The notes under the pieces: generated by a model | What the model was told of the DNA's origin: nothing | Databases searched by the model: none | What the model saw: the letters and a program-made list of their open reading frames with translations, nothing else | In this document: positions 1 through 64,000 of the stretch, piece by piece | Layout: every line of letters starts with the position of its first letter | Numbering within the stretch: the first letter of the stretch is position 1 | DNA from: Thermovirga lienii DSM 17291 | Lineage (GTDB): Bacteria > Synergistota > Synergistia > Synergistales > Thermovirgaceae | DNA length: 64,000 nucleotides | Direction of reading: 5' to 3' | Assembly (NCBI GenBank): GCA_000233775.1 | Contig: CP003096.1 | Span: 372,001 to 436,000 of the forward strand | Position numbers and translations under genes: made by a program

Positions 1-666
1 CATGACCGCCAGCCTGTCGCAAACGGACAGGGCAAGGGGAAGGTCATGAGTTACCATGCATAAAGTCATTTGGTTTTTCTGAGTTATCTCCTTTAGCAGC
101 AAGATTATTTCGGCCTGGGTTATCACATCTAGTGCAGTTGTAGGTTCATCGGCCAGTAGGCATGGAGGCTTGCAGGCTAAGGCCATGGCTATGGCCGCTC
201 TCTGCTTTTGCCCTCCGGACAGTTCATGGGGGAAACGATCTAAGAAACTTTTAGGCAGTCCCACCATCTTCAAAAGCTCCTCTGACTTTTCAAAAGCCTC
301 TTTCCACAAGAAACCCAGGTGATGGACCAATACTTCCGATATCTGCCTACCTATGGTCAAGACAGGGTTGAAAGAGCTCATGGCTCCCTGAAGGACCATG
401 GAGCATTTTCTCCAGCGGAAGGACTGCAGGGCCTTGTCGTCCAGGGATGTAACGTCTGTTTCTTGGAATATTATTTGCCCTGAAAGCATCGCTTCTGGAG
501 GTAGAAGCCTCATTATGCTGTGAAGTAGGGTGCTTTTGCCGCTGCCCGATTCTCCTACGATTGCCGTGGCCGACCCATAAGGAATGTGAAAGTTTATGTT
601 TTTTAGGGCCGCTACGGTTCCCCTTGGGGTTCTGTACGAGACCGACAAAGATCTAAGCTGTATCAT
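1..666 (-). CDS. Peptide-type ABC transporter ATP-binding protein (DppD/OppD-like), C-terminus outside the window
   Basis: Nucleotide-binding subunit that would hydrolyse ATP on the cytoplasmic face to drive uptake of a peptide-like solute. The visible 222 residues carry Walker A (GESGSGKST), the ABC signature (LSGGQKQR), Walker B followed by the D-loop (LLADEPTTALD) and the H-loop (VTHDL). The start is the ATG at 666, whose ATGA overlaps the stop of the upstream permease, so the two are translationally coupled. The gene runs off the left edge, so its C-terminal oligopeptide-binding extension cannot be checked. The order binding protein, two permeases, ATPase is the usual Dpp/Opp order. Family call is secure; the substrate is unknown. 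Confidence 0.93.
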   Translation of the reverse strand, partial: MIQLRSLSVSYRTPRGTVAALKNINFHIPYGSATAIVGESGSGKSTLLHSIMRLLPPEAMLSGQIIFQETDVTSLDDKALQSFRWRKCSMVLQGAMSSFNPVLTIGRQISEVLVHHLGFLWKEAFEKSEELLKMVGLPKSFLDRFPHELSGGQKQRAAIAMALACKPPCLLADEPTTALDVITQAEIILLLKEITQKNQMTLCMVTHDLPLALSVCDRLAVM

Positions 667-1865
667 CTTTTGCCACCACCTCTGAGCCTGGGATCGGCCA
701 TTTCCTCCAGGGTTCTGCCCAAGTCCAGGAAGACGAGACAGATTAGGGATATGCCAACGCCTGGTGGAAGTATCAGCCACCAAGCACCTGTAGTGAATGC
801 CCCGAAGCCATGGGCCTCATTGAGCATTCGCCCCCATGAAATTATCCTTGGGTCTGAAAGTCCCAGGAAGGATAAACCAGCCTCTGCCAAGATGGCTGAG
901 GGTACTCCTAGGGCTATATTTGCCAGGAGGATTGGAAGACTCTCAGGCAAAAGGTGTCTGTACATGATGTAAGAGGGCCTGGCGCCCAAGGCCCTCAATC
1001 CCTCAACGAAGGCGCTTTCCCTTAGGGAGAGAGTAAGGGACCTTATTGTCCTTGCCGTTCCCATCCAGGAAAAGATGCTCAAGATGACTATAAGCTGCCA
1101 TAGACCCTTCCCCCATATTCCAGCAAGGACCATCAGTATGGGGAGCCCAGGTATGGCTAGGAGTATGTCCACCAGCCTCATTAAGATGGTGTCCACCATT
1201 CCTCCTGCATAGCCTGCCACCAATCCGACGGAGACCCCTAGGAGTGTCGCCAGTATTGTGGCACAAATTCCTACCAGCAAAGACACCCTTATTCCCAACA
1301 GGAAAAGGTGAAATACGTCCCTTCCCCTTTGGTCTGTTCCCAAAAGTCCCCATCTGGCCCCCTCTATTCTCACGTGGATTGCTCCAGATCGGATGTCCAA
1401 ATCGTCCGGAGACATCCTAAGAGTATATTTCCCTTTTGATGGAAAGAGCTTCTCCATGGGATTGTCGAAGGGTGACAAACCAAGGGAAGTCTTAAAGCTC
1501 ATGTCTCTTCCATCTATATCCACATTAAAGGAAGGGAGGTCTTCGTTTCTTGCAATTTCTATCCTATCTCCATCGGGTGTTTCCCACACCAAGGATGCAC
1601 TAGAGGGCTTGTTCAGTTCCACGGTGCCCCATATGGCGATGTTCGGTGGGGCAGGGTAAACCCATTGGAACTGGGCCGCCCTCGTCTTCGGAGTCAAAGT
1701 GAACGTCATGGCAGGAGGAGAATCCTTTCCTATCCATAGAGGCTTGGAAAAGGGCGAAGCTACCTGAGTCTCAGCGTTCATGTCGAACAAGCTAGGTCTC
1801 CAAATGCCCGCCAAAATAAACCCTATCAAGAGCCAGAAACTGAAACGCCTTAGGAGCCTTTTCAT
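663..1865 (-). CDS. Peptide-type ABC transporter permease (DppC/OppC-like) with an enlarged extracytoplasmic domain
   Basis: Inner-membrane permease of a Dpp/Opp-type importer, 400 residues. One N-terminal membrane segment (about residues 8-25) is followed by roughly 145 hydrophilic residues, and the typical permease core begins near residue 178 with GTDQRGRDVFHL. The EAA-type cytoplasmic loop (EGLRALGARP) that contacts the ATPase follows. DppC/OppC proteins usually have a much shorter segment between the first membrane helix and the core, so about 100 residues are extra here. It overlaps both neighbours by ATGA, giving tight coupling in a four-gene operon. The function of the extra domain is unknown; it may contact the unusual binding protein encoded upstream. 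Confidence 0.9.
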   Translation of the reverse strand: MKRLLRRFSFWLLIGFILAGIWRPSLFDMNAETQVASPFSKPLWIGKDSPPAMTFTLTPKTRAAQFQWVYPAPPNIAIWGTVELNKPSSASLVWETPDGDRIEIARNEDLPSFNVDIDGRDMSFKTSLGLSPFDNPMEKLFPSKGKYTLRMSPDDLDIRSGAIHVRIEGARWGLLGTDQRGRDVFHLFLLGIRVSLLVGICATILATLLGVSVGLVAGYAGGMVDTILMRLVDILLAIPGLPILMVLAGIWGKGLWQLIVILSIFSWMGTARTIRSLTLSLRESAFVEGLRALGARPSYIMYRHLLPESLPILLANIALGVPSAILAEAGLSFLGLSDPRIISWGRMLNEAHGFGAFTTGAWWLILPPGVGISLICLVFLDLGRTLEEMADPRLRGGGKR

Positions 1866-2845
1866 TCCATTTTCCTCCCAAGCCTTATCCTAGGATCTAC
1901 CAGGCCGTATGCGAAATCGGCAGCTAGGTTGCATATTATGGTTATAATGGCTAAGAGGTAGAAGGCTGCCCCGGCGGCAGGGTAGTCATGTCCCAGTATG
2001 GAGTCAAGCAGGAATTTACCCACACCGTGTAGAGAGAAGACCGTCTCTGTTATAACAGCACCGGAAAGGATCCCGGGAAGGGCCAAAAGGAACATGGTCA
2101 CTATGGGCGGTAGGGAAGCCCTGAACGCATGTCCCCAAAGAACCTTGTTTTCTGGGAGCCCCTTTGCCTTTGCCAGGAGGATGTAGTCCTCCGACAAGGT
2201 CTTGATCATGAGGTTTCTAACGTAGATGGCCCATGAGCCAAAGCCCAAGAGGACCAGGGATGAAATGGGTAAGGTCATGTGCCACAAAAAATCCCATAAA
2301 GCCATTATCCCTTCAGGCGGTGGAACCGATAAAGACCCCCTTATGGGGAATATGGGGATGGCCCACCCAAACACCAGGAGCAAGACAAGCTGAACGAAGA
2401 AGGAAGGAAAGGAAAAGGAAATGGATCCGGCCACTAAAACCACCTTCTCCAGGACGCCTCCTCTTTTGTGAGCTGCCTTCACCCCTAGCCATGTCCCTAG
2501 TGCGGCAGAGAGCAAAAAAGCCGTTCCCAAAAGGAATACCGTGTTGGGGATTCTGGTTTTAAGCTCCTCCCACACGGGCTTTTGGGACAGGAAGGAATGG
2601 CCGAAGTTGAAGGTGACCAGGGATTTTACGTAAAGGTAAAACTGCCTATAAAGGGGCAAATCCAGGCCAAACTGGGATCTGAGGTGCATCTTTGCCTGGG
2701 GAGAAAAATGAGGATCTATGATGGTGCTAACAGGGTCGCCTGGCATTATGCGAAACAAGAAGAAATTTAGTACGAGCACCATCAAGAGTACCGCTATGGA
2801 TCCTGCTATGCGCTTAGTCCAGTAGTTTCGAAAAATTCTAGTCAT
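1862..2845 (-). CDS. Peptide-type ABC transporter permease (DppB/OppB-like)
   Basis: Partner permease of the preceding subunit, 327 residues, with an N-terminal helix and the conserved N-terminal segment FFLFRIMPGDP found in DppB/OppB proteins, followed by the six-helix permease core. The EAA-type loop is present (LLAKAKGLPENKVLWGHAFR). An in-frame TTG lies three codons upstream, but I chose the ATG at 2845 because it forms an ATGA overlap with the stop of the binding-protein gene, the same coupling seen at the next two junctions. Length and motif order are normal for the family. Substrate cannot be read from the permease. Confidence 0.92.
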   Translation of the reverse strand: MTRIFRNYWTKRIAGSIAVLLMVLVLNFFLFRIMPGDPVSTIIDPHFSPQAKMHLRSQFGLDLPLYRQFYLYVKSLVTFNFGHSFLSQKPVWEELKTRIPNTVFLLGTAFLLSAALGTWLGVKAAHKRGGVLEKVVLVAGSISFSFPSFFVQLVLLLVFGWAIPIFPIRGSLSVPPPEGIMALWDFLWHMTLPISSLVLLGFGSWAIYVRNLMIKTLSEDYILLAKAKGLPENKVLWGHAFRASLPPIVTMFLLALPGILSGAVITETVFSLHGVGKFLLDSILGHDYPAAGAAFYLLAIITIICNLAADFAYGLVDPRIRLGRKME

Positions 2846-4527
2846 CTTTTCCAATATCCATCATACCTTATCAAGTGCACAAATTCTCCCGGCTTGTACT
2901 CCGTAAAGATGAAAGGGCCAGTTCCTATAAGTTGAGTTAGTTTAGGGTCATTGGGGTTATTAAGCCTTTCCGGTCTCCAGCTCTTCCAGTCCTTCACGTT
3001 CCTCAGGAGGTGAGCTGGGAATATAGGTAGGCCTCCTATGTTGTGCAAGTACCAGTAGCTTGTCCTATCCAGGGTCACTATGACCTCCTGGCTGCTCGGT
3101 GCCTCAACGGATATTACGTGGTTCACCTGATCGAAGTACCTGGGAATTTCATGTTTCTTTAAATATAAGATTGTCTCTTTTACGTCCTCTGCCGTGAAGG
3201 GTTTACCGTCTTGCCAAGTGACGCCTTTCCTCAGGTGGAATCTGAGGATCGTCGAGCTGTTTTCGCCGGTACCCTTGGTCTCTACGGACCACTGCTTCGC
3301 AAGCCATGGCACATCATCCATGGTGTAGGGATCGGTGGCAATCAAGGATTCATATATAAGGCCCAAAACGGACCAATCGTAGGCAGAGCTTGCGGCCAGG
3401 GGATTCAGGGTCCTTGGGTCCTCCGGCAGGCACCAGTATAGGGGCCTCATTTTGCCCGCTTTAGGCTCCATGTTGAGAAGGCTCCACATGTTGTCTGCTG
3501 TGGTCTTCTTGGAGTATATGACTCCTTTCCAGTCTTTTCGTATGGCGGATATCATGTAGCGGGAGTATATGGGAATCCACGGGGCCTTTTCAGATAGCAT
3601 TCTCTGGGCCTCTTTCGCATAAGCGGTCGCCGATTCCTTGTCCTTGGCCCAACGGAGCTTCTCCAGGACTTCATCTATTGCTTGGTCGTGCAGGCCTTGG
3701 ATGTTGTACCCTCCCTCCGTGTCCATGGATGAATGGAAGAAAGCAAACAGGTTGTCAGGGTCGCGGCTGAGGCTCCAGGCCATAACGAAGAGGTCAAAGT
3801 CGTGCTTGTCCAGGCGTTTTATCATCATGGAAAAATCCAGCATCTGTAGTTCCACTGGCAGTCCAAGGCTCACGAAAGAATCGACTATTCTTGCAGCCAG
3901 TTCCGCCGTGGTAGGCGCTGCCTGGGCAGTAGGGCAGAGGAGGTATACCTTTTTCAGGGGCTTGTCTTTCCCTGGAGGTATCAGCACTCCTTCTTTGCTC
4001 CATCGCCATCCAGCCTCGGATAGGATGGACCTTGCCTTATCTGGATCGTAATCGTAATGGGTAACGTTGGGTTCGTAATAGGGCGAGACAGGAGGCAGGT
4101 ATGTAGACACAGGCATGCAGTACCCTGCGAACAGGTCTCTCACTATTTTCTTCCTGGGCACGGCATGGGAGAGAGCTTTTCTGAGTGCCAGGTCATTCCA
4201 TGGAAACTCCCTTAGGTTGAACCCCATGAAGAATATGTGAAAGCCTTCAGATAACGTCAACAGAATATCGTCTCTTGCTGCAAGCCTCTTAATGTCCACA
4301 GGCCTTATTATGTCACTCAAAACGTCCAGTTTTCCGGTCTCCAATGCGAGGATCTGGGAGTCAGGGTCTCTGTATATGACCATGTACAGATCTTTGATCT
4401 TTGGTCCCCTGATGCTGTTTATGTCTATTTTCCCGTCCATTCCCATGGACGGAGCCGATGACAAGGAGGAAACGCAGACGATAAACGTTACGATAAATAA
4501 AAAATATGTCCTAAGGGCTTTCGTCAT
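2842..4527 (-). CDS. Family 5 extracellular solute-binding protein, apparently circularly permuted
   Basis: Secreted binding protein for the adjacent importer, 561 residues. The start is the ATG at 4527, with AGGGAG nine bases upstream and a typical signal peptide (hydrophobic core LFIVTFIVCV, likely cut after SSA). No lipobox is seen. The block order is abnormal. The segment that normally lies in the middle to C-terminal part of DppA/OppA proteins (GKLDV, then FMGFNLREFPWNDLALRKAL and the DPDKARSILSEAGW block) comes straight after the signal peptide. The segment that normally starts the mature protein (PEDPRTLNP, LIYESL, LRKGVTWQDGKPFTAEDV, GTGPF, YDGYW) forms the last 203 residues. The end (DGYWKR) and beginning (GPKIKDLYMVIY) join as consecutive sequence in ordinary family members. 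The frame is uninterrupted, so this reads as a permuted protein and not as a broken gene. Confidence 0.88.
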   Translation of the reverse strand: MTKALRTYFLFIVTFIVCVSSLSSAPSMGMDGKIDINSIRGPKIKDLYMVIYRDPDSQILALETGKLDVLSDIIRPVDIKRLAARDDILLTLSEGFHIFFMGFNLREFPWNDLALRKALSHAVPRKKIVRDLFAGYCMPVSTYLPPVSPYYEPNVTHYDYDPDKARSILSEAGWRWSKEGVLIPPGKDKPLKKVYLLCPTAQAAPTTAELAARIVDSFVSLGLPVELQMLDFSMMIKRLDKHDFDLFVMAWSLSRDPDNLFAFFHSSMDTEGGYNIQGLHDQAIDEVLEKLRWAKDKESATAYAKEAQRMLSEKAPWIPIYSRYMISAIRKDWKGVIYSKKTTADNMWSLLNMEPKAGKMRPLYWCLPEDPRTLNPLAASSAYDWSVLGLIYESLIATDPYTMDDVPWLAKQWSVETKGTGENSSTILRFHLRKGVTWQDGKPFTAEDVKETILYLKKHEIPRYFDQVNHVISVEAPSSQEVIVTLDRTSYWYLHNIGGLPIFPAHLLRNVKDWKSWRPERLNNPNDPKLTQLIGTGPFIFTEYKPGEFVHLIRYDGYWKR

Positions 4528-4669
4528 TTTTCCCATCTCCCTTACGTGCTTGTTAACAAAATATAGCACAGTTTGAATTATAAAGTGTAATGCCGGCAAA
4601 TATCTTAATTACCGATACAGTGTGTATAATTTATGATAAAGCAGGAAGAAATACATAGAGGTGAAAAAC
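4528..4669. promoter_or_regulatory. Divergent intergenic region between the ABC operon and polX
   Basis: AT-rich 142-base spacer between two divergently read genes, so both promoters should lie here. A TATAAT at 4625-4630 on the plus strand is about 40 bases upstream of the polX start, without a good -35 element. On the minus strand a TATAAT (plus positions 4578-4583) and a TATATT nearer the binding-protein gene are candidate -10 boxes. Assignments are tentative. Confidence 0.35.
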
Positions 4670-6415
4670 GTGTCAGAGAGAGTGGATAACGAAAAAGCAG
4701 CGCAGATTTTGGAAGAAATAGCTGACATGTTGGAAATACAGGGAGAGAGCGTTTTCAAGGTCAATGCGTATAGGAGGGCTGCGGAGAACATAAGGAGCCT
4801 GGGAAGAGACTTATCCTCCATGGTGCAAGATGGGAGCATATTTGCCGTTGAGGGGATCGGTAAGGCTATAGGGGAAAAGATAACCGAGCTGGTGACAAAG
4901 GGAAGATTGGAATATTACGAAAAACTCTCACAAGAGGTTCCCCGCTCTTTGCTTGAGATCTTGGAGATACCTGATATGGGTCCCAAGAGGGTAAAAGCCG
5001 TCTGGGAGAAGTTGAAAGTCACAACCATAGAAGAGCTGGAGGAGGCCGCAAAAAGCGGAAGGCTGGCGGAGCTTCCAGGTTTTGGACCTAAGAGCGTCGC
5101 CAGGATTCTTGCCGGGATAGAGGAGAGAAAGAGAGCTCTTGAAACTCACAGGATACCTCTGGTAAGTGCCTGGATCCTGGCCGAGATGGTGAAGGAAGGG
5201 CTTTTGGGCCTTCCAGGTTTAAGAATCGAGGTGGGAGGGTCCTTTCGCAGGAAGAAAGAGACCGTGGGAGATCTGGACTTTTTGGTGTCGTCCCATGACC
5301 CTGAGGCAGCCGTGGAAAGGTTCTGTTCCCTTCCTATGGTCCAGAAGGTCCTACTGAGGGGTAGCAAAAAGGCAAGCGTCCTATTCAAAGGTTCAATCCA
5401 GGGGGACCTCAGGGTGATCGAGCGTTCTAGGTGGGGGACGGCGCTTCAGTATTTTACCGGTAGCAAGGAGCATAACGTACAAATGCGAGAGCTGGCGCTG
5501 AAGAAAGGATTTAGTCTTAGCGAATACTCCTTTAAAGCTGTTGATGGGGGAGACGAAATCCTTTGTGCAGAAGAAGAGGAGGTATATGCCTTTTTAGGCC
5601 TTCCATGGATACTGCCGGAGCTCAGGGAGGGCAGAAGGGCCGTTGACGAGGCGTTGAAGGGAAATCTGCCCAACGTGGTGAACGAGGAAGACCTCAAAGG
5701 AGACCCTCACGTTCACACCCTGTGGAGCGATGGTTTTAGCTCCATTGAGGAAATGGTTTTAAGCGCCAAAGAAAAAGGCCTCAGATGGATTGCCATTACC
5801 GATCATAGCGCCGCCCTTGCCGTCGCTGGGGGATTGGACACTGCAAGACTGAGGTCTCAGATGGTTGAGATAGACGATGTAAACCGAAAACAAACTTCCG
5901 TTCGGGTATTGAAGGGGGTGGAGGCGGAGATTTTGGCTGACGGAACCGTTGATGTGCCGGGTGACTTAGTGGATGAACTGGACATAGTGATAGGATCTCT
6001 TCATCTTTCCATGCGCCAGTCTAGGGAGGAGATAACTCGCAGATATTTGAAGGCCATAAGACACCCCAGGGTGCACATAATAGCTCACCCAACCGGTAGG
6101 CTCTTGGGGCAGAGACAGGGGATGGATGCAGACTGGGAGGTCATATTCGAGGAAGCTTCGAGGACTGGAACCATATTGGAGATCAACGCTAACCCTTATA
6201 GATTGGATCTTCCTGATTATCTTGCGGCCTTGGCCAATGAGAAGGGATGCCTTTTCTCCATAGGGTCAGATGCCCATAGAACCTCCCAAATGGAACTTTT
6301 GCATTTTGGCGTCTCAGTTGCCCGCAGGGCCTGGATCAATAAGGATAGGATAGTGAACACTTGGGAACTTGACAAGCTACTGGATTGGGCGAAGAGTAAG
6401 CATGATCGTCTGTAA
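4670..6415 (+). CDS. polX: DNA polymerase/3'-5' exonuclease PolX
   Basis: Family X DNA polymerase joined to a PHP-type nuclease, used in gap-filling base-excision repair. The order is helix-hairpin-helix motifs (about residues 1-150, with [11 protein letters not shown]), then the nucleotidyltransferase palm with [16 protein letters not shown] supplying the first two catalytic aspartates and GDLRVIE the third, then a C-terminal PHP domain from about residue 340. The metal-binding PHP residues are all visible: [34 protein letters not shown] and GSDAHR. I chose the GTG at 4670 because GAGGTG lies six bases before it; another in-frame GTG at 4661 lies within that ribosome-binding site. The length of 581 residues is normal. 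The next gene follows after a short gap. Confidence 0.95.
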
Positions 6416-6440
6416 ATTATTATAAGGAGGTATGGAAAGT

Positions 6441-6791
6441 ATGTTCTTCAAATTTTCGGAGACCAAGGGTTTCAGGAGAGAAGGGCTGCAGAACGGGCCT
6501 GGTGGGGCTCTTTATTATCCCTTCATAGCCATTGGGGAAAAGCCTCAGGGAAGCCATTTCAAGATGATTGCACGAATAGAATTGGATCCCAAGGCGGCAG
6601 TTGGAGAGCACGAGCACAAAGGAGATGAGGAGGTTTATTTCGTTGTATCAGGGCATGGTGTATTCACTGACGATGACAAAAAGTATGAAGTAGGGCCAGG
6701 GGACGTCATGGTTACTTTGGATGGCCATAGGCATTCCCTGAAGAACACCGGCGAAGAGCCTTTGGTCTTCATGGCCATTATCGCTGAGTAG
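6441..6791 (+). CDS. Small cupin-domain protein
   Basis: Single-domain cupin of 116 residues, predicted cytoplasmic. Both cupin motifs are present: motif 1 as GEHEHKGDEEVYFVVSG (two histidines and a glutamate as metal ligands) and motif 2 as GPGDVMVTLDGHRHSLKN. Such proteins may be small metal-dependent enzymes or binding proteins, and nothing here picks out a substrate. AAGGAGG at 6424-6430 is ten bases before the ATG at 6441 but only one base before an in-frame ATG at 6432, so the later start is preferred. The 3' end overlaps the convergent MFS gene by 14 bases. Confidence 0.85.
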   Translation: MFFKFSETKGFRREGLQNGPGGALYYPFIAIGEKPQGSHFKMIARIELDPKAAVGEHEHKGDEEVYFVVSGHGVFTDDDKKYEVGPGDVMVTLDGHRHSLKNTGEEPLVFMAIIAE

Positions 6792-7971
6792 GTTTGAGAG
6801 CGAAATAAAGTACAGAGGCCATTACAGCGGCCAAAATTGCTCCAGAGGAAAAGACACTCCTTATGCCAAAAAGGGAGTAGATGCCCCCCATGAGGAATGG
6901 GCCCAGGGTTTGCCCCAGTCTTAAAGACATGCTGTTCAAGGATATGAAGGCGGCCCTGTTTTCCTCTGGGGCAATGTTTGTGATCATGGTCATCAGTGTG
7001 GGCATGTTGAGCCCTTGGGCAGCGCCTATCAGCCCCGCAGGGATTAGGGCGCTGAGACAATTAGGTAGGTTCAAGGCTATTATTAGAGCAAGGCAATAAA
7101 GGATGAATGCAAGAAAGAGGCGGTACCTTTCGGATAGGGCTTTTGATATCCCTTTCATGTTGAAGGCAACGACAGCGCTGGTAAAGGACATGAAGGCTGA
7201 TATTAGACCTATTTGAAGGGCTGTAGCTTGGAAGCTGGTGTTTAGATGAAAAGGTAGAAAGGTCAGAAAAGCCCCATAAAGGATTATGAACGTTACCGTG
7301 CTCGTGCTGAATAGTAGTATTGCCAAGGGGTTAGAGAAGGCCTTAAGCATTTCCTTGAAGGGGTTGCCGGCCTTGTGGTTCGTTGCAGTGCGGTTTTGTT
7401 TCAATCTCAGCGTTATCCATAGTGCTACAGGTATTGCGGCAAAAGGTAGCAAAAAGGGATATCTCCATCCAAACATGGATAGCAACCCACCTATGGCCGG
7501 GTAGGTTGCCGTGCCTATCCCTAGCACGCTGGAATTGTATCCCATGGCTTCGGTTCGGTATTTTTCCTTGTAGAGGTCCCCTATGATGGTTATGTTAAGG
7601 GAGTTAAGTGCTGAGGCCCCAATTCCCTGGAGCACCCTCATCATCAGAAGTTCATTGAAGCTCCTTGAAAGGGCGCACAATCCACCAGATACGCCGAACA
7701 AGAGCAAGCAGGGCACAAGCACCTTTTTTCTACCGTACCGGTCTGCAAGAAGTCCCAACAGTGGAGTTGCAACCAGGCCAGGAATGGTGAAGGAAGAGAC
7801 CACTAAACCCGTTTTGGCTGGAGATATACCGAAGAATTCTGCGATCTGAGGGAAAGCGGGGGTAACGCTAGCGACGCCAAGCACCGAGAGCAAGGTCACG
7901 GCGAAAACCATGTAGAGGTTTTCGTCTTTTAATACGGTTCTTTTCCTTGCATTATCAATGCCCGACGTCAC
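6778..7971 (-). CDS. Major facilitator superfamily transporter (DHA1-type)
   Basis: Twelve-helix membrane carrier of 397 residues. The loop 2-3 signature is clear (LLGLLADRYGRKKVLV), and the motif-C-like region at GYNSSVLGIGTATYPAIGG fits the drug:H+ antiporter 1 group, so export of a small organic molecule is likely but the substrate is unknown. Translation probably starts at the GTG at 7971, with a GGGGGA ribosome-binding site five bases upstream. It lies 37 bases downstream of the nitroreductase gene on the same strand and is probably cotranscribed with it and the GGDEF gene. Confidence 0.88.
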   Translation of the reverse strand: MTSGIDNARKRTVLKDENLYMVFAVTLLSVLGVASVTPAFPQIAEFFGISPAKTGLVVSSFTIPGLVATPLLGLLADRYGRKKVLVPCLLLFGVSGGLCALSRSFNELLMMRVLQGIGASALNSLNITIIGDLYKEKYRTEAMGYNSSVLGIGTATYPAIGGLLSMFGWRYPFLLPFAAIPVALWITLRLKQNRTATNHKAGNPFKEMLKAFSNPLAILLFSTSTVTFIILYGAFLTFLPFHLNTSFQATALQIGLISAFMSFTSAVVAFNMKGISKALSERYRLFLAFILYCLALIIALNLPNCLSALIPAGLIGAAQGLNMPTLMTMITNIAPEENRAAFISLNSMSLRLGQTLGPFLMGGIYSLFGIRSVFSSGAILAAVMASVLYFALKPTQR

Positions 7972-8008
7972 TGGGTCCCCCGCCCTTATTTACGCTCCAT
8001 ATTCAATC

Positions 8009-8530
8009 CTACCATTTGTTTTTGTGGACTCGAGAAGGGTCGTACCTATTGGCTGGTTCCTTGGTCTTTGCTGGGAATCCCAAGGCTACGAGAGAAAAAG
8101 GTATTATGTTTTCAGGCAGGTTCAACAATTTACTCAAGCCTTCCATTAGGTCCCTTTTGGGGTAGACTCCCAACCATACCGAGCCCAACTGCAAGGCAGT
8201 GGCTGCCAGCAGTATGTTTTCGGTGGCAGCAGCACAATCTTGGGGCCAAAGGTCTTCATCTTTTATGTAGTTTTTATTTCCACAGACCAGTATGGCGGCA
8301 GGTGCTCCAAGAAGCATCTTGGAATAGGGATGGAATTCAGGTATTTGGTCGAGAAGTTTCCTTTCGTCAATTATGACGAACTCCCAAGGCTGCTGGTTAT
8401 GTGCAGAAGGAGCTGTCATGGCAGCCTTCAAGAGGTGTTCGAAAATGGTGTCGTTCAGGGGCTTATTTTCGTAGCTTCTGATGCTTCTTCTGGAAAGTAT
8501 TACATCCAAAGCTTTGGTTGCGTCGTTCAT
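8009..8530 (-). CDS. Nitroreductase-family flavoprotein
   Basis: FMN-dependent oxidoreductase of the nitroreductase fold, 173 residues, predicted cytoplasmic. It has the N-terminal SRRSIRSYENKPL segment, the APSAHNQQPWEFVII flavin-binding region and the C-terminal LVALGFPAK segment typical of the short subgroup. Physiological substrates in this family range from quinones to nitro compounds and cannot be deduced here. AAAGGAGGT lies just before the ATG, which shares one base with the stop of the upstream GGDEF gene. A paralogue of very similar layout is encoded at 43562-44077. Confidence 0.88.
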   Translation of the reverse strand: MNDATKALDVILSRRSIRSYENKPLNDTIFEHLLKAAMTAPSAHNQQPWEFVIIDERKLLDQIPEFHPYSKMLLGAPAAILVCGNKNYIKDEDLWPQDCAAATENILLAATALQLGSVWLGVYPKRDLMEGLSKLLNLPENIIPFSLVALGFPAKTKEPANRYDPSRVHKNKW

Positions 8531-9675
8531 TATCCATCTACCTCCTTTTGGGGTTCTTTTAGCGTAATGTCTTGATCTTTCTCTTCTAATATGCCCTCTA
8601 TATGGATAGGGTCAAAAGAGGGATTTTCCGGATCTACAATGGAGATCTCCTCGAAGACAGAATTTTTCGCCCTGAACAGGGCCGTGTCTGCGTTTACCAT
8701 TACTGCCTGGTATGTTATCCCCGGAATAATCTTGGTTATACCCACCGAGGCTTTCGAGTACTCGGGCATAATTGCTTTTAAGCCTTCCAGGATCCTTTTT
8801 GCAACGGTCTTACCTAGGTTTATACTGGAGTGATCCAATATAACCATAAACTCCACGCCGCCGTACCGGGCCAACACGTCCTTTGATCGTATTTTTTCCT
8901 CCATCATCTTGGCGACCTTCTTTATGTAAGCGTCTGCTACTATGTACCCGTGGTTTTCCACAATTTTATCGTGTTCGTCCAGGGAGATAAAAAGCACCAC
9001 CTTCTCAGCATCGCTCTCCACCAGTGCCTTTATTAAGTTATCCAGATAGTTTCTGTTGTAGACTCCCGTTACAGGGTCCTCTATGGCTTTTCTCTGTGCT
9101 TCCCTTTGGGCCTTTATGAGAAGAGATATTTGGGTCACGTGTAGCCTCAATATGTCCATGAAAAAATAAGAGAAAAGTAGAGTAAAGGAATAAACTATGA
9201 CTATATAAGCCAAATTCATGTCCAGTTCCCCATGCTTCATGAGGGGTATGTAGAAACACAGGGCGTTGTAGAACAATACGAAGAAAAAGGACAGTCCCTT
9301 GGGCTGCAGGAAGTACGGGCCGAGGAGAATGCAGAACAAAAGGGATACTACGTGTCTTAAAAGGGCCACGTGGACTGTGAGTCCAAGTTGAATGTAGAAT
9401 AAAGGGATGGAGGACATAAGTATGAGGTTTGCGATAACGACGAATCCGAAGATCTTTTTCCAGGTGTCCGAAAGCTTCAGCGTCACAAGGGGGGAGGCAG
9501 CAAGATAGATCAAGGCCAATGATGCATCGAGAGCCTTTGCCTTTGGGAATCCAAAGGCGTAGTCCGCAAAGTACATCGCCCCGAACCATGCCGCCAGTAC
9601 CAGGCAATTGCTGAGCGCCCTGAAAGTCTTTCTATCTTTGAATTGTACGGCTTCCGCTTGGACAGTTGTAGTCAT
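8530..9675 (-). CDS. Membrane GGDEF-domain protein with a degenerate GGVEF active site
   Basis: Six or so N-terminal membrane segments (about residues 20-185) are followed by a cytoplasmic GGDEF domain (about 205-360). Active diguanylate cyclases carry GG[DE]EF. Here the motif reads ARYGGVEFMV, with valine in place of the acidic third residue, and the DNA confirms a GTG codon. The inhibitory-site RxxD is retained (RSKD, five residues before GGVEF). Loss of the acidic residue normally abolishes or strongly reduces cyclase activity, so this may be a c-di-GMP receptor or a GTP-sensing relic. I start it at the ATG at 9675; a TTG one codon earlier is less likely. Confidence 0.85.
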   Translation of the reverse strand: MTTTVQAEAVQFKDRKTFRALSNCLVLAAWFGAMYFADYAFGFPKAKALDASLALIYLAASPLVTLKLSDTWKKIFGFVVIANLILMSSIPLFYIQLGLTVHVALLRHVVSLLFCILLGPYFLQPKGLSFFFVLFYNALCFYIPLMKHGELDMNLAYIVIVYSFTLLFSYFFMDILRLHVTQISLLIKAQREAQRKAIEDPVTGVYNRNYLDNLIKALVESDAEKVVLFISLDEHDKIVENHGYIVADAYIKKVAKMMEEKIRSKDVLARYGGVEFMVILDHSSINLGKTVAKRILEGLKAIMPEYSKASVGITKIIPGITYQAVMVNADTALFRAKNSVFEEISIVDPENPSFDPIHIEGILEEKDQDITLKEPQKEVDG

Positions 9676-9760
9676 CAAACATCACCCTTTCCTAGGGGTA
9701 AAAGTTTCAATAATAAGAATTTATATGTAACTATTTAGATGATAACTGAATAAAGGTATA

Positions 9761-11023
9761 CTAACAACCTTTGCCTTGATGATGATATCTATCTTCGATC
9801 CAACGGAGTAAATCCTTTCTGTTTTTTAGGCCTTCTGATGCTATCTTCCCGGCCAAATCACCAAGGATTTCCCCTATCTTTTTCTCATCCAACGAAGGAA
9901 AAAGTTCAATGAGGTCTTTGCCTCTCAAAGGTACTCCGTGCCTTAAGTTAAAGATAAACCTTATCGTTTCTGACCTGTTTCTCGTGTATCTGGGTAGATC
10001 ACCAGATCCTGCCAGGGTATCTGCGTATCCCAACAGGAAAAGTTTGTCGATCCACTTTGTGCCTCTTTCCAAGATGAGCTTTGCAACCGTCTTCGTTTCA
10101 GGTAGCGTAAAAGGTAGGTCATGCCACTCTATGAGAGAACAAACTTCATTTGCCAGCTTTTGCGGCCATGCCCAGGTTTTGAAAAGCTCTCTGGCCATTT
10201 TTGCCCCCTTTTTTTCATGTCCCGACGAGCCTAATGCTTTACCGATGTCATGGAACAATGCTGCAGCCTTCATGAGAGGGTCATGGGTCAAATCCTCCAT
10301 GTGTTTGAGGCAGAGCAACGAATGAACGAAAGCGTCTCCTTCGGGGTGTTTAATGGGGTCCTGGCTTATACTTTTAAGGTTGTACAGGGGGGCTATGGCG
10401 CTCTTCAGTGCGCCAAGATCGTCCAAAATTTTGATAAATAGGGACGTCTTAGCGCTTAAAGCCTTTAGAACCTCTTTGCCTATCCGTTCAGCGGGCACTA
10501 TCCCCAAAAGCTCTCTATGGATGATGCACATATTCTTCGTATCTTCCGCCAAGGTAAATCCGGGAAGGGACGCGACCAAGCGGGCAGCTCGAACTATCCT
10601 TGCTGGGTCTTCGGTGATTCGCATCCTGGGGGATTCAGTAAACTTTACCTGCCTTGTGCACAGGTCGTTTTGACCTCCCCATGGGTCAATGATCTTGCCG
10701 TTTTTGTCCATGGCCATAGCATTTACGGTGAAGTCCCTTCTTTTGAGGTCTTCCTCCAATGTGCTGTCTGCGAAGGAGACCACGTCCAGAGTAACGTTAT
10801 CCAAGGACATGGTGGCGCACTGCAACGTTCCTTTGCCTATTATTTTGGCTTGGGGGAAAGTGGACGCAACCTCTTTCAGGCTGGCTGAGGTAGCCACATC
10901 TATATCGAGAGGGTCCTTGCAGAGCAAAAGATCCCTTACTGCTCCTCCTACTATGAAGGCCTGGTATCCCTTTTCTTCCAACGTTTCGATGATATATAAG
11001 GCGTTTTCCCAGGGCTCTTTCAT
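9761..11023 (-). CDS. tRNA nucleotidyltransferase/poly(A) polymerase family protein with HD domain
   Basis: Class II nucleotidyltransferase of 420 residues. It has the N-terminal catalytic motif GGAVRDLLLCKDPLDIDVAT (DxD metal ligands), the RRDFTVNAMA motif and an RNA-binding head region. From about residue 245 an HD phosphohydrolase domain follows (ALFHDIGKALGSSGHEKKGA). This architecture belongs to CCA-adding or A-adding enzymes that mature or repair tRNA 3' ends; which nucleotides it adds cannot be read from sequence alone. The start has AAAAGGAG upstream. The gene stands between the ferredoxin gene and the GGDEF operon on the same strand. Confidence 0.9.
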   Translation of the reverse strand: MKEPWENALYIIETLEEKGYQAFIVGGAVRDLLLCKDPLDIDVATSASLKEVASTFPQAKIIGKGTLQCATMSLDNVTLDVVSFADSTLEEDLKRRDFTVNAMAMDKNGKIIDPWGGQNDLCTRQVKFTESPRMRITEDPARIVRAARLVASLPGFTLAEDTKNMCIIHRELLGIVPAERIGKEVLKALSAKTSLFIKILDDLGALKSAIAPLYNLKSISQDPIKHPEGDAFVHSLLCLKHMEDLTHDPLMKAAALFHDIGKALGSSGHEKKGAKMARELFKTWAWPQKLANEVCSLIEWHDLPFTLPETKTVAKLILERGTKWIDKLFLLGYADTLAGSGDLPRYTRNRSETIRFIFNLRHGVPLRGKDLIELFPSLDEKKIGEILGDLAGKIASEGLKNRKDLLRWIEDRYHHQGKGC

Positions 11024-11050
11024 CTTTTGCTTTTGCTCCTTTTATGAACA

Positions 11051-11101
11051 ATACACTGGGGCCATCCCTACGCTAATTCGCACAGGGCGGCCCCAGTGTA
11101 T
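11051..11101. repeat. Long inverted repeat between the ferredoxin and tRNA nucleotidyltransferase genes
   Basis: Two perfectly complementary 13-base arms, ATACACTGGGGCC at 11051-11063 and GGCCCCAGTGTAT at 11089-11101, with a 25-base centre that can pair further through CCCT and AGGG. Neither side has a run of T, so it is not a standard intrinsic terminator. It could be an mRNA-processing or stabilising hairpin downstream of the ferredoxin gene, or a protein-binding palindrome. Confidence 0.6.
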
Positions 11102-11126
11102 GTAAGTACATTTAAAGTCTAGATTA

Positions 11127-11300
11127 CTACTGAGAAATAGCGCTTACCGGGCAGACTGCAACGCAGGCGCCGCACTCTACGCAAGTGTCCGGATTAACCT
11201 CTGCCTTGCCGTCAACCATGCTGATAGCTGCTACAGGGCAGGTCCCCACGCAAGCCTCGCAACCTACACATGTGTCCTTGTCTACAACTGCTTTTGCCAT
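11127..11300 (-). CDS. Small 2[4Fe-4S] ferredoxin
   Basis: A 57-residue cytoplasmic electron carrier of the clostridial type. Two internal repeats each carry the cluster signature: CVGCEACVGTCP (residues 11-22) and CVECGACVAVCP (residues 40-51). It starts MAKAVVDKDT and ends VSAISQ. AAGGAGGGA precedes the ATG at 11300. Low-potential ferredoxins of this kind serve 2-oxoacid oxidoreductases and hydrogenases in amino-acid fermenters, which fits the rest of the window, although no partner enzyme is adjacent. It is divergent from the NTF2-like gene. Confidence 0.95.
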   Translation of the reverse strand: MAKAVVDKDTCVGCEACVGTCPVAAISMVDGKAEVNPDTCVECGACVAVCPVSAISQ

Positions 11301-11337
11301 TTCATTCCCTCCTTACTTGGTTGGTTATTAAAGATCG

Positions 11338-11366
11338 TTGAAGTTGGAACAAAAACATTTTATCCT
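11338..11366 (+). promoter_or_regulatory. Candidate sigma-70 promoter for the NTF2-like gene
   Basis: TTGAAG at 11338-11343 and TATCCT at 11361-11366 are separated by 17 bases, placing a start near 11373, about 30 bases before the GTG start codon. Both boxes match the consensus at four or more of six positions. No experimental support. Confidence 0.4.
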
Positions 11367-11403
11367 ATAAAGAGCAAATGAACAACAATGGGGAGGGATA
11401 TGA

Positions 11404-11877
11404 GTGAACATGGAGAGGACTGGCAAAGAAGATTTTATACTCCAGCTAGTGGAGAAGCAGCTGGACAGCATATGGCAGGGTGACGGCAAGGCGTATGCGG
11501 AGACGGTGGCGGAGGACTGCTCTTTTTTTGAATGGTACATAAGTCCTGTGAGGATAGATGGTCTTGATTTTCACCTTAGGGAGCTCAAGATCCACAAAAA
11601 AGTCCTGGAAGGGCCGGCGGATCCTTTTGAGGAGAAGGAACACGTCTTTGAACACGAAATTCTTCAGCCGCGAGTTCAGTTCTACGGCAAGACTGCAATA
11701 GCGACCTTCACCCTCATGATAAGGGCGGTTTTGCCCGAGGGAGTGGTGCACAAAAGCCATAACGAGACGCGAGTTTTTTACAACTTTGGAAGCGACGAAA
11801 AGCCCCAATGGAAGCTAGTCCACTGTCATAAGTCGCCAGTAGCTACCAAAGGCAGCTTGGAGGTGCTCAGAGGCTAG
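11404..11877 (+). CDS. NTF2/SnoaL-like fold protein
   Basis: A 157-residue protein with the layout of the NTF2-like cone fold: an N-terminal helix (LQLVEKQLDSIWQGDGKAYAETVAEDCSFF), then alternating strands ending in QWKLVHCHKS. The pattern resembles the association domain of calcium/calmodulin kinase II and SnoaL-like proteins. Members include small enzymes and binding proteins, so no reaction is assigned. Translation begins at a GTG six bases after GGGAGGG. It is monocistronic and converges on gpsA with only six bases between the stops. Confidence 0.7.
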   Translation: MNMERTGKEDFILQLVEKQLDSIWQGDGKAYAETVAEDCSFFEWYISPVRIDGLDFHLRELKIHKKVLEGPADPFEEKEHVFEHEILQPRVQFYGKTAIATFTLMIRAVLPEGVVHKSHNETRVFYNFGSDEKPQWKLVHCHKSPVATKGSLEVLRG

Positions 11878-11883
11878 ATGGTA

Positions 11884-12903
11884 CTATTTTGATACCCAAC
11901 GTATTTCTGGGGGCATCTCTGGCTTAGGACATCGGGAGAACAGTTCCTCCAGCAGGGAGATCGGCGTTTTTTGTTCATAGAGGACTCGGTATACGGCTTC
12001 TGCTATGGGAAGTTCCACACCAAGTTCCTTGGCATGTTCCACCAGTGCCCTTACGGTGTATGCCCCTTCTGCCACCTGCCCTAAGGACTTTTGGGCCCCT
12101 TCTAGAGTCATGCCCTTGGCTATGGCCCTGCCGAGTCTGTAGTTTCGAGAGAGGCTGCTGTAGCATGTCACCATGAGGTCCCCTATTCCCGCCAGGCCGG
12201 CAAACGTCAAAGGATGCGCCCCTGCCTTGGCTCCCAGCCGCATTACCTCGGCAAGGCCTCTGCTAACCAAAGCGGCCATGGCGTTATCTCCCAGGTCCAT
12301 TTCAGAGGCTATGCCTGCAGCAATGGCTATGACGTTTTTGACCGCCCCTCCTATCTCCACACCTATTACGTCGCTGCTTGTGTAAACTCTGAAAAAACCC
12401 CTGTTGAGAAGGTTTTGCCACAGAGTTCTTTCTTCCTCGTGGATGGACGCCACTACCACTGCCGTGGGTTTGGAGAGGGCCACTTCCTCCGCGTGGCTTG
12501 GTCCTGAGATTATGCTGTATCTGGCTGAAGGTATGATCTCTGCAACTATCTCGCTTATGCGCTTTCCAGTGGATATTTCCAAGCCTTTGGCTGCGTTGCA
12601 AAGGTGAATTCCTTCTCGAAGGAAAGGTTTCGCCTGCTTCAGGAAGCTCCTGACAGATTGAGTGGGGACGGCCAATATGAACGTATCAGTACTACAGGCT
12701 TCCTCCAAATCGGAGGTGGCCGTGAGTCTTTCGGGAAGATCTATATTCTTAAGGTAGTCGGGGTTTCGTCCCGTCATATTTATGGCTTTGGCCTGTTCCG
12801 GTCTTCTACACCACAGAGTTACGTCCTCTCCTTGGTGGCTTAGATGACTTGCTAGGGCGGTTCCCCAGCTTCCTGCTCCGAAAACGGTTATGGAGTTGTT
12901 CAA
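11884..12903 (-). CDS. gpsA: Glycerol-3-phosphate dehydrogenase [NAD(P)+]
   Basis: Cytoplasmic enzyme that reduces dihydroxyacetone phosphate to sn-glycerol 3-phosphate for phospholipid synthesis. The N-terminal Rossmann motif VFGAGSWGTALASHLS and the catalytic-domain motif GGAVKNVIAIAAG, followed by GLAGIGDLMVTC, are diagnostic. I start it at the TTG at 12903, which has AAGGGA six bases upstream and gives 339 residues, the usual length; the longer reading would add 24 unmatched residues. It is divergent from the GAF-GGDEF gene, and the two open frames would overlap if both used their longest starts. Confidence 0.95.
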   Translation of the reverse strand: MNNSITVFGAGSWGTALASHLSHQGEDVTLWCRRPEQAKAINMTGRNPDYLKNIDLPERLTATSDLEEACSTDTFILAVPTQSVRSFLKQAKPFLREGIHLCNAAKGLEISTGKRISEIVAEIIPSARYSIISGPSHAEEVALSKPTAVVVASIHEEERTLWQNLLNRGFFRVYTSSDVIGVEIGGAVKNVIAIAAGIASEMDLGDNAMAALVSRGLAEVMRLGAKAGAHPLTFAGLAGIGDLMVTCYSSLSRNYRLGRAIAKGMTLEGAQKSLGQVAEGAYTVRALVEHAKELGVELPIAEAVYRVLYEQKTPISLLEELFSRCPKPEMPPEIRWVSK

Positions 12904-13051
12904 TTTATTTCCCTTCCTTCGTAAAAGGATATGGAGTGCTGAAGTTGCTAAAGATAATAATACAACAAAACTCATAGATTTAATTCTTTTGTTGTGGGCA
13001 AGAGGTTTATTGTTTAAAATAAAAACATATCAAATACAGGAAAGAGTTAAA

Positions 13052-14848
13052 ATGATAAAATTCAAAGAATTGCGTTACCTATGTGAGAAGATCGGAAAAG
13101 GCGAAACTCAAGCTGCAGTTGCCAAGGCAGCGGTGGATTCCCTAGAAAGGGTGTTGAAGGGGTGTTTCGCTTGCCTATACGTATTAAGTGATGACCAAAG
13201 TAAGCTGACCCTTCTGGCCTATGGTAGTTATCCCCCGGCGGTTTACAGCATCGATAGGAGCAATGTTTCTTATTGGAGAGCCTTTGCTAGGAGGGAGCGG
13301 CTTGTCCTCAATTGCGGTCTTCTCCCACAGGAGATGTTGTTTGTAAGCAACTCAAAGCAAAAGGCTATAATTCCTCTTTTGTGGGAAGAGCGGCAAATTG
13401 GAGCATTGATAGTGGAGGCCCTGGAAGAGCTTTCAAAGGAGCAGCTAGAACTTCTGGAGTTTGTGGCGTTCGTTGTTGCTAAGAGCATGAACGTCGTAAA
13501 ACTTACCGATACTCTTGAGCAAAGCCTCAAGTCCTTATCGAACCTGAATAAGAGGCAAAAGCTTTTAGTGGATGTATCCCTCAAGCTCTTTGAGCAGCCT
13601 ACAAAAGAGGCGATGGGACGATTTCTCGTAAGCAAGGTAAAAGAAGTTTTTGGATTTGATGAGGTTCAAGTACTCTGGATGGAAGGAGAGTCGGGCGAGG
13701 GATATAGGATATTTGCAAGTGATGTACAACCCCAACTGGGCGATTTGCCCTTCATTATAAAAGCTGGCAAACCATTGCAGATGACGGTGCTAATAAAGGA
13801 TGAAGAAAGTTTAAGGGGGCTTTTGACGGCAACAAGTTCCGAAGGCAAGGCATTTACAAAAAGCGATGGAGAGCTCTTGAGCTCTTTGTGCGGTTACGTT
13901 GCTGCGGTCTTGGCGGCTCGAAGTCAGCTCCGCAGCATTCAAAGGCTAAGATACATGGAAAGGACTTTAGTGGAGATCCTTATAGAGGCTGCGAAAGAAA
14001 ATTCCATAGAGGATGTGTGTCGCTACATAGCCCGAAAGCTCAGCGAGACGATGTATTGTGACGTTTTGGTCTATAAAATCGCAGCGGAGAATGGAACTAA
14101 AAAGCTAAGAAAACTAGCGTCTGTGGATTTGGACAAGACCCTCTTGGGCGAGGGGCATGATGAAGGCCTGTTCCCTTTGCAAAACCACAGATACACAGAA
14201 GAGATCCCCATAGCTTTTGGCGGTCAAGTCTTTGGTCTTCTCAAGATTATCGACAAACACGGGTATTTCAGCACTAAAGATACGAAAGACATGTTGAGCA
14301 TCCTAGCTAGACACTTAGGCGTTCTTTGGGCATATCAGAAGGCCATTCATGAGACCAAGCAAGAGGCTCTTAAGGACTCTTTGACGGGATTGTGGAACAG
14401 GAGGTATTTTGCGGAGAAGATAAAGGAGGAGATGGCCCGTTGCGAACGATCCGGTGAGCCTTTCTCCGTGGCTATAATAGATATCAGGGGTTTCAAGGCT
14501 ATAAATGACACTTTTGGACACCTCGAAGGAGACAGGATTTTAGTGGAAGTAGCTGGTTTTCTTGCTGGGGCGATGAGAAAAATAGATGTGATAGCCCGCT
14601 ACGGTGGAGACGAATTTGTCTCCCTGCATCCAAGGACCCGAGAGAAAGAGGCGAAAGCCTTATGGGGTAGGGTAGAGCAAAAACTGAAAGAGAGGCTTTG
14701 GGGAAGTAGAAACTTACAGATAGCTATCGACGTAGGCATAGCTTCATATCCAGATGATGGAAAAGAAAAAGAACATATATTGGGTAGGGCAGACGAAAGG
14801 ATGTATGAAGTCAAACGGAAAGCCAAAACAAATTCATTGGAGGTTTGA
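13052..14848 (+). CDS. GAF-domain diguanylate cyclase
   Basis: Soluble c-di-GMP synthase candidate, 598 residues. About 430 residues of tandem GAF-like sensory modules (roughly 20-150, 170-300 and 320-430) precede a complete GGDEF domain starting near KDSLTGLWNRRYF. The active site is canonical (ARYGGDEF), and an inhibitory-site RxxD lies five residues before it (RKID). No membrane segments are seen. The start is the ATG at 13052 with AGGAAAG upstream; the frame is open for 54 more codons upstream but that part overlaps the divergent gpsA. In contrast to the GGDEF protein at 8530-9675, this one should be catalytically competent. Confidence 0.88.
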   Translation: MIKFKELRYLCEKIGKGETQAAVAKAAVDSLERVLKGCFACLYVLSDDQSKLTLLAYGSYPPAVYSIDRSNVSYWRAFARRERLVLNCGLLPQEMLFVSNSKQKAIIPLLWEERQIGALIVEALEELSKEQLELLEFVAFVVAKSMNVVKLTDTLEQSLKSLSNLNKRQKLLVDVSLKLFEQPTKEAMGRFLVSKVKEVFGFDEVQVLWMEGESGEGYRIFASDVQPQLGDLPFIIKAGKPLQMTVLIKDEESLRGLLTATSSEGKAFTKSDGELLSSLCGYVAAVLAARSQLRSIQRLRYMERTLVEILIEAAKENSIEDVCRYIARKLSETMYCDVLVYKIAAENGTKKLRKLASVDLDKTLLGEGHDEGLFPLQNHRYTEEIPIAFGGQVFGLLKIIDKHGYFSTKDTKDMLSILARHLGVLWAYQKAIHETKQEALKDSLTGLWNRRYFAEKIKEEMARCERSGEPFSVAIIDIRGFKAINDTFGHLEGDRILVEVAGFLAGAMRKIDVIARYGGDEFVSLHPRTREKEAKALWGRVEQKLKERLWGSRNLQIAIDVGIASYPDDGKEKEHILGRADERMYEVKRKAKTNSLEV

Positions 14849-14856
14849 TAGGTCAT

Positions 14857-15195
14857 ATGAAAAAGGGTAATTTCTACTTGATGCCGGAGGGAGAGAAGGG
14901 GCAGGAGATAATAGAAAAGCTTTTGGAAAATCAAGCCATGTGGATTGAGCGCATAACGTCCTTCGGCAGCAAGACTCCAGAAGGCGTGTGGTATGATCAG
15001 GATACGGACGAATGGGTGCTCCTCGTAAAGGGGAGGGCGCAGTTAGAGTTTGAAGACGGCTTCCTATTGGATCTGAATGAGGGCGACTGGGTGTTTATCC
15101 CCGCTGGTGAAAGGCACAGAGTTACCTATACATCTTTTGACCCTTCTTGCCTGTGGCTTGCAATTCACATGAAAAAGCCTGGTGAAAGGCCTTGA
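14857..15195 (+). CDS. Small cupin-domain protein
   Basis: Single cupin of 112 residues. The second motif is clear (LNEGDWVFIPAGERHRV). The first is partial (TDEWVLLVKGRAQLEFEDG) and lacks the usual histidine pair, so metal binding may be altered. I prefer the ATG at 14857; a TTG at 14845 sits only one base from GGAGG. The stop overlaps the TTG start of the zincin gene by four bases, so the two are coupled, and GAF-GGDEF, cupin, zincin and TPR genes form a tight run. Confidence 0.75.
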   Translation: MKKGNFYLMPEGEKGQEIIEKLLENQAMWIERITSFGSKTPEGVWYDQDTDEWVLLVKGRAQLEFEDGFLLDLNEGDWVFIPAGERHRVTYTSFDPSCLWLAIHMKKPGERP

Positions 15196-15581
15196 ACGGC
15201 AAAAAGATAAAAGTGACCGATTCGGAAAAGAAGTGGTTGGAGTTATTGGCTACCCAATGGGGCGTCACAGTGGATTTTAGGCCCTACCTTGGGGCGGATA
15301 TGTTCGCTCGTATAACCATCCCTTCCGATGGCATGGCAAGGGTAGAAATACTGGAAGCTTTTTCGCCTGAGGAGTATTATGCCAAATGGGGCAATCGGGA
15401 TGTGCCCGAGGACAAGCTTTTCGAGTTTTTGCTGCTCCATGAAATAGCTCACCTTGAGCTTGAGCACCATAAGAAGAAGGTGCCTTTTCACACTGAAGAT
15501 GCCAATTGGTGGTTCAGCTTCAAGGAGCAAAAGGAGAAAGAAGCGGATCTGTGGGCCAAAGAAAAGTTATGTGGACCATGA
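15192..15581 (+). CDS. Small ImmA/IrrE-like metalloprotease candidate
   Basis: A 129-residue cytoplasmic protein with a zincin motif, LLHEIAHLELEHH (HExxH), followed about 35 residues later by EKEADLWAKE, which can supply the third ligand glutamate. This spacing and the LLHE(L/I)AH context resemble ImmA/IrrE-type peptidases that cleave repressors. No repressor is encoded beside it, so the target is unknown. Translation begins at TTG within TTGA, overlapping the cupin stop. The family assignment rests on the motif pattern alone. Confidence 0.65.
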   Translation: MNGKKIKVTDSEKKWLELLATQWGVTVDFRPYLGADMFARITIPSDGMARVEILEAFSPEEYYAKWGNRDVPEDKLFEFLLLHEIAHLELEHHKKKVPFHTEDANWWFSFKEQKEKEADLWAKEKLCGP

Positions 15582-15595
15582 AAGGAGATATCATC

Positions 15596-16729
15596 ATGAA
15601 AAAATTTTTTTTGATCGCAATTATAGGCATGCTGGTTTTAAATTTTGCGGTATCGGGCAGAGCATACGCAGAAAAAGCGGAGGAATTGGTCAACAAAGGA
15701 GTGGATGCTGCGACCCAAGGTAGGCTGGAGGAAGCAGAAACCTTTTTGAGAGAGGCCATTGAGTTGAAACCAAACCTTGCTCAGGCCCACTACAACCTGG
15801 GAGTAGTTCTGGAGACAAAAGGCTCTCTGGAAGAGGCCCTTTCGGAGTACTTGGAGGCCCTAAACCTCATGGAGGATTTCCCTGAAGGATACAACAGCTT
15901 GGGTAATCTTTACTGGAAGATGGGTGAGCCAACGAAGGCGGAGGAATCCTTTAGAAAAGCACTGGAGAAAAGACCAGACTATTTAGCTGCCTGGAGCAAT
16001 CTTGGGAGATTGCTACTGGCAGAAGGTAAGGTTCAGGAGGCTCTCCCTGCGCTGGAAAAGGCCTCCGAGCTTGCTCCATCAAACCCTGAAAACCTGTACT
16101 ATCTAGGAGAAGCGAAAAAGGCTTTGGGCAATTTAGAAGGAGCCATAGAACAATATAGAAAGGCCCTCGAGCTAAAACCCGATTATACTGATGCTGAAGT
16201 GGCATTGGCTTTTGCATATGGGAGGATGGGAAAGGTCGACAAGGGAGTAGAAATCTTCAAGGAGGCCATAGCCAGGGATCCCAACAACGCCAAGCTGCTC
16301 TACAACTTTGGAGTAATGCTTTTTTCTACCAGGCAGTACAGCGAAGCGGCTCAAGCCTTCTCTAAGGCAGGAAAGTTGGATCCCACATCGGTAGAAGTTT
16401 GGAACAACCTTAGCCAGACTTATCTGCGCCTTCAAAATTACCCAGGGGCTCTTGAGGCAGCCCAGAGGGCTGTAGAAACCGACAGCCAGTCTTACAGAGC
16501 CTACAACAGTTTGGGCTTCGCCCTCATAGGAGTAGATCGCTACGAGGAAGCCAAGGAGGCCTTTGACAAGGCTCTGGCTTTGCAACCTAACTTTGCCGAT
16601 AGCCATTTCGGGAAAGGTGTGGTGCTTTTGCTTTTGGGCGACAGGGATGGAGCGGCCAAAGAGGTGGAGATCCTAAAGATATTGAACAAGGGCATGGCAG
16701 CGAAGCTTGAAGGACTAATGGGCAACTGA
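15596..16729 (+). CDS. Secreted or periplasmic tetratricopeptide-repeat protein
   Basis: A 377-residue protein with a classic signal peptide (KKFFLIAIIGMLVLNFAVSG, cut after AYA) followed by about ten tandem 34-residue TPR units with the usual W/L-G-Y-A-F-A-P pattern (for example AHYNLGVVLETKGSLEEALSEY). It is probably a periplasmic scaffold for protein-protein contacts. AAGGAG is eight bases before the ATG; a longer frame upstream overlaps the zincin gene and is rejected. It is the last gene of the run that starts with the GAF-GGDEF gene. Confidence 0.88.
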   Translation: MKKFFLIAIIGMLVLNFAVSGRAYAEKAEELVNKGVDAATQGRLEEAETFLREAIELKPNLAQAHYNLGVVLETKGSLEEALSEYLEALNLMEDFPEGYNSLGNLYWKMGEPTKAEESFRKALEKRPDYLAAWSNLGRLLLAEGKVQEALPALEKASELAPSNPENLYYLGEAKKALGNLEGAIEQYRKALELKPDYTDAEVALAFAYGRMGKVDKGVEIFKEAIARDPNNAKLLYNFGVMLFSTRQYSEAAQAFSKAGKLDPTSVEVWNNLSQTYLRLQNYPGALEAAQRAVETDSQSYRAYNSLGFALIGVDRYEEAKEAFDKALALQPNFADSHFGKGVVLLLLGDRDGAAKEVEILKILNKGMAAKLEGLMGN

Positions 16730-16782
16730 AAGCTTTTTGTATATTGTATTTTGTAGAGCAGTAAAGAATTATTGAGTGTAAC

Positions 16783-16810
16783 TTGAAAAAATGAGAAAAA
16801 GGAGTACTAT
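16783..16810 (+). promoter_or_regulatory. Candidate sigma-70 promoter upstream of the ArsB/NhaD-type carrier
   Basis: TTGAAA at 16783-16788 and TACTAT at 16805-16810 with a 16-base spacer in an AT-rich gap of about 120 bases. It would place transcription start near 16817, about 40 bases before the gene. Confidence 0.4.
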
Positions 16811-16856
16811 TTTTTCCCGTTAGGGCCATGCTTGGCAAACCTGCAAGATCGTGGGG

Positions 16857-18137
16857 ATGATAATCTTGAGCCGTGTCCAGCTTCTTGCTCTTTTGATCTT
16901 TTGTCTTACGTACGCTTTTATAATAACGGAGCGCCTCCATAGGCTTAAGGCTGCTATGCTAGGTTTTTCCCTGGTTCTTTTGATGCAGATAGTGGAGCAG
17001 AGCGAGATCTTTTCCTTTATCGACTTCAATACCATAGGCCTCTTGTTGGGCATGATGATCCTGGTGGGGATATTGAAAAAAACTGGATTAATCCAGCACA
17101 TAGCAGCAGAAGCGGTGGTTTACAGTAAAGGGAACGCGTGGGTATTACTAGTTTTTCTTTCGTTTTTGACGGCCGTGATATCTGCCCTGATAGATAACGT
17201 AACCACCGTGCTCCTGGTGGGCCCTATAGCTTTAGCGGTGGCTGATGTAATGGAGATAAATCCCATGCCCTTCATTTTTGCCGAGATATTTTCGTCCAAC
17301 ATAGGAGGCACCGCAACTCTAATAGGAGATCCCCCAAATCTCTTGATAGGCTCCGCAGCGGGGCTAACCTTCAACGACTTCATAATCAACTTAGGCCCTC
17401 CAGTTATTTTATCCATGATTGTCTTGTTCGGCCTGCTTTATCTTTGGTATGGAGGAGAGTTGAAGCCAAAGGGACAGGAGAAGACCTCACGAGGTGATTT
17501 CTCTGGCCCAAGAAAACTTCAGGATCCGGCCCTAGCAATTCGAGTTGTGGCGGTCATGGTCTTGGTCCTCGTAGGATTCGTTCTGCACGGAGTGCTTCAC
17601 TTGGAGGCTGCAACCATAGCCTTGGCGGGAGCGACTCTAGCTCTCATAGTTTGTCCTGTGGATGTTGAGGAGTTACTTTTGGACGTAGATTGGGTAACCA
17701 TTTTGTTTTTCTCCATGCTTTTCATGCTGGTGGGCACTCTGGAGCACGTTGGCGTGATAGAGCTGTTTGCCACCAAGATGTTTGCTCTGGTAGGGGAACA
17801 CTTCAAGGCGTTGACCATGATCCTCATATGGGTTTCAGGTTTGGCTTCTGCGGTGGTAGACAACGTTCCCTACACTGCGGCGGTCATTCCTTTGGTGAAG
17901 CATATTTCTCATCTTGGTGGGTACGATCCAAAGCCCTTGTGGTGGGCCTTGGCCCTTGGTGCGTGCTTGGGGGGGAATGGTACGCTAGTTGGGGCCTCGG
18001 CAAACCTGGTTATGGCTGGGATAGCCAACAAGGCGGGGATAAGGTTGGATTTCAAGACCTTCCTTTCAAGAGGTATGGTCCTTATGTCTTCCACGCTTTT
18101 CGTTTCGGCAGTATATATTTTGTGGCGTTATCTTTAA
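16857..18137 (+). CDS. ArsB/NhaD-type (SLC13-like) ion transporter
   Basis: Membrane carrier of the ion-transporter superfamily, about 426 residues and 10-12 helices. Two related half-repeats each carry the hallmark segments: ALIDNVTTVLLVGPIAL with GGTATLIGDPPNLLIG in the first half, and SAVVDNVPYTAAVIPL with GGNGTLVGASANLVM in the second. Relatives include ArsB, NhaD and the P protein; Na+ or anion exchange is possible but not distinguishable here. The start is uncertain: ATG 16857 lacks a strong ribosome-binding site, and GTG 16851 or TTG 16866 are alternatives. Confidence 0.85.
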   Translation: MIILSRVQLLALLIFCLTYAFIITERLHRLKAAMLGFSLVLLMQIVEQSEIFSFIDFNTIGLLLGMMILVGILKKTGLIQHIAAEAVVYSKGNAWVLLVFLSFLTAVISALIDNVTTVLLVGPIALAVADVMEINPMPFIFAEIFSSNIGGTATLIGDPPNLLIGSAAGLTFNDFIINLGPPVILSMIVLFGLLYLWYGGELKPKGQEKTSRGDFSGPRKLQDPALAIRVVAVMVLVLVGFVLHGVLHLEAATIALAGATLALIVCPVDVEELLLDVDWVTILFFSMLFMLVGTLEHVGVIELFATKMFALVGEHFKALTMILIWVSGLASAVVDNVPYTAAVIPLVKHISHLGGYDPKPLWWALALGACLGGNGTLVGASANLVMAGIANKAGIRLDFKTFLSRGMVLMSSTLFVSAVYILWRYL

Positions 18138-18143
18138 AGATGA

Positions 18144-18175
18144 CAGGGAGGCGGTATTACCGCCCCCTGATATTT
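18144..18175. terminator. Bidirectional intrinsic terminator between the carrier gene and cysK
   Basis: CAGGG/GGCGGTA arms (18144-18156) pair with ACCGCC/CCCTG (18159-18169), followed on the plus strand by ATATTTT. It separates two convergent genes. Confidence 0.7.
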
Positions 18176-18179
18176 TGTG

Positions 18180-19100
18180 TCAATTGTAAGCAGGAGTGCT
18201 CAGGTACTTATCTCCTCTGTCTGGAGCGATGGTCACAATCACTGCACCTTTTGGGGCCTTTTCTGCCACCTTCATGGCTGCCCAAAGGTTCGCTCCGGAA
18301 GAGACTCCACAGAACAACCCCTCCTTTTTGCTCAACCACTTGGCCATGTCGAAGGCTTGCTCATCCTCGACAGTTATTATTTCGTCCACCACATCAAGGT
18401 CCAAGTTCTTAGGAATGAACCCTGCGCCTATTCCCTGTATGCCGTGGGGTCCAGGAGCGTTGCCGGAGAGCACCGCGCTTTTGGCCGGTTCCACACCGAT
18501 TACCTTTGCGGATGGAAAGGTCGATTTCAGTGCTTTGCCTACGCCTGATATGGTGCCTCCCGTTCCTATGCCTGCGACGAAGGCGAAAGGTTCCATGCCA
18601 TTTAGGTCCCTTATTATCTCGGGAGCAGTGGACACTGCGTGTGCCCAGGGGTTGCCAGGATTTGAGAACTGATCCGGCATGAACGCTCCAGGGGTGCTTT
18701 TTAGTATATCTGTGGCTGCTTCAATGGCTCCTTTCATGCCTTTTTCCGCTTTTGTTAGTACAAGTTCTGCTCCATAGGCTTTTAGGATGCTTCGCCTTTC
18801 TTCCGACATGGATTCCGGCATGGTGAGTATGACCTTAAGGCCCATGATGCTTCCAAGCATTGCGAGAGCTATGCCCGTGTTTCCACTAGTTGGTTCCACT
18901 ATTACCGTCTGCTCTTGGAGTTTTCCTTCCTTTTCAGCCATGTGAAGCATGCCCCAGGCTGCTCTATCCTTTATGGAGCCTCCTATGTTATTTCCTTCAA
19001 GCTTTACGAGTATGTGTGCCCCATTTTTGACTGGGGTTATGGTGTGCATGGGAGTTCTGCCTATCAATTTGACAAGAGATAGGGATGCTAGGGATTTCAT
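18180..19100 (-). CDS. cysK: Cysteine synthase (O-acetylserine sulfhydrylase)
   Basis: PLP enzyme that makes L-cysteine from O-acetylserine and sulfide, 306 residues. The Schiff-base lysine lies in NNIGGSIKDRAAW and the phosphate- and substrate-binding loop is PTSGNTGIAL; the glycine-rich PLP loop GTGGTISG and the C-terminal GVSSGAN also match. The start directly follows the cysE stop, so the pair is coupled. The order cysE-cysK is the standard two-step pathway from serine. Regulation probably comes from the structured leader upstream of cysE. Confidence 0.93.
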   Translation of the reverse strand: MKSLASLSLVKLIGRTPMHTITPVKNGAHILVKLEGNNIGGSIKDRAAWGMLHMAEKEGKLQEQTVIVEPTSGNTGIALAMLGSIMGLKVILTMPESMSEERRSILKAYGAELVLTKAEKGMKGAIEAATDILKSTPGAFMPDQFSNPGNPWAHAVSTAPEIIRDLNGMEPFAFVAGIGTGGTISGVGKALKSTFPSAKVIGVEPAKSAVLSGNAPGPHGIQGIGAGFIPKNLDLDVVDEIITVEDEQAFDMAKWLSKKEGLFCGVSSGANLWAAMKVAEKAPKGAVIVTIAPDRGDKYLSTPAYN

Positions 19101-19781
19101 TTAGATCACCACCCTTTTGGTAAAAATTTCTTTCGTTTTCTCTATATCCTTGAGCTGCCGCTTCAGGACTTCTATCTCCCTTTGCAGCCTGCTGATCTTT
19201 CCCATAATCTCCTTGTCAGATTCCGACGAGATGGTCTTTATGCCGTTTATTTTTACTATCCTGGCAGGGATTCCGATCACGGTGCTGTTGTCAGGGATAT
19301 CCTTCAGGACAACGCTATTTGCTCCTATCCTGCAGTTTTTGCCTATGGTGATGTTGCCCAAGACCCTTGCGCCGCTTCCTATTATGGTTCCGTCCCCTAT
19401 GGTTGGGTGTCTTTGAAACTCCTTCTCGTTGCCGGTAGCTCCCAGAGTGACTCCCTGATATATGGTCACTCCTTTCCCTACTATTGCGGTTTCGCCTATT
19501 ACGACGCCCATGCCGTGGTCTATGAAGACCCCTCCGGCTATTTGAGCACCGGGGTGGATCTCTATGCCCGTAAGCCACCGCACTATAAGGCTTATGAAAC
19601 GAGGCAAGATCCTCAATTTAAGCTTTTGGTACATGAAGTGGTTCACCTTGTGGATCAAGAGGGCATGAAAGCCAGGGTAGCACAAAATTATTTCCAAAAA
19701 CCCCAGCATACCGCCGCGGAAAGCGGGATCCTGGTCCTTTATGGCCTTGTAATCAGCTTTTATGTCTTTTAAGAAACTCAT
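19101..19781 (-). CDS. cysE: Serine O-acetyltransferase
   Basis: Makes O-acetylserine from serine and acetyl-CoA. The 226-residue core starts MSFLKDIKADYKAIKDQDPA, as in the short CysE/EpsC class, and contains left-handed beta-helix hexapeptide repeats with the active-site region HPGAQIAGGVFIDHGMGVVIG. AAGGAGGAG lies six bases before the ATG at 19781. The same frame continues upstream to a GTG at 19859 with its own excellent AAAGGAGG, which would add 26 residues beginning MESGCGCCSF; which start is used is not clear. A terminator hairpin and a structured RNA lie immediately upstream, suggesting attenuation. Confidence 0.92.
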   Translation of the reverse strand: MSFLKDIKADYKAIKDQDPAFRGGMLGFLEIILCYPGFHALLIHKVNHFMYQKLKLRILPRFISLIVRWLTGIEIHPGAQIAGGVFIDHGMGVVIGETAIVGKGVTIYQGVTLGATGNEKEFQRHPTIGDGTIIGSGARVLGNITIGKNCRIGANSVVLKDIPDNSTVIGIPARIVKINGIKTISSESDKEIMGKISRLQREIEVLKRQLKDIEKTKEIFTKRVVI

Positions 19782-19859
19782 GTTTTTCTCCTCCTTAGAT
19801 AGTTTGATTTCAAGTTTTTCACTGCTTTTGAAGCTACAACAACCGCAGCCGCTTTCCAC
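19782..19859 (-). other. In-frame cysteine-rich N-terminal extension or leader of CysE
   Basis: From the GTG at 19859, eight bases after AAAGGAGG, 26 codons run in frame into cysE. The N-terminal part contains the tandem codons TGC GGT TGT TGT, giving Gly-Cys-Gly-Cys-Cys. Ordinary short CysE proteins lack this. It may be a real N-terminal extension able to bind metal or sense thiols, or a cysteine-codon leader that slows ribosomes when cysteine is scarce. The good internal start at 19781 makes dual initiation possible. Confidence 0.5.
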
Positions 19860-19882
19860 GGTCCTCACCTCCTTTGGGCCTT

Positions 19883-19925
19883 TAGGAAAAATGAAAGCGG
19901 GCTTCCTCTCGAGAAAGCCCGCTTT
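19883..19925 (-). terminator. Intrinsic terminator/attenuator in the cysE leader
   Basis: On the minus strand AAAGCGGGCTT (19925-19915) pairs perfectly with AAGCCCGCTTT (19904-19894) across a ten-base loop, and is followed by a U-rich stretch TTTCATTTTT. It lies about 25 bases upstream of the first cysE start, so readthrough is needed for cysE expression. An upstream AAGCCCGC (19977-19970) is exactly complementary to the 5' arm and could form a competing antiterminator. Confidence 0.75.
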
Positions 19926-19942
19926 GGATCAAATTTATGTTC

Positions 19943-20051
19943 TCAGCTTCTTTTGGCCGGAAGGCATATGCGGGCTTTTTCTCCCGCAGCCTTTCCGGCT
20001 GCGGCAGAGGTCAACGAACCATCTGCCTACAACAACAAAGTACGAAGCTGA
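19943..20051 (-). ncRNA. Candidate structured leader RNA (riboswitch-like) upstream of cysE
   Basis: On the minus strand the perfect eight-base pair TCAGCTTC (20051-20044) with GAAGCTGA (19950-19943) closes a 93-base domain. Inside it are a hairpin GGCAGATGGT...ACCTCTGCC and a long hairpin pairing GCCGGAAAGGC, then TGCGGG, with CCCGCA, then GCCTTCCGGC. This makes a three-way junction followed by a terminator at the expected distance. I do not recognise it as a SAM, T-box, TPP or cobalamin element; in particular no T-box TGGNACCGCG motif is present. Its ligand, if any, is unknown. Confidence 0.55.
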
Positions 20052-20115
20052 AACTTTTCATCCCAAGAATACTCCTTGTTCTTCCATTTTAGGCAATCCT
20101 AACATATGTGTTTTT

Positions 20116-21105
20116 TTATGTCAAATAAGCTCTTTCAGAAAAGCCCTTGCAGAACCAGAATAGGATCCCTGCGCACAATGAAGCCGTTCTCCCTCCCTCA
20201 TCCAAAGGGGGGCTCATTTCGGTTATGTCCAGGTATCGTATTTTTCCAGTTTTCCCTGCGATGTAAGCTATCCTCTCCAGCTCTGGAGCCTTGAATCCCC
20301 TGGGATTGCTGGCCGAGGCGCCAGGTGCTTCATGGTTTCTTGCCGCATCTATGTCTATGGAGAGGGCTACAGCTTTCGTTCCTTCGCTTGCTATACGGCA
20401 GGCCTCAAGAAAGAACTCCATGGGCCTGTTGCCTATGCTGTTCAAGGTCATGACCGCTACATGTTGTTTTTTTACCCATTCGTAGTGATAAGGGGAGTTG
20501 TATGGTTCCTGTATTCCAAATTCGACGAAAGCTCTGGGGTCTAGGGCGTTGTTTGGCAATTCCTCCAAGGCCCTCCTGAAAGGTGTGCCACTAGTGATCT
20601 CCTTTTGGTATTCTCTTACGTCCAAGTGGCAGTCCACGTTGATGGCTCCAAGTTCCTTTTGTCCTAATTTTAGACCTTCTACAAGACCACAAAAACCAGC
20701 AAACGAAAGGTCATGGCCGCCTCCCAAGACTATGGGGAAGACCCCATTCTCCACGACGGTCTTTACGGCCTCTGCCAGTCTTGAATGGCTTTCCTTCAGC
20801 GTTGGGCCGGGTATTATATTCCCTATGTCTATTATTTTGAGGCCCATCAGGGCTTTCCCAAAGCCAGGGGTGAGCTTGTAAAAGGCTTTTCGTATGTGCT
20901 CTGGTCCCAAGGCAGCTCCGGGTTTTCCGCCGTTTGCCACTATTCCTCTGTCCTCTGGAAAACCTAGGATAGCAATATGAGCTTCCCTAAGCTCCTCAAT
21001 GACATTACCTCTTGAGGGCTTGACCAGGTCTCCCAACCTCGGGTCTGAAGGGTCATGGCGGCTGTAGAACCATTCTTGAGCAGGTGGATTTATGAAAAGT
21101 ACCAT
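20116..21105 (-). CDS. hutG: Formimidoylglutamase-like ureohydrolase
   Basis: Arginase/agmatinase-fold hydrolase of 329 residues; in this operon the likely reaction is N-formimidoyl-L-glutamate to glutamate plus formamide. Metal-binding segments are visible: GGGHDLSF, VDCHLD (the DxHxD motif) and SIDIDAARNHEAPG. The last replaces the usual DP after SxDxDxx with other residues, but APGASASNP is a pattern I associate with formimidoylglutamases and not with arginases. It is the last gene of the hut run, separated from hutU by 73 bases containing a hairpin. A formimidoyltransferase gene in the same operon offers a second route, so the exact substrate deserves testing. Confidence 0.8.
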   Translation of the reverse strand: MVLFINPPAQEWFYSRHDPSDPRLGDLVKPSRGNVIEELREAHIAILGFPEDRGIVANGGKPGAALGPEHIRKAFYKLTPGFGKALMGLKIIDIGNIIPGPTLKESHSRLAEAVKTVVENGVFPIVLGGGHDLSFAGFCGLVEGLKLGQKELGAINVDCHLDVREYQKEITSGTPFRRALEELPNNALDPRAFVEFGIQEPYNSPYHYEWVKKQHVAVMTLNSIGNRPMEFFLEACRIASEGTKAVALSIDIDAARNHEAPGASASNPRGFKAPELERIAYIAGKTGKIRYLDITEMSPPLDEGGRTASLCAGILFWFCKGFSERAYLT

Positions 21106-21124
21106 TTTTGGTTCCCCCTTATTG

Positions 21125-21155
21125 AAGAGGCCCCGACAATCTGCCGGGACCTCTT
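21125..21155. repeat. Intergenic hairpin between hutU and hutG
   Basis: AAGAGGCCCCGAC (21125-21137) pairs with GCCGGGACCTCTT (21143-21155) with two mismatches. On the minus strand it is not followed by a U-run, so it may be an mRNA-processing or partial-attenuation hairpin that lowers hutG expression relative to hutU. Confidence 0.5.
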
Positions 21156-21178
21156 TTGCGTCTTCTGGTCAGGGTTTC

Positions 21179-23215
21179 TTATTTCTTGTACTTTTTGATG
21201 GCTTCTTCTACGGTCTTGGATACCAGCTCATCGTCGGGGATGTAGGGAAGGGTTATGTGGTAGCTGTCCTTGTATTTGGCGTTGACTTCCCTGCTGACTT
21301 CCATGGCGTGTTCGCAGCGCCCCCATGCTCTTCTGGCCACGCCACCGAGAACGTCCCACATCATAGCGGACTTCAGTATCTCGTCAACCCGCTCTGAGCC
21401 GTCAAGGAGCATGCCAAATCCGCCATTGATGGCTTTACCTATGCCCACTCCGCCTCCGTTGTGGAGAGCACACAAGGTCATACCCCTTGCTGCGTTACCT
21501 GCGAAGCACTGGACTGCCATGTCGGCAGTTATGTTGCTTCCGTCCTTGATGTTGGAGGTCTCCCTGAAGGGAGAGTCGGTGCCCGAAACGTCGTGGTGGT
21601 CTCTTCCAAGCATGACGGGGCCTATCTCGCCCTTTCTAACCATTTCGTTGAATTTGAGAGCTATCTTGAGTCTTCCCTCTGCGTCCTGATAGAGAATCCT
21701 TGCCTGGGTTCCAACGACTAGTTTGTTCTTCTCAGCGTCCCTGATCCAGATCCAGTTGTCGTAATCCTGGGCTCTGCGGTTGGGGTCAATGCACTCCATG
21801 GCAGCTTTGTCGGTCTTTCTCAGGTCCTCTGGGTCTCCGCTGAGGCACACCCAACGGAATGGGCCGTAGCCGTAGTCGAAAAGGACTGGTCCCATTATGT
21901 CCTCCACGTAGGAAGGCCAGATGAAACCATCGTAGGTGTCCTTGCCGTTCTTGCATATCTCCTTGACCCCTGCGTCGAAGACGGCCTTCATGAAGGAGTT
22001 GCCGTAGTCAAAGAAGTAGGTTCCCCGCTCGGTCAGGATCTTTATCAGCTCGAAGTGCTTTCTAAGGGTTTCGTCAACTCTCCTGCGGTACTCCTCTGGA
22101 TTTTCGTGGAGCATCCTGGTCCTTTCCTCGAAGGTGAGGCCCACTGGGCAGTATCCACCCTCGTATGGAGCATGACAGGAGGTCTGGTCAGAGAGTAGAG
22201 GAATATGGATGTTATTGTCCACCGCGTACTGCAACAGGTCTACGACGTTGCCGTGGTAGGCTATGGAGAGAGGCCGTTTCTGATCTAAGGCTTCCTTAGC
22301 CATTGCGAAGGCCTTCTCGCAGCTGTCGGTGACCTCGGTGACCCATCCCTGCTTTCTTCTGGTCTCTATTCTTGAGGGATCCACTTCGGCGATAATGCCC
22401 ACGCCACCTGCTATCTCAACGGCTTTGGGCTGGGCGCCGCTCATGCCGCCGAGACCAGAAGAAACGAAGAGGATGCCGGCAAGGTTATCCTTGGGGCCTA
22501 CTCCAAGGCGCTGCCTTGCGGCGTTCAAGATGGTGTTGTATGTGCCGTGTACTATTCCTTGGGGGCCGATGTACATCCAGCCGCCAGCAGTCATCTGGCC
22601 GTAGTTCGTTACGCCAAGCTGCATGCCTCTGTGCCAGTCCTTGGGGTTGTCGAACATGCCCACCAGGAGGCCGTTGGTGATGATGACCCTCGGCGCATCA
22701 GGCCTTGATTTAAAGAGGCCCAACGGGTGACCGCTCTCTATGACCAAAGTGGTGTCATCGGTCAGTTCTTCCAGGTATTTTTTGATCAGCCTGTACTGGA
22801 GCCAGTTCTGGCAAACTTGTCCAGTCTCTCCGTAGGTGACCAGTTCGTAAGGATATAGGGCTACTTCGAAGTCCAGGTTGTTGTCTATCATGACCTGGAA
22901 GGCTTTGCCGGCCAGGCACTTACCTTTGTACTCGTGAATGGGTTTGCCCCAGATGCGTCCTGCGGGACGATATCTGTAAGCATAGATCCTACCCCTGGTC
23001 ATGAGCTCCTCCATGAACTCAGGAGCCAGTTTCTCATGGAGTTCCTCGGGTACGTACCTGAGAGCGTTCTTCAGGGCAAGCTCAGTTTCCTTTTGGTTAA
23101 GGGTCCAACCTCTATCGGGTGCCCTTCTTATTCCAGGTACGAACTCCGGGTACTCCGGAAGTTCAGCGTCCAGTTTTATGGTCATGGCTTCTCCGTTTAG
23201 GAAATTCAAATCCAT
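21179..23215 (-). CDS. hutU: Urocanate hydratase (long form)
   Basis: Second enzyme of histidine degradation, converting urocanate to 4-imidazolone-5-propanoate with a tightly bound NAD+. The sequence has urocanase blocks such as GWMYIGPQGIVHGTYNT, SSGLGGMSGAQPKA and DQTSCHAPYEGGYCPVG, and the C-terminal GNAARGMTLCALHNGGGVGIG. At 678 residues it is longer than the roughly 555-residue proteobacterial enzyme; related long forms occur in other anaerobes. A ribosome-binding AAAGGAGGG precedes the start. It sits between fchA and hutG. No histidine ammonia-lyase gene lies in the window, so hutH must be elsewhere. Confidence 0.95.
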   Translation of the reverse strand: MDLNFLNGEAMTIKLDAELPEYPEFVPGIRRAPDRGWTLNQKETELALKNALRYVPEELHEKLAPEFMEELMTRGRIYAYRYRPAGRIWGKPIHEYKGKCLAGKAFQVMIDNNLDFEVALYPYELVTYGETGQVCQNWLQYRLIKKYLEELTDDTTLVIESGHPLGLFKSRPDAPRVIITNGLLVGMFDNPKDWHRGMQLGVTNYGQMTAGGWMYIGPQGIVHGTYNTILNAARQRLGVGPKDNLAGILFVSSGLGGMSGAQPKAVEIAGGVGIIAEVDPSRIETRRKQGWVTEVTDSCEKAFAMAKEALDQKRPLSIAYHGNVVDLLQYAVDNNIHIPLLSDQTSCHAPYEGGYCPVGLTFEERTRMLHENPEEYRRRVDETLRKHFELIKILTERGTYFFDYGNSFMKAVFDAGVKEICKNGKDTYDGFIWPSYVEDIMGPVLFDYGYGPFRWVCLSGDPEDLRKTDKAAMECIDPNRRAQDYDNWIWIRDAEKNKLVVGTQARILYQDAEGRLKIALKFNEMVRKGEIGPVMLGRDHHDVSGTDSPFRETSNIKDGSNITADMAVQCFAGNAARGMTLCALHNGGGVGIGKAINGGFGMLLDGSERVDEILKSAMMWDVLGGVARRAWGRCEHAMEVSREVNAKYKDSYHITLPYIPDDELVSKTVEEAIKKYKK

Positions 23216-23260
23216 CTTTTATTCCCTCCTTTTGTCTTTCATCATTTCCAGACCCCGGTT

Positions 23261-23890
23261 TTATCCAAGGGCCTTCTCTACGATTTTCCCTGCCTGGTCG
23301 GCCAAATTGAAGATATTGTCCAAGGTCTCCTTCACTACTTGGTTTGTCTCTGAAACGAAGGCCTCATCCTTGATGCTTCCGAGGTTTATCCTGACGTTAT
23401 AGGCTGCAGCTATTCCCGCGGCCTTGGCCAGAAGCGCTGCTGTTCCGGCATCGGTTATGGCGTTGGGGTTGCCTTTTTCAGCGGCAGTGAGGGCTATCTC
23501 TGCCAGGGCTTTGCAAGCTTTCAAAGTCTCCAGAGGTACTTGCACTGCTTTCTTGAGCCCTTCCTGCATGGCCTTACTTCTGGCGGCCTTTTGCTCTTCT
23601 GTATCCTTGGGCATCTTCATGGCGGCCATGAAGTCGTTGAAAGCTTCAGTGTCTTCCTCCATGAGCTTTAGGAAACGGTCCTTGAGGGCGTCTCCAGATT
23701 CTATTACCTTCTCCATGGATTCCCAATTATCCTTGTACTTTTCCTTTCCTACGGTAAGTCTGCCCACCATGGATGAGAGTGCAGAGCCCAAGGAGGCGGC
23801 CAAAGCAGCTACGCTCCCTCCTCCTGGAGCAGGAGAGGAAGATGCAAGTTCATCAGTAAAGGCTTTTACGGTAAGTTCTGCAAGTTTCAT
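23261..23890 (-). CDS. fchA: Formimidoyltetrahydrofolate cyclodeaminase
   Basis: Stand-alone cyclodeaminase of 209 residues that converts 5-formimidoyl-THF to 5,10-methenyl-THF and ammonia. The family N-terminal block SSPAPGGGSVAALAASLGSALSSMV is clear, followed by a long helical body (DAGTAALLAKAAGIAAAYNVRINL). In mammals this domain is fused to the formimidoyltransferase; here the two are separate genes in one operon, as in other anaerobes. The gene lies 15 bases downstream of hutI. Confidence 0.93.
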   Translation of the reverse strand: MKLAELTVKAFTDELASSSPAPGGGSVAALAASLGSALSSMVGRLTVGKEKYKDNWESMEKVIESGDALKDRFLKLMEEDTEAFNDFMAAMKMPKDTEEQKAARSKAMQEGLKKAVQVPLETLKACKALAEIALTAAEKGNPNAITDAGTAALLAKAAGIAAAYNVRINLGSIKDEAFVSETNQVVKETLDNIFNLADQAGKIVEKALG

Positions 23891-23905
23891 TTTTCATCCT
23901 CCTAA

Positions 23906-25150
23906 CTAGGCTACGTGAATGCCTTTTTTGTAAACCTCCACTACGGGAGAAACGCCGGCGTGATATGCCAGGATCGCGGGAGTTTCCCCGTCGAGGAGCA
24001 GGAAGTCCGCTTGTTTTCCTACCTCCAGGCTCCCTACCTTGTGGTTTAGGCCGATGGAGTAGGCAGCGTTAAGGGTGGATGCTACTAGCGCTTCCTCTAC
24101 TGTCATGTCCATGTTCAGGACGGCGAGGCCGAAGACGAAGGGCATAGATTCAGTGTAGCTTGAGCCTGGGTTACAATCTGTCGCCAATGCCACTGGAACT
24201 CCCAGTTCTATCATCTTTCTGGCCTTCGCGTAGGGTTTCTTCAGGCTGTATGCTGTCGCAGGCAAAAGGTCGGCTATTACGCCCTTTTCGGCCATGGCCT
24301 TGAGGTTTTCCTCGTTTGCCGCCAAAAGATGTTCTGCCGAAGCGGTTTCAAGCTCCGCTGCAAGGCCTGCTCCGCCAAGGTCGTGGACTTCATCGGCATG
24401 GATTTTCAGTTTGAATCCCCTGTTTCTAGCGGCTTCTAGTATCCTTCTGCTCTGTTCTACAGAGAAAACGCCTTCTTCGCAAAAAACGTCGCAGTATTGA
24501 GCTATACCCTGCTTTGAGGCAGCAGGTATCATTTCATCTATTAACAGCTTCACGTACTCTTCAGGGTTCGATTTGTATTCTTCGGGTATAGCGTGAGCCC
24601 CCATGAAGGTTGCTATCACGTCCAGAGGTGTTTCTTTGCCTACCCTCTCTATCACCCTGAGCATTTTGAGTTCTGTTTCGGTATCTAGGCCATATCCGCT
24701 TTTAATCTCCATGGATGTGGTGCCGAAGCTCAGGGCTGTGAGCACGTTGTCCAGCGTTGTGGACAAGAGCTCTTCTTCTTTGGCATTTCTTACCGATCTC
24801 ACCGATGAGAGTATGCCGCCTCCAGCTTTAAGGATGTCGAGGTACGATGCTCCCGCAAGGCGCATGGAGAACTCTTTCTCTCTTCGCTCCGCAAAGCATA
24901 TGTGGGTATGGGGATCTACGAAACCAGGTATCATGCAAGCGCCCTGGCAGTCTACTTCCATATCCACCTCCATGTCCTTTGCCTTTGCAAGGACATCCTC
25001 CTCAGATCCTACTGCAGTGATGATTCCCTTATCGCATAGCAGAGCGCCCCTTTCCCAGGACCTTACATGCCCTTGGAGCTTTCCTGCCAAGGGTTTGCCT
25101 TCGTCCACAGGCGTATATATGGCAGCGTTGCGAAAGAGGGTAGTAAGCAT
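23906..25150 (-). CDS. hutI: Imidazolonepropionase
   Basis: Metal-dependent amidohydrolase of 414 residues that opens imidazolonepropionate to N-formimidoyl-L-glutamate. The amidohydrolase HxH is in FVDPHTHICFAERREKEF, and later ligands are in KIHADEVHDLGGAGLAAE and ATDCNPGSSYTESM. Length and motif order match HutI. It starts two bases after the ftcD stop, so translation is coupled. It sits centrally in the iclR-ftcD-hutI-fchA-hutU-hutG run. Confidence 0.95.
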   Translation of the reverse strand: MLTTLFRNAAIYTPVDEGKPLAGKLQGHVRSWERGALLCDKGIITAVGSEEDVLAKAKDMEVDMEVDCQGACMIPGFVDPHTHICFAERREKEFSMRLAGASYLDILKAGGGILSSVRSVRNAKEEELLSTTLDNVLTALSFGTTSMEIKSGYGLDTETELKMLRVIERVGKETPLDVIATFMGAHAIPEEYKSNPEEYVKLLIDEMIPAASKQGIAQYCDVFCEEGVFSVEQSRRILEAARNRGFKLKIHADEVHDLGGAGLAAELETASAEHLLAANEENLKAMAEKGVIADLLPATAYSLKKPYAKARKMIELGVPVALATDCNPGSSYTESMPFVFGLAVLNMDMTVEEALVASTLNAAYSIGLNHKVGSLEVGKQADFLLLDGETPAILAYHAGVSPVVEVYKKGIHVA

Positions 25151-25152
25151 GG

Positions 25153-26070
25153 TTAATCTTCCTCTCTCATGAGCTCAAGGAGTTTGAGCTCCAAGACCTG
25201 GGAAGGATCGAAATCGTCAATTTGCAAGTAGTACTCGGCGCTCTGGATCAGCGCTGCGGCGGGTATCATACCGTATACTTCCGTGCCGTTTATGGTTACG
25301 CCCCACCTTGCAGCCTCCATCCGGATGAACTCCAATACCCTGTAGATGGCGGTCTTGTCGTAGTCAACGATGTTCATGCTGACCTGTACCAGGCCCTTTT
25401 CCTCCAAGGCCAAGCCTATGCCTTTCACTGCAGTGAATCCGCCACCTGAGGCTCTTACCCTCTTTGCTATGGTCTTTGCTATATTGACGTCGGTGGTGTT
25501 CAAGTTCACGTTGAAGGCTATGAGGAACTTCCTGGCGCCTATAACTGTGGCTCCAGCGGTTGGATGGAGCTTTGGCTCTCCCACATCGGGATGACGCTCT
25601 GGATTTGTTACTTCTTCCTTGAGAGCTTCGTACTGGCCTTTGCGGATGACCTCCAGGCGGGTCCTTTCGGGTCTGAGTGCCGCTTCTTCATAGTAGTAAA
25701 CGGGAATTTTCAGTTCGTTGTAATAGCGCTCTCCGAACTTTCTTGCCAACTCAACGCATTCTTCCATGGTTATGTTGCTTATAGGTGTGAAGGGTATAAC
25801 GTCTATGGCACCGATCCTTGGGTGGGCGCCCTGGTGGGTGTTCATGTCGATGTGCTGCATGGCTATCCTTGAAGCTTCCAGTACTGCATCGCATATGGGC
25901 TGGGGTTCGCCAGCGAGGCTGACTACGAGTCTGTTGTGATCCTCGTCAGCGCGGTAGTCAAAAAGGTAGCAACCTTTTTGTTTCTTGAAAGGTTCGACGA
26001 TTGCCTCGATTACGTCCTTTCTTCTTCCCTCACTGAAATTTGGTACGCACTCAATTAGCTGTTTTGCCAT
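25153..26070 (-). CDS. ftcD: Glutamate formimidoyltransferase
   Basis: Transfers the formimidoyl group from formimidoylglutamate to tetrahydrofolate, leaving glutamate. The 305-residue protein begins with the family block LIECVPNFSEGRRKDVIEAIV and contains HQGAHPRIGAIDVIPF and LHPTAGATVIGARKFLIAFNVNL. It corresponds only to the transferase part of the mammalian bifunctional protein; its partner cyclodeaminase is encoded two genes downstream. It follows the regulator gene by 34 bases. Confidence 0.94.
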   Translation of the reverse strand: MAKQLIECVPNFSEGRRKDVIEAIVEPFKKQKGCYLFDYRADEDHNRLVVSLAGEPQPICDAVLEASRIAMQHIDMNTHQGAHPRIGAIDVIPFTPISNITMEECVELARKFGERYYNELKIPVYYYEEAALRPERTRLEVIRKGQYEALKEEVTNPERHPDVGEPKLHPTAGATVIGARKFLIAFNVNLNTTDVNIAKTIAKRVRASGGGFTAVKGIGLALEEKGLVQVSMNIVDYDKTAIYRVLEFIRMEAARWGVTINGTEVYGMIPAAALIQSAEYYLQIDDFDPSQVLELKLLELMREED

Positions 26071-26104
26071 CTTGCTTACCTCCGTATCTTTATTTGTTGT
26101 TTTA

Positions 26105-26842
26105 TCAAAGGGAGGAGCCTATGTTTCGAGCTGCCTCCTTCACCATTTCCGCTATTTCTTCTTCCTGTCCTTCAAAGCTGTTAGCAAGGCCAGCTACGCC
26201 TATTTGAGCCACGAAGTTGCCCCTGCGGTCGAAGATGGGGGCGCTTATGTCTCCTGCGTGGGGTATCCATTCTTCCCGGCTTGAGGCATATCCTTTTCGG
26301 CGGATTTCCTCCAGCTGTGCTAGGAGTTTCTGTTTGTCAACTTCAGGGGGGATGATTTCTGCGAGAATTCTATTTCTAATGTGCTCGTTACAGAAGGCCA
26401 ACAGGACCTTCCCTGATGCTCCAGCATGCAGCGGGATGGCCATTCCTTTGTGGGCTACGTACTTTACTGGATGGGGAGGCTCAACGCTGTGAATGCAAAG
26501 CCCTACGCTTCCCTCAAGGACGGACATGAGGCAGGTTTTGTTGGTTTGCCTTACGAGGTGCTCCATTTGTTTTTGGGCTTTCTCTATGAGTTCCTGGTAG
26601 AAAAAGGCGCGATTGTTCAAAAGGAAAAATCGTATGCCCGGTCTGAAGCTTCCGCTTGCTGGGTCCTTGTAGACCCATTCCTGTCTTTCCAGGGAGGTCA
26701 AAATACGGTGTAGGGTGCTCTTTGGTACCCCCGTTAGCCGCTCCAACTCCCTCAAGCTGTAGGTAGCCCTGTCCCGGCAGAGCACTTCCATGACGCGGGT
26801 TATCTTTTCAACGTGGTCCATCTTTTTCGTCAGAGTCTCCAT
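26105..26842 (-). CDS. IclR-family regulator of the histidine-utilisation operon
   Basis: DNA-binding regulator of 245 residues: N-terminal winged helix (ITRVMEVLCRDRATYSLRELERLTGVPKSTLHRIL) and C-terminal IclR effector domain (GMAIPLHAGASGKVLLAF; GYASSREEWIPHAGDISAPIFD). The ATG at 26842, with GGGAGG six bases upstream, is preferred over a start nine codons earlier that would lie inside the operator. It is the first gene of the hut run, with a promoter and a perfect palindrome just upstream, so autoregulation with control of the whole operon is the simplest reading. The inducer is probably a histidine catabolite, by inference only. Confidence 0.9.
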   Translation of the reverse strand: METLTKKMDHVEKITRVMEVLCRDRATYSLRELERLTGVPKSTLHRILTSLERQEWVYKDPASGSFRPGIRFFLLNNRAFFYQELIEKAQKQMEHLVRQTNKTCLMSVLEGSVGLCIHSVEPPHPVKYVAHKGMAIPLHAGASGKVLLAFCNEHIRNRILAEIIPPEVDKQKLLAQLEEIRRKGYASSREEWIPHAGDISAPIFDRRGNFVAQIGVAGLANSFEGQEEEIAEMVKEAARNIGSSL

Positions 26843-26859
26843 AACTGCCTCCCAAAAAC

Positions 26860-26876
26860 TGGGACACATTGTCCCA
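26860..26876. promoter_or_regulatory. Palindromic operator upstream of iclR-hut
   Basis: Perfect 7-3-7 inverted repeat TGGGACA-CAT-TGTCCCA, 17 bases upstream of the iclR start codon and just downstream of the predicted transcription start. The position suits repression by the IclR protein itself. Confidence 0.7.
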
Positions 26877-26890
26877 TAAGTGCAAATATA

Positions 26891-26919
26891 AAGTTACACC
26901 AACCGCTAAAAGGTGTCAA
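26891..26919 (-). promoter_or_regulatory. Sigma-70 promoter of the iclR-hut operon
   Basis: On the minus strand a perfect -35 TTGACA (26919-26914) is followed after 17 bases by TAACTT (26896-26891). The predicted start near 26884 lies about 40 bases before the iclR ATG and immediately upstream of the palindromic operator. Confidence 0.6.
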
Positions 26920-26974
26920 TATAGCTTTCGTTTGTAAATTGGTTTATTCTTATCTATAAAGGAGGTGTTACACC

Positions 26975-27763
26975 TTGGAAGGTACAGCAAAAGTTAGTGT
27001 ATTGGCTTCTGTGCTCGAAGGTGGCATTGGAAGGGTAACGCTGAACAGACCTGAGAGCATGAACACCTTCACCTTGGAGTTGGCTCAAGAGCTGAATGAT
27101 GCTCTTTGGGCGATGGAGGAGGATGAAAGGGTAAAGGTCGTTGTATTGGACGCGGCGGGGAAACATTTTTCTACGGGTATAGATTTGAAGGAGTTTCTTG
27201 CCCAAGAACGGCACGAGTTGAGGGAGTTTCTCAGGATTATGGATCAGCATAACTTCACCCTTTTCAGGATGGCCAAACCGGTTGTTGCAGCTGTTCAGGG
27301 GTATGCCCTTGCCAACGGCACAGGTTTGGCCTTGGCGTGCGATTTCATTATAGCGGCTGACAACGCCGTTTTCGGTACCACTGCGGTGAACGTGGGATTG
27401 ATATGCCTTGAACCGGGATACCAGCTTTCTAGGTGGATAGGTCCCAAGAGGGCTTTGCAGTACGTTCTGACGGGAGAGTTCATTCCTGCTTGTAAGGCCC
27501 ATGAAATGGGGGTCGTCTGGAAGGTCGTTCCACAGGAAGCTTTGTTGGAGGAGGCAATGAGCTTTGCGCGAACTCTTGCGGAGAAAAGCCCCCTTGCTGT
27601 CAGAACCGGTAAAAGGTCCTTACAGCAGATGGAAGGTCTACCCTTGGAGAGGGCCATAGAGTTTGCCGGCGAAAGGTTTGCGGCCTTAGGGCTTTCGGAG
27701 GACGCTAAAGAAGGCCTGGCTGCCTTTCTGCAGAAAAGAAAGCCGGTGTGGAAAGAAAGATAG
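26975..27763 (+). CDS. Enoyl-CoA hydratase/isomerase family protein
   Basis: Crotonase-fold enzyme of 262 residues. The first oxyanion-hole segment is AAGKHFSTGIDLKEF and the second is AVQGYALANGTGLALACDFIIAADNA. Catalytic glutamates of true hydratases would fall near GTTAVNVGLICLEPGYQ; the match is not exact enough to separate hydratase from isomerase. Translation starts at TTG seven bases after a strong AAGGAGGTG. It is divergent from iclR and shares its upstream region, so the operator could affect it too. It ends against the decayed PAS gene on the opposite strand. Confidence 0.87.
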   Translation: MEGTAKVSVLASVLEGGIGRVTLNRPESMNTFTLELAQELNDALWAMEEDERVKVVVLDAAGKHFSTGIDLKEFLAQERHELREFLRIMDQHNFTLFRMAKPVVAAVQGYALANGTGLALACDFIIAADNAVFGTTAVNVGLICLEPGYQLSRWIGPKRALQYVLTGEFIPACKAHEMGVVWKVVPQEALLEEAMSFARTLAEKSPLAVRTGKRSLQQMEGLPLERAIEFAGERFAALGLSEDAKEGLAAFLQKRKPVWKER

Positions 27764-28003
27764 ACTTGATGTGCGAGGCTCATTTGCTTTTTTGGCCTCT
27801 TTTTCTAAAATGGCAGTATCCTTGACGTAGATTAAGCTTTTCACGTTGTTACCCAACATTTCTTCTTCTGTGTAGCCTAGGATTTTATGAATGCTTTGAG
27901 ATGTCTTTATTATCCGTAGATCCTCATCAAAGACTATTATGGCGTCCGTGGAGGTCTCAAATATTTTGTCAAATAATAAACTTTTTTGGTTCATGTCTCT
28001 CAT
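27764..28003 (-). pseudogene. Truncated PAS-domain gene
   Basis: The first 75 or so codons encode a recognisable PAS domain (FDKIFETSTDAIIVFDEDLR, then ILGYTEEEMLGNNVKSLIY), as found at the N-terminus of sensor or sigma-54-type regulators. After about KEAKKA the similarity ends and the frame simply runs on antisense into the 3' end of the enoyl-CoA hydratase gene. No further domain follows, so the rest of the gene has been deleted. It lies just downstream of another gene relic on the same strand. Confidence 0.7.
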
Positions 28004-28023
28004 TGTTGATCGTCATCCGCCCT

Positions 28024-28143
28024 TTATCTAGCTAACCAGCCGCCATCCACGCATAATATGCGGTCGTTGATGTAGTCGGAGGTACATGATTCCAGGAAGA
28101 CCGTGGCTGTTTCTCTAACTAGTTTGAATGCCTCTAAAATCAA
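28024..28143 (-). pseudogene. C-terminal relic of a short-chain dehydrogenase
   Basis: About 39 codons ending in a stop translate as LEAFKLVRETATVFLESCTS then DYINDRILCVDGGWLAR, which is the typical end of a short-chain dehydrogenase/reductase (Y-I-x-D/G-x-x-L-x-VDGGW). An in-frame stop (TAA) lies immediately upstream and no start or cofactor-binding region exists nearby, so only the 3' end survives. Confidence 0.7.
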
Positions 28144-28283
28144 TTAAAGTCCACCGCCAATTTAGAGTTTAAAGACAGATAGAAAGGTACACTTTTTAAA
28201 ACATTTGCTGTTATAGCGTCCGCAGAATACTATCAAAAGTATAAAGATCTTGCAATCCTTTAGTGCTTGTATTGTATGGGATA

Positions 28284-28312
28284 TTGACAGAAAACCCGAC
28301 AGGAAGTACGCT
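28284..28312 (+). promoter_or_regulatory. Candidate promoter for the acyltransferase operon
   Basis: Perfect -35 TTGACA (28284-28289), 17-base spacer, and TACGCT (28307-28312) as a weak -10. It lies about 90 bases upstream of the first gene of the plus-strand run. The rest of the 28144-28404 gap shows no gene. Confidence 0.4.
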
Positions 28313-28404
28313 ATTTGGGTAAAGTAATAAATGGCAACAGGAACGTTTTTTGAAGGAGGGGTTTTGGTTGTACTTTGCTCGACCTACTTAGGGAGGTGAG
28401 CTTG

Positions 28405-28797
28405 ATGGCAAGCAGGATGACCACAGGGGGAAGGTCCTACGTGGTAGCCAGAAACTCTGCAAAGGGAGATTTCGAGCTCGTAAGTAGGATGAAGTACCCT
28501 TACGTAATCATAGAAGGTAAAAGGCCTCTATTGAGGCTGGTGAAGTTCGTAGATTTCATGTCAAGCACTCCCGATCCGGTGGAGAACGGTTTCTTTGTGG
28601 CGTGCTCCCGCCCATACGAAGGGGAGAACATAACCTACGAGGGTTACGCCTCGGTCATAGTCGAAGTTATGGACTACGTGAAAAAATCTGGTCTCCGGTG
28701 TTGTATAATTTTCTCGTCCTCGGCCTGTGTTTATGTCCATCCTGATGAAACTATAGAAGCCTCTGTTACTCCAGATGAATACATAGACCTTGTATAA
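28405..28797 (+). CDS. Uncharacterised 130-residue protein upstream of the acyltransferase
   Basis: Predicted soluble protein with no family I recognise. It starts with the ATG at 28405 following GGGAGGTGA at a good distance. The sequence is compact and alpha/beta-like: basic N-terminus (ASRMTTGGRSYVVARNS), then KYPYVIIEGKRPLLRLVKFVDF, then VIVEVMDYVKKSGLRCCIIFSSSACVYVHPDE. Two adjacent cysteines sit in a hydrophobic strand. The stop is 25 bases before the acyltransferase start, so the two are probably translated from one mRNA and may work together. Confidence 0.75.
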   Translation: MASRMTTGGRSYVVARNSAKGDFELVSRMKYPYVIIEGKRPLLRLVKFVDFMSSTPDPVENGFFVACSRPYEGENITYEGYASVIVEVMDYVKKSGLRCCIIFSSSACVYVHPDETIEASVTPDEYIDLV

Positions 28798-28822
28798 ATC
28801 TACATAGGAGGGTGCAGAGAAG

Positions 28823-30592
28823 ATGCAAAATATACCAAAGTTGCCGGTACCGCCTCTGGAAGAGACGGCAAGGAGGTACTTGTCGTGGATTGCACCTTTT
28901 GTGGATTCGAGCGTTCTGAAGGAAGCAGAAGAATGTGTGGAGGAGCTTCTGTCGGAAAACGGAGCAGGGATATTCCTTCAGCGTAAATTGGAGGATTTTT
29001 CGCAAAGGGAAGACGTGGCCAATTGGCTCGAACCCTTCTGGATAGAGGCGTACCTTTCTGAGAGACGTTCCCTCCCTCTTTACAGCAACAACGTGTTCTA
29101 TAAGCTAGCCCTGCCTCCAACTTCGAACGAGAAAGAAAAAATATGGCGAGCGGCTAGCTTATGTCACTGGGCAGGAAGATTTTACAACCTCGTAATGCAA
29201 GATGAGCTGGAGCCTGAATGGGACCATGGCCAAAGGTTGTGCATGTCTCAGTACAAGAAGCTTTTCGGCACCACCAGGATACCCCGAAAGTCCATTGATG
29301 AGATAGTTAGTATCTGCGATGGAGAAGGAAGCGCTGTATCTAGGCATATAACGGTCATACGCGAAGGGTGTATGGCCTTTGTGGATATATTGGACGAAAA
29401 TGGCGAAGTTTTTCCCGTGGAAAGACTTGCCAGCGGCTTTATGCATATCCTGAAAAACATAAACCATAGGGAGGGCATAATTGGGGCGGGGGTTTTCACT
29501 GCCCTTCCCAGAGAAGAGTGGGCTTCTATATGGGAGATCCTTGAAAGGGAAGAGCTGAACCGACATACGTTAAATAAGCTAAAGTCTTCCCTGTTTGTTT
29601 TGTCCTTTGATGATGCTTCACCACGAACGTTGGAGGATTTCACCATCAAGGGACTTGTGGGCTCAGGTAGAAACAGGTGGTGTGACAAATCCTTGGATAT
29701 TATCGTATTCGAGGATGGTCAGGTGGGTTTGACCATGGAACACACCTATCTTGATGGATCTGTTGTGGTAAGGCTCTGCTCCTATTTGGTCTCCAACGTC
29801 AAGAAGGAACAGGTTGGTTACTTCGGTGCGGAAGATTGTTTGCCTTGGGAGAAAGGTGTGTTACTTGGAGACGAGGAGTTGGAGGGAAAGCTGGCCGAGG
29901 CCGAAAAATGGCTTGAATCAGCCAAGGCAAAGAGCTTTTTTCGAGTAGTGGAGCAAGAGGATATAGGGAGGACTTCTCTGCGCCTCAAAGGAATAACTCC
30001 CGATGCCTTTTGCCAGATGACCTTACAGTTGGCTCAGTACAAAGCAATGGGCAAGTTCGTCAACTCCTATGAGACCATAATGATGCGCCACTACCACCAC
30101 GGCAGGACGGAGGCCCTAAGGGCCGTTACATTCGAATCCAAGGAGTTTGTGAGGACCATGCTGGATAAGCTCTCCTCGCCCAATAAAAAATGGGAAGCCT
30201 ACATAAGGGCTCAAAAGAAGCACAAGATGCGTATCGCCCTGTGCAAGTCTGCAAAAGGAGTGGAAAGGCACCTTTTCGGATTAAAAAGCATTTATGACCA
30301 CGGCGACATGTTCGGGGTGACACTAAAGAGTCCTCCGTCTTTGTTTGAATCCAGGTCGTGGAAGATCTTGAATCACTCAACTATCGCTACAAGCACAAGC
30401 AGTCCCGATGGCTTGGAATTGGTATGCTATGGTCCAGTGGTGGAGGATGGATTCGGTGGAAGGTATTTAGTCTTCGATGATAAGGTCTTTTTCTGTTTGA
30501 GTGCTCGAAAAGAACAGGCCGAGACGCTGGAAATTCTTTCGAAGAGCCTTATGGAGGCCATAATCATGACGTACAGAATTGCAAACTTATAG
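28823..30592 (+). CDS. Carnitine/choline O-acyltransferase family protein
   Basis: A 589-residue protein with the full architecture of carnitine acyltransferases, which move acyl groups between CoA and carnitine or choline. It begins with the family block LPKLPVP-type LEETARRYL and has CMSQYKKLFGTTRIP and NRWCDKSLDIIVFEDG. The putative catalytic histidine is 307 in TMEHTYLDG, followed by the ETIMMRHYHHGRTEALRA substrate region and the ATSTSSPDGLELVCYGPVV segment. It has no targeting sequence and should be cytosolic. Such enzymes are common in eukaryotes and uncommon in bacteria, so acquisition or a special acyl-carrier role is possible. It lies between an unknown small gene and a DMT transporter gene. 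Confidence 0.88.
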   Translation: MQNIPKLPVPPLEETARRYLSWIAPFVDSSVLKEAEECVEELLSENGAGIFLQRKLEDFSQREDVANWLEPFWIEAYLSERRSLPLYSNNVFYKLALPPTSNEKEKIWRAASLCHWAGRFYNLVMQDELEPEWDHGQRLCMSQYKKLFGTTRIPRKSIDEIVSICDGEGSAVSRHITVIREGCMAFVDILDENGEVFPVERLASGFMHILKNINHREGIIGAGVFTALPREEWASIWEILEREELNRHTLNKLKSSLFVLSFDDASPRTLEDFTIKGLVGSGRNRWCDKSLDIIVFEDGQVGLTMEHTYLDGSVVVRLCSYLVSNVKKEQVGYFGAEDCLPWEKGVLLGDEELEGKLAEAEKWLESAKAKSFFRVVEQEDIGRTSLRLKGITPDAFCQMTLQLAQYKAMGKFVNSYETIMMRHYHHGRTEALRAVTFESKEFVRTMLDKLSSPNKKWEAYIRAQKKHKMRIALCKSAKGVERHLFGLKSIYDHGDMFGVTLKSPPSLFESRSWKILNHSTIATSTSSPDGLELVCYGPVVEDGFGGRYLVFDDKVFFCLSARKEQAETLEILSKSLMEAIIMTYRIANL

Positions 30593-30661
30593 CAGTTTAG
30601 TTTTTCTCCCCTCTGGCGTAAAACCAGTGATGGTGTACAATGAAGAGGTCAGGGGGGTGAA

Positions 30662-31582
30662 ATGTTGTATATCTTAGGGCTTCTGCTTGCTGTTTTTGCC
30701 TCTGCCCTTTGGGGGACCACAGGGCCCTTTTTCCGGATAGCTGGTCAGTGGGGATTGGACGTCATAACGGTCAACTTCGTAAGGTATGCCGTATGCTCTT
30801 TGGCGCTGTTGTTTTTCGTCAAAAAAGGAAACACAAAGTCATGGGATTGGAAAAGTCCTCTTTTCATCCTCGGTTCTTCTGGTATGCTCTTGAGCAGTTT
30901 AGGGCTCAACGTGGCCTTCATGAGGATATCTATAGGACTTTCCATGGTCATATATTACAGTGCTCCTTGTTGGGTGATGTTGGGAAGCTGGCTTTTTTGG
31001 CGCCATAAGGTCACGATGGTTCAGGTTGTCGCTTTCTTCATGGCTTTGCTTGGTATTTGGAAGGCCTTAGGTGGGGCCCAAGCTCAAGGCACGTTGGACC
31101 TTGTAGGAGTGGCAGCTGCTTTGTTGGCGGCCATGGGGTATGCTACCTATGTCTTGAACGGGCACTTTGGACCAGGTAGGAACGATAGATTGGGCATGTA
31201 TGCCAGGACCTTCTTTGTGGCCACGGCCATAATGACGGCCTTGGCCATTTATTCTGGCAATTTGGGAGTTTTACTTGGTATTCCTCTGAGGGCTTGGCTG
31301 GTGCTCTTTTATCTTGCGGTGTTTTGTACACTCATTCCTTATGGCCTTTTCATTCTGTCCTTGAGGTTCATATCTGGCAATGCTGCTTCCATAGCAACCA
31401 TGAGCGAAGTTCCCTTCTCCATGATGTGGGCCTTCTTTATTTTATCTGAAGTGCCTGAAACTTCAGCAGTTGTAGGTGGTGCCATAGTGCTTTCAGGGGT
31501 GGCGTTGATGTCTCTTGAGCGTAAGCCGAGGAGAAGCTCTTTGGGGAAAAAGGGGGAGAGGGGTTCCTCTCCCGCAGAATGA
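30662..31582 (+). CDS. EamA/DMT-family transporter
   Basis: Ten-helix drug/metabolite transporter of 306 residues made of two EamA repeats (first from LLLAVFASALWGTTGPFF, second from DLVGVAAALLAAMGYATYVL). These proteins usually export metabolites or amino acids; the substrate is not known. AGGGGGGTGAA precedes the ATG. It lies 69 bases after the acyltransferase gene on the same strand, so export or import of a carnitine- or choline-like product is a possibility but unproved. It converges on paaK with a seven-base gap. Confidence 0.85.
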   Translation: MLYILGLLLAVFASALWGTTGPFFRIAGQWGLDVITVNFVRYAVCSLALLFFVKKGNTKSWDWKSPLFILGSSGMLLSSLGLNVAFMRISIGLSMVIYYSAPCWVMLGSWLFWRHKVTMVQVVAFFMALLGIWKALGGAQAQGTLDLVGVAAALLAAMGYATYVLNGHFGPGRNDRLGMYARTFFVATAIMTALAIYSGNLGVLLGIPLRAWLVLFYLAVFCTLIPYGLFILSLRFISGNAASIATMSEVPFSMMWAFFILSEVPETSAVVGGAIVLSGVALMSLERKPRRSSLGKKGERGSSPAE

Positions 31583-31589
31583 GTCCCCC

Positions 31590-32825
31590 TCAGATGGCGC
31601 TTCTTATCCGTTGTGACTTCCCCTCGCTTCTTTCTATGGTTCCAGGGGGAAGAAGGTGAAGCTCCACTCTTATGCCCAATATGTTGTGAAGGTTGGACAA
31701 GGCCTTGGCTTTAAGTCTTTCTTCAGCCTCAGGGGAAAGGTGTTCTAACATCTCAGAGTAGACGTGAAGGTCCTTATGTCCTTCCTTGCCAACTACTTCA
31801 AGGTAGTAATGGCAGGAAAGTCCCGGTGTCCTGCCCAGGGCCGTTTCCACTTGTGTCGGGAAGACGTTCACTCCCCTTATTATCAACATTTGGTCTGATC
31901 TGCCTCTTATTCGGGCTATTCTGGCTCCTGAGTCGCCACAGCTGCACTTTCCAGGGAGGATCCTTGTTATATCTCTTGTCCTGTAGCGTATTATAGGCAG
32001 GGCCTCTTTTGTCAGAGTGGTTATAACCAGCTCTCCTTCTTTTCCTTCCTCAACAGGTCTTCCGGTGTCGGGGTCTATTATCTCCGCGATGAAAAAGTCC
32101 TGGGCTAGGTGAAGACCCTCTTTTGCAGGACATTCCATGGCGACGCCGGGGCCCATTATTTCCGAAAGCCCATACACGTCAAGGGCAGTAATTCCAAGGC
32201 CCTCCTCGAGGGTGTGCCTCATCGTTTCAGACCATGGCTCCGCACCGAATATACCGAGGCGAAGCTTTAGGTTCCGTTTTTTCTGACTTAACATCTCGGA
32301 AAGTTTCAGGGCATAGGAAGGGGTGCACGCCAAAACCGTGGTTCCCAGGTCTTCCATGAGCATGAGCTGCCTTTCTGAAAATCCCCCTGAAGCTGGTATT
32401 ACAGCGCATCCAAGCTCTTCTGCCCCATAATGCAGCCCCAACCCGCCAGTGAAAAGCCCGTATCCGTAAGCTACTTGTACTACGTCTTCACTTCTGACGC
32501 CCGCCCTGGAAAGACATGATGCCATGGCGCTGGTCCAGGTTTTTATGTCCTTTCGGGTGTATGCTACTACCGTAGGTTTCCCGGTGGTCCCAGAGGATGC
32601 ATGAAATCTCACGATCTTCTTTCTATCGCACGCAATAAGGCCCATAGGATAAGTGTCTCTCAGGTCCTCTTTCGTCGTGAACGGCAATTTCCTAAGGTCA
32701 TCCAGGGAGGATATGTCTTCTGGGGTTACGCCTACGTCCTCCATTTTTGCCCTGTAGTGGGGGACCCTTTCCCATACTCTCCTTATCAGCTCTTTGAGTT
32801 CCTTGGTCTTTCTGCCTTCTTTCAT
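31590..32825 (-). CDS. paaK: Phenylacetate-CoA ligase family enzyme
   Basis: AMP-forming arylacetate-CoA ligase of 411 residues. The adenylate-binding loop is RFHASSGTTGKPT; further motifs are DVYGLSEIMGPGVA and the C-terminal RIRGRSDQMLIIRGVNVFP. In amino-acid-fermenting anaerobes these enzymes activate or recover CoA from phenylacetate, indoleacetate or hydroxyphenylacetate formed from aromatic amino acids. The exact acid is not determined here. The leader of about 220 bases contains a promoter, a structured segment and a strong terminator, so expression is probably controlled by attenuation. Confidence 0.92.
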   Translation of the reverse strand: MKEGRKTKELKELIRRVWERVPHYRAKMEDVGVTPEDISSLDDLRKLPFTTKEDLRDTYPMGLIACDRKKIVRFHASSGTTGKPTVVAYTRKDIKTWTSAMASCLSRAGVRSEDVVQVAYGYGLFTGGLGLHYGAEELGCAVIPASGGFSERQLMLMEDLGTTVLACTPSYALKLSEMLSQKKRNLKLRLGIFGAEPWSETMRHTLEEGLGITALDVYGLSEIMGPGVAMECPAKEGLHLAQDFFIAEIIDPDTGRPVEEGKEGELVITTLTKEALPIIRYRTRDITRILPGKCSCGDSGARIARIRGRSDQMLIIRGVNVFPTQVETALGRTPGLSCHYYLEVVGKEGHKDLHVYSEMLEHLSPEAEERLKAKALSNLHNILGIRVELHLLPPGTIERSEGKSQRIRSAI

Positions 32826-32858
32826 ATTTATCTCCTCCTCAAGGTCATTTGCAAGTAT

Positions 32859-32890
32859 AAAAAAAAGGCCCCCACCTTTCTGTGGGGGCC
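32859..32890 (-). terminator. Strong intrinsic terminator in the paaK leader
   Basis: On the minus strand GGCCCCCAC (32890-32882) pairs perfectly with GTGGGGGCC (32875-32867) over a six-base loop and is followed directly by eight U residues. It lies 33 bases upstream of the paaK start codon and about 160 bases after the predicted promoter, so it must be read through for paaK expression. Confidence 0.9.
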
Positions 32891-32891
32891 C

Positions 32892-32950
32892 TCAGTTCGC
32901 CTGTGTCCAGCGCCTAACTGGCACCGGTCCTGCGAACGGGACCCGCGCCG
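32892..32950 (-). ncRNA. Candidate structured regulatory RNA in the paaK leader
   Basis: Immediately before the terminator on the minus strand lies a GC-rich segment in an AT-rich surrounding. It contains a hairpin GGCGC-GGTCC...GGACC-GTGCC whose loop holds GTTCGC (32937-32932). A downstream GCGAAC (32900-32895) can pair with this loop as a pseudoknot, or alternatively its AACTG can pair with CAGTT (32920-32916). Two mutually exclusive pairings next to a terminator are the expected layout of a riboswitch. I cannot match it to a known class. Confidence 0.55.
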
Positions 32951-33055
32951 GTAAAAAAGAAAAAGAAGCTGCAAGCGCTGCTTATATTTATGTTTACTTC
33001 CGGAGTATGCATTATACCTTCCTCCAAATGTTGTATGCTTTATGTCGTTGGAGGG

Positions 33056-33085
33056 TTTATACCACTCTTCTTGCTATCTTGTCAA
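33056..33085 (-). promoter_or_regulatory. Sigma-70 promoter of the paaK leader transcript
   Basis: On the minus strand a perfect TTGACA (33085-33080), an 18-base spacer and TATAAA (33061-33056). It gives a leader of about 225 bases. A second TATAAT (33016-33011) lacks a convincing -35. Confidence 0.65.
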
Positions 33086-33145
33086 TCCCTTTTTTGGGTC
33101 AGATACTGTATTGAAAGTCAAGGGTTTTGATCTATAGATTTGTTT

Positions 33146-34102
33146 TTAGTTTACAGGTTCATATTCCAGAGTAAAGGGTCGCTTGTATTTAAATATAGAG
33201 AAAGCCAAGAGTAAGAGTTTTCTGGCTGCGGCAGTTCTAGCTAATTTGTCTGGTTTCCCTGATTTTTTTAGGTTCTCATAATGTTTTCGTATATAAGGGT
33301 TATACCTTGCAGCAGATAGGGTAGCCTGGTAGAGGATTTTTCTTATAAGAGAGCTTCCTTGCTTGCTGATGCGAGGTTTTCCGTGTACAGAGCTTCCAGA
33401 CTGATGCTGAATGGGATCTAGCCCTGCAAGGGCAGTTATCTGTTTTCTGTTTGCATCAGGGAATTTAAAGAAAAAGACTAGGAGATACAGAGCCGTAACT
33501 ATTCCGATTCCAGGAATTGATTTTAGAAACTGCAGCATATCTTCCCTTCCATTTTCGATTACTAAACCCTCGGCGTCCTTTAGCATTTTTTCTTCCATGG
33601 CCTTGTGGCGGCGGATCTCTTCTTTTATGAGGTTGCAGGAATCTTCAAGCATATAGGGTTCTCGTATCAGGGCGTCCAAGCTACCTTGAAGGGCTATGCG
33701 ATTACGCTGAAATATTTGGTATAGGTTTAGTATTGATATTACGCTTTTAGGCCAGTTGTCTTTGGGAGCACTCTCTACAACATCCTCTCTGCTGCCGTAT
33801 AGAAAGAGCAATTGCGAATCGCTTTTGTCTGTCTTTGAACGGATATTCTCTACACGCCTGAGGTTTGGGACGATGCTAGGGTTGACCTTTTTGAAGGGAA
33901 TGCTGTTCGTTATGCACAGTTCTTCTAACCGTCTTGAATATGTGCTGGTAGGTTCAAATATTATTTTTACATCTTTACCCCTAGATTTTATGTAGTTGTG
34001 CAGTTGCGATAGGTGTTCGTCATTAGGGAATATTCTATGATTCTTACCGTCAAATACAACTAACTCTTGCTTTCCTACGTCAATACCTATACAGTTATTC
34101 AT
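33146..34102 (-). CDS. IS110-family DEDD transposase/recombinase
   Basis: RNA-guided recombinase of 318 residues. The N-terminal RuvC-like domain shows all four acidic positions: D in GIDVGKQ, E in IFEPTSTYSRRLEE, and two D in SKTDKSDSQLL. The C-terminal Tnp_20 domain follows with LKSIPGIGIVTALYL, TALAGLDPIQHQSGS and GKPRISKQGSSLIRKILYQAT, which includes the conserved serine region. The length is normal for the IS621 type and no frameshift is seen. Its ribosome-binding site GGAGG lies in the 3' arm of a hairpin (34111-34134), which could keep expression low. Confidence 0.93.
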   Translation of the reverse strand: MNNCIGIDVGKQELVVFDGKNHRIFPNDEHLSQLHNYIKSRGKDVKIIFEPTSTYSRRLEELCITNSIPFKKVNPSIVPNLRRVENIRSKTDKSDSQLLFLYGSREDVVESAPKDNWPKSVISILNLYQIFQRNRIALQGSLDALIREPYMLEDSCNLIKEEIRRHKAMEEKMLKDAEGLVIENGREDMLQFLKSIPGIGIVTALYLLVFFFKFPDANRKQITALAGLDPIQHQSGSSVHGKPRISKQGSSLIRKILYQATLSAARYNPYIRKHYENLKKSGKPDKLARTAAARKLLLLAFSIFKYKRPFTLEYEPVN

Positions 34103-34109
34103 AGGGTTA

Positions 34110-34285
34110 CCTCCATCATTTTGTAGTGATGGAGCGTAAAGAGGGCTGCCCTCCGCACCCTACCTCGTGAACTCGGGCCGAGGTCCGCCTCGCCCTTGAT
34201 ACTGTCCGGGTTGGCGGAGGGTGGTCTATCTGACCCACGGCCCAACATCATTAATATGCCGACCCGGTCTTTAACGACCCACCCT
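34110..34285 (-). ncRNA. Bridge RNA (seekRNA) of the IS110 element
   Basis: The non-coding stretch just upstream of the transposase, read on the same strand, has the layout of an IS110 bridge RNA. A 5' hairpin GGTC-gttaaa-GACC is followed by a large loop domain closed by CCGGGT(C)GGC (34267-34259) and GCC(A)ACCCGG (34214-34206). A second domain has the hairpin GGGCGAGG...CCTCGGCCC. It contains CCGGACAGTATCA (34209-34197) and a GGGCC-TGGGT-like segment that match my recollection of the IS621 bridge RNA. The two loops would specify target and donor DNA. Exact ends are not determined. Confidence 0.75.
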
Positions 34286-34433
34286 TACCTCCATCCTAAA
34301 GCTAGTATAAACTCCCTAGCCTCTACAATAATGTACGAGGTCTTTATTTTTGGTGTTTTTCGTCAAGGGATAGATATTCCTTTGTTCCAGAAGCTATAGC
34401 TGGCGCAGGATAGCCTTTTAAACAGGTGCATAT

Positions 34434-34450
34434 TTTGATAAAGTATCAAA
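34434..34450. promoter_or_regulatory. Palindromic operator candidate upstream of the aminotransferase
   Basis: Perfect 7-3-7 inverted repeat TTTGATA-AAG-TATCAAA, 38 bases before the start codon. It overlaps a possible -35 box (TTGATA, 34435-34440). No regulator gene is adjacent. Confidence 0.45.
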
Positions 34451-34488
34451 GTGCGATATGGCTGATTTTAAATAGGGGAGGTTGACCA

Positions 34489-35673
34489 ATGCCGTATATT
34501 GCGAATCGAGTAAACGCAGGCGAGGAAGGGGTATTTTGCCTTTTGCAGGATTGGATGACCCAGGCCAGGAAAGACGGTAAAGAAATAATAAACCTGGGCG
34601 TGGGAAGTCCCAACAGGCGCCCGGCGGACCCTATACTGCGGGAGCTTTTGGAGACTGCCACGGAGGATAAATCTTACGAATACCCATTTATTGATCCCCA
34701 ACTTCCTGAGGCTATTGCAGGGTGGTACAAGGATAGGTTCGGGGTTTCTCTTGAACCTAAAAACCAGGTATTGCCTCTTTGGGGTTCCCAAGAAGGTTTT
34801 GCCCATTTCCCTCTTGTGGCCATGGAGCGAGGTGATCTATGTATCCTTCCAGATCCGGGTTATCCCATCTATCATTACATGCCCAACATGGTAGATGGCT
34901 GCTCATGGCACCTGCCCCTGGAAGAGAAACGGGGCTTTATGCCTGACTTTTCTTTGGTGCCAGAGGATGTGGCGCAAAGGGCCCGTTTCATGGTCCTGAA
35001 CTACCCCAATAATCCCCTTGGCGTAGGGGCCACACTGGAGACCTTGGAGGAGGCCGTTAAGTTCTGCAAGAAGCATGATATATGGCTAATATACGACAAC
35101 GCCTATTGCGAGCTAGCCTTTGACGGTTTCAGGCCCCCAAGTGTCTTGGAGGTGGAGGGGGCTATGGATGTAGCGGTTGAGGTCAATTCCTTTTCCAAGA
35201 CCTTCAACATGGCGGGCATGCGAATAGGATTTGTGGTGGGGAATGAAAGGTTCATAAAGGCTCTCGGTCGACTCAAAGGCAATATAGACTATGGCCTTTT
35301 CATGCCCGTGCAGAAGGCAGCCATAAGGGCTTTGACTCATCCGGAGCGAGACGGGATCATTGCGGTTACAAGACAGATGTATCAAGAAAGACGAGATGCT
35401 TTCATAGAGGCTGCTGCTCAAAAGGGTTGGAAGGTTACACCTCCTATGGGAAGCATGTTCATATGGGCAAAGGTGCCGGAATGTGACGATGATATGGCGT
35501 TCGTTGAGTTTTGTATAAAAGAGGCCGGTGTAGTCGTGACTCCCGGCAGAGCCTTTGGGGAAAAAGGACGAGGATACGTTCGTATAGCATTGGTGAGGGA
35601 AACAGAAACCCTGGCGGAGGCCGCTACCAGGATAGCCGAAGCTCTAGAGAGGTGGGCCTGTTCAAGGGCGTGA
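34489..35673 (+). CDS. Class I/II PLP-dependent aminotransferase
   Basis: Fold-type I aminotransferase of 394 residues. PLP lysine 237 is in NSFSKTFNMAGMRIGF; the N-terminal INLGVGSPNRRPA, the NYPNNPLG motif and the C-terminal region with GYVRIALV complete the set. It resembles the LL-diaminopimelate/alanine/aspartate aminotransferase group, and the substrate is uncertain. GGGGAGG lies upstream of the ATG. A palindrome upstream suggests specific regulation. It converges on the Mut7-C gene with seven bases between the stops. Confidence 0.88.
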   Translation: MPYIANRVNAGEEGVFCLLQDWMTQARKDGKEIINLGVGSPNRRPADPILRELLETATEDKSYEYPFIDPQLPEAIAGWYKDRFGVSLEPKNQVLPLWGSQEGFAHFPLVAMERGDLCILPDPGYPIYHYMPNMVDGCSWHLPLEEKRGFMPDFSLVPEDVAQRARFMVLNYPNNPLGVGATLETLEEAVKFCKKHDIWLIYDNAYCELAFDGFRPPSVLEVEGAMDVAVEVNSFSKTFNMAGMRIGFVVGNERFIKALGRLKGNIDYGLFMPVQKAAIRALTHPERDGIIAVTRQMYQERRDAFIEAAAQKGWKVTPPMGSMFIWAKVPECDDDMAFVEFCIKEAGVVVTPGRAFGEKGRGYVRIALVRETETLAEAATRIAEALERWACSRA

Positions 35674-35680
35674 TCTTGGG

Positions 35681-36427
35681 TCATGAGCAACCCGCTATCC
35701 TGCGCAGTTTTTCCTCTATGTGTTTGTGGTGAGAGCCTCTCCAAAAGACCTTGCCGCATGCAGGACACTGAGTGAATTGATTGTACATCAGACGAGTTAG
35801 GGGCTCTAGCCGATCCAGAACCTCCTCTTTGGAAACAGGCTCAAGAACTTGGTTGCAGTTGGTACACCTGGTGAAAAGCTTTATTTGATCCGAAAGCCCA
35901 TAAAAGAGAATTACTTCGGCAAGTTGATCCCAGGGGGAGATTGATCTTATCAATTTCCCCCAGTTTATTGACTTTCGCATCAGAAGTTCTCTGTCCTTGG
36001 TCAAAAGGATTTTGTTGTACTTGCTGGCTAGATTCGCCAACTCCTTGTCTTGCCAGCTTGGATCATAGAGGGTGTCAAAACCTAAGAGCCTAAGGAGTTT
36101 TGCTAGCCTACCGACGTTTACGTCGGCCACGAAAGATACTTCCGCCACAGGGTTTGGTCTGAGCAAGGACGGTTTCGTTGCGTTCACTGGGGGCGTCAGG
36201 GGATAAACATGAATTGTTTCTCCATGGTTGGGGATGTAGCCAAAAATTTTTCCCTCTCCCCCAAGTTCTATTCTCCCTACTTCTGTATGGGGGACACCTT
36301 GGGATTCAATAAGGTCCTTGACCGATGCAATCCTCTCAAAGACTTTGGCAACTCTTCTTTCTGTACTTTCGGGGGCATTTCTTAGAAAATACAGTAAATC
36401 TCCATGGAAAACCAAGGTTATGCTCAT
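35681..36427 (-). CDS. Mut7-C RNase-domain protein with ubiquitin-like N-terminus
   Basis: A 248-residue protein of two parts. Residues about 1-90 resemble the ThiS/ubiquitin-like domain that precedes Mut7-C in many bacteria. Residues about 95-245 are the Mut7-C (DUF82) PIN-like RNase domain, with VADVNVGRLAKLLRLLGFDTLYD, the acidic LLTKDRELL and a C-terminal zinc ribbon (CTNCN and CPACGKVFWRGSHH). A nuclease role is predicted from the fold; the RNA target is unknown. Neighbours give no clue. Confidence 0.83.
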   Translation of the reverse strand: MSITLVFHGDLLYFLRNAPESTERRVAKVFERIASVKDLIESQGVPHTEVGRIELGGEGKIFGYIPNHGETIHVYPLTPPVNATKPSLLRPNPVAEVSFVADVNVGRLAKLLRLLGFDTLYDPSWQDKELANLASKYNKILLTKDRELLMRKSINWGKLIRSISPWDQLAEVILFYGLSDQIKLFTRCTNCNQVLEPVSKEEVLDRLEPLTRLMYNQFTQCPACGKVFWRGSHHKHIEEKLRRIAGCS

Positions 36428-36528
36428 ATTTTCTCCTCGTGTTTGAATTTATTTGCCCATTTGAGATACATTTATTGTACCCCTGTGAGGCTTCGATTGG
36501 GGATCGTATTATAGAGGGAGGGATTTTT

Positions 36529-36930
36529 GTGTTGATTAGGCTGAACATCAAGTCCACTCAGAGAACCCAAATGATAGATATAACAGCGCAAGTAAAGAAA
36601 GAGATCGAACGAAGCGGCATAGATAGCGGTTTTTGCACCATATTCGTGCCCCATACCACGGCAGCTGTAACCATAAACGAGGCCGCAGATCCCGATGTTT
36701 CCAGGGACTTCATGAAGGAGATAGATAAAATAGTGCCCTTTGATGACGACTACAGACACATGGAGGGGAACTCAGCCGCTCACATAAAGTCTTCACTCGT
36801 GGGGATATCCGAAAGGCTGATAGTAGAGGAAGGTAAGCCACTATTGGGAAGGTGGCAAGGAATATTCTTCTGTGAGTTCGACGGTCCTAGGAACAGGGAA
36901 GTTATATTGAAAATAGAGAGAGGCTGCTAG
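36529..36930 (+). CDS. YjbQ/UPF0047 family protein
   Basis: A 133-residue protein of the YjbQ family, for which a secondary thiamine-phosphate synthase activity has been described. The conserved block FVPHTTAAVTINEAADPDV and the later GNSAAHIKSSLVG and GRWQGIFFCEFDGPR are all present, carrying the conserved histidines. The start is the GTG at 36529, six bases after GGGAGGG; a longer open frame upstream is not protein-like. The 3' end overlaps the convergent otsA by four bases. Confidence 0.87.
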   Translation: MLIRLNIKSTQRTQMIDITAQVKKEIERSGIDSGFCTIFVPHTTAAVTINEAADPDVSRDFMKEIDKIVPFDDDYRHMEGNSAAHIKSSLVGISERLIVEEGKPLLGRWQGIFFCEFDGPRNREVILKIERGC

Positions 36931-38438
36931 AAAGCCTCATCTCTTTTGGATTTTATCCCATAGAGAATGGGAGCTAGCTCCTTCTCGGGGAAGTCCACTA
37001 AAGTCTTGCCTGCTGCTACGCGCAGGAAGTTGTTTACCCACCAGAAAACGTCCTGCTCTCTTATGTTTTTGCGCAAGCTTCTCATTCGTGCTTTTTTCTC
37101 CCTTTGGGGCATAGAAACGCCTTTCAGTATGGCTTCTGCAACTCCCTCTATGTCGTAGGGGTTGACGATCAGGGCGTGGCGGTACATTTGGGCAGCGGCT
37201 CCGGCAAACTCGCTTAGTATCAGGACTCCGTCGTTGTCCAGCTTGCATGCACAGTATTCTTTGGCTACCAAGTTCATTCCGTCTCTGAGGGGGGTGACCA
37301 AGGCTATATCAGCGAGCCTGTAAAGAGCTATAAGCTCGTCCTTTGGCACGGAATGGTACATGTAGTGGACGGGAACCCACCCTGGAGTGGTGAATGTTCC
37401 ATTTATGCTGCTCACCAACTTTTCAATCTTATCCTTCAGCTCGGAGTAGGCAGGAACCTCCTCCCTGCTTGGAACGACTATCTGTACTAGGGTTACGTTT
37501 TCATGAAGTTCAGGATACTTTTCTAGGGCCATCTGAAAGGCCCTGAGGCGCAAAGGGATGCCCTTGGTGTAGTCCAGGCGGTCTACGCCTAAGATTACCG
37601 TTTTTCTGTGCAGTCTGCTTTTATATTGTTTGAGTATGGAGTGAACTTTCTCAGCACCGGCCATGGTCGTAAAGCCTTTGAAATCGATGCTTATAGGAAT
37701 GTAAGCGGCCTTAAAGGTTCTGTTTCCGTCCGTTACTTCGACGACTGGTCCTCTTCCATAGGTCTTGAATTTTTTGGAAAAGCTGTTTAAACAACTCAAA
37801 AAGTTTTTCCGGTCCTGAGCGGTCTGAAAGGCCACGAGCTCGTATTCCATTAAATCTGCAAGGAGTTCATACCGCCAGGGGAGTTTCATGAAGATGTCGG
37901 GCGAAGGAAAGGGTATGTGCAGGAAAAAGACGCATTTTCTTTCGACGCCTAGCTCCTTTAGCTTCCGAGCTAAGGGTATCAGCTGGTAGTCATGTACCCA
38001 AACTAGGTCGTCTTTCTTGCTGTGCCTTGCCACCACTCGGGCAAACTTTCCGTTCACGTTCCTGTAGGCCTTCCAGTAGTGAGGTTCGAAGTTAGCCAAA
38101 CCGGGCAGGTCGTGGAAAAGGGGCCATATTATTTCATTAGAAAGTCCATAGTAATACAGGGATACTTCTTCTTGATTGAGAATGACGGGGAATATGCGGT
38201 ACCCTATCTCCTTGGACATTTTGTCCAGTATTTCTCGACAGGTTCTAAGCCCCACAGGCTCCGTAGCGCCGGTCCAGCCTATCCATATGCCGCCTCGGTC
38301 TTTCAGTATGGGGCTCAAGGCCGACACCAGCCCGCCTGCTGAAGAGCTAACCTTCCAAGATGTTCCTTCTTTTTCCATTTTTATGGGTAGGCGATTTGAA
38401 ACTATTATGAAGCGGTCTTTGCTTTTCCTATCCGTCAA
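36927..38438 (-). CDS. otsA: Alpha,alpha-trehalose-phosphate synthase (GT20 family)
   Basis: Retaining glycosyltransferase of 503 residues that forms trehalose 6-phosphate from a nucleotide-glucose and glucose 6-phosphate. Family motifs include [66 protein letters not shown] and the C-terminal [18 protein letters not shown]. Translation starts at TTG after AGGAGG. No trehalose-phosphatase domain is fused and none is encoded beside it, so the phosphatase must be elsewhere. It is divergent from the RpiA-like gene. Confidence 0.93.
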
Positions 38439-38618
38439 GAACCATTACCTCCTAATTGGGATAGAATATACTAAGAGGACTTGGTGCGAGGTAAAGTCTT
38501 TAGCAGAATCCAGCATGTTTTGAAGGTTCCTAGGAATGACAGTTTCATTATACCGTATTTTAATATATTATCAAAAAAGTTCGAAGAATAGAGCTGTTTA
38601 ACTGGGGGACACTCTGTG

Positions 38619-39305
38619 ATGGTAAAGTTTTATGTCGTAGAGGAAGTAATAAAGGAGATAAAAAGTGGAATGTTTGTGGGTATTGGAACGGGACCGGCTG
38701 TAGAATGTTTGGTCAAAGAGATGGGACGCCGGCTCGTGGGTGGGGAGCTCGTGGACATCTGGACTGTACCCTGCTCAAAAAAAATGGAGCTTTGGGCTAA
38801 GGAATGTGGAGTACCATCTACCGACCTTGACGACAGGGGGCTAGATATCTTTGTGGAGCAGGTAGATATGGTGGATGTGGAGCTTATGGCGCTAAAAAAC
38901 AGTGGAGATTTTGTTGACGGAAAGGTGGCAGCGAGCTCTGCAAACGAGGTTGTGGTGATCGCTACGGAGGGCCCTGTAGAGAACTTGGCTTACTATAAGG
39001 GACCTCTTGCAGTGGAGATAATCCCCTTTGGTTTCATGGCCACGTTGAAGAGGATATATGAGATGGTTGGTGAACCAGTTTTGAGGAGGGACCCCCTTTT
39101 GAACGGCCCGTTGGTGACCGAAAGGGGCAATTTTATGGTAGATGTATACTTCGAAAGGCTGCCTGTGAATATGGCGACAATCAATGAAAAATTGATAACC
39201 ATTCCAGGTGTAGTGGAGACCGGCTTCTTGGGAGGTCTGCCTCATAGGGTCTACATCTCTTGCGAAGAAAAGGTAAAGGTGCTATGCCGTGGGCGAAAGG
39301 TGTGA
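38619..39305 (+). CDS. Divergent ribose-5-phosphate isomerase A-like protein
   Basis: A 228-residue protein with the RpiA fold signature: phosphate-binding GIGTGPAVECLV, then AVEIIPFGFMATLKRI and GNFMVDVYF. In active RpiA the catalytic region reads DGADE followed by KGGGG and REK. Here it reads EQVDM, then ALKNSGD, then VDGK, so the first aspartate, the glycine-rich loop and the REK glutamate are changed while one aspartate and the lysine remain. It may be inactive as an isomerase or act on another sugar phosphate. GGGGGA precedes the ATG. The stop lies one base before the start of the next gene, a DMT transporter. Confidence 0.75.
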   Translation: MVKFYVVEEVIKEIKSGMFVGIGTGPAVECLVKEMGRRLVGGELVDIWTVPCSKKMELWAKECGVPSTDLDDRGLDIFVEQVDMVDVELMALKNSGDFVDGKVAASSANEVVVIATEGPVENLAYYKGPLAVEIIPFGFMATLKRIYEMVGEPVLRRDPLLNGPLVTERGNFMVDVYFERLPVNMATINEKLITIPGVVETGFLGGLPHRVYISCEEKVKVLCRGRKV

Positions 39306-39306
39306 A

Positions 39307-40218
39307 ATGAATTTCCTTAAGGGCATATTGATGATGCTGACGGCGACGGTCTTTTTCGGGACCCTCGGCCCTGCTGAGCGCGTGGCGCTGGAAAACGGCG
39401 TCACTCCAGCAGGAGTGTCTTTCGTTAGAGCAGGTGTAACCGCTCTAGCTGGAGTCCTATATTCAGCTTTCAAGGCCCCTCATGCTCTCAAGATAAGTGT
39501 TAAAGAATTTTTCACGTTTGCCCTGACGGGCCTTTTCGGCGTAGTTTTCGTACTTTATTTTTCCAACATCGCTTTTGTGACGATTCCCGTTAGCTTGACG
39601 GTTCTTCTCTTTTATACGAATCCTTTCTGGACGATAATGATAGCTGCGTTCCTGGGAAAGGAAAAAATAACTGCTTTCAGGGTCGTGGTAATAATCGTGG
39701 GTTTTTTGGGTGTGTGGCTGGCCGTCGGGAGCCCTTTTAGCGGAGATTTCAAGCTTTCAGGAGCGTTTTTTGCTGTGGCGTCAGGTGTGGGATACTCTCT
39801 CTACATGGTGAACACCCGATATGGCACGGGACAGAAAGCCCCACTTAAGACCTTCGTGCAGATGTTCATCTGGGGTACTGTGATCATGGCAGCTATCATG
39901 GCAGTGCGTGGGGAGATTCCTGATCTTGGAAGTGTTCCGCCGAAGGGATTGCTTGCTGTTGCCCATTTGGCCTTGTTCCCAACGGTCCTTTCCTATGCCT
40001 TGATCAGCATGGCCCTTAGGTACATCCCCAGCGTGGTGGCTTCTCTTACGTCCATGACGGAGATCGTTTTTGCAGGATGTTTTGCTTATCTTTTGTTGGG
40101 AGAAAAGCCCACCCTTGGAGCTGTGCTAGGAGGAACTTTGATAATGGGAGCAGTAGTTGCAATCATTTTGGAGGATAAGTGGCGGAGAAGAGGCCTTCCC
40201 CGCCACGGTAGCAATTAG
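39307..40218 (+). CDS. EamA/DMT-family transporter
   Basis: Ten-helix transporter of 303 residues with two EamA repeats (from GILMMLTATVFFGTLGPAE and from LSGAFFAVASGVGYSLYMV). The ATG at 39307 directly follows the RpiA-like stop with AAGGTG upstream, so the pair is coupled and the carrier may move a related metabolite. The substrate is unknown. Its 3' end overlaps the convergent repeat-protein gene by four bases. It is a distant paralogue of the carrier at 30662-31582. Confidence 0.83.
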   Translation: MNFLKGILMMLTATVFFGTLGPAERVALENGVTPAGVSFVRAGVTALAGVLYSAFKAPHALKISVKEFFTFALTGLFGVVFVLYFSNIAFVTIPVSLTVLLFYTNPFWTIMIAAFLGKEKITAFRVVVIIVGFLGVWLAVGSPFSGDFKLSGAFFAVASGVGYSLYMVNTRYGTGQKAPLKTFVQMFIWGTVIMAAIMAVRGEIPDLGSVPPKGLLAVAHLALFPTVLSYALISMALRYIPSVVASLTSMTEIVFAGCFAYLLLGEKPTLGAVLGGTLIMGAVVAIILEDKWRRRGLPRHGSN

Positions 40219-41981
40219 TGGATAGGTGTTCTGATCTTTCTCCCGTCGGCCATGGTTATTATGACTTCGAACAGGTCTGGCTTGGAACCAAAGACTCCGT
40301 CGTCCGCCAGCCAGAGATGTAATGTAGTGTTTCCCGAAACGGTCAAACTTATGGAACCATCTGCGTTAGATAAAATCCCTCCTGAGGCAGTCTTGGTCAC
40401 GACTATGTTCCAGTTGCCGTTGCCAGGTATGGTGTCCCATTTTAGCCCCCCTCCGCCCATTTTCTGTATGGTGATGCTCTTTATTGTTCCGTTTACGTTG
40501 GATAGTGCAAGTTCCACGTGAGCGTCCACGTTGGCATCTGGGGGTTCAAGCAGTGATGAGACCTCTCCTTTTCGTAAATAATTTTTAGGTCCTTTGCCGA
40601 GGAAACGAGCCTTTGCTTCCTTGGTCGCCGTAATTTTGGGCGGCAAAGGCTCTTCCAGTGTAATTGTCCTGATAATCTTTCGCTCGTAGATCCTTCCGTC
40701 CTCCGCAACGGCTATTAGCTTGTAGGAGGTGTTCCCTTGGCTAAGGGAACCATTATCGGATATCCATAGATTGACTTTGAGCGTTCCGTCGAAAGGAATG
40801 GATACAGCGCCTCTCTCGTTGTTGATTATGTTCCCTTGACTGTCTGTTACGCCTATCAACCACTTTCCGTTTTGCGGAAGGGTGTCCCACTCAGAGGTTT
40901 CGTCGTCTCCCCTCACTATGAAGCTTATGATCCTATTTTTCCCTTTTAGCTCGGCTTTGATAAGCCAATCAGGTTCTCCATCCCCTCCCAGGGTCTCCCC
41001 TTTATTGGTTATATCCACCTCTGAAGGAGTGTAAAGCCAGGCAGAAACTATGGTTTCGCTGCCTGGAGTTGACGAAGGCTGAGAGTAGGGTGGGGTTGAA
41101 CCTCTTAGGGTGGTCCCGTCGTTTAACTTTACAATTACTTCATAGCTGGTATCGCCTCCGTTGACCGATCCATTGTCGGAAAACCAAAGATCCAAGGTTG
41201 TATCGCCTTCGACGGTGAAAAGGACGCTGCCATCGCTCCTGTTTTTTATGTCTCCATCCTTTACCACACATATGCCCCAGATGCCGTTCCCAGGAACGGT
41301 ATCCCATGCGGACGATGTTCCGTCCAAATTTCTGACCACGATTTCTGTTACGACGGATATTGCATTGAACCGCACTCTGAAATGAGCATCCCTGAAACCG
41401 TCAGGTTGGATTACTTCGCTCCGCCGTGTTAGGTCCTGATTGCCTATGCCAAGGTTTACCACTTCCATTGGGAAGGTCTCTCCTGGGGGAGATGTGCCTT
41501 GTTCCTCAACGGCTACCCTGCCTTTGGCAGTGCTTCCATCAAGAAACGTCACGGTCACTTCGTATTGTTGGCTTACAGAGAAGGCTTCTCCGTTATCTGC
41601 AATGTAAATGTGCAGGGTTAAAAAGCCCAAAAAGGGCAGAAGGGGCACGCTCCCTCCCGGCTCCATCAGAATCTCTCCCTTTGAGTCCTGAATAAGCATT
41701 TTGTTGCTTGATCTTCCCCACGTTTGGCCTGTACCTAGCGCTCTTATCTCTACATTGGACAGGGCACCTATCCCCTTGATAGATACCACGAAGTGAGCCT
41801 CCGGGGTTCCGTCTGGAGATTTGGTCCCGTCAAGGGAAATAAGGTCACTTGACATGTCCGAGAAACGGAGGCTCTCTATTTCTCCCATCGCCCCAAAAGC
41901 GGGAAGAGGAGCGGCAAGGAGCGCTACTAACAACAGCAAAACAGGTATCATGTATTTTGTTCTTGGGTGATTTGACTTCAT
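40215..41981 (-). CDS. Secreted protein of four tandem ~140-residue repeats, no known family
   Basis: A 588-residue protein with a signal peptide (hydrophobic IPVLLLLVALLAA, cut near AFG-AMG). The mature part is four related units at about 35-155, 171-295, 311-435 and 453-585. Each has a WDT(V/L/I)PxNGxW-like block (residues 226, 365 and 515; degenerate TWGR at 87), a (D/E)G(S/A) strand, and an LxLWxxDNG block (near 129, 268, 408 and 559), ending in a TYEV-type strand and a DG turn. This all-beta, regularly spaced pattern suggests a surface or periplasmic binding/structural protein. I do not recognise the domain. It is transcribed alone. Confidence 0.85.
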   Translation of the reverse strand: MKSNHPRTKYMIPVLLLLVALLAAPLPAFGAMGEIESLRFSDMSSDLISLDGTKSPDGTPEAHFVVSIKGIGALSNVEIRALGTGQTWGRSSNKMLIQDSKGEILMEPGGSVPLLPFLGFLTLHIYIADNGEAFSVSQQYEVTVTFLDGSTAKGRVAVEEQGTSPPGETFPMEVVNLGIGNQDLTRRSEVIQPDGFRDAHFRVRFNAISVVTEIVVRNLDGTSSAWDTVPGNGIWGICVVKDGDIKNRSDGSVLFTVEGDTTLDLWFSDNGSVNGGDTSYEVIVKLNDGTTLRGSTPPYSQPSSTPGSETIVSAWLYTPSEVDITNKGETLGGDGEPDWLIKAELKGKNRIISFIVRGDDETSEWDTLPQNGKWLIGVTDSQGNIINNERGAVSIPFDGTLKVNLWISDNGSLSQGNTSYKLIAVAEDGRIYERKIIRTITLEEPLPPKITATKEAKARFLGKGPKNYLRKGEVSSLLEPPDANVDAHVELALSNVNGTIKSITIQKMGGGGLKWDTIPGNGNWNIVVTKTASGGILSNADGSISLTVSGNTTLHLWLADDGVFGSKPDLFEVIITMADGRKIRTPIH

Positions 41982-42162
41982 TGCTCAACCCTCCTTATCG
42001 TTCGAATGACACAGTTTATGCAATTGATTTCAATCTCTCTAGTATTATATCACTTCAGCAAGACAAAGGCATGAGGGGCTTTTGTTTTTACTCTTCGTGT
42101 GCTATTATCCTTCGGGGCTAGAGTTCTACCCGGCATTTTCCTTTCTGTGTGAGGTGCTTCGG

Positions 42163-42966
42163 TTGGGAAAGGTCATAGTATGTGGCAAGGGAGGTAGCGG
42201 CAAGAGCACCGTTACTGCTCTGCTTGCTCGTTATTTGGTTGTAAGTGGACGGTCCGTATGTGTGATTGATGCAGATGAAAGCAATACCTGTCTTTATAGG
42301 ATGGTTGATCTGCCTCATCCCGGACGGACTTTGGCTGAGGAGCTCGGTGGCAGGCCAGCGATAGTCAAAAACTGCTCCTCTGTGTGCTTTGACGAGACTA
42401 ACTTTCCCCAAAAGCTGCACGTAAAAGATTTGCCCTGCAGTTGTACAAGCTGCAGGGATAATTTATATCTTGTCTCCATAGGAAAGATAAAGGAGATGGG
42501 AGAAGGCTGCTCTTGCGTCATGACTGATCTTGCCAAACAGTTCATCTCAATGCTTTATGCAGGAAGCTGGACGTATTTGATAGATACAGGCTCCTCCATG
42601 GAGCACATTGGCAGGTCGCTGTACGATGTGTGTGATGCCTTTTTGATGGTTATCGACGGGACGTGGGAGTCTCTAGAACTAGCCGTCAAAATGAAGGAAT
42701 TCGCTGAGAGGCTGAACAAAAAGATATATTGGGTTTTAAATAAGGTAAAGGACAGTAATTTGACTTTCATGGCAAAAGCCTTGGAGGAAAGGGGCTTGAA
42801 GCCCCAAGGGGTTGTTCCCTATATATCACTCTTCGAGGAAGCAGCCCTAAGGGGGAACCCCTTGCCCCTTCAGAAAGAGGTAATAAGAAACATAGAAAGC
42901 CTGGCTTCTGCCTTGGCCTTTGGTTCTCAGCTTGAGAGCGCTTTTATCACTTCTTGCATGAAGTAG
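42163..42966 (+). CDS. CooC-like P-loop ATPase
   Basis: MinD/CooC-type ATPase of about 267 residues, a class that inserts nickel or assembles metal centres in enzymes such as carbon monoxide dehydrogenase. The deviant Walker A is CGKGGSGKST. Mid-protein cysteines (CSCTSC and CSC) could bind metal, and a TGSSMEH replaces the usual DT(P/E)AG region of Walker B. No dehydrogenase gene is adjacent, so its client is unknown. The TTG at 42163, six bases after GAGGTG, is taken as start, with GTG 42154 as alternative. It overlaps the convergent DJ-1/PfpI gene by 40 bases. Confidence 0.78.
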   Translation: MGKVIVCGKGGSGKSTVTALLARYLVVSGRSVCVIDADESNTCLYRMVDLPHPGRTLAEELGGRPAIVKNCSSVCFDETNFPQKLHVKDLPCSCTSCRDNLYLVSIGKIKEMGEGCSCVMTDLAKQFISMLYAGSWTYLIDTGSSMEHIGRSLYDVCDAFLMVIDGTWESLELAVKMKEFAERLNKKIYWVLNKVKDSNLTFMAKALEERGLKPQGVVPYISLFEEAALRGNPLPLQKEVIRNIESLASALAFGSQLESAFITSCMK

Positions 42967-43439
42967 GGCAGATCCGAAGGTTTACGGCTTGTTATTATAT
43001 TTTGAGAGTTTACAACGACCTCGTCCACCCACTGAGCTCCTGCGTTCTCCAGGTCATCTTTTATGCTCGGATAGCTGGTGACCTTCCTGCCTTGGACTAT
43101 TTTTGCCGACGCTAGAACGCTTCCTGCATGGCATATTCCAGCTACAACCCCTCCGCTGTCGTAAACTTGGTTGACGAGCTCAAGGATCTCCTTGGATAAC
43201 CTAAGCTTGTCGGGCGCCCATCCGCCGGGGATTATTATGCCCCTGAGCATCTTGCCCTTCAGGCGTTGGGGATCGTATGTTGCCTCAATGGTGGTTCCGT
43301 ACTTTCCTCGGTAGAGCATGGGAGCAACCGGAGCAACAATCAGGGGTTCAAAGCCTGCCTCTTGGAGTCGGTAGTAAGGGTACCAAAACTCTATATCGTG
43401 AAAATCATTTTCTACAAGAATACCTATCTTGTTTTGCAT
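42927..43439 (-). CDS. DJ-1/PfpI family protein
   Basis: A 170-residue protein of the DJ-1/PfpI superfamily, which includes glyoxalases, deglycase-like proteins and peptidases. The nucleophilic cysteine is in VAGICHAGSVLAS, the conserved acidic residue is early (VENDFHDIEFW), and LRGIIIPGGWAPDKLR matches the oxyanion region. The exact activity is unknown. AAGGAGGTAA precedes the ATG. It is divergent from the nitroreductase gene. Confidence 0.88.
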   Translation of the reverse strand: MQNKIGILVENDFHDIEFWYPYYRLQEAGFEPLIVAPVAPMLYRGKYGTTIEATYDPQRLKGKMLRGIIIPGGWAPDKLRLSKEILELVNQVYDSGGVVAGICHAGSVLASAKIVQGRKVTSYPSIKDDLENAGAQWVDEVVVNSQNIITSRKPSDLPYFMQEVIKALSS

Positions 43440-43561
43440 GTTATTACCTCCTTCTAGTAATTTGTTTAGTTGTTTACCTGGATATTATAGCACCACGCTT
43501 GTGTCTGTTTGTATGGTTTATAATAAACCAGACGAAAGGTTTATGTGGAGGTTTGAGTACT

Positions 43562-44077
43562 ATGAACGAAACGATACAAAACATACTTGCCAGAAGAAGT
43601 ATAAGACGATTTCAAGAAAAACAAGTGGAGAGAGAAAAGGTTAAACTGATAGTGGAATGTGCCTTTGCTGCTCCAAGTGCTGGCAACAGCAGGCCGGCTC
43701 ATTTTATTATAGTGGAGGACAAGAAAGTGCTCCGCTCCTTGGGAGAGGCTCATCCCTTCGGCAAGATGCTCAAAGCTTGCCCATTGGCGATAGTGGTGTG
43801 CGGAGATCCGACGCAGAGTGACCTCGCGTCCCTCTATTGGGAAGAGGATTGCTCTGCTGCCATGGAAAACATTCTCTTGGCGTCCCAAGCTTTGGGATTG
43901 GGTTCTGTGTGGCTGGGAGTACAGCACAATCCCCAAGTGGAATTTGCAGTGAAGGAGATCCTAAGCGTACCGTCTCATATAAAGGTCTTGGGAATAGCTG
44001 CAATAGGATATCCGGCAGAAAAAAAGGACCCACACGAGGGGATATTGGACGGCAAGGTCCACTTAAATAAGTGGTGA
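43562..44077 (+). CDS. Nitroreductase-family flavoprotein
   Basis: FMN-dependent oxidoreductase of 171 residues, the second of its type in the window. It has the ILARRSIRRFQEKQV start, AAPSAGNSRPAHFIIV flavin region and ends IAAIGYPAEKKDPHEG. Sequence and length parallel the protein at 8009-8530, so they are probably paralogues. The ATG at 43562 is ten bases after GGAGG; the longer frame upstream covers the DJ-1 gene's antisense and is rejected. Physiological substrate unknown. Confidence 0.87.
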   Translation: MNETIQNILARRSIRRFQEKQVEREKVKLIVECAFAAPSAGNSRPAHFIIVEDKKVLRSLGEAHPFGKMLKACPLAIVVCGDPTQSDLASLYWEEDCSAAMENILLASQALGLGSVWLGVQHNPQVEFAVKEILSVPSHIKVLGIAAIGYPAEKKDPHEGILDGKVHLNKW

Positions 44078-44172
44078 TCCCGGAAAAAATGTAGCAAATT
44101 CATAAATCTGGGGGTACAATAAAAAATCGTGCCCATAGATTGATCGTTGCTATTAAGAAGGAGAGGTAGATT

Positions 44173-46620
44173 ATGGAAAGGAATTCAGGAACTCTTCCTT
44201 TTGGCAAAGTGGTTCCTTTGCCCTTGGAGGAAGAGATAAAACATAGTTATCTGGATTACGCTATGAGCGTAATAGTGGGGAGAGCGCTTCCTGACGTCCG
44301 CGATGGGCTTAAACCCGTCCAAAGGCGGGTACTTTATGCCATGCTGGAATTGGGATTGAGGCACACTCAGCCCTTCAAGAAATCGGCCAGGGTCGTCGGT
44401 GAGACCATGGGTAAGTACCATCCCCATGGAGACTCGGCAATCTACGACACTATGACCCGAATGGCCCAGGATTTCACCATGAGGTATCCCTTGGTTGACG
44501 GACAGGGTAACTTTGGCTCCGTAGATGGGGACCCGCCAGCGGCCATGAGGTACACAGAGGCTCGCCTTTCCTTTATGGGCGAGATGATGCTTTCGGACAT
44601 AGACGAAGAGACTGTGGACTGGGGGCCCAACTTCGATGATTCTCTCCAGGAACCATTGACCCTTCCCACCAGGCTCCCCAACTTATTGATAAATGGAAGC
44701 ACAGGAATAGCTGTGGGTATGGCCACGAACATCCCCCCTCATAACCTAGGAGAGGTAATTGATGCTTTGTGTTATCTTTTGGAGGAACCTCAGCCGGAAC
44801 TAGACGAGATATTGAGGAGGATGCCTGGACCAGATTTCCCTACAGGGGGAATAATCCTGGGCAGGGACGGGATAGTCGAGGCGTACCAGACGGGAAGAGG
44901 CAAGATAACTGTAAGGGGCAAGACTCACGTTGAAGAGGGCAAGAGAGGGAAAAGCGCCATAGTGATAACCGAGATTCCGTACATGGTCAACAAGACTAGC
45001 CTACTTGAGAACATAGCAAAGGGAGTTCAGAACAAGGTCCTTGACGGTATAACTGACCTTAGGGACGAGTCGGACAAGAGGGGTATAAGAATAGTATTGG
45101 AGTTGTCCAGGGATGCAGATCCCAACTTGACCCTGAGGCAACTTTACAGAAGAACTCAGCTTCAGACGACCTTTGGCATCATCAATTTGGCTCTTGTGGA
45201 CGGGGAACCTAAGGTTCTGTCCATAACCCAGATGCTAAGCCTTTTCCTGGATTACCGGCGTAGCGTGGTTAGAAGGAGGACGGCCTACCGGCTGCGCAAA
45301 GCTAAGGAGAGGGCTCATATAGTCGAAGGGCTTCTTAAGGCCATAGACATGATAGATGAGGTTATAGCCCTCATAAAAGGATCAAAGGATACCGCAGAAG
45401 CCAGAGCGGGCCTGATAGAGCAGTTTGGTTTTACCGAAGCCCAGGCACAGGCCATTTTGGATATGCGCCTTCAAAGGTTGACAGGTTTGGAGAAGTATCG
45501 CCTGGAGGAGGAGCTAGCTGGACTTTTGGCAGACATATCAAGATACGAGAGCATCCTCTCCAGCGCAGCTGTGCTTGATGAGGTGGTCAAGGAGGAACTC
45601 CTGGAGGTGAAAACCAAGTTTGCCGATAAGCGGCGAACGGAGATCATGAGCGCTGAAGAGGACGTGGAGTTCGAGGATCTGATTCCTGAAGAAGAGATAG
45701 TGGTGATACTTTCACGGGATGGCTATATCAAGAGGATGCCCCTTCAAACCTACCGATGTCAGGGTAGAGGTGGCAAAGGCGTGAAGGGTGCAACCCCCAG
45801 AAGTGGTGATGAGGCTGCGATCATCACCGTTTCCTCGACCCACAGGGATATATTCCTGTTCACCTCCCGGGGCAGGGTCTACGCCATAAAAGGGCATGTC
45901 CTTCCAGAGCCGAAAGTCGGCAAAGGGAGGCTGGTGAGCAACTACATAAACCTTGATGCAAACGAAAGCATAGTTGCCGTGGCGGACAGCAAGCTCAAAG
46001 GAGCAAAGTACGTATTCTTTATAACTGAAAAGGGTACGGCCAAGCGTATGCCCGCGGAGGAGCTTGTGAACCTAACAAGAGCGGGAAGGATAGTGCTTTC
46101 CCTTGGAGAAGGGGATAAGATAGCCCGCGTGCGGTTTACATCAGGAGAGGATGAATTGCTCTTCGTGACAGCTCATGGGAAAGCATTGAGGGTGAAGGAA
46201 GATGAGTTCCGTCCCATGGGGAGACAGGCTAAGGGAGTAAGAGGAATACGTCTGGCTTCCGGTGACATAGTAGTGGGTTGCGATGTTATAAAGGAGGGCA
46301 AGCAGACCTTCCTGGTCAGTGCAAAAGGAGTAGGTAAGAGGACCGAGTACAGTGAGTTTACCTGCCACCATAGAGGAAGCGGTGGGGTAAAGGCAATGTC
46401 CATATCTGATAAGACCGGCCTTTTGGTGGGCTCGTGGAGCCTTGCTCCCGAGGACGAGGTTATGCTCATGACGAGCATGGGAAGAGTTATAAGGCTGGAC
46501 GCAAAAGATATCTCCATCTTGAGCAGGGTGGCTACAGGCTACAGGGTCGTAAAGCTCGAAGAGGGCGACGAGGTAGCGGATGTCAGCGTGATACACGGCA
46601 ACGAAGATGAAGGAGAATAG
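44173..46620 (+). CDS. gyrA: DNA gyrase subunit A
   Basis: Breakage-reunion subunit of gyrase, 815 residues. The catalytic tyrosine is Y127 in AMRYTEARL. The quinolone-determining region reads [10 protein letters not shown] with serine 88 and aspartate 92, the susceptible-type residues. The C-terminal beta-pinwheel includes a GyrA box (QGRGGKG), which separates it from ParC. AGGAGAGG precedes the ATG. The phospholipid genes psd and pssA follow within a few bases, so they are likely cotranscribed. No gyrB lies in the window. Confidence 0.96.
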
Positions 46621-46626
46621 TTCGCC

Positions 46627-47259
46627 ATGAAGATTGCTTCAGAGGGCAGGGCCAGCATCCTTGTTGCGCTGGCCCTCTGTCTTGGTTTTTCGTTTTTAAA
46701 CATATATTTGGCTGCACTTTTCGGTGTTGTAGGTCTTTTTTTGCTCTGGTTTTACAGGGACCCTGAAAGAGAAGCTCCCAACATTGAGGGCGCTTGGGTC
46801 AGCCCAGCCGATGGTAAGGTTGTGGAGATCGAAAGGGCTTATCACCCCTTCACGGGGGAAGCGTGCAAGGTGGGTATCTTCATGTCTCCTCTTGATGTCC
46901 ACGTGAACCGGTGTCCTTACGATGGAGATGTTGCCTTTCTGGAATACGCTCCCGGCAAGAAATGGATGGCCTTTGAGCCCAAGGCCTCTGAGCTGAACGA
47001 AAGATTTTACGTGGGCCTTGATACTAAGCGAGGCAGGGCCATGGTGGTTCAAATCGCGGGCTTTTTGGCCAGACGAATAAGTTCAACGGTAAATATGGGC
47101 GAAAGACTTAAGCGTGGGGACAGGATAGGTATGATAAAATTGGGTTCTAAAGTGGACCTTTACCTGCCCGACGGCGTCAACCCGGTGGTCAAAGTCGGAG
47201 ATAGAGTCAAAGCAGGAATATCGATAATAGGAGAGGATAGCTTTGAGGAAAAGGCGTGA
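46627..47259 (+). CDS. psd: Phosphatidylserine decarboxylase (short, archaetidylserine type)
   Basis: Membrane-associated pyruvoyl enzyme of 210 residues that converts phosphatidylserine to phosphatidylethanolamine. The self-cleavage site is the Gly-Ser in MIKLGSKVDLYLP, and the N-terminal part shows VSPADGKVVEIE and MSPLDVHVNRCPYDG. Two N-terminal hydrophobic segments anchor it. It lies six bases after gyrA and its end overlaps pssA by 17 bases, coupling the two steps of phosphatidylethanolamine synthesis. Confidence 0.94.
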   Translation: MKIASEGRASILVALALCLGFSFLNIYLAALFGVVGLFLLWFYRDPEREAPNIEGAWVSPADGKVVEIERAYHPFTGEACKVGIFMSPLDVHVNRCPYDGDVAFLEYAPGKKWMAFEPKASELNERFYVGLDTKRGRAMVVQIAGFLARRISSTVNMGERLKRGDRIGMIKLGSKVDLYLPDGVNPVVKVGDRVKAGISIIGEDSFEEKA

Positions 47260-47974
47260 GAAGATACCCTTCAGGAAGTTGGTACCGAACATGATAACCA
47301 GCGGCAACATGCTGTGCGGCATGTTGTCCTTGGTTTTGACCTTGCACGGCCATTATGTTCCCTCGGTGATTCTCATATACATGGCCGTGGTTTTTGATTT
47401 CATGGATGGTAAGGTCGCAAGGCTAATGGGTGGTAGCAGCGCCTTTGGTGGCGAGCTGGACAGCTTGGCGGACGTGGTGAGTTTCGGTGTTGCACCTGCT
47501 ATGTTGATATATGCCTATTATTTGAGAGGCTTCGGCGGAGCGATGGGCGCCCTTGCGGTTGCTTTCTTCGCTCTCTGTGGGGCTTTGAGGCTTGCTCGCT
47601 TCAATGTGGAGCATGCCCCAGGGCCGTTCAAGGGACTCCCAATACCTGCTGGAGGACATTTCTTAGCCTCCTTTGTATTTGCAGGCATCGCAGTACATCC
47701 TGCTGTTATGGCGCTCATAGCTGTGGGCACTGGTTTGCTTATGATATCTTCTGTGCCCTTTGGGAACTTGAAAGGGATAAAGAAAGGTTTTCTGAATAAA
47801 CAAAAGGCCGCTTTTCTTTGGGTTTTAGCTTTCTCTCTTATATTTGTGCTGAGGGAAAAGGCCCCGCTAGCTGGTATAGGTATTTATATCGCAAGCGGTT
47901 TCGTTGGCATAGATTGGAGTAAGTGGCTGAGTTCCCAGGAAGATGAAGCTTATACGAGAAAGAATAATGATTGA
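47243..47974 (+). CDS. pssA: CDP-diacylglycerol-serine O-phosphatidyltransferase
   Basis: Integral membrane enzyme of 243 residues that makes phosphatidylserine. The CDP-alcohol phosphatidyltransferase signature is complete: DFMDGKVARLMGGSSAFGGELDSLAD. The TTG start at 47243 lies inside psd, with AGGAGAGG upstream. It is the last gene of the gyrA-psd-pssA run and ends at a bidirectional terminator. Confidence 0.94.
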   Translation: MRKRREKIPFRKLVPNMITSGNMLCGMLSLVLTLHGHYVPSVILIYMAVVFDFMDGKVARLMGGSSAFGGELDSLADVVSFGVAPAMLIYAYYLRGFGGAMGALAVAFFALCGALRLARFNVEHAPGPFKGLPIPAGGHFLASFVFAGIAVHPAVMALIAVGTGLLMISSVPFGNLKGIKKGFLNKQKAAFLWVLAFSLIFVLREKAPLAGIGIYIASGFVGIDWSKWLSSQEDEAYTRKNND

Positions 47975-48007
47975 ATGTGAGTTTTAGTTCTCCACGAAGT
48001 TGATGAC

Positions 48008-48045
48008 AAGAAAGGGGGAGGCAAGATTTGCCTCCCCCTTTCTCT
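48008..48045. terminator. Bidirectional intrinsic terminator between pssA and thiT
   Basis: A perfect 14-base-pair stem, AAAGGGGGAGGCAA (48011-48024) with TTGCCTCCCCCTTT (48028-48041), and a three-base loop, followed by CTCTTT on the plus strand. It separates convergent genes. Confidence 0.9.
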
Positions 48046-48546
48046 TTACAGATTTTTGAGCCGCGGCCATATCAGGTAGGTTAAAATTACGGCCAGTACC
48101 AAGTTTGGGATCATGTAACTTCCGTTGTACACTGCGGAATAAACCCAGACGTTGGTTCCCTCCGGGGCGTAGCTTCCGAAGAAGACTACTCCAGAAAGGA
48201 GATGACACAAAAACCGTAACCCTGATCCTAAGGCCAGCCCTCCCCAGAGAGGTTTTTTGATGAGGGCTGCAGCCCCTAATGCGCCGAAGGCCAAGGGGTA
48301 ATCCAAGAGGGCTTGCACTGGATGTACCACGTAGCCACTCAGGATCAGCTGTAGTATTCCTGCGATGGCTCCAGCGCCCACTCCAGCTTTCAGCCCCCTG
48401 CGCAGTGCAAAAAGGAGTATGGGCACGTTTTCCAGAGTTACTGAGCCTCCTTGGGGCATGTGCCACAGCCTCAGATACGAAAGGGCCAGTGCGAAGGAAG
48501 CGGCAAGGGCTCCCTCTATTATGAGCTTTATCCTTTCGTCTTTCAC
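48046..48546 (-). CDS. thiT: Thiamine-specific ECF transporter substrate-binding subunit
   Basis: Membrane S component of 166 residues and about six helices that captures thiamine for the shared ECF module. The family block MPQGGSVTLENVPILLFALRRG and the downstream DYPLAFGALG are present. The GTG at 48546 is eight bases after AAAGGAGG and fits better than an ATG seven codons upstream that overlaps this site. A TPP riboswitch lies about 105 bases upstream, directly supporting thiamine control. ECF ATPase and T subunits are not in this window. Confidence 0.93.
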   Translation of the reverse strand: MKDERIKLIIEGALAASFALALSYLRLWHMPQGGSVTLENVPILLFALRRGLKAGVGAGAIAGILQLILSGYVVHPVQALLDYPLAFGALGAAALIKKPLWGGLALGSGLRFLCHLLSGVVFFGSYAPEGTNVWVYSAVYNGSYMIPNLVLAVILTYLIWPRLKNL

Positions 48547-48649
48547 GGGGAATCCCTCCTTTCTCATAAGGGCCTTATGGCCTTGTCTAGGGGGGAACCA
48601 TCCAAATCATGCTTGAAGGGGTTAGGAAGATAAGGTCGGTGAAAAGTGA

Positions 48650-48743
48650 TGCAATTTCCTACGCCGGCATGACCCGGATCAGGTTCAAGGGGTCGAGAAT
48701 ACATCTCCTCTCAGCCCGCATATGGCAGGCTCCCCCATTGCAA
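48650..48743 (-). promoter_or_regulatory. TPP riboswitch (THI element)
   Basis: On the minus strand the conserved pieces appear in order: GGGGGAGCC, GCGGGCTGAGAGGAGAT, GACCCCTTGAACCTGATCC, then GTCATGCCGGCGTAGGAA, closed by pairing of TTGCAAT with ATTGCA. This is the standard thiamine-pyrophosphate aptamer. No strong terminator follows before thiT, so control of translation initiation is more likely than attenuation. Confidence 0.95.
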
Positions 48744-48876
48744 AGCAATTTATAATCCTAAAAATAAATAATGTCAAATGGCTAAGTTAAGCTGAGGTGT
48801 ATAGGGATTTGCTGTGGTATATTTATCCCCGTAGCCCTTATATAGAAAATCTTCTTCAGAGATGGTGGTTTAAAAT

Positions 48877-49959
48877 ATGGGACTTAGGATATATTGCCCC
48901 GAGTGCGGCAAAAGTTATGAACCTCATTTAAGACCTCCGAGATGTTTGTGCGGTAAGCCTCTTTCTTCGACTACTGATTGGCAGACCCTGGATATGGATT
49001 CCTCAAAGAGGGGTATATTCCGCTACTCATCAGCGCTGCCCCTAGTGAATGAAGATCTTTCCATGGGCGAGGGTGGGACCCCCTTGATTCCTGCCTTGGG
49101 GAGAGAGAATTTGTTCTTGAAGCTGGATTTTCTGTGCCCCACGGGCTCTTTCAAGGACAGAGGGGCCGTCATGGTAGTGGCGGATGCCGTAGAAGCTGGT
49201 TGCGATAGTTTAGTCATAGATTCCTCTGGCAACGCAGGAGCCTCAGTTGCAGCATACGCTTCCAGGGCCGGTATAAAGGCTCATGTGGTGGTCCCTAAAG
49301 GAACGTCTGAGGTGAAGAAGAAGCAGATTGCTGCCTTTGGAGCTTGTGTCGTAGAGGTGCCTGGAGGAAGGTCTGATGCGGCAAAGAAGGGGTTGGAGAT
49401 GGCCGAAAAGATGTTTTACGCCAGCCATGTATGGAACCCCCTTTTCTTAGAAGGAACCAAGACAGTAGCCTTTGAAATCTGGGAGCAGCTTGGGGGGGTG
49501 GCGCCCGATGCGGTTTTGTCTCCAGCTGGCAATGGAACCATGCTCTTGGGGCTCTATAAAGGTTTCAGGGAGCTTATGAAAAGATGCTTAACGAAAAGGA
49601 TGCCTAAGATATTTGCTGTGCAAGCAGAGCAGTGTAGTCCTCTTTACAATGCCTTCACCAGACAGAGGAAGAGAATAGGCAAGACTATTGCGGAGGGTAT
49701 AGCCGTCTCAGACCCGCCTAGGCTTAACGAGATGCTTAGCGCTGTGCGTACTACTGGCGGAAGGGTAGTGGTGGTCTCTGAAGAAAAGATAGCAGCTGAA
49801 CAGGTTAGGTTAGCCAAGGAAGAAGGATTATTGGTGGAGCCTACCTCGGCTGTAGCACCAGCGGCAGAGGGCATATTGAGGGAGAAGGGCCTTATAACAG
49901 CCAGTGACTTGGTGGTGATCCCTCTTACCGGTTCTGGCATGAAAAAGCCTCCGGCATAA
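48877..49959 (+). CDS. thrC: Threonine synthase
   Basis: PLP enzyme of 360 residues forming threonine from O-phosphohomoserine. An N-terminal zinc-finger-like segment (CPECGKSY and CLCG) is followed by the PLP lysine in CPTGSFKDRGA, the SSGNAGASVAAYASRAG loop and the phosphate-binding LSPAGNGTMLLG. Some family members act on related substrates, so threonine synthase is likely but not certain. It leads a plus-strand run with the fumarase genes 34 bases downstream. Confidence 0.85.
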   Translation: MGLRIYCPECGKSYEPHLRPPRCLCGKPLSSTTDWQTLDMDSSKRGIFRYSSALPLVNEDLSMGEGGTPLIPALGRENLFLKLDFLCPTGSFKDRGAVMVVADAVEAGCDSLVIDSSGNAGASVAAYASRAGIKAHVVVPKGTSEVKKKQIAAFGACVVEVPGGRSDAAKKGLEMAEKMFYASHVWNPLFLEGTKTVAFEIWEQLGGVAPDAVLSPAGNGTMLLGLYKGFRELMKRCLTKRMPKIFAVQAEQCSPLYNAFTRQRKRIGKTIAEGIAVSDPPRLNEMLSAVRTTGGRVVVVSEEKIAAEQVRLAKEEGLLVEPTSAVAPAAEGILREKGLITASDLVVIPLTGSGMKKPPA

Positions 49960-49993
49960 GAGGTTTGAATAATCAGGAAAGAGAGGTGTACCC

Positions 49994-50848
49994 ATGGGCG
50001 TCAGGGAAATACACGTGGGGATGATAGAGGAGACGGTAAGATCTCTTTTTTTGAAGGCTAATACGTCTATTGGCCAAGATATATATAATGCCCTTATGGA
50101 TATGAAGGAGAAGTACGAGAGGTCTCCTTTGGGCAAGGATATACTGGATCAAATCTTGAAAAACCACGACATAGCAAGGGACAAAGGGATAGCCATGTGT
50201 CAAGACACGGGGATGGCAGTGGTCTTTTTGGATGTGGGGCAAGACGTTCACTTTGTAGGAGGTGCCTTGGAGGAGGCCGTTAATAAGGGAGTTAAGGGAG
50301 CGTACGAGGAGGGTTATTTCAGAAAGTCTGTGGTATCCGACCCCCTCTTTGACAGGAAGAACACCGGCACCAATACCCCAGCAGTCATACATACCAGGAT
50401 AGTGAAAGGAGACAGAGTGAAAATTCTTGCCATGCCGAAGGGGTTCGGTAGCGAGAACATGAGCGCCCTTAAAATGCTCACTCCCGCAGCAGGTGTTGAG
50501 GGAGTGAAAAAGTTCGTGGTCGATACGGTGATGGAAGCTGGGCCTAATCCCTGTCCACCAACCGTTATAGGAGTAGGGATAGGAGGTACCATGGAGCAGG
50601 CGGCATTGATAGCCAAGAAAGCTACGGCCAGGCCTGTAGGGTCATGTAATGAAGACCCCCGTTATTCTCGACTTGAAGAAGAGATATTGGAAGAGATAAA
50701 CGGTCTAGGCATAGGACCTGGTGGACTGGGAGGTACTACCTCTTGCCTTGCGGTCCACATAGAGTTCGTTCCGGGACATATTGCTGGAATTCCTGTTGCG
50801 GTTAATATTTGTTGCCATGCCTGCCGGCACGCAGAAGTGACCATTTAA
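49994..50848 (+). CDS. Class I fumarate hydratase, alpha subunit
   Basis: N-terminal catalytic part of a two-subunit iron-sulfur hydro-lyase (fumarase or tartrate dehydratase family), 284 residues. The cluster cysteines are in MCQDTGM, NPCPPTVIGVGIGG and the C-terminal part (CCHACRH); GTNTPAVIH and GSENMSALKML are also typical. With the beta subunit 13 bases downstream it would interconvert fumarate and malate, linking amino-acid carbon to succinate. GAGAGGTGTACCC precedes the ATG. Confidence 0.92.
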   Translation: MGVREIHVGMIEETVRSLFLKANTSIGQDIYNALMDMKEKYERSPLGKDILDQILKNHDIARDKGIAMCQDTGMAVVFLDVGQDVHFVGGALEEAVNKGVKGAYEEGYFRKSVVSDPLFDRKNTGTNTPAVIHTRIVKGDRVKILAMPKGFGSENMSALKMLTPAAGVEGVKKFVVDTVMEAGPNPCPPTVIGVGIGGTMEQAALIAKKATARPVGSCNEDPRYSRLEEEILEEINGLGIGPGGLGGTTSCLAVHIEFVPGHIAGIPVAVNICCHACRHAEVTI

Positions 50849-50861
50849 GGGGGAGATTTTC

Positions 50862-51425
50862 TTGATAGAGACCATTGAGATTAAAACTCCAATGGACGAT
50901 GAGCTTGTGAAGCGCCTAAAAGCGGGCGACCGGGTCCTTATTAGCGGCGATATTTATACGGCACGGGATGCGGCTCATAAGCGCATGATCGAGGCCATAG
51001 AGGACAAAGAACCTCTACCTTTCGACCTTAAAGGGCAGGTCATCTATTACGTTGGTCCTGCTCCTGCCCCTCCAGGGTGGGTCGTGGGATCTGCTGGGCC
51101 TACCACTAGCGGCAGGATGGATCCTTACACTCCTATGCTGCTTAAATTGGGACTCAAGGGAATGATAGGAAAGGGTCGAAGATCCCAAGAGGTCAAAAAA
51201 GCTATGAAAAAGTATAAGGCCGTTTATTTTGGAGCTGTTGGAGGGGCAGCAGCGCTGTTGGCCAAAAGCGTCGTTAGGGTGGAAAAGGTAGCCTACGAGG
51301 ATTTGGGCCCTGAGGCAGTGATGAAGTTTACTGTCAGAAACTTCCCTGCGATCGTTGTTATTGACGCCCATGGCAACGACCTGTACGAAACGGAACCAGT
51401 TAGGTGGGCACGTATTAAAAAATAA
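50862..51425 (+). CDS. Class I fumarate hydratase, beta subunit
   Basis: C-terminal partner of the fumarase-type hydro-lyase, 187 residues. The conserved GDRVLISGDIYTARDAAHKRM and GPTTSGRMDPYTP segments bind substrate, and FGAVGGAAALLAKSV follows. It starts with TTG after AAGGGGGAG. The small spacing to the alpha gene implies coexpression. An exchanger-family transporter gene follows 18 bases later, which suggests a dicarboxylate role. Confidence 0.92.
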   Translation: MIETIEIKTPMDDELVKRLKAGDRVLISGDIYTARDAAHKRMIEAIEDKEPLPFDLKGQVIYYVGPAPAPPGWVVGSAGPTTSGRMDPYTPMLLKLGLKGMIGKGRRSQEVKKAMKKYKAVYFGAVGGAAALLAKSVVRVEKVAYEDLGPEAVMKFTVRNFPAIVVIDAHGNDLYETEPVRWARIKK

Positions 51426-51443
51426 AAAACGAGGAATGAGAAA

Positions 51444-52604
51444 ATGCACATATTTGCGGATCTAGTGAAAAACAACGAAATATTTATTTTGGTGTTGACT
51501 ACCGCCATAGGAGTTTTTTTAGGTAAAGTTGCTGTGGGTAAGGTTTCCTTGGGGCTTTCGGGATGCCTTTTCTCAGGATTGATATTCGGAGCCTTGGGAT
51601 TGCAAGTGGGGAAAACATTTTTTTATTGGAATTTGATAATTTTTGTTGTGAGCGTAGGGCTATTGGCAGCGAAGGATGTAATCATCTTTATGAAAAACTA
51701 TGGATTGAAGTTTGCAGCCCTTTCTGTGGCAGTGACCGGTGTTGGAGCAGCCAGCACATGGGTTTTTACCCATTTTGCTGGAGGTTTTGTTGACCCATAC
51801 GTTGCAGCGGGCACATATGTCGGAGCTTTAACTAGTTCTCCAGGTCTTGGGGCGGCACTGGAATCGTCTGCAGGAAATCCAGGAGTGGTAGCAGGCTACA
51901 CTATAGCATATCCATTTGGGGTACTAGCTGTTGTGTTGTTTGTGCAATTGGCTCCTATTTTACTGAAGATTGATATCGAAAAAGAGAGAGCGGACCTAGA
52001 GGAAATGGTTAATTTGCTGAATGACAAAAGAACTGGGGATGATTCAAAGACATATTTAAATGAGTTCAGCATCGCATCTTTCTTGATATGTATTATTGCT
52101 GGAATGTTTGTTGGAAGTATCTTTATTCCTGTTCCATGGATAGGTAAGGTTAGTCTGGGTACTACAGGTGGCGCTTTGCTCGTATCCCTGATCTTTGGAG
52201 CTTTACAGAAGATAGGTCCTTTGGATATGTGCATGGATAGAAAAATTTTGGCCATATTGAGGGATATGTCCCTCGCATTTTTTTTGACTTCCGCCGGATT
52301 GATGGCTGGACCTGCAATAATAGAGATTTTTTTGGAAAGAGGCTTTGTGTTGGTGGGTATAAGCGTGATAACAGCGTTTCTTTCCATATTAACTGGTTAT
52401 TTCTTGGGGCGAAAATTGTGGAAGATTAATTGGATTATTTTAGCCGGAGCTATATGTGGTGCCATGACCAGCACTCCAGGCCTGGGGGCAGCCATTAGCG
52501 CTACGGATAGTGAAGACTGCGCTGCAGGCTATGGTGCGGCTTATCCAGTCGCTTTGTTTTGTATGGTGATTTTCACCACTCTAATTGTTAAGACAGTCAA
52601 CTGA
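51444..52604 (+). CDS. Aspartate:alanine exchanger (AAEx)-family transporter
   Basis: Membrane carrier of 386 residues formed by two homologous halves. Each half has the AAEx-family signature: GTYVGALTSSPGLGAALE in the first and GAICGAMTSTPGLGAAI in the second, separated by a hydrophilic loop (about 178-200). Family members include the aspartate:alanine antiporter AspT and succinate exporters. It lies directly behind the fumarase genes, so C4-dicarboxylate or aspartate exchange is a reasonable inference. The central regulatory TrkA-C domains found in many members are absent, which makes it a short form. Confidence 0.82.
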   Translation: MHIFADLVKNNEIFILVLTTAIGVFLGKVAVGKVSLGLSGCLFSGLIFGALGLQVGKTFFYWNLIIFVVSVGLLAAKDVIIFMKNYGLKFAALSVAVTGVGAASTWVFTHFAGGFVDPYVAAGTYVGALTSSPGLGAALESSAGNPGVVAGYTIAYPFGVLAVVLFVQLAPILLKIDIEKERADLEEMVNLLNDKRTGDDSKTYLNEFSIASFLICIIAGMFVGSIFIPVPWIGKVSLGTTGGALLVSLIFGALQKIGPLDMCMDRKILAILRDMSLAFFLTSAGLMAGPAIIEIFLERGFVLVGISVITAFLSILTGYFLGRKLWKINWIILAGAICGAMTSTPGLGAAISATDSEDCAAGYGAAYPVALFCMVIFTTLIVKTVN

Positions 52605-52637
52605 GGTTGTCTATTGTATAATTTGTAGTCTTTTGTC

Positions 52638-52666
52638 TTGCAATTCTAAGAAAATGCTTGCATTAT
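52638..52666 (+). promoter_or_regulatory. Candidate promoter for the methylmalonyl-CoA operon
   Basis: TTGCAA (52638-52643), a 17-base spacer and CATTAT (52661-52666) in the AT-rich 157-base gap before the mutase gene; each box matches four of six consensus bases. No other regulatory element is recognised in the gap. Confidence 0.35.
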
Positions 52667-52761
52667 TTGGTCTTATGATAAATAATGTTGCGAGATTGAA
52701 TATCCCTTCACTATATGTATGAAGGAGACAGAACGCTTAAGAAGGAAAGGGGCGTCCTGAA

Positions 52762-54444
52762 GTGTTTGATAAGGAAGAACTTGAAAAGATCAAGGAAGGT
52801 ACCAAAAAGTACGACGAGAAGGTTCAAAAGAGCCTTCAGAAGTTCCCTGAGCGGAAGGGCGAGTTCAAGACCGGAGGAGGTCTTCCACTAGAGAGGCTTT
52901 ACACGCCTGCTCACCTGGAAGGCCGAAGCTATGTTGAGGATCTTGGATTCCCTGGTGAGTATCCTTACACCAGAGGTGTACAGCCCACCATGTACCGCGG
53001 CAGATTCTGGACGATGCGCCAGTACGCTGGTTTTGCTACCGCTGCAGAATCCAATGCCCGTTACAGATATCTTCTGGAGCAGGGCCAGACGGGTCTTTCC
53101 GTAGCTTTCGACCTGCCTACCCAGATAGGGTATGACTCGGATCATCCCATGGCCCAGGGCGAGGTGGGTAAGGTTGGGGTCGCCATAGACAGCTTGGCTG
53201 ATATGGAAGTGCTCTTCGACGGGATTCCTCTGGACAAGGTTTCCACGTCCATGACCATCAATGCTCCGGCATCAGTGCTTCTTTCCATGTACATAGCTGT
53301 CGGGGAGAAGCAGGGAGTATCGGCGGATAAGCTGTCTGGTACCATCCAGAACGACATTTTGAAAGAGTACATTGCTAGGGGTACTTACATTTTCCCACCT
53401 AAACCTTCCATGAGGTTGATAACCGACATATTCGAATTCTGCAGCACCCACGTTCCCAAATGGAACACCATATCTATTTCTGGCTATCACATAAGAGAGG
53501 CCGGCGCGACTGCTGTTCAGGAAGTGGCCTTCACGTTGGCTGACGGCCTTGCATATGTTGAGGCTGCCGTATCCAAGGGGCTTGACCCCAACGTGTTCGG
53601 TAGGAGGCTTTCGTTCTTCTTCAACGCTCACAACGACTTCATCGAGGAAATAGCCAAGTTCAGGGCAGCTAGAAGGCTTTGGGCCAAGCTAATGAAGGAA
53701 AGGTTTGGAGTAACCGATCCAAAAGCCCTTATGCTCCGTTTCCACACCCAGACTGCTGGCAGCACGCTGACAGCTCAGCAGCCAGAGAACAACATAGTGC
53801 GCGTGGCCATTCAGGCCTTGGCTGCAGTCTTGGGAGGAACTCAGTCCTTGCATACCAACAGTTTCGACGAGGCGTTGGCCCTACCCACTGAAAAGAGCGT
53901 AAGTATAGCCTTGAGAACCCAGCAGATAATCGCCTACGAGTCTGGCGTAGCCAACACGGTGGATCCGTTGGCGGGGAGCTATGCCATAGAGAGCCTGACC
54001 AACGAGATAGAAAGACAGGCGCTGGAGTACATAAACAAGATCGACGAAATGGGTGGCATGCTGAGGGCCATAGAAAATGGTTACGTCCAGCAGCAGATCC
54101 AGGATGCAGCCTACAACTACCAGAAGGCCGTTGAAAGCGGAGAGGCTGTAGTCGTTGGAGTCAACCGCTTTACCGTGGACGAACAGGGCGAAAAGAGAGA
54201 ACTTTTGAAAGTAGACCCCAAGGTTGGAGAGAACCAGGTAAAGGCCCTGCAGGAAATGAAGAGCAGAAGAGACGGAGAGGCCGTAAGGCGTGCTCTTGAA
54301 GTGGTCAGGGAGACTGCCCGCGATGAAAGCCGAAACCTCATGCCCGCTATCATTGAGGCTGTAAAGGTTTACGCCACCGAGGGTGAGATCTGTGGCGTTC
54401 TCCGCGAGGAGTTTGGCGAGTATCAGGAAAATATAGTTCTGTAG
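52762..54444 (+). CDS. Methylmalonyl-CoA mutase, catalytic (large) subunit
   Basis: Coenzyme B12-dependent mutase catalytic part, 560 residues, interconverting succinyl-CoA and (R)-methylmalonyl-CoA. Substrate-channel motifs are clear: [58 protein letters not shown] and [19 protein letters not shown]. The [10 protein letters not shown] region fits a methylmalonyl-CoA mutase rather than an isobutyryl-CoA mutase, though this is a judgement by eye. The B12-binding domain is a separate gene 34 bases downstream, as in archaea and many anaerobes. The start is a GTG. No chaperone meaB/argK gene is next to it. Confidence 0.93.
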
Positions 54445-54478
54445 GATTACAAGAAGTGATACGGGAGGTGCGACGGTG

Positions 54479-54889
54479 ATGTCGGAACGAAAAATCAGAG
54501 TGGTAGTCGCAAAGCCTGGTCTCGATGGCCATGACAGGGGAGCCAAAGTTGTGGCCCGGGCACTTCGGGATGCGGGCATGGAGGTAATATACACAGGCCT
54601 CAGGCAAACTCCAGAAAGTATAGTGGAAACGGCCATTCAGGAGGACGCAGACGCCATAGGGGTCAGCATCTTGAGCGGTGCTCATGAGCACTACTTCAGG
54701 GAAATAATAAAGCTCCTTAAAGAAAAAAATGCAGAAGACATAATAGTCTTTGGCGGAGGAGTTATACCCGAAGACGATGTTCCCGCTCTTCTTGAGATGG
54801 GGGTTGGAGCTATTTTCGGACCTGGAACTCCAACCAAGACTTGCATAGAGTGGCTGGAAAAGGCGGTCGCCGAGAAGCGGAAAAAATAA
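54479..54889 (+). CDS. Methylmalonyl-CoA mutase, B12-binding (small) subunit
   Basis: A 136-residue cobalamin-binding domain that completes the mutase. The base-off B12 motif DGHDRGAK supplies the cobalt-ligating histidine, followed by the SILSGAHEH and GGGVIPEDD loops. An in-frame GTG lies just before the ATG at 54479; GGGAGGTG is placed well for either. It works with the preceding gene product as a heteromer. Confidence 0.94.
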
Positions 54890-54908
54890 ATATCAGAAAA
54901 CACGTAAA

Positions 54909-55006
54909 CAGTTGTTGAGTTTGTCAACTGGTGCCATAGAACCTTTTAAAATTTCCATCAGAATTTTGAACGCAGGTCATGCATTAAGGTAAGATGTATG
55001 ACCTGC
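54909..55006 (+). repeat. Two intergenic hairpins between the mutase and epimerase genes
   Basis: CAGTTG (54909-54914) can pair with CAACTG (54925-54930). Further on, GCAGGTCAT (54972-54980) pairs with ATGACCTGC (54998-55006), a nine-base stem followed by ATTTT and then the epimerase ribosome-binding site. The second could act as a weak terminator or an mRNA-processing site that adjusts downstream expression. No B12 riboswitch features are seen. Confidence 0.5.
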
Positions 55007-55027
55007 ATTTTAAGGAGGTTAAGCAGT

Positions 55028-55432
55028 ATGAAACCTGTTGTGGTGGACCATATCGGCATAGCGGTAAAGAGCATCGAGGAGGCTTTGAAGTTTTGGGAAG
55101 CTACCTTGGGCATCAAGTGTGAAGGTGTAGAGGAAGTGCAGGAGCAAAAGGTAAAAACGGCTTTCTTGCCCATAAAGGACACGGAAGTTGAGCTCTTGGA
55201 GGCCACTGACGAGGATAGCCCCGTAGCCAAGTTCATAGAGAAAAAGGGCGAGGGTATCCATCATATAGCCATAAGAGTGGAAAATCTTGAGGAGGCGCTG
55301 GAAGAACTGAAGCAGAAAGGCGTACGCCTCATAGACGAAAAGCCTAGGTACGGGGCTGGAGGGGCTCGTATAGCCTTTGTTCACCCCAAGTCGACTGGCG
55401 GCGTTCTCCTTGAACTCAGTGAAAGAAACTGA
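55028..55432 (+). CDS. mce: Methylmalonyl-CoA epimerase
   Basis: Vicinal-oxygen-chelate-fold enzyme of 134 residues that interconverts (R)- and (S)-methylmalonyl-CoA, needed because mutase and decarboxylase use opposite epimers. Metal-binding residues lie in [25 protein letters not shown] and the C-terminal [16 protein letters not shown] is placed nine bases before the ATG at 55028. The gene sits between the mutase and decarboxylase genes, matching its metabolic place. Confidence 0.94.
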
Positions 55433-55471
55433 GGCAAGGAATTATCGGCATAAAGTTAAGGGGGAAGCAAA

Positions 55472-57031
55472 ATGAGTGAGCGTAACATCGGAGAGTTGTG
55501 TGAAGAACTTCTGAGACGCAGGGAAGAAGCCCGAAGTGGTGGTGGTGCCAAGGCTATCGAAAAGCAGCATCAAAAGGGCAAGCTTACGGCTCGCGAGAGG
55601 ATCGACAAGCTGCTGGATCCAGGAAGCTTCGTGGAGATCGATGAGTTCGTGGAGCACAGGTGCACAAACTTCGGGATGGAAAAGAAGGTCTATCCCGGCG
55701 ATGGTGTTGTCACAGGGTACGGAACCATCGATGGCCGCTTGGTTTACGTTTTCAGCCAGGACTTCACCGTCATGGGTGGTTCTTTGGGAGAAATGCACGC
55801 CAAAAAGATATGCAAGGTTATGGACCTTGCGGTGACCAATGGTGCTCCAGTAATAGGCTTGAATGATTCTGGCGGTGCACGCATACAGGAGGCTGTGGAT
55901 AGCTTGTCAGGTTACGGCAACATTTTCTTCCGTAACACCCTTGCCAGCGGTGTCGTTCCTCAGCTTTCAGCCATACTGGGACCGACGGCCGGTGGTGCGG
56001 TATACAGCCCGGCTCTGACAGACTTCATATTCATGGTGGACAAGATAGGGATAATGCACATAACTGGCCCCGCCGTTATCAAGGCTGTTACCGGCGAGGA
56101 CGTAACGAGCGAGCAGATAGGTGGAGCCAGAGCCCACAACCAGATTTCCGGTAACGCCCATTTCTTCGCTGCCAATGAGGAAGAGTGCTTCGCGCAGATA
56201 CGCAAACTTCTTTCCTACCTTCCCAGCAACAACATGGAAGAGCCTCCATTCGTTGAGACCGATGACCCTGTAGATAGGACCGAAATGGCCCTTCGTGACA
56301 TAGTTCCCACCAACCCCAACAAGGGATACAAGGTGCAGGACGTCATAGAGAAGATCGTTGACAACGGTGAGTTTTTCGAAGTTCAGCCCATGTGGGCAAG
56401 GAACATCGTAACTGGCTTTGCTCGTGTAGGCGGCTATGTGATAGGCATCATCGCAAACCAGGCCGCAGTGATGGCTGGATGCTTGGATATAGATGCCTCC
56501 GATAAGGCCAGCAGGTTCATCCGCTACTGCGATGCCTTTAACATTCCTATCGTAACCTTTGTTGACGTGCCTGGATATCTCCCAGGAAAGGCCCAGGAGC
56601 TTGGTGGAATCATAAGACACGGTGCAAAGCTCCTTTATGCTTACAGTGAGGCCACGGTGCCTCTTATTACCCTGGTTCTGAGAAAGGCGTACGGTGGCGC
56701 CTACCTTGGCATGTGCAGCAAGGACCTTGGGGCGGACGTGGTATTGGCATGGCCCCAGGCCGAGATAGCAGTTATGGGTGCAGAGGGCGCAGCCAACATC
56801 ATCTTCCGCAAAGAGATAGAATCTGCTGAAGATCCTCAGGCCGAGAGGGCCAAGAAGATAGAGGAATACAGGGCTGCTTTCGCCACGCCATATCAGGCTG
56901 CCAAGAGAGGTTTCGTGGATCGCGTGATTCTGCCTGAGGAGACGAGGTTGGAGATTTACAATGCACTCGTCCAGACGGAAGGCAAGCGGGCTCTGAGACC
57001 TCGTAGGAAGCACGGCGTAATGCCTCATTAG
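55472..57031 (+). CDS. mmdA: Methylmalonyl-CoA decarboxylase alpha subunit (carboxyltransferase)
   Basis: Carboxyltransferase of 519 residues that moves CO2 from (S)-methylmalonyl-CoA to the biotin carrier, giving propionyl-CoA. Two crotonase-like halves have oxyanion holes in GLNDSGGARIQEAVDSLSG and TFVDVPGYLPG, and the conserved KAYGGAYLGMCSKDLGAD. It could also serve in a propionyl-CoA carboxylase, but the delta, gamma and beta genes downstream identify the Na+-pumping decarboxylase. It starts with AAGGGGGAAGC upstream. Confidence 0.93.
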   Translation: MSERNIGELCEELLRRREEARSGGGAKAIEKQHQKGKLTARERIDKLLDPGSFVEIDEFVEHRCTNFGMEKKVYPGDGVVTGYGTIDGRLVYVFSQDFTVMGGSLGEMHAKKICKVMDLAVTNGAPVIGLNDSGGARIQEAVDSLSGYGNIFFRNTLASGVVPQLSAILGPTAGGAVYSPALTDFIFMVDKIGIMHITGPAVIKAVTGEDVTSEQIGGARAHNQISGNAHFFAANEEECFAQIRKLLSYLPSNNMEEPPFVETDDPVDRTEMALRDIVPTNPNKGYKVQDVIEKIVDNGEFFEVQPMWARNIVTGFARVGGYVIGIIANQAAVMAGCLDIDASDKASRFIRYCDAFNIPIVTFVDVPGYLPGKAQELGGIIRHGAKLLYAYSEATVPLITLVLRKAYGGAYLGMCSKDLGADVVLAWPQAEIAVMGAEGAANIIFRKEIESAEDPQAERAKKIEEYRAAFATPYQAAKRGFVDRVILPEETRLEIYNALVQTEGKRALRPRRKHGVMPH

Positions 57032-57043
57032 GGAGGTTTCAAT

Positions 57044-57454
57044 ATGGGGATGACAACTTTTGCTGAGAGATTTTCTCAAGGAACAAGCGGTGCAGTTGCC
57101 CTGGCTATGATTGCGTTCTCAGTGGTCTTTCTTGTACTCATGGGATTGACCCTGGTCATATATGCAGTTAGGTTCATAGCGGCAGGGAACAAGAAAGAAC
57201 AGCCCGCTGGCAAGGGAGGAGGGGCTGTAAAGACGGCCACCTCTGCTCCTTCTGCTCCGGTGGCCCCAAAGGTAGCCCAGGTTGCCGCCAAGGATGAAGA
57301 GATAGCGGCCGTGATAGCAGCGGCTATAGCGGCCTCATGTGGCGGCGTGGTTACCTCCATACGCAGGGCCGCTCCCGTTAGTACGGGGCGCATGAAAGCT
57401 GCCAAGGCTTGGAAGCTTGCAGCAAGGATGGAACTTTCCGAAGGCCTGGAATAA
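57044..57454 (+). CDS. mmdD: Methylmalonyl-CoA decarboxylase delta subunit (OadG-like)
   Basis: Small membrane subunit of 136 residues with one strong helix near the N-terminus (AMIAFSVVFLVLMGLTLVIYAV), an Ala/Pro-rich linker and a C-terminal segment (EEIAAVIAAAIAA...SWKLAARMEL-like). This helix-linker-tail layout is typical of OadG/MmdD, which holds the complex together at the membrane. It lies between mmdA and the biotin carrier gene. Confidence 0.87.
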   Translation: MGMTTFAERFSQGTSGAVALAMIAFSVVFLVLMGLTLVIYAVRFIAAGNKKEQPAGKGGGAVKTATSAPSAPVAPKVAQVAAKDEEIAAVIAAAIAASCGGVVTSIRRAAPVSTGRMKAAKAWKLAARMELSEGLE

Positions 57455-57515
57455 CCCAAAATTGACAGAAGTAATTACTAGAAAATTTTTTAAAAGTCGA
57501 TAAGGAGGAGAAACA

Positions 57516-57923
57516 ATGGCACGCAAATACAGGATCACGGTTAATGGTACAAGTTACGAGGTGGAAGTGGAGGAACTTCAAGCAGCAGCTGCGCCAGCGC
57601 CTGCTGCCGCTCCTGCGGCGAGCAAACCTGCTGCGCCAGCACCAGCTCCAGCTCCCGCGCCAACGCCAGCACCGGCGCCTGCGGCCGCTCCAGCATCCGC
57701 ACCAGCAGGCGGTGAGGTTGTTGAGGCTCCCATGCCCGGTAAAGTCCTAAAGGTGGCAGTGAGCGTTGGGGCTCAGGTGAACAGCGGGGATGTTCTCCTT
57801 ATTTTGGAAGCCATGAAAATGGAAAACGAAATCCAGGCGCCAGTATCCGGCACTGTCAAAGAGGTGCGAGTAAAAGACGGCGATTCAGTCAATACCGGTG
57901 ACGTGCTCGTAGTTTTGGGCTAG
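57516..57923 (+). CDS. mmdC: Methylmalonyl-CoA decarboxylase gamma subunit (biotin carrier)
   Basis: Biotinyl carrier of 135 residues. A short N-terminal domain ([19 protein letters not shown]) is followed by a flexible Ala/Pro linker of about 45 residues and a biotinyl domain with the modified lysine in EAMKMENEI. The linker lets biotin move between the carboxyltransferase and the membrane beta subunit. GGAGGAG precedes the ATG. Confidence 0.94.
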
Positions 57924-57947
57924 TCCAGCTTGAAAGGGTGAGAGGCC

Positions 57948-59072
57948 ATGGAACTGTATTTTAAGGCCTTGTCGACTATCCTGACCCAGTCAGGATTTGC
58001 AGGGTTGACCTTAGGTAACATAATAATGCTGATAGTGGCTTTCGTGCTGCTTTACCTTGCCATAGCAAAGGGATTTGAGCCCCTTCTTCTGGTCCCTATT
58101 GCTACCGGCTGTCTGCTCGTCAATTTGCCGTTATCGGGAATAATGGATGAAGGCGGATTTTTGAGATACGTCTTCTTTGGTACAGAGCACGAAATATACC
58201 CGGTCATAATATTCATGGGTATTGGTGCATTGACGGACTTTTCGCCCCTCTTGGCGAATCCCATAACCTTTTTGCTGGGGGCTGCTGCCCAGTTGGGAGT
58301 TTTCATAGCTCTTTTCGGAGCTTTGATGCTCGGATTTACCGTGCAGGAGGCAGCATCTATAGCCATCATAGGCGGTGCTGATGGTCCGACCTCCATATAC
58401 CTTACGATGAAGCTGGCCCCCCAGATTCTAGGAGCTGTGGCAGTTGCAGCTTACAGCTACATGTCGTTGGTTCCTCTAATTCAGCCTCCTGTAATAAAGC
58501 TTCTTACTACTAAGAAGGACAGGGCTATAAGGATGGACAGCCTTCGCCCAGTGAGCAAGAGGGAGAGAGTCCTTTTCCCAATTATTTGTACCATCGCTGC
58601 AGGGCTTATCCTTCCAGCTTCGGTACCCCTGATAGGTGTTCTCATGTTCGGTAACTTGCTTAGAGAGTGCGGGGTAACAGAAAGGCTCAGCCATGCAGCC
58701 CAGAACGAGATACTGAACGCAACGACTATATTCCTGGGACTTACGGTGGGTGCTACAATGCAGGCTGACTCGTTCCTTACCATAGGCACTATAAAGATCA
58801 TATTCCTTGGGCTTGTGGCCTTCATCTTCTCAACTGCCGGAGGTGTTCTCTTCGGCCAGCTTATGAAGATCCTTTCTGGAGGCAAGATCAACCCGATGAT
58901 AGGTGCTGCAGGGGTTTCTGCTGTTCCCATGGCGGCAAGGGTCGTTCAGCGCGTAAGCGCTCAGGAAAATCCTTCGAACTTCCTGCTGATGCACGCCATG
59001 GGCCCAAATGTGGCAGGAGTTATAGGAACGGCAGTTGCAGCAGGTGCTATGCTCACGCTCTTGAGCAACTAG
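57948..59072 (+). CDS. mmdB: Methylmalonyl-CoA decarboxylase beta subunit (Na+ pump)
   Basis: Membrane subunit of 374 residues that decarboxylates carboxybiotin and exports Na+ across the cytoplasmic membrane. Conserved blocks include GALTDFSPLLANP (with the essential aspartate), SIAIIGGADGPTSIYL and GAAGVSAVPMAARVV. It is the last gene of the operon and ends at a strong terminator. With the upstream genes it turns succinyl-CoA breakdown into a sodium gradient. Confidence 0.94.
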   Translation: MELYFKALSTILTQSGFAGLTLGNIIMLIVAFVLLYLAIAKGFEPLLLVPIATGCLLVNLPLSGIMDEGGFLRYVFFGTEHEIYPVIIFMGIGALTDFSPLLANPITFLLGAAAQLGVFIALFGALMLGFTVQEAASIAIIGGADGPTSIYLTMKLAPQILGAVAVAAYSYMSLVPLIQPPVIKLLTTKKDRAIRMDSLRPVSKRERVLFPIICTIAAGLILPASVPLIGVLMFGNLLRECGVTERLSHAAQNEILNATTIFLGLTVGATMQADSFLTIGTIKIIFLGLVAFIFSTAGGVLFGQLMKILSGGKINPMIGAAGVSAVPMAARVVQRVSAQENPSNFLLMHAMGPNVAGVIGTAVAAGAMLTLLSN

Positions 59073-59092
59073 ATAGCGTCCTTGCGATTAAG

Positions 59093-59135
59093 AAAATAAA
59101 GCAGGCGAGGAATATCCCATCGCCTGCTTTATTTT
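59093..59135. terminator. Bidirectional intrinsic terminator after mmdB
   Basis: A perfect 16-base-pair stem, AAAATAAAGCAGGCGA (59093-59108) with TCGCCTGCTTTATTTT (59120-59135), ending in T-rich sequence on both strands. It separates the decarboxylase operon from the convergent methyltransferase gene. Confidence 0.9.
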
Positions 59136-59137
59136 AT

Positions 59138-59737
59138 TCAGGGTTTTTGAAGAATCAAAAGATACATGGTGTCGTCGTCTTGGGTCTTCAATACGGAAAA
59201 CATTTCTTCAGAAGCCCACTGGGCTACGGTCTCAGCACAGTCCAGAAGGTGATTGTTTATTGGAGATGGAAGAGCTTTATGAATTGAATTGATTTTTTCT
59301 CTGCTCTGAGAGTGAAACACGAAGGCCATCCCTTTTGGGACAAGGACCCGAAACCACTCTTTTAAGCATGCTCGTTTGTCTTCCAAGTGGGGAAAACAGG
59401 AAAATACAGTTATCAAGTCAATGCTTTCGTCTTCAATAGGTATGTTTTCGCTGAAGGCCTTAATTAGCTTTATCCTGGGATCATTGAACTTGGCAGAAGC
59501 CACTTCAAGCATCTTGGCTGATGGATCCAGGCCCCAGAGGGTACCATTCTCTTGCAGGCGCTCCAAGAGCAGGGGAAATAAAGTTCCTGTACCACAACCG
59601 ATGTCCAGGATGGATTTGAAAGGGCCTGTGGGGCTTTGGACTTCCTGTAGGATGTTTTTAATCAACCTGTAGTCAACTTGTATTTTCTTGTCCCAGCTTG
59701 GGGCTATAGCATCAAAGTAACTAACCACATTATCCAA
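59138..59737 (-). CDS. Class I SAM-dependent methyltransferase
   Basis: A 199-residue methyltransferase. Motif I is SILDIGCGTGTLFP, an acidic residue for the SAM ribose follows in LWGLDPSAKMLEVA, and the motif II/III region is IDLITVFSCFPHLEDK. It begins with VVSYFDAIAPSWDK, a start seen in UbiE-like and metabolite methyltransferases. The start overlaps the stop of the ECF S-component gene by eight bases, so the two are coupled and may handle the same compound. The methyl acceptor is unknown. Confidence 0.85.
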   Translation of the reverse strand: MDNVVSYFDAIAPSWDKKIQVDYRLIKNILQEVQSPTGPFKSILDIGCGTGTLFPLLLERLQENGTLWGLDPSAKMLEVASAKFNDPRIKLIKAFSENIPIEDESIDLITVFSCFPHLEDKRACLKEWFRVLVPKGMAFVFHSQSREKINSIHKALPSPINNHLLDCAETVAQWASEEMFSVLKTQDDDTMYLLILQKP

Positions 59738-60266
59738 CTTTTTCGTGCTCCCTTCCTTGGATGTAGATGGTTGCGCGTTCCAGAGCGAAGGTCAAAGGCG
59801 GCAAAACTAAAATTTGCATTATAACGCCAGGCAATCCAGCCACTAAAGAGGTAGTGAAGGGGAACAAAAGCGGGAATCTAGGTAGTCCGAAGAGGGGCAA
59901 AAGCCCCCAACCTACGATCCCAGTAACAGTTCTGCCTGCCGTCATGGCTAGCACCATGGAGATGTATATGTTCATGCCCTTTTCTCTGGTTTTGCCGGAG
60001 ACGTATCCGTATGTCCCAAGTTCAAAAATCATAAGTTGTGCTATTGGGGGCACCATGGGAGGCATTCCTGTGAGCAAGGAGGATAGCAATGGAGTGAGTG
60101 TTCCAACTAGCAATCCCTCACGGGAGCCCAGAAGCAATCCAGCCAAGAAAACCGGGATGTGCATGGGCAGGAATATTTTCCCAAGACCGAACAGGTGGAA
60201 GAGCATGGGCAACAAAATCCCCAACGCTACAAAAAGGGAACAGCCAGTCAGCTTGCGGGTAGCCAT
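59730..60266 (-). CDS. ECF transporter S component, substrate unknown
   Basis: Six-helix membrane protein of 178 residues resembling ECF-type vitamin-capture subunits (LFHLFGLGKIFLPMHIPVFLAGLLLG, then GLLVGTLTPLLSSLLTGMPPM). The N-terminal part lacks the features that would identify a thiamine, riboflavin or biotin subunit. The ATG at 60266 is nine bases after AAAGGAG. Coupling to a methyltransferase gene hints at a precursor that is methylated after uptake. An extended -10 promoter lies just upstream. Confidence 0.78.
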   Translation of the reverse strand: MATRKLTGCSLFVALGILLPMLFHLFGLGKIFLPMHIPVFLAGLLLGSREGLLVGTLTPLLSSLLTGMPPMVPPIAQLMIFELGTYGYVSGKTREKGMNIYISMVLAMTAGRTVTGIVGWGLLPLFGLPRFPLLFPFTTSLVAGLPGVIMQILVLPPLTFALERATIYIQGREHEKVG

Positions 60267-60297
60267 TGTAGGTGCTCCTTTCATACTTTTTTGTTAA

Positions 60298-60326
60298 TTA
60301 GTAACACTCATGAAGGGAATAGTCAA
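60298..60326 (-). promoter_or_regulatory. Promoter of the ECF S component-methyltransferase operon
   Basis: On the minus strand TTGACT (60326-60321), a 17-base spacer and TACTAA (60303-60298) preceded by TGT, an extended -10. Start near 60291, about 25 bases before the gene. Confidence 0.5.
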
Positions 60327-60417
60327 GACAAAAGGATAAATCAGCCTACCGTAAATATGTCCTAGAGGTTAATATAATGAGGTGTTGGTGAGTCAATAAG
60401 CCTGGGGGGAATGTTAG

Positions 60418-61698
60418 ATGAACATATCTACGTTTATCAGAGAGGAAGTGAAACCTGCCCTGGGATGTACTGAGCCTGGGGCTGTGGCCCTAGCTGCCTC
60501 TGTAGCGGCTAAAGAACTTGCATCAGATGTGGAGCGTATACATCTTAAGCTTTCTGCCAACATCTTCAAAAACGGACTAAGTGTGGGGATACCTGGCCTT
60601 AAGAGCAAAAGAGGTAACCTCTTGGCAGCGGCTTTAGGGGCATTAGGAGGTAATCCCGATAAAGGCCTGATGGTTTTAGAGGGGATCGGAGAAGAAACCC
60701 AACAAAAAGCTTTGAGGATGCTCCAAAGCGGAGGGGTGACGCAGGAAGTGGTGCAGGACGTGCCATCCGTCTACGTGGAGGCAGATGTTTATGGTGGTGG
60801 CCACAGTGCGTCGTGTGTTGTTTCAGGAAAGCATGACAGGGTCGTTGAGGTAAGGAAGGACGGGAACATAACAAGAAGGTTGCTGGAGGTGGATTCGACA
60901 TCTCAGACTAGACCCAGACATGTAGACGAGCTGATGAACATGGGCATGAAGGAGCTGTGGAAACTTGCAGATCAGATAACCCAAGAAGACGAGGAGTTTT
61001 TGGTCTCGGGAGCGGAGATGAATTTGAAAGTAGCTGAGGCAGGCCTGAAGGAGCCGTGGGGTATAGGTGTGGGGTATACGATCAACATGCAAGATTTTTC
61101 AAGAGAGGATATCCTGATGGGGATTAAGGCTGTTTGCGGTGCTGCAGCGGATGTTAGAATGGCAGGAGGATCATACCCGGTGATGAGTAGTGCGGGGAGT
61201 GGAAACCACGGAATAACAGCCATTCTACCGCCTACCATAGTGGCGAAAAGGCTAAAGAAGGACAAAAGGTCCCTCGCAGAAGCTTTGGCCCTTAGCCACA
61301 TGGTTACCAGTGCCATAAAAGCTCACACTGGCCGCCTGACGCCCATATGTGGTTGTGCCGTAGCAGCCGGGTCAGGGGCGGCTGCAGCCATTGTGAGGCT
61401 TTGTGGTGGAACTTATCAGCAGGCCCAGCAGGCAGTAGGTTTCTTGGCGGCTTCTTTGCTTGGCATGATATGCGATGGAGCGAAAGAAGCATGTGCGCTC
61501 AAGGTATCTACAGCGGCAGGGGAAGCCTACACCAGTGCTTTGCTGGCCCTAAAGGACAGAAGCTTTCCTGTTGCCCAGGGGTTAATATCTGAGGATTTTG
61601 TGGAAACCGCCAGGTCCATAGGCTTGTTGAGCAGGGAAGGCATGGTCACCACTGACTTGGTTATGCTTAAAAGACTTTCAGAGCTTAATGGACTGTAG
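60418..61698 (+). CDS. L-cysteine desulfidase family protein (UPF0597)
   Basis: A 426-residue iron-sulfur enzyme of the CyuA/YhaM family that breaks L-cysteine into pyruvate, ammonia and sulfide. The family start (REEVKPALGCTEPGAVALA), the central SAGSGNHGITAILPPT and the C-terminal CGCAVAAGSGAAAAIVRL and MICDGAKEACALK supply the conserved cysteines. Some relatives are serine dehydratase-like, so substrate specificity is not proven. A TATAAT (60373-60378) about 40 bases upstream may be the -10. It opposes cysE-cysK metabolically. Confidence 0.87.
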   Translation: MNISTFIREEVKPALGCTEPGAVALAASVAAKELASDVERIHLKLSANIFKNGLSVGIPGLKSKRGNLLAAALGALGGNPDKGLMVLEGIGEETQQKALRMLQSGGVTQEVVQDVPSVYVEADVYGGGHSASCVVSGKHDRVVEVRKDGNITRRLLEVDSTSQTRPRHVDELMNMGMKELWKLADQITQEDEEFLVSGAEMNLKVAEAGLKEPWGIGVGYTINMQDFSREDILMGIKAVCGAAADVRMAGGSYPVMSSAGSGNHGITAILPPTIVAKRLKKDKRSLAEALALSHMVTSAIKAHTGRLTPICGCAVAAGSGAAAAIVRLCGGTYQQAQQAVGFLAASLLGMICDGAKEACALKVSTAAGEAYTSALLALKDRSFPVAQGLISEDFVETARSIGLLSREGMVTTDLVMLKRLSELNGL

Positions 61699-61736
61699 GT
61701 TTTAAGAAAACTTTTTCGGGAAAGGACAAGCACAAT

Positions 61737-62633
61737 ATGGCAGAGAACAAGGACAGACGAAACAACTTCATATGGGGTGCTATTAAATTTTTTATGCACT
61801 TGACCAGTATTTTGCCTCATAAGGTTGCAGTGCGTCTTGGGGGGTTTTTGGGGCTATGTGTTTGGGCACTTTCCAAAAAGAAAGTTGACGAAGCGGAGAA
61901 ACGATGTGTGGAAGTGTTAGGGGTAGGAGTGACCAAGGCACGAAAGATAGTAAGGGACTCCTATGTAAACCTTGGAAGGGGCTTCTCGGAGTTTGTGCTT
62001 CTTCCCAAGTTGAGGGAGGGCCTTTTTGAATATGTCACTGTTCATGGAGAGGAAAACCTCAAAAGCGCCTTTTCGCAAGGCAAAGGAGTGATTTTGCTTA
62101 CAGCCCATATAGGCAATTGGGAGTTTGCAGCTGCTTATTTGGGGCTTTCTGGTTATCCAATGAACGCAATAGGAGCGGAGCAGAGGGATGAAAGGATAAC
62201 CAATTTAATAGAGGACCTTAGGGCAAGCTGCGGAGTAAAGACCATAGGTAAGGGGTTTGATCTGAAAAGCGCCCTAGCCTGTCTTAAAAGAGGGGAGCTT
62301 TTAGGAGTTTTGTTGGATCAGGACTTCAGGGACAAAGGTGTGGTGGTGCCATTTTTGGGCGTTGATGCGAGCACACCATACGGACCATTGAAGATGGCGG
62401 ACAAGCTCGGAGCCTTGATTGTACCTCTTTTCATAATAAGAAGAGAAGACGGCATAAGGCATGACCTGTACTTTTTGGAGCCATTGCAGCCTAAAGGATC
62501 AAAGTTTGAGGATTCCTTGGAGGAGTCCGCTGCGATGTGCAATGACGTCATAAGCCAGTGGATCTTGAGGTTTCCCGGACAGTGGATGTGGCTCTATGAC
62601 CGGTGGGCCTCCACCAGGGAGAGAAAACGATGA
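61737..62633 (+). CDS. Lipid A biosynthesis late acyltransferase (LpxL/HtrB-like)
   Basis: Inner-membrane acyltransferase of 298 residues that adds a secondary acyl chain to a lipid A precursor. The catalytic motif is TAHIGNWEFA (HxxxxE), and LGVLLDQDFRDKG and VPLFIIRREDG are typical. Its presence argues for an outer membrane with lipopolysaccharide. The stop overlaps the next ATG by four bases, so the two are coupled. Confidence 0.9.
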   Translation: MAENKDRRNNFIWGAIKFFMHLTSILPHKVAVRLGGFLGLCVWALSKKKVDEAEKRCVEVLGVGVTKARKIVRDSYVNLGRGFSEFVLLPKLREGLFEYVTVHGEENLKSAFSQGKGVILLTAHIGNWEFAAAYLGLSGYPMNAIGAEQRDERITNLIEDLRASCGVKTIGKGFDLKSALACLKRGELLGVLLDQDFRDKGVVVPFLGVDASTPYGPLKMADKLGALIVPLFIIRREDGIRHDLYFLEPLQPKGSKFEDSLEESAAMCNDVISQWILRFPGQWMWLYDRWASTRERKR

Positions 62634-63079
62634 TACTGGCCATGGACCCTGGCCGAGGAAAGTTCGGTTGGGCTTTTGGTACCTCAAAAGGAGAGCTTCT
62701 TTTATGCGGCATAACCCCTACAGACAGGATGGAGGATTTTATAGATGCCGTCCTTAGGGAAGAAGGAGCTCTTTTGGAAAGTTGGGCTACTGAAGGTGAT
62801 AAGCCCTTCACATTGGAGAGGCCAGAGATGGTCCTTTTGGGAAAGGGAACGGGAAGTGGCCTTTTTCGCAAGGTTCTGGAAGCAAAAGGAGTTCAATACG
62901 TATTAGTTGATGAAGCTTTCTCCACCCTAAAGGCCAGGAACCTGTATTGGAGACTCCATCCACCCAGGGGGATTATGAGATTGATTCCCAGGTCTCTTAG
63001 AGTCCCTCCACGGGACTTGGACGATCTTTCAGCGTTAGTTCTCTTGGAGCGATGGGTTGAAGAAAGCAGGAACCGTTAG
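62630..63079 (+). CDS. RNase H-fold (RuvC/YqgF-like) protein
   Basis: A 149-residue protein beginning MILAMDPGRGKFGWAF, the first strand and catalytic aspartate of the RuvC/YqgF fold. A middle strand (EMVLLGKGTGSGLF) and a later acidic segment (LVDEAFSTLKARNLYW) match the E and D positions of YqgF-like resolvase-fold proteins, with a final DLDDLSALVLLERW. It resembles, but is not, the essential YqgF gene product, so no function is assigned. It overlaps the acyltransferase gene by ATGA. Confidence 0.72.
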   Translation: MILAMDPGRGKFGWAFGTSKGELLLCGITPTDRMEDFIDAVLREEGALLESWATEGDKPFTLERPEMVLLGKGTGSGLFRKVLEAKGVQYVLVDEAFSTLKARNLYWRLHPPRGIMRLIPRSLRVPPRDLDDLSALVLLERWVEESRNR

Positions 63080-63130
63080 AAACCTTGCACAGAAGAGAAA
63101 AAGATTATACATTATACAAGAGGTGGAAAT

Positions 63131-63466
63131 ATGAAAAAACTTCCTAGATTGAAGGTTTACATGGAGCAACCAGGTTTTGGTGTGGGGTGTGTCGAGTTAG
63201 AGTATGGAGAAGAGGAGATGAAGTCCTTTCCCATGGCAGGTGTTCGCCATCAGGTGGGGGAGCTCTTGGTTAAGATCAAGGAGAATTATAAGGACAGATT
63301 GGAATTGGATCTGGTCGATCCGAGGAACATCGTAGCTTTGAAGGACGTTTTACTTCTGGGTATCAAATCCACGGAAGTGACGTGGGTGTTGAACCGCAAG
63401 GTCATTTTTAGAGGTGTTCCCGACTGGGACACCATAAAGAAGGCCATAGATCAAGCTTTACAGTAG
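63131..63466 (+). CDS. Uncharacterised 111-residue protein
   Basis: Predicted cytoplasmic, mixed alpha/beta, no family recognised with confidence. The C-terminal half (VALKDVLLLGIKSTEVTWVLNRKV, then FRGVPDWDTIKKAIDQAL) resembles the end of thioredoxin-fold proteins, but no CxxC is present. AAGAGGTGGAAAT precedes the ATG. It follows the RNase H-fold gene by about 50 bases on the same strand. Confidence 0.7.
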   Translation: MKKLPRLKVYMEQPGFGVGCVELEYGEEEMKSFPMAGVRHQVGELLVKIKENYKDRLELDLVDPRNIVALKDVLLLGIKSTEVTWVLNRKVIFRGVPDWDTIKKAIDQALQ

Positions 63467-63524
63467 TACCAATAAATAACCACAGTTGGTGTAAACTTTA
63501 ATCCTAAATTCAAGGGAGGGGAAA

Positions 63525-64000
63525 GTGAACTTTATGCGAAAGTCGCTGTTGTCTATAACCGCCGAGATTGGAATACTTTTTTATTCTCTTTTCAAGTGGA
63601 TATTTTTGGCTATATTAGCTGGTGTGGTAGTTGGAGCGGCGGCTTCTTTGTTCTTGCTGATTCTGCATGAGAGTATAGATTTCGTCCTGAAGTATTCCCC
63701 TTGGAGCTTTGTCCTTTTGCCGGCAGGGTTGGTGGTGAGTACATATCTCGTTAAAACCTTTGCACCAGATGCTGCTGGTCATGGGACCGAGAAGGTCATA
63801 GAGGCAATTCACATGCGTTCAGGCAGAATACCCATTGTTGTGGTTCCCGTAAAGCTTTTGGCTACGGTTATAACCCTCTCGGTGGGGGGATCCGCAGGCA
63901 AAGAGGGGCCATGTGCCCAGATAGGAGCTGGTATTACCTCTTCCATGGCTAGTTTGTTCAGGTTTAACGACATTGACCGTAAGAAGCTAGTGGTATGTGG
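63525..64000 (+). CDS. CLC-family chloride channel/transporter, 3' end outside the window
   Basis: Start of a membrane protein of the CLC family; 158 residues are visible. After basic N-terminal residues and the first helices, the selectivity and gating segment GGSAGKEGPCAQIGAG appears, with the glutamate that serves as external gate in CLC antiporters. The GTG at 63525 is close to GGGAGGGG and an in-frame ATG three codons later is the alternative. Regulatory CBS domains, if any, lie beyond the window. Confidence 0.9.
   Translation, partial: MNFMRKSLLSITAEIGILFYSLFKWIFLAILAGVVVGAAASLFLLILHESIDFVLKYSPWSFVLLPAGLVVSTYLVKTFAPDAAGHGTEKVIEAIHMRSGRIPIVVVPVKLLATVITLSVGGSAGKEGPCAQIGAGITSSMASLFRFNDIDRKKLVVC

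Follow-up and report, generated by a model that had tools for sequence, protein, structure and literature searches.

The protein encoded on the minus strand at positions 2842-4527 of the window, the 64,000-nucleotide stretch of Thermovirga lienii DSM 17291 contig CP003096.1 that was analysed, is, judged from its sequence, a natural circular permutant of the SBP_bac_5 (PF00496) fold. The best explanation, which we hold to be highly probable, is that it serves as the DppA-like solute-binding protein (SBP) of an SBP-DppB-DppC-DppD-DppF importer. The order of the family, N-A-B, is uniform in all comparable solved structures, whereas here a permuted form, A-B-N, is conserved across most of Synergistota. 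In the literature searched, mostly papers available without subscription, no published permuted family-5 SBP was found, and the nearest precedent is TpMglB-2, a member of another SBP class.

Block order of the permuted gene

The gene is an uninterrupted frame of 561 codons that starts with ATG, and it is divided as follows.

2842-4527 (minus strand): circularly permuted family-5 SBP, order A-B-N, 561 amino acids
4444-4527 (minus strand): predicted signal peptide, approximately residues 1-28
3493-4407 (minus strand): blocks A and B, residues 41-345, equivalent to the C-terminal part of DppA/OppA
3448-3492 (minus strand): internal join of the natural C- and N-terminal regions, residues 346-360
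2845-3447 (minus strand): block N, residues 361-561, equivalent to the opening part of mature DppA/OppA

The order of the PF00496 profile is reversed along the gene. In the Pfam search, residues 42-266 match profile positions 146-362; blocks A and B cover this part together with the C-terminal extension, and block N, which ends in ...GTGPF...YDGYWKR, matches positions 3-144. The match reaches 223.9 bits against a curated cut-off of 32.4 (E 4e-66); by its reversed profile order, the protein is a permuted relative of the family rather than a member with the canonical linear domain order. In phmmer searches, the DppA and NikA chains of the PDB are matched with their C-half first and their N-half second, and a family profile of 64 sequences runs in the same reversed sense against the listed PDB chains, including DppA, NikA, and OppA. 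The preliminary description, made from the sequence by eye, had proposed this swapped order and had named a normal order of the separately aligned halves as the result that would speak against it; both halves are found in the reversed order. It had also placed the internal join at about residues 340-360, which agrees with the present limits of about 345-362, and had recognized a signal peptide, to which the N-terminal sequence, the low model confidence of residues 1-31, and the same feature in relatives all point. A lipobox cysteine is not conserved in the permuted family.

A rotation test, in which the mature sequence was cycled through its positions and each version was scored against normal-order proteins, bears out the circular permutation itself. 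Upon rotation, the score rises from 257 to 392 for E. coli DppA, from 211 to 346 for NikA, and from 305 to 412 and 276 to 405 for two other normal-order proteins; the cut that scores best falls at residues 341-389 overall and at 341-361 for E. coli DppA. Shuffled sequences reach a maximum of 47-62, and a normal-order control does not gain by rotation (612 vs 612). The rotated protein aligns with E. coli DppA over 482 positions, of which 114 are identical, and no gap separates the new ends (YDGYWGTKPQI in DppA and YDGYWKR+GPKI in the window protein). This combination of restored collinearity and a gap-free new junction is the signature of a circular permutation. It also carries a warning that pipelines based on collinear alignment read such proteins as two halves.

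AlphaFold, run on 64 sequences, predicts the fold with a pLDDT of 91.7 and a pTM of 0.88, low confidence being limited to the signal peptide. The join stretch (residues 345-367) is well ordered in the predicted model and comprises 22 residues in 49 of the 64 sequences. The best 50 Foldseek matches in the PDB are of the DppA, NikA, AppA, or OppA type, each aligned over one block (288-346 columns) with TM values by query length of 0.40-0.47, and none of them is aligned end to end or has the same block order. As a sequential aligner, Foldseek cannot align more than one block of a permuted chain at a time, and these partial alignments fit the permutation. The preliminary description had suggested that the new termini lie on a different face; by the domain limits of OppA, the new ends would fall in domain I, as do the natural ends.

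Distribution of two permuted orders

Full-length homologues with A-B-N order were found in 108 of the 188 Synergistota genomes, representing 46 of 63 genera, and nearly all of these genomes have a single copy; a few of the 108 matches are fragments at contig ends. The survey of this phylum suggested in the preliminary description thus finds the same order widely. The permuted gene is the sole SBP_bac_5 gene of the window genome, and the closest named relative, also from Thermovirga, is 78% identical. The order is also present in metagenome-assembled genomes (MAGs) of Bacillota, in at least 27 of 399 genomes of one group, which is a lower bound as three candidates were scored per genome. In the scan of named genomes, all complete homologues of at least 35% identity are A-B-N, and more distant matches in Omnitrophota and similar phyla have the normal order. 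A contig scan with the family alignment recovered homologues, while a scan with the single protein gave none.

Among closely related pairs, dN/dS is 0.04-0.33 in each of the two halves, although synonymous sites are saturated in the most distant pair; at the level of sequence comparison, these values show purifying selection on both. Together with the intact operon and the confidently predicted fold, these values agree with the earlier proposal that the gene is functional. In the Bacillota MAGs, tandem pairs of A-B-N SBP genes were also observed (L087 4739-8599, L088 1-3666, and L135 1572-5432).

A second permuted order, B-N-A, was found among the normal-order controls. These SBPs belong to the same family as the window protein and are likewise permuted, but their cut lies in the C-lobe and not behind YDGYW. 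Signal peptides are present in those read, and genes for Dpp-type permeases are present in the flanks read.

L131 1116-2798 (minus strand): B-N-A SBP, in one of 188 Synergistota genomes
L133 757-2319 (minus strand): B-N-A SBP
L152-L176: B-N-A SBPs
L191 2-1543 (plus strand): B-N-A SBP

The tree requires three origins of B-N-A (bootstrap range 3-3), with L131 and L191 on long branches, suggesting that this order arose on three or more occasions in Bacillota and Synergistota. The largest B-N-A clade comprises about 25 genomes of the Bacillota group. It branches from within a set of normal-order relatives (L177-L183) of approximately 52-60% identity, and hence the states before and after the permutation both survive. 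Such re-cut siblings with fairly close unpermuted relatives form natural before/after pairs that make the evolution of permutation testable. Moreover, 12 sampled Bacillota genomes carry both A-B-N and B-N-A permutants.

The importer and its additional DppC domain

The five genes of the operon are consecutive and all on the minus strand; the preliminary description had already pointed to an operon position of the SBP gene.

1862-2845 (minus strand): DppB-type permease
663-1865 (minus strand): DppC-type permease, 400 amino acids, with an inserted periplasmic domain
1356-1778 (minus strand): additional all-beta periplasmic domain of DppC, approximately residues 30-170
1-666 (minus strand): DppD-type ATPase, which runs past the window edge and continues in L031
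L031 8949-9881: DppF, after DppD

The likely ATG of DppB overlaps the stop codon of the SBP gene (ATGA), an arrangement that suggests translational coupling of the two. The operon has the composition of a Dpp/Opp-type importer, with an SBP, two permeases, and two ATPases with oligo_HPY, the latter scoring over the cut-off in DppF and under it in DppD. The five-gene order is kept in relatives; at some of these loci a gene appears to be absent, either because the contig stops there or because ORF selection favoured a frame overlapping it on the opposite strand. Among the genes flanking the operon, which were examined for a clue to the substrate, none is constant in the loci read. Several kb past the DppF end, genes read by eye as an IS200/IS605-type TnpA/TnpB pair and an IS256-like transposase lie at L031 1915-3435 (plus strand) and 578-1801 (minus strand).

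By analogy with DppA, the permuted SBP most likely captures its solute in a cleft and delivers it to DppBC: it would fold as a bilobed trap, bind the solute between its lobes, and hand it over as DppA does. It shares its sequence family and operon type with DppA, OppA, and NikA (cluster C, PF00496), but differs from them in its order, A-B-N against N-A-B, and in the lack of conserved counterparts of R383 and D436, which form the dipeptide clamp of E. coli DppA (PMC12136057). The aligned positions hold A and S in the window protein. These clamp residues give no clue to the substrate: most normal-order relatives in the comparison do not conserve them either, which makes their absence uninformative. 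The protein scores 109 bits with the NCBIfam equivalog for dipeptide-binding DppA, against a cut-off of 1005. A conserved R255 motif is also present in unpermuted proteins, although these were retrieved with the R255 motif itself.

TpMglB-2 (Tp0684) of Treponema is a permuted glucose-binding protein of 'Type Ic / Cluster Bc' that keeps ligand binding and closure, and permutants of its type occur in two clades, one of spirochaetes and one mainly of Gram-positive bacteria (PMC4990184). It resembles the window protein in being an ABC-importer binding protein with a naturally permuted chain. However, it is a type I/cluster B sugar SBP with an N-lobe permutation and a lipoprotein with another cut site, and its permuted part is reported to retain little sequence similarity, at 13% identity (PMC4990184), whereas both blocks of the window protein are clearly homologous to their counterparts. 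The window protein, with its PF00496 match, belongs to cluster C and not to Cluster Bc. Natural permutants with different termini could also provide material for biosensor design.

The recurrence of permutation and the additional domain of DppC are the most interesting parts of this system. About 165 residues lie ahead of the conserved DppC core in the window, compared to 74 in E. coli, whose DppC does not have the beta domain, and 42-98 in most normal-order and B-N-A operons; at the B-N-A loci L174/L185, L175, and L184 the stop-to-stop frames of DppC are longer and their start codons unsettled, which makes absence of the domain there uncertain. The domain is predicted with a pLDDT of about 95, its fold matches are weak and to nucleoplasmin-like sandwiches, and sequence profiles of DppC match solved permeases from residue 167 onward only. 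Permuted operons of Synergistota in which DppC is complete have the domain, and the extension is longer, approximately 280 residues ahead of the core, in the A-B-N operons of Bacillota. Beyond E. coli, the domain is missing from nearly all other operons seen.

We propose that this domain contacts the permuted binding protein, which it may dock or guide. Since the A-B-N proteins form a single clade, finding the DppC domain alongside them amounts to one event, and the association may be simple shared descent within that clade. It is accordingly an evenly balanced possibility that the permutation is neutral, the protein working exactly as DppA, and that the DppC domain is an unlinked feature of the lineage. 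The example of TpMglB-2, a natural permutant of another SBP class that keeps binding and closure (PMC4990184), is in line with such neutrality. On the other hand, both branches, Synergistota and Bacillota, retain the domain, whereas nearly all normal-order and B-N-A operons seen are without it, including a normal-order operon on a Bacillota contig (L135) that has permuted copies nearby. A broader and more tentative reading, to which we give clearly less weight, combines two claims: that family-5 SBPs are prone to circular permutation, with at least four independent events in two phyla and at two cut sites, and that the permutation of the oldest clade co-evolved with a new docking domain of DppC that meets the re-cut SBP.

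Origin of the permuted gene

Trees of the proteins rearranged to the canonical order place the A-B-N members in a single clade with a support of 100/100 and a clean split between Synergistota and Bacillota, and each half alone also recovers this clade (99 and 93). The simplest reading of these trees is one ancient permutation event. The gene ancestral to the A-B-N family of present-day Synergistota and some Bacillota would have had its original C- and N-termini joined through a short linker, with new termini arising in the loop after the YDGYW motif, possibly by duplication, fusion, and trimming. The preliminary description had favoured a tandem duplication with loss of the outer parts; no intermediate of such a duplication was found, and no left-over SBP fragments that could be its traces were seen beside the permuted genes.

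The half-trees, which have long branches, disagree on a clear sister group, so the protein could instead be a fusion of halves from two SBP_bac_5 genes, the C-part of one and the N-part of the next in tandem. Neighbouring SBP genes do occur, as seen in the tandem permuted copies of Bacillota. This origin is nevertheless improbable, since both halves each form a single A-B-N clade and both the new and the old ends match DppA, with nothing missing or doubled; one permutation of a single gene is the preferred reading. An assembly or sequencing error that joined two genes is effectively ruled out, because the order and the join are common to more than 100 separately assembled genomes, including single-contig chromosomes.

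A fragment of about 150 residues resembling block B of the permuted family was also observed at the end of a Myxococcota MAG contig (L097 6968-7447); it may represent contamination or a misjoin, and was left out of the counts.

Follow-up and report, generated by a model that had tools for sequence, protein, structure and literature searches.

The his attenuator of enterobacteria is organized in six segments, designated A to F. How attenuation of the his-operon type proceeds is outlined in general terms in the accessible part of PMC9413887. The leader upstream of cysE in Thermovirga lienii DSM 17291 resembles this system in three respects: a short leader ORF holds regulatory codons in a row, an intrinsic terminator precedes the structural genes, and the predicted pairing is A:B, C:D, and E:F under a plentiful supply of the amino acid but B:C and D:E under scarcity. 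Unlike the his attenuator, it involves cysteine rather than histidine, precedes cysE-cysK, occurs in Synergistota, and contains an extra long-range stem (P0).

In Rhodobacterales, uORFC-8-2 is a Cys-codon attenuator located before cysS (PMC8632094, available text), and it shares with the present leader an ORF with tandem Cys codons, a structured RNA, an intrinsic terminator, and a proposed stall at the Cys codons. The two are set apart by description: in the alphaproteobacterial element, the peptide has two Cys codons (positions 14-15) and the gene downstream encodes cysteinyl-tRNA synthetase, whereas the element described here has three (positions 9-11) and precedes cysE. The leader in our window (the whole stretch of DNA analyzed, 64,000 nucleotides) has neither cysS downstream nor Cys codons at positions 14-15. 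For Actinobacteria, the available text of PMC1262725 describes Cys leader peptides before cysteine genes, without terminators. These polycysteine ORFs are likewise short, carry a run of Cys codons, and have cysteine genes downstream, but they are described in that text without a conserved terminator hairpin, whereas an intrinsic terminator is nearly always present in the leaders studied here. The accessible portion of a later paper terms the control exerted by the actinobacterial leaders translational. In Corynebacterium glutamicum, the message for the ilvBNC leader peptide is discussed as leaderless and as having a transcription terminator, with the first hairpin serving as an anti-antiterminator (PMC11857589, in the part available). 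This arrangement is a likeness to the present system, although ilvBNC concerns branched-chain amino acids, other genes, and another phylum. In T. lienii itself, 78 intergenic regions were screened by Stav et al. 2019 (PMC6429828); the main text in its accessible form does not contain the word cysteine, and its tables may list this region. A literature search, thin on subscription journals, found no attenuator report for cysE or for Synergistota.

The regulatory element lies on the minus strand of the window, between a hutG-like gene and cysE-cysK, in a contig of 1,967,774 bases (2.0-Mb genome). We interpret it as a ribosome-mediated transcription attenuator of the his/trp type that controls cysE-cysK by sensing charged tRNA-Cys, with no aptamer, and assign this reading a probability of about 0.88. 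We are highly confident of the kind of element, a conserved cysteine attenuator, and less so of what exactly P0 and D:E do. The element is a known kind of switch at a new gene (cysE) and in a new phylum, with some unusual parts. The genes and the translated parts of the leader are as follows.

20096..20124, minus strand: sigma-70-like promoter TTGACA-17-TAGGAT, with 10/12 positions matching and a TG preceding the -10; it overlaps the hutG-like gene at its 3' end
20072..20077, minus strand: Shine-Dalgarno sequence AAGGAG, 10 nt ahead of the leader peptide ATG, read from the sequence
20011..20061, minus strand: leader peptide ORF MKSFSFVLCCCRQMVR, 16 codons plus stop, with an ATG start; homologous short Cys ORFs occur in 56/59 cognate cysE leaders
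20029..20037, minus strand: putative sensor, three consecutive TGT Cys codons (codons 9-11), read from the sequence
19782..19859, minus strand: Cys-rich in-frame stretch VESGCGCC..., past the terminator and before the cysE ATG at 19781, read from the sequence
19101..19781, minus strand: cysE, serine O-acetyltransferase (TIGR01172, 219.3 bits, cut-off 210.65)
18180..19100, minus strand: cysK, cysteine synthase A (TIGR01139, 393.6 bits, cut-off 350.95)

The hutG-like gene upstream of the leader matched TIGR01227 at 178.9 bits, under the cut-off of that model. Of the histidine-degradation genes that occupy 20116-26070 (minus strand) immediately upstream of the cysE leader, it is the one nearest the leader; farther upstream are urocanase-, cyclodeaminase-, imidazolonepropionase-, and formiminotransferase-like frames, these four being assigned by eye. 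Elsewhere in the window, a TPP riboswitch (RF00059) is located at 48639-48746 (minus strand, 79.5 bits). The relative G005 has identical promoter hexamers, spacing, and distance, and its leader ORF reads MKINSFKFCCCRQMVS followed by a stop codon, with TGC as the first Cys codon.

The minus-strand segment 20051..19883 had a minimum free energy of -76.7 kcal/mol (z -6.53), which none of 200 shuffles equaled. The first-pass annotation of this DNA had proposed a structured leader with a closing stem of 8 bp, two internal hairpins, and a terminator; the fold reproduced this architecture on the minus strand across the same segment. The exact complementarity that it had reported between AAGCCCGC in the second hairpin and GCGGGCTT in the terminator 5' arm also held, and so did the cysteine biosynthesis genes downstream, since cysE and cysK are both above their NCBIfam cut-offs. 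The terminator, given there as 11 base pairs, has 14 pairs in the fold, and the strand, the Cys leader peptide, and the promoter-like TTGACA-17-TAGGAT had not been mentioned. The structural parts are listed below in the order of transcription.

20044..20051, minus strand: 5' arm of the closing stem P0, TCAGCTTC, within the leader peptide codons (fold; P0 over 42 leaders)
20003..20027, minus strand: hairpin A:B (P1), which holds the ORF stop codon (fold, covariation)
19997..20004, minus strand: core of segment B, CCGCAGCC, overlapping the A:B 3' arm (B:C 97% paired in 25 leaders)
19956..19999, minus strand: hairpin C:D (P2), which hides D (fold, covariation)
19984..19991, minus strand: segment C, GGCTGCGG, partner of B or of D (triple covariation)
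19970..19978, minus strand: segment D, AAAGCCCGC, putative antiterminator partner of the terminator 5' arm (duplex, pairing, and constrained-fold tests)
19943..19950, minus strand: 3' arm of P0, GAAGCTGA (fold; P0 over 42 leaders)
19894..19925, minus strand: intrinsic terminator E:F, 14 pairs, with the U-rich tail CATTTTTCC (terminator search, covariation)

The Cys codons end one base ahead of hairpin A:B, and P0 links codons that precede them to sequence immediately ahead of the terminator. The leader combines three features by which an attenuator is recognized, namely, successive codons for the amino acid that the genes produce, a terminator between ORF and gene, and, as computed, mutually exclusive stems gated by the ribosome.

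The conservation of the Cys run was surveyed in 185 genomes of the phylum, 100 of which encode a relative of CysE (E up to 1e-30). Seventy loci were oriented, comprising a close group of 59 (tblastn E below 1e-45) and 11 from the 41 weaker genomes, and ORFs of 8-45 codons were sought within at most 350 bases upstream of cysE. Three consecutive Cys codons were found in a short upstream ORF at 49 of the 59 close-group loci, and at least two at 54/59. Two further loci (L022 and L023) have Cys-Ile-Cys at the same place, such that 56/59 cognate loci carry one form or the other. The leader element is missing in the remaining three: L027 and L044, both in the outgroup family f11, and L038. No Cys run was found in the 11 distant CysE loci, on the reverse strand of the 59 loci, or in 59 intervals inside cysE, and shuffling yielded a mean of 0.2/59 (0 or 1 locus per round, 20 rounds). 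The runs use TGT 141 times and TGC 28 times. Homopolymer runs of other residues occurred at 17 (L), 16 (A), 8 (V), and 8 (R) loci, and the L, A, and V runs are probably the same TGT/TGC repeats in other frames.

A leader pattern of the CCCRW type occurred at 14 places in 13 of the 185 genomes (control 0), and all 14 were accounted for as cysE leaders when their coordinates were compared with the CysE search. Because all places with this pattern precede cysE, the element belongs to cysE. A cysK-like sequence was found beside it at 35/59 loci within the stretch retrieved. In a wider set of 80 cysE loci, the Cys run was found in two, a Synergistes and an Acetomicrobium record, and in 0/78 of the loci outside the phylum. 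A search for a second copy in the T. lienii genome returned two weak matches only, one of them the terminator palindrome and the other (L003) an unrelated stretch. One locus of another genome (L165, G018:C4:166500-171500) has an extra copy of the Cys leader before a broken cysE copy. In an uncultured Lachnospira of Firmicutes (L114), a short Cys-rich frame, MKNCCSGCSGCRKQP, lies 39 nt upstream of cysE; this may be a chance occurrence or an independent case.

An intrinsic terminator is present between the Cys ORF and cysE in 55/56 leaders, 74-134 bases past the Cys codons; the sole exception (L050) has a strong hairpin and a poor U tract. For covariation, 25 of the 56 leaders, chosen by eye as alignable and excluding the large family f9, were aligned. 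The helices A:B, C:D, and E:F together are 89.8% paired in these leaders, with two-sided changes in 19/31 pairs; none of 500 shuffles was as high on any of five measures, and slid controls were 41-49% paired. Such stems, which keep pairing while their letters change, fit ribosome-mediated attenuation. The competing helix B:C is 97% paired in the same alignment, and D:E only 65%. In the column sets 44-57-93 and 42-59-91, both of the mutually exclusive pairs are kept in 47/50 cases, compared with a mean of 33.1 and a maximum of 39 in 1000 shuffles by a statistic that ignores sequence kinship. This double constraint on segment C, like the ORF with its Cys run, the terminator, and the covarying helices, comes from sequence and comparison, and we regard it as the strongest sign of a true switch.

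Duplex and fold tests were conducted on 42 of 55 leaders, with near-identical ones removed. The terminator 5' arm is not unusually complementary to the leader upstream of it (mean z -0.60 versus -0.40 for the control arm, p 0.43 for the difference; window alone, p 0.065). Per-locus complementarity of this arm was accordingly rejected as proof of an antiterminator, being no better than that of the control arm.

One competitor to our reading is that the Cys leader peptide acts mainly via translation or Rho-dependent termination and that the hairpin at 19894 is weak or constitutive. The Cys leader peptides without terminators in Actinobacteria (PMC1262725, available text) provide a precedent, and the second Cys-rich translated stretch past the terminator in the window is in line with it. 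We nevertheless consider it very unlikely, since a strong hairpin with a U-rich tail is present in 55/56 leaders and covaries in the 25 aligned, and since the competing pairs target the terminator.

The gating expected of a ribosome-mediated attenuator was modeled by constrained folding of the leader, truncated at the terminator loop, with the bases under the modeled ribosome held unpaired. In the window, the probability of upstream sequence sequestering the terminator 5' arm was 0.33 in the free leader, 0.84 with the ribosome stalled at the Cys codons, and 0.33 with the ribosome at the stop codon; the same antiterminator pairing in G005 gave 0.28, 0.74, and 0.22, respectively. The minimum-energy fold of the stalled window leader has B:C and D:E. 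Across the 42 leaders, stalling raised antiterminator pairing by >0.1 in 17 and lowered it by >0.1 in 5 (stalled versus free, Wilcoxon p 0.0014, over sequences that are not independent). When the fold was begun at or near the Cys codons, without P0, stalling brought no gain in the window (0.85 to 0.79). The complementarity of the P0 arms has a mean z of -0.99 over the 42 leaders (Wilcoxon 7e-7), whereas reversed (-0.05) and swapped (-0.25) controls are not significant; taken singly, neither the window (p 0.20) nor G005 (z +0.3) has a significant P0. The P0 5' arm would be covered while the ribosome occupies the Cys codons, and P0 may lock D away after the ribosome leaves.

In the mechanism that we propose, translation, stalling, the order of folding, and the response to cysteine are predicted. 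Transcription would start near 20089, and a ribosome would translate the 16-codon peptide. With ample Cys-tRNA, the ribosome would pass the three Cys codons and halt at the stop codon within A:B; A:B, C:D, and P0 would then form, D would be hidden, and E:F would stop transcription before cysE. With scarce Cys-tRNA, the ribosome would stall on the Cys codons and cover A and the P0 5' arm, such that B:C could pair, D would be free to pair with E, no terminator would form, and cysE-cysK would be transcribed. An untranslated leader is expected to fold as in the cysteine-replete, terminating state.

The first-pass annotation had suggested that the leader may sense cysteine, O-acetylserine, or a sulfur metabolite. 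Under a metabolite-riboswitch reading, such a compound would bind at the three-way junction and control the terminator, and the short ORF would play no part. The three-way junction is indeed stable, its closing stem has phylum-wide support, cysteine genes lie downstream, and a YATA motif is conserved in the C:D loop region (44/55 leaders versus 7.4 in shuffles). However, the element that varies least is the Cys-codon run, which has zero or near-zero counts in the controls. Outside this run, the letters of the junction and loops differ between families, and YATA is missing from the C:D loop of both the window and G005. The leader also has no Rfam match, and we judge this explanation very unlikely. 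What endures of the earlier proposal is a cis-regulatory leader, linked to cysteine, in which terminator and antiterminator exclude each other; the aptamer for cysteine, O-acetylserine, or a sulfur metabolite is not supported, given that a putatively translated Cys-codon run is the most constant element. The covariation that it had suggested looking for is present, yet in support of a ribosome-gated switch.

Rfam includes a T-box covariance model. The Rfam search, which had also been suggested, found nothing at this element at the gathering threshold and thus places the leader in no Rfam class; matches up to E 10 were all far under the cut-offs and mostly on the terminator hairpin, and eight leader loci searched whole had no match. 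A riboswitch or T-box identity was rejected because no Rfam family matches at the gathering threshold. The YATA motif (often CATAG) lies 38-75 nt past the Cys run in the set of 55 leaders and recurs even where the stems diverge. In some f9 leaders, it contains the stop codon of the ORF.

We assign a negligible probability to the view that the element serves chiefly to terminate the histidine-degradation operon upstream and leaves cysE unregulated. It does lie downstream of the hutG-like gene on the same strand, but it accompanies cysE throughout the phylum, a promoter-like sequence of its own is located where hutG ends, and the helices ahead of the terminator covary.

Among the leaders that we interpret as attenuators, the families differ in how the Cys ORF may be started. 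In all 26 leaders of family f9, a promoter-like pair has its -10 element ending 6-9 bases before a start codon of the Cys ORF; by a stricter promoter score, this applies to 18/26 (1.6 expected) and to 0/28 of the other leaders tested. In most other families, there is a Shine-Dalgarno-like site, and the promoter lies about 25-56 bases upstream. A promoter-ATG-Cys pattern had 16 matches in 12 of the 185 genomes (control 0), which by coordinates are cysE leaders in all but one case (G137, with an early stop in the frame). Judging by their predicted start sites, the Cys leader ORFs of f9 appear to be leaderless. They resemble a leaderless polycysteine leader that is reportedly the subject, by title, of a 2020 study of mycobacteria by Canestrari.

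A Cys-rich translated stretch past the terminator, with its own Shine-Dalgarno-like site, was observed in 5/55 leaders (the window, L006, L048, L051, and L055). It reads VESGCGCC in two Thermovirga-like genomes and MECDCIYCC, MEIDCPCTCKC, and MESDCPYAC in three f6 genomes; it is in frame with cysE in four of the five and out of frame in L048. In the window, this stretch may be an alternative start with its own Shine-Dalgarno sequence, or a second sensor. We tentatively put forward a broader scheme, which we regard as possible but rather doubtful: a Synergistota-wide attenuator in which P0 would lock the antiterminator only after the ribosome leaves the Cys codons, in which the second Cys-rich stretch, present in at least two families, would act as a translational check, and in which the f9 ORF would start within 0-2 bases of the start of the message.

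Under the reading proposed here, what looked like an orphan riboswitch becomes a cysteine sensor gated by the ribosome, and a mechanism of cysteine control is offered for most of the sampled Synergistota with this cysE. The diverged leaders, which share one doubly pairing segment, are well suited as a natural test of switch covariation. Furthermore, the occurrence of Shine-Dalgarno and leaderless leader ORFs at one gene makes both kinds of start comparable within a single attenuator.
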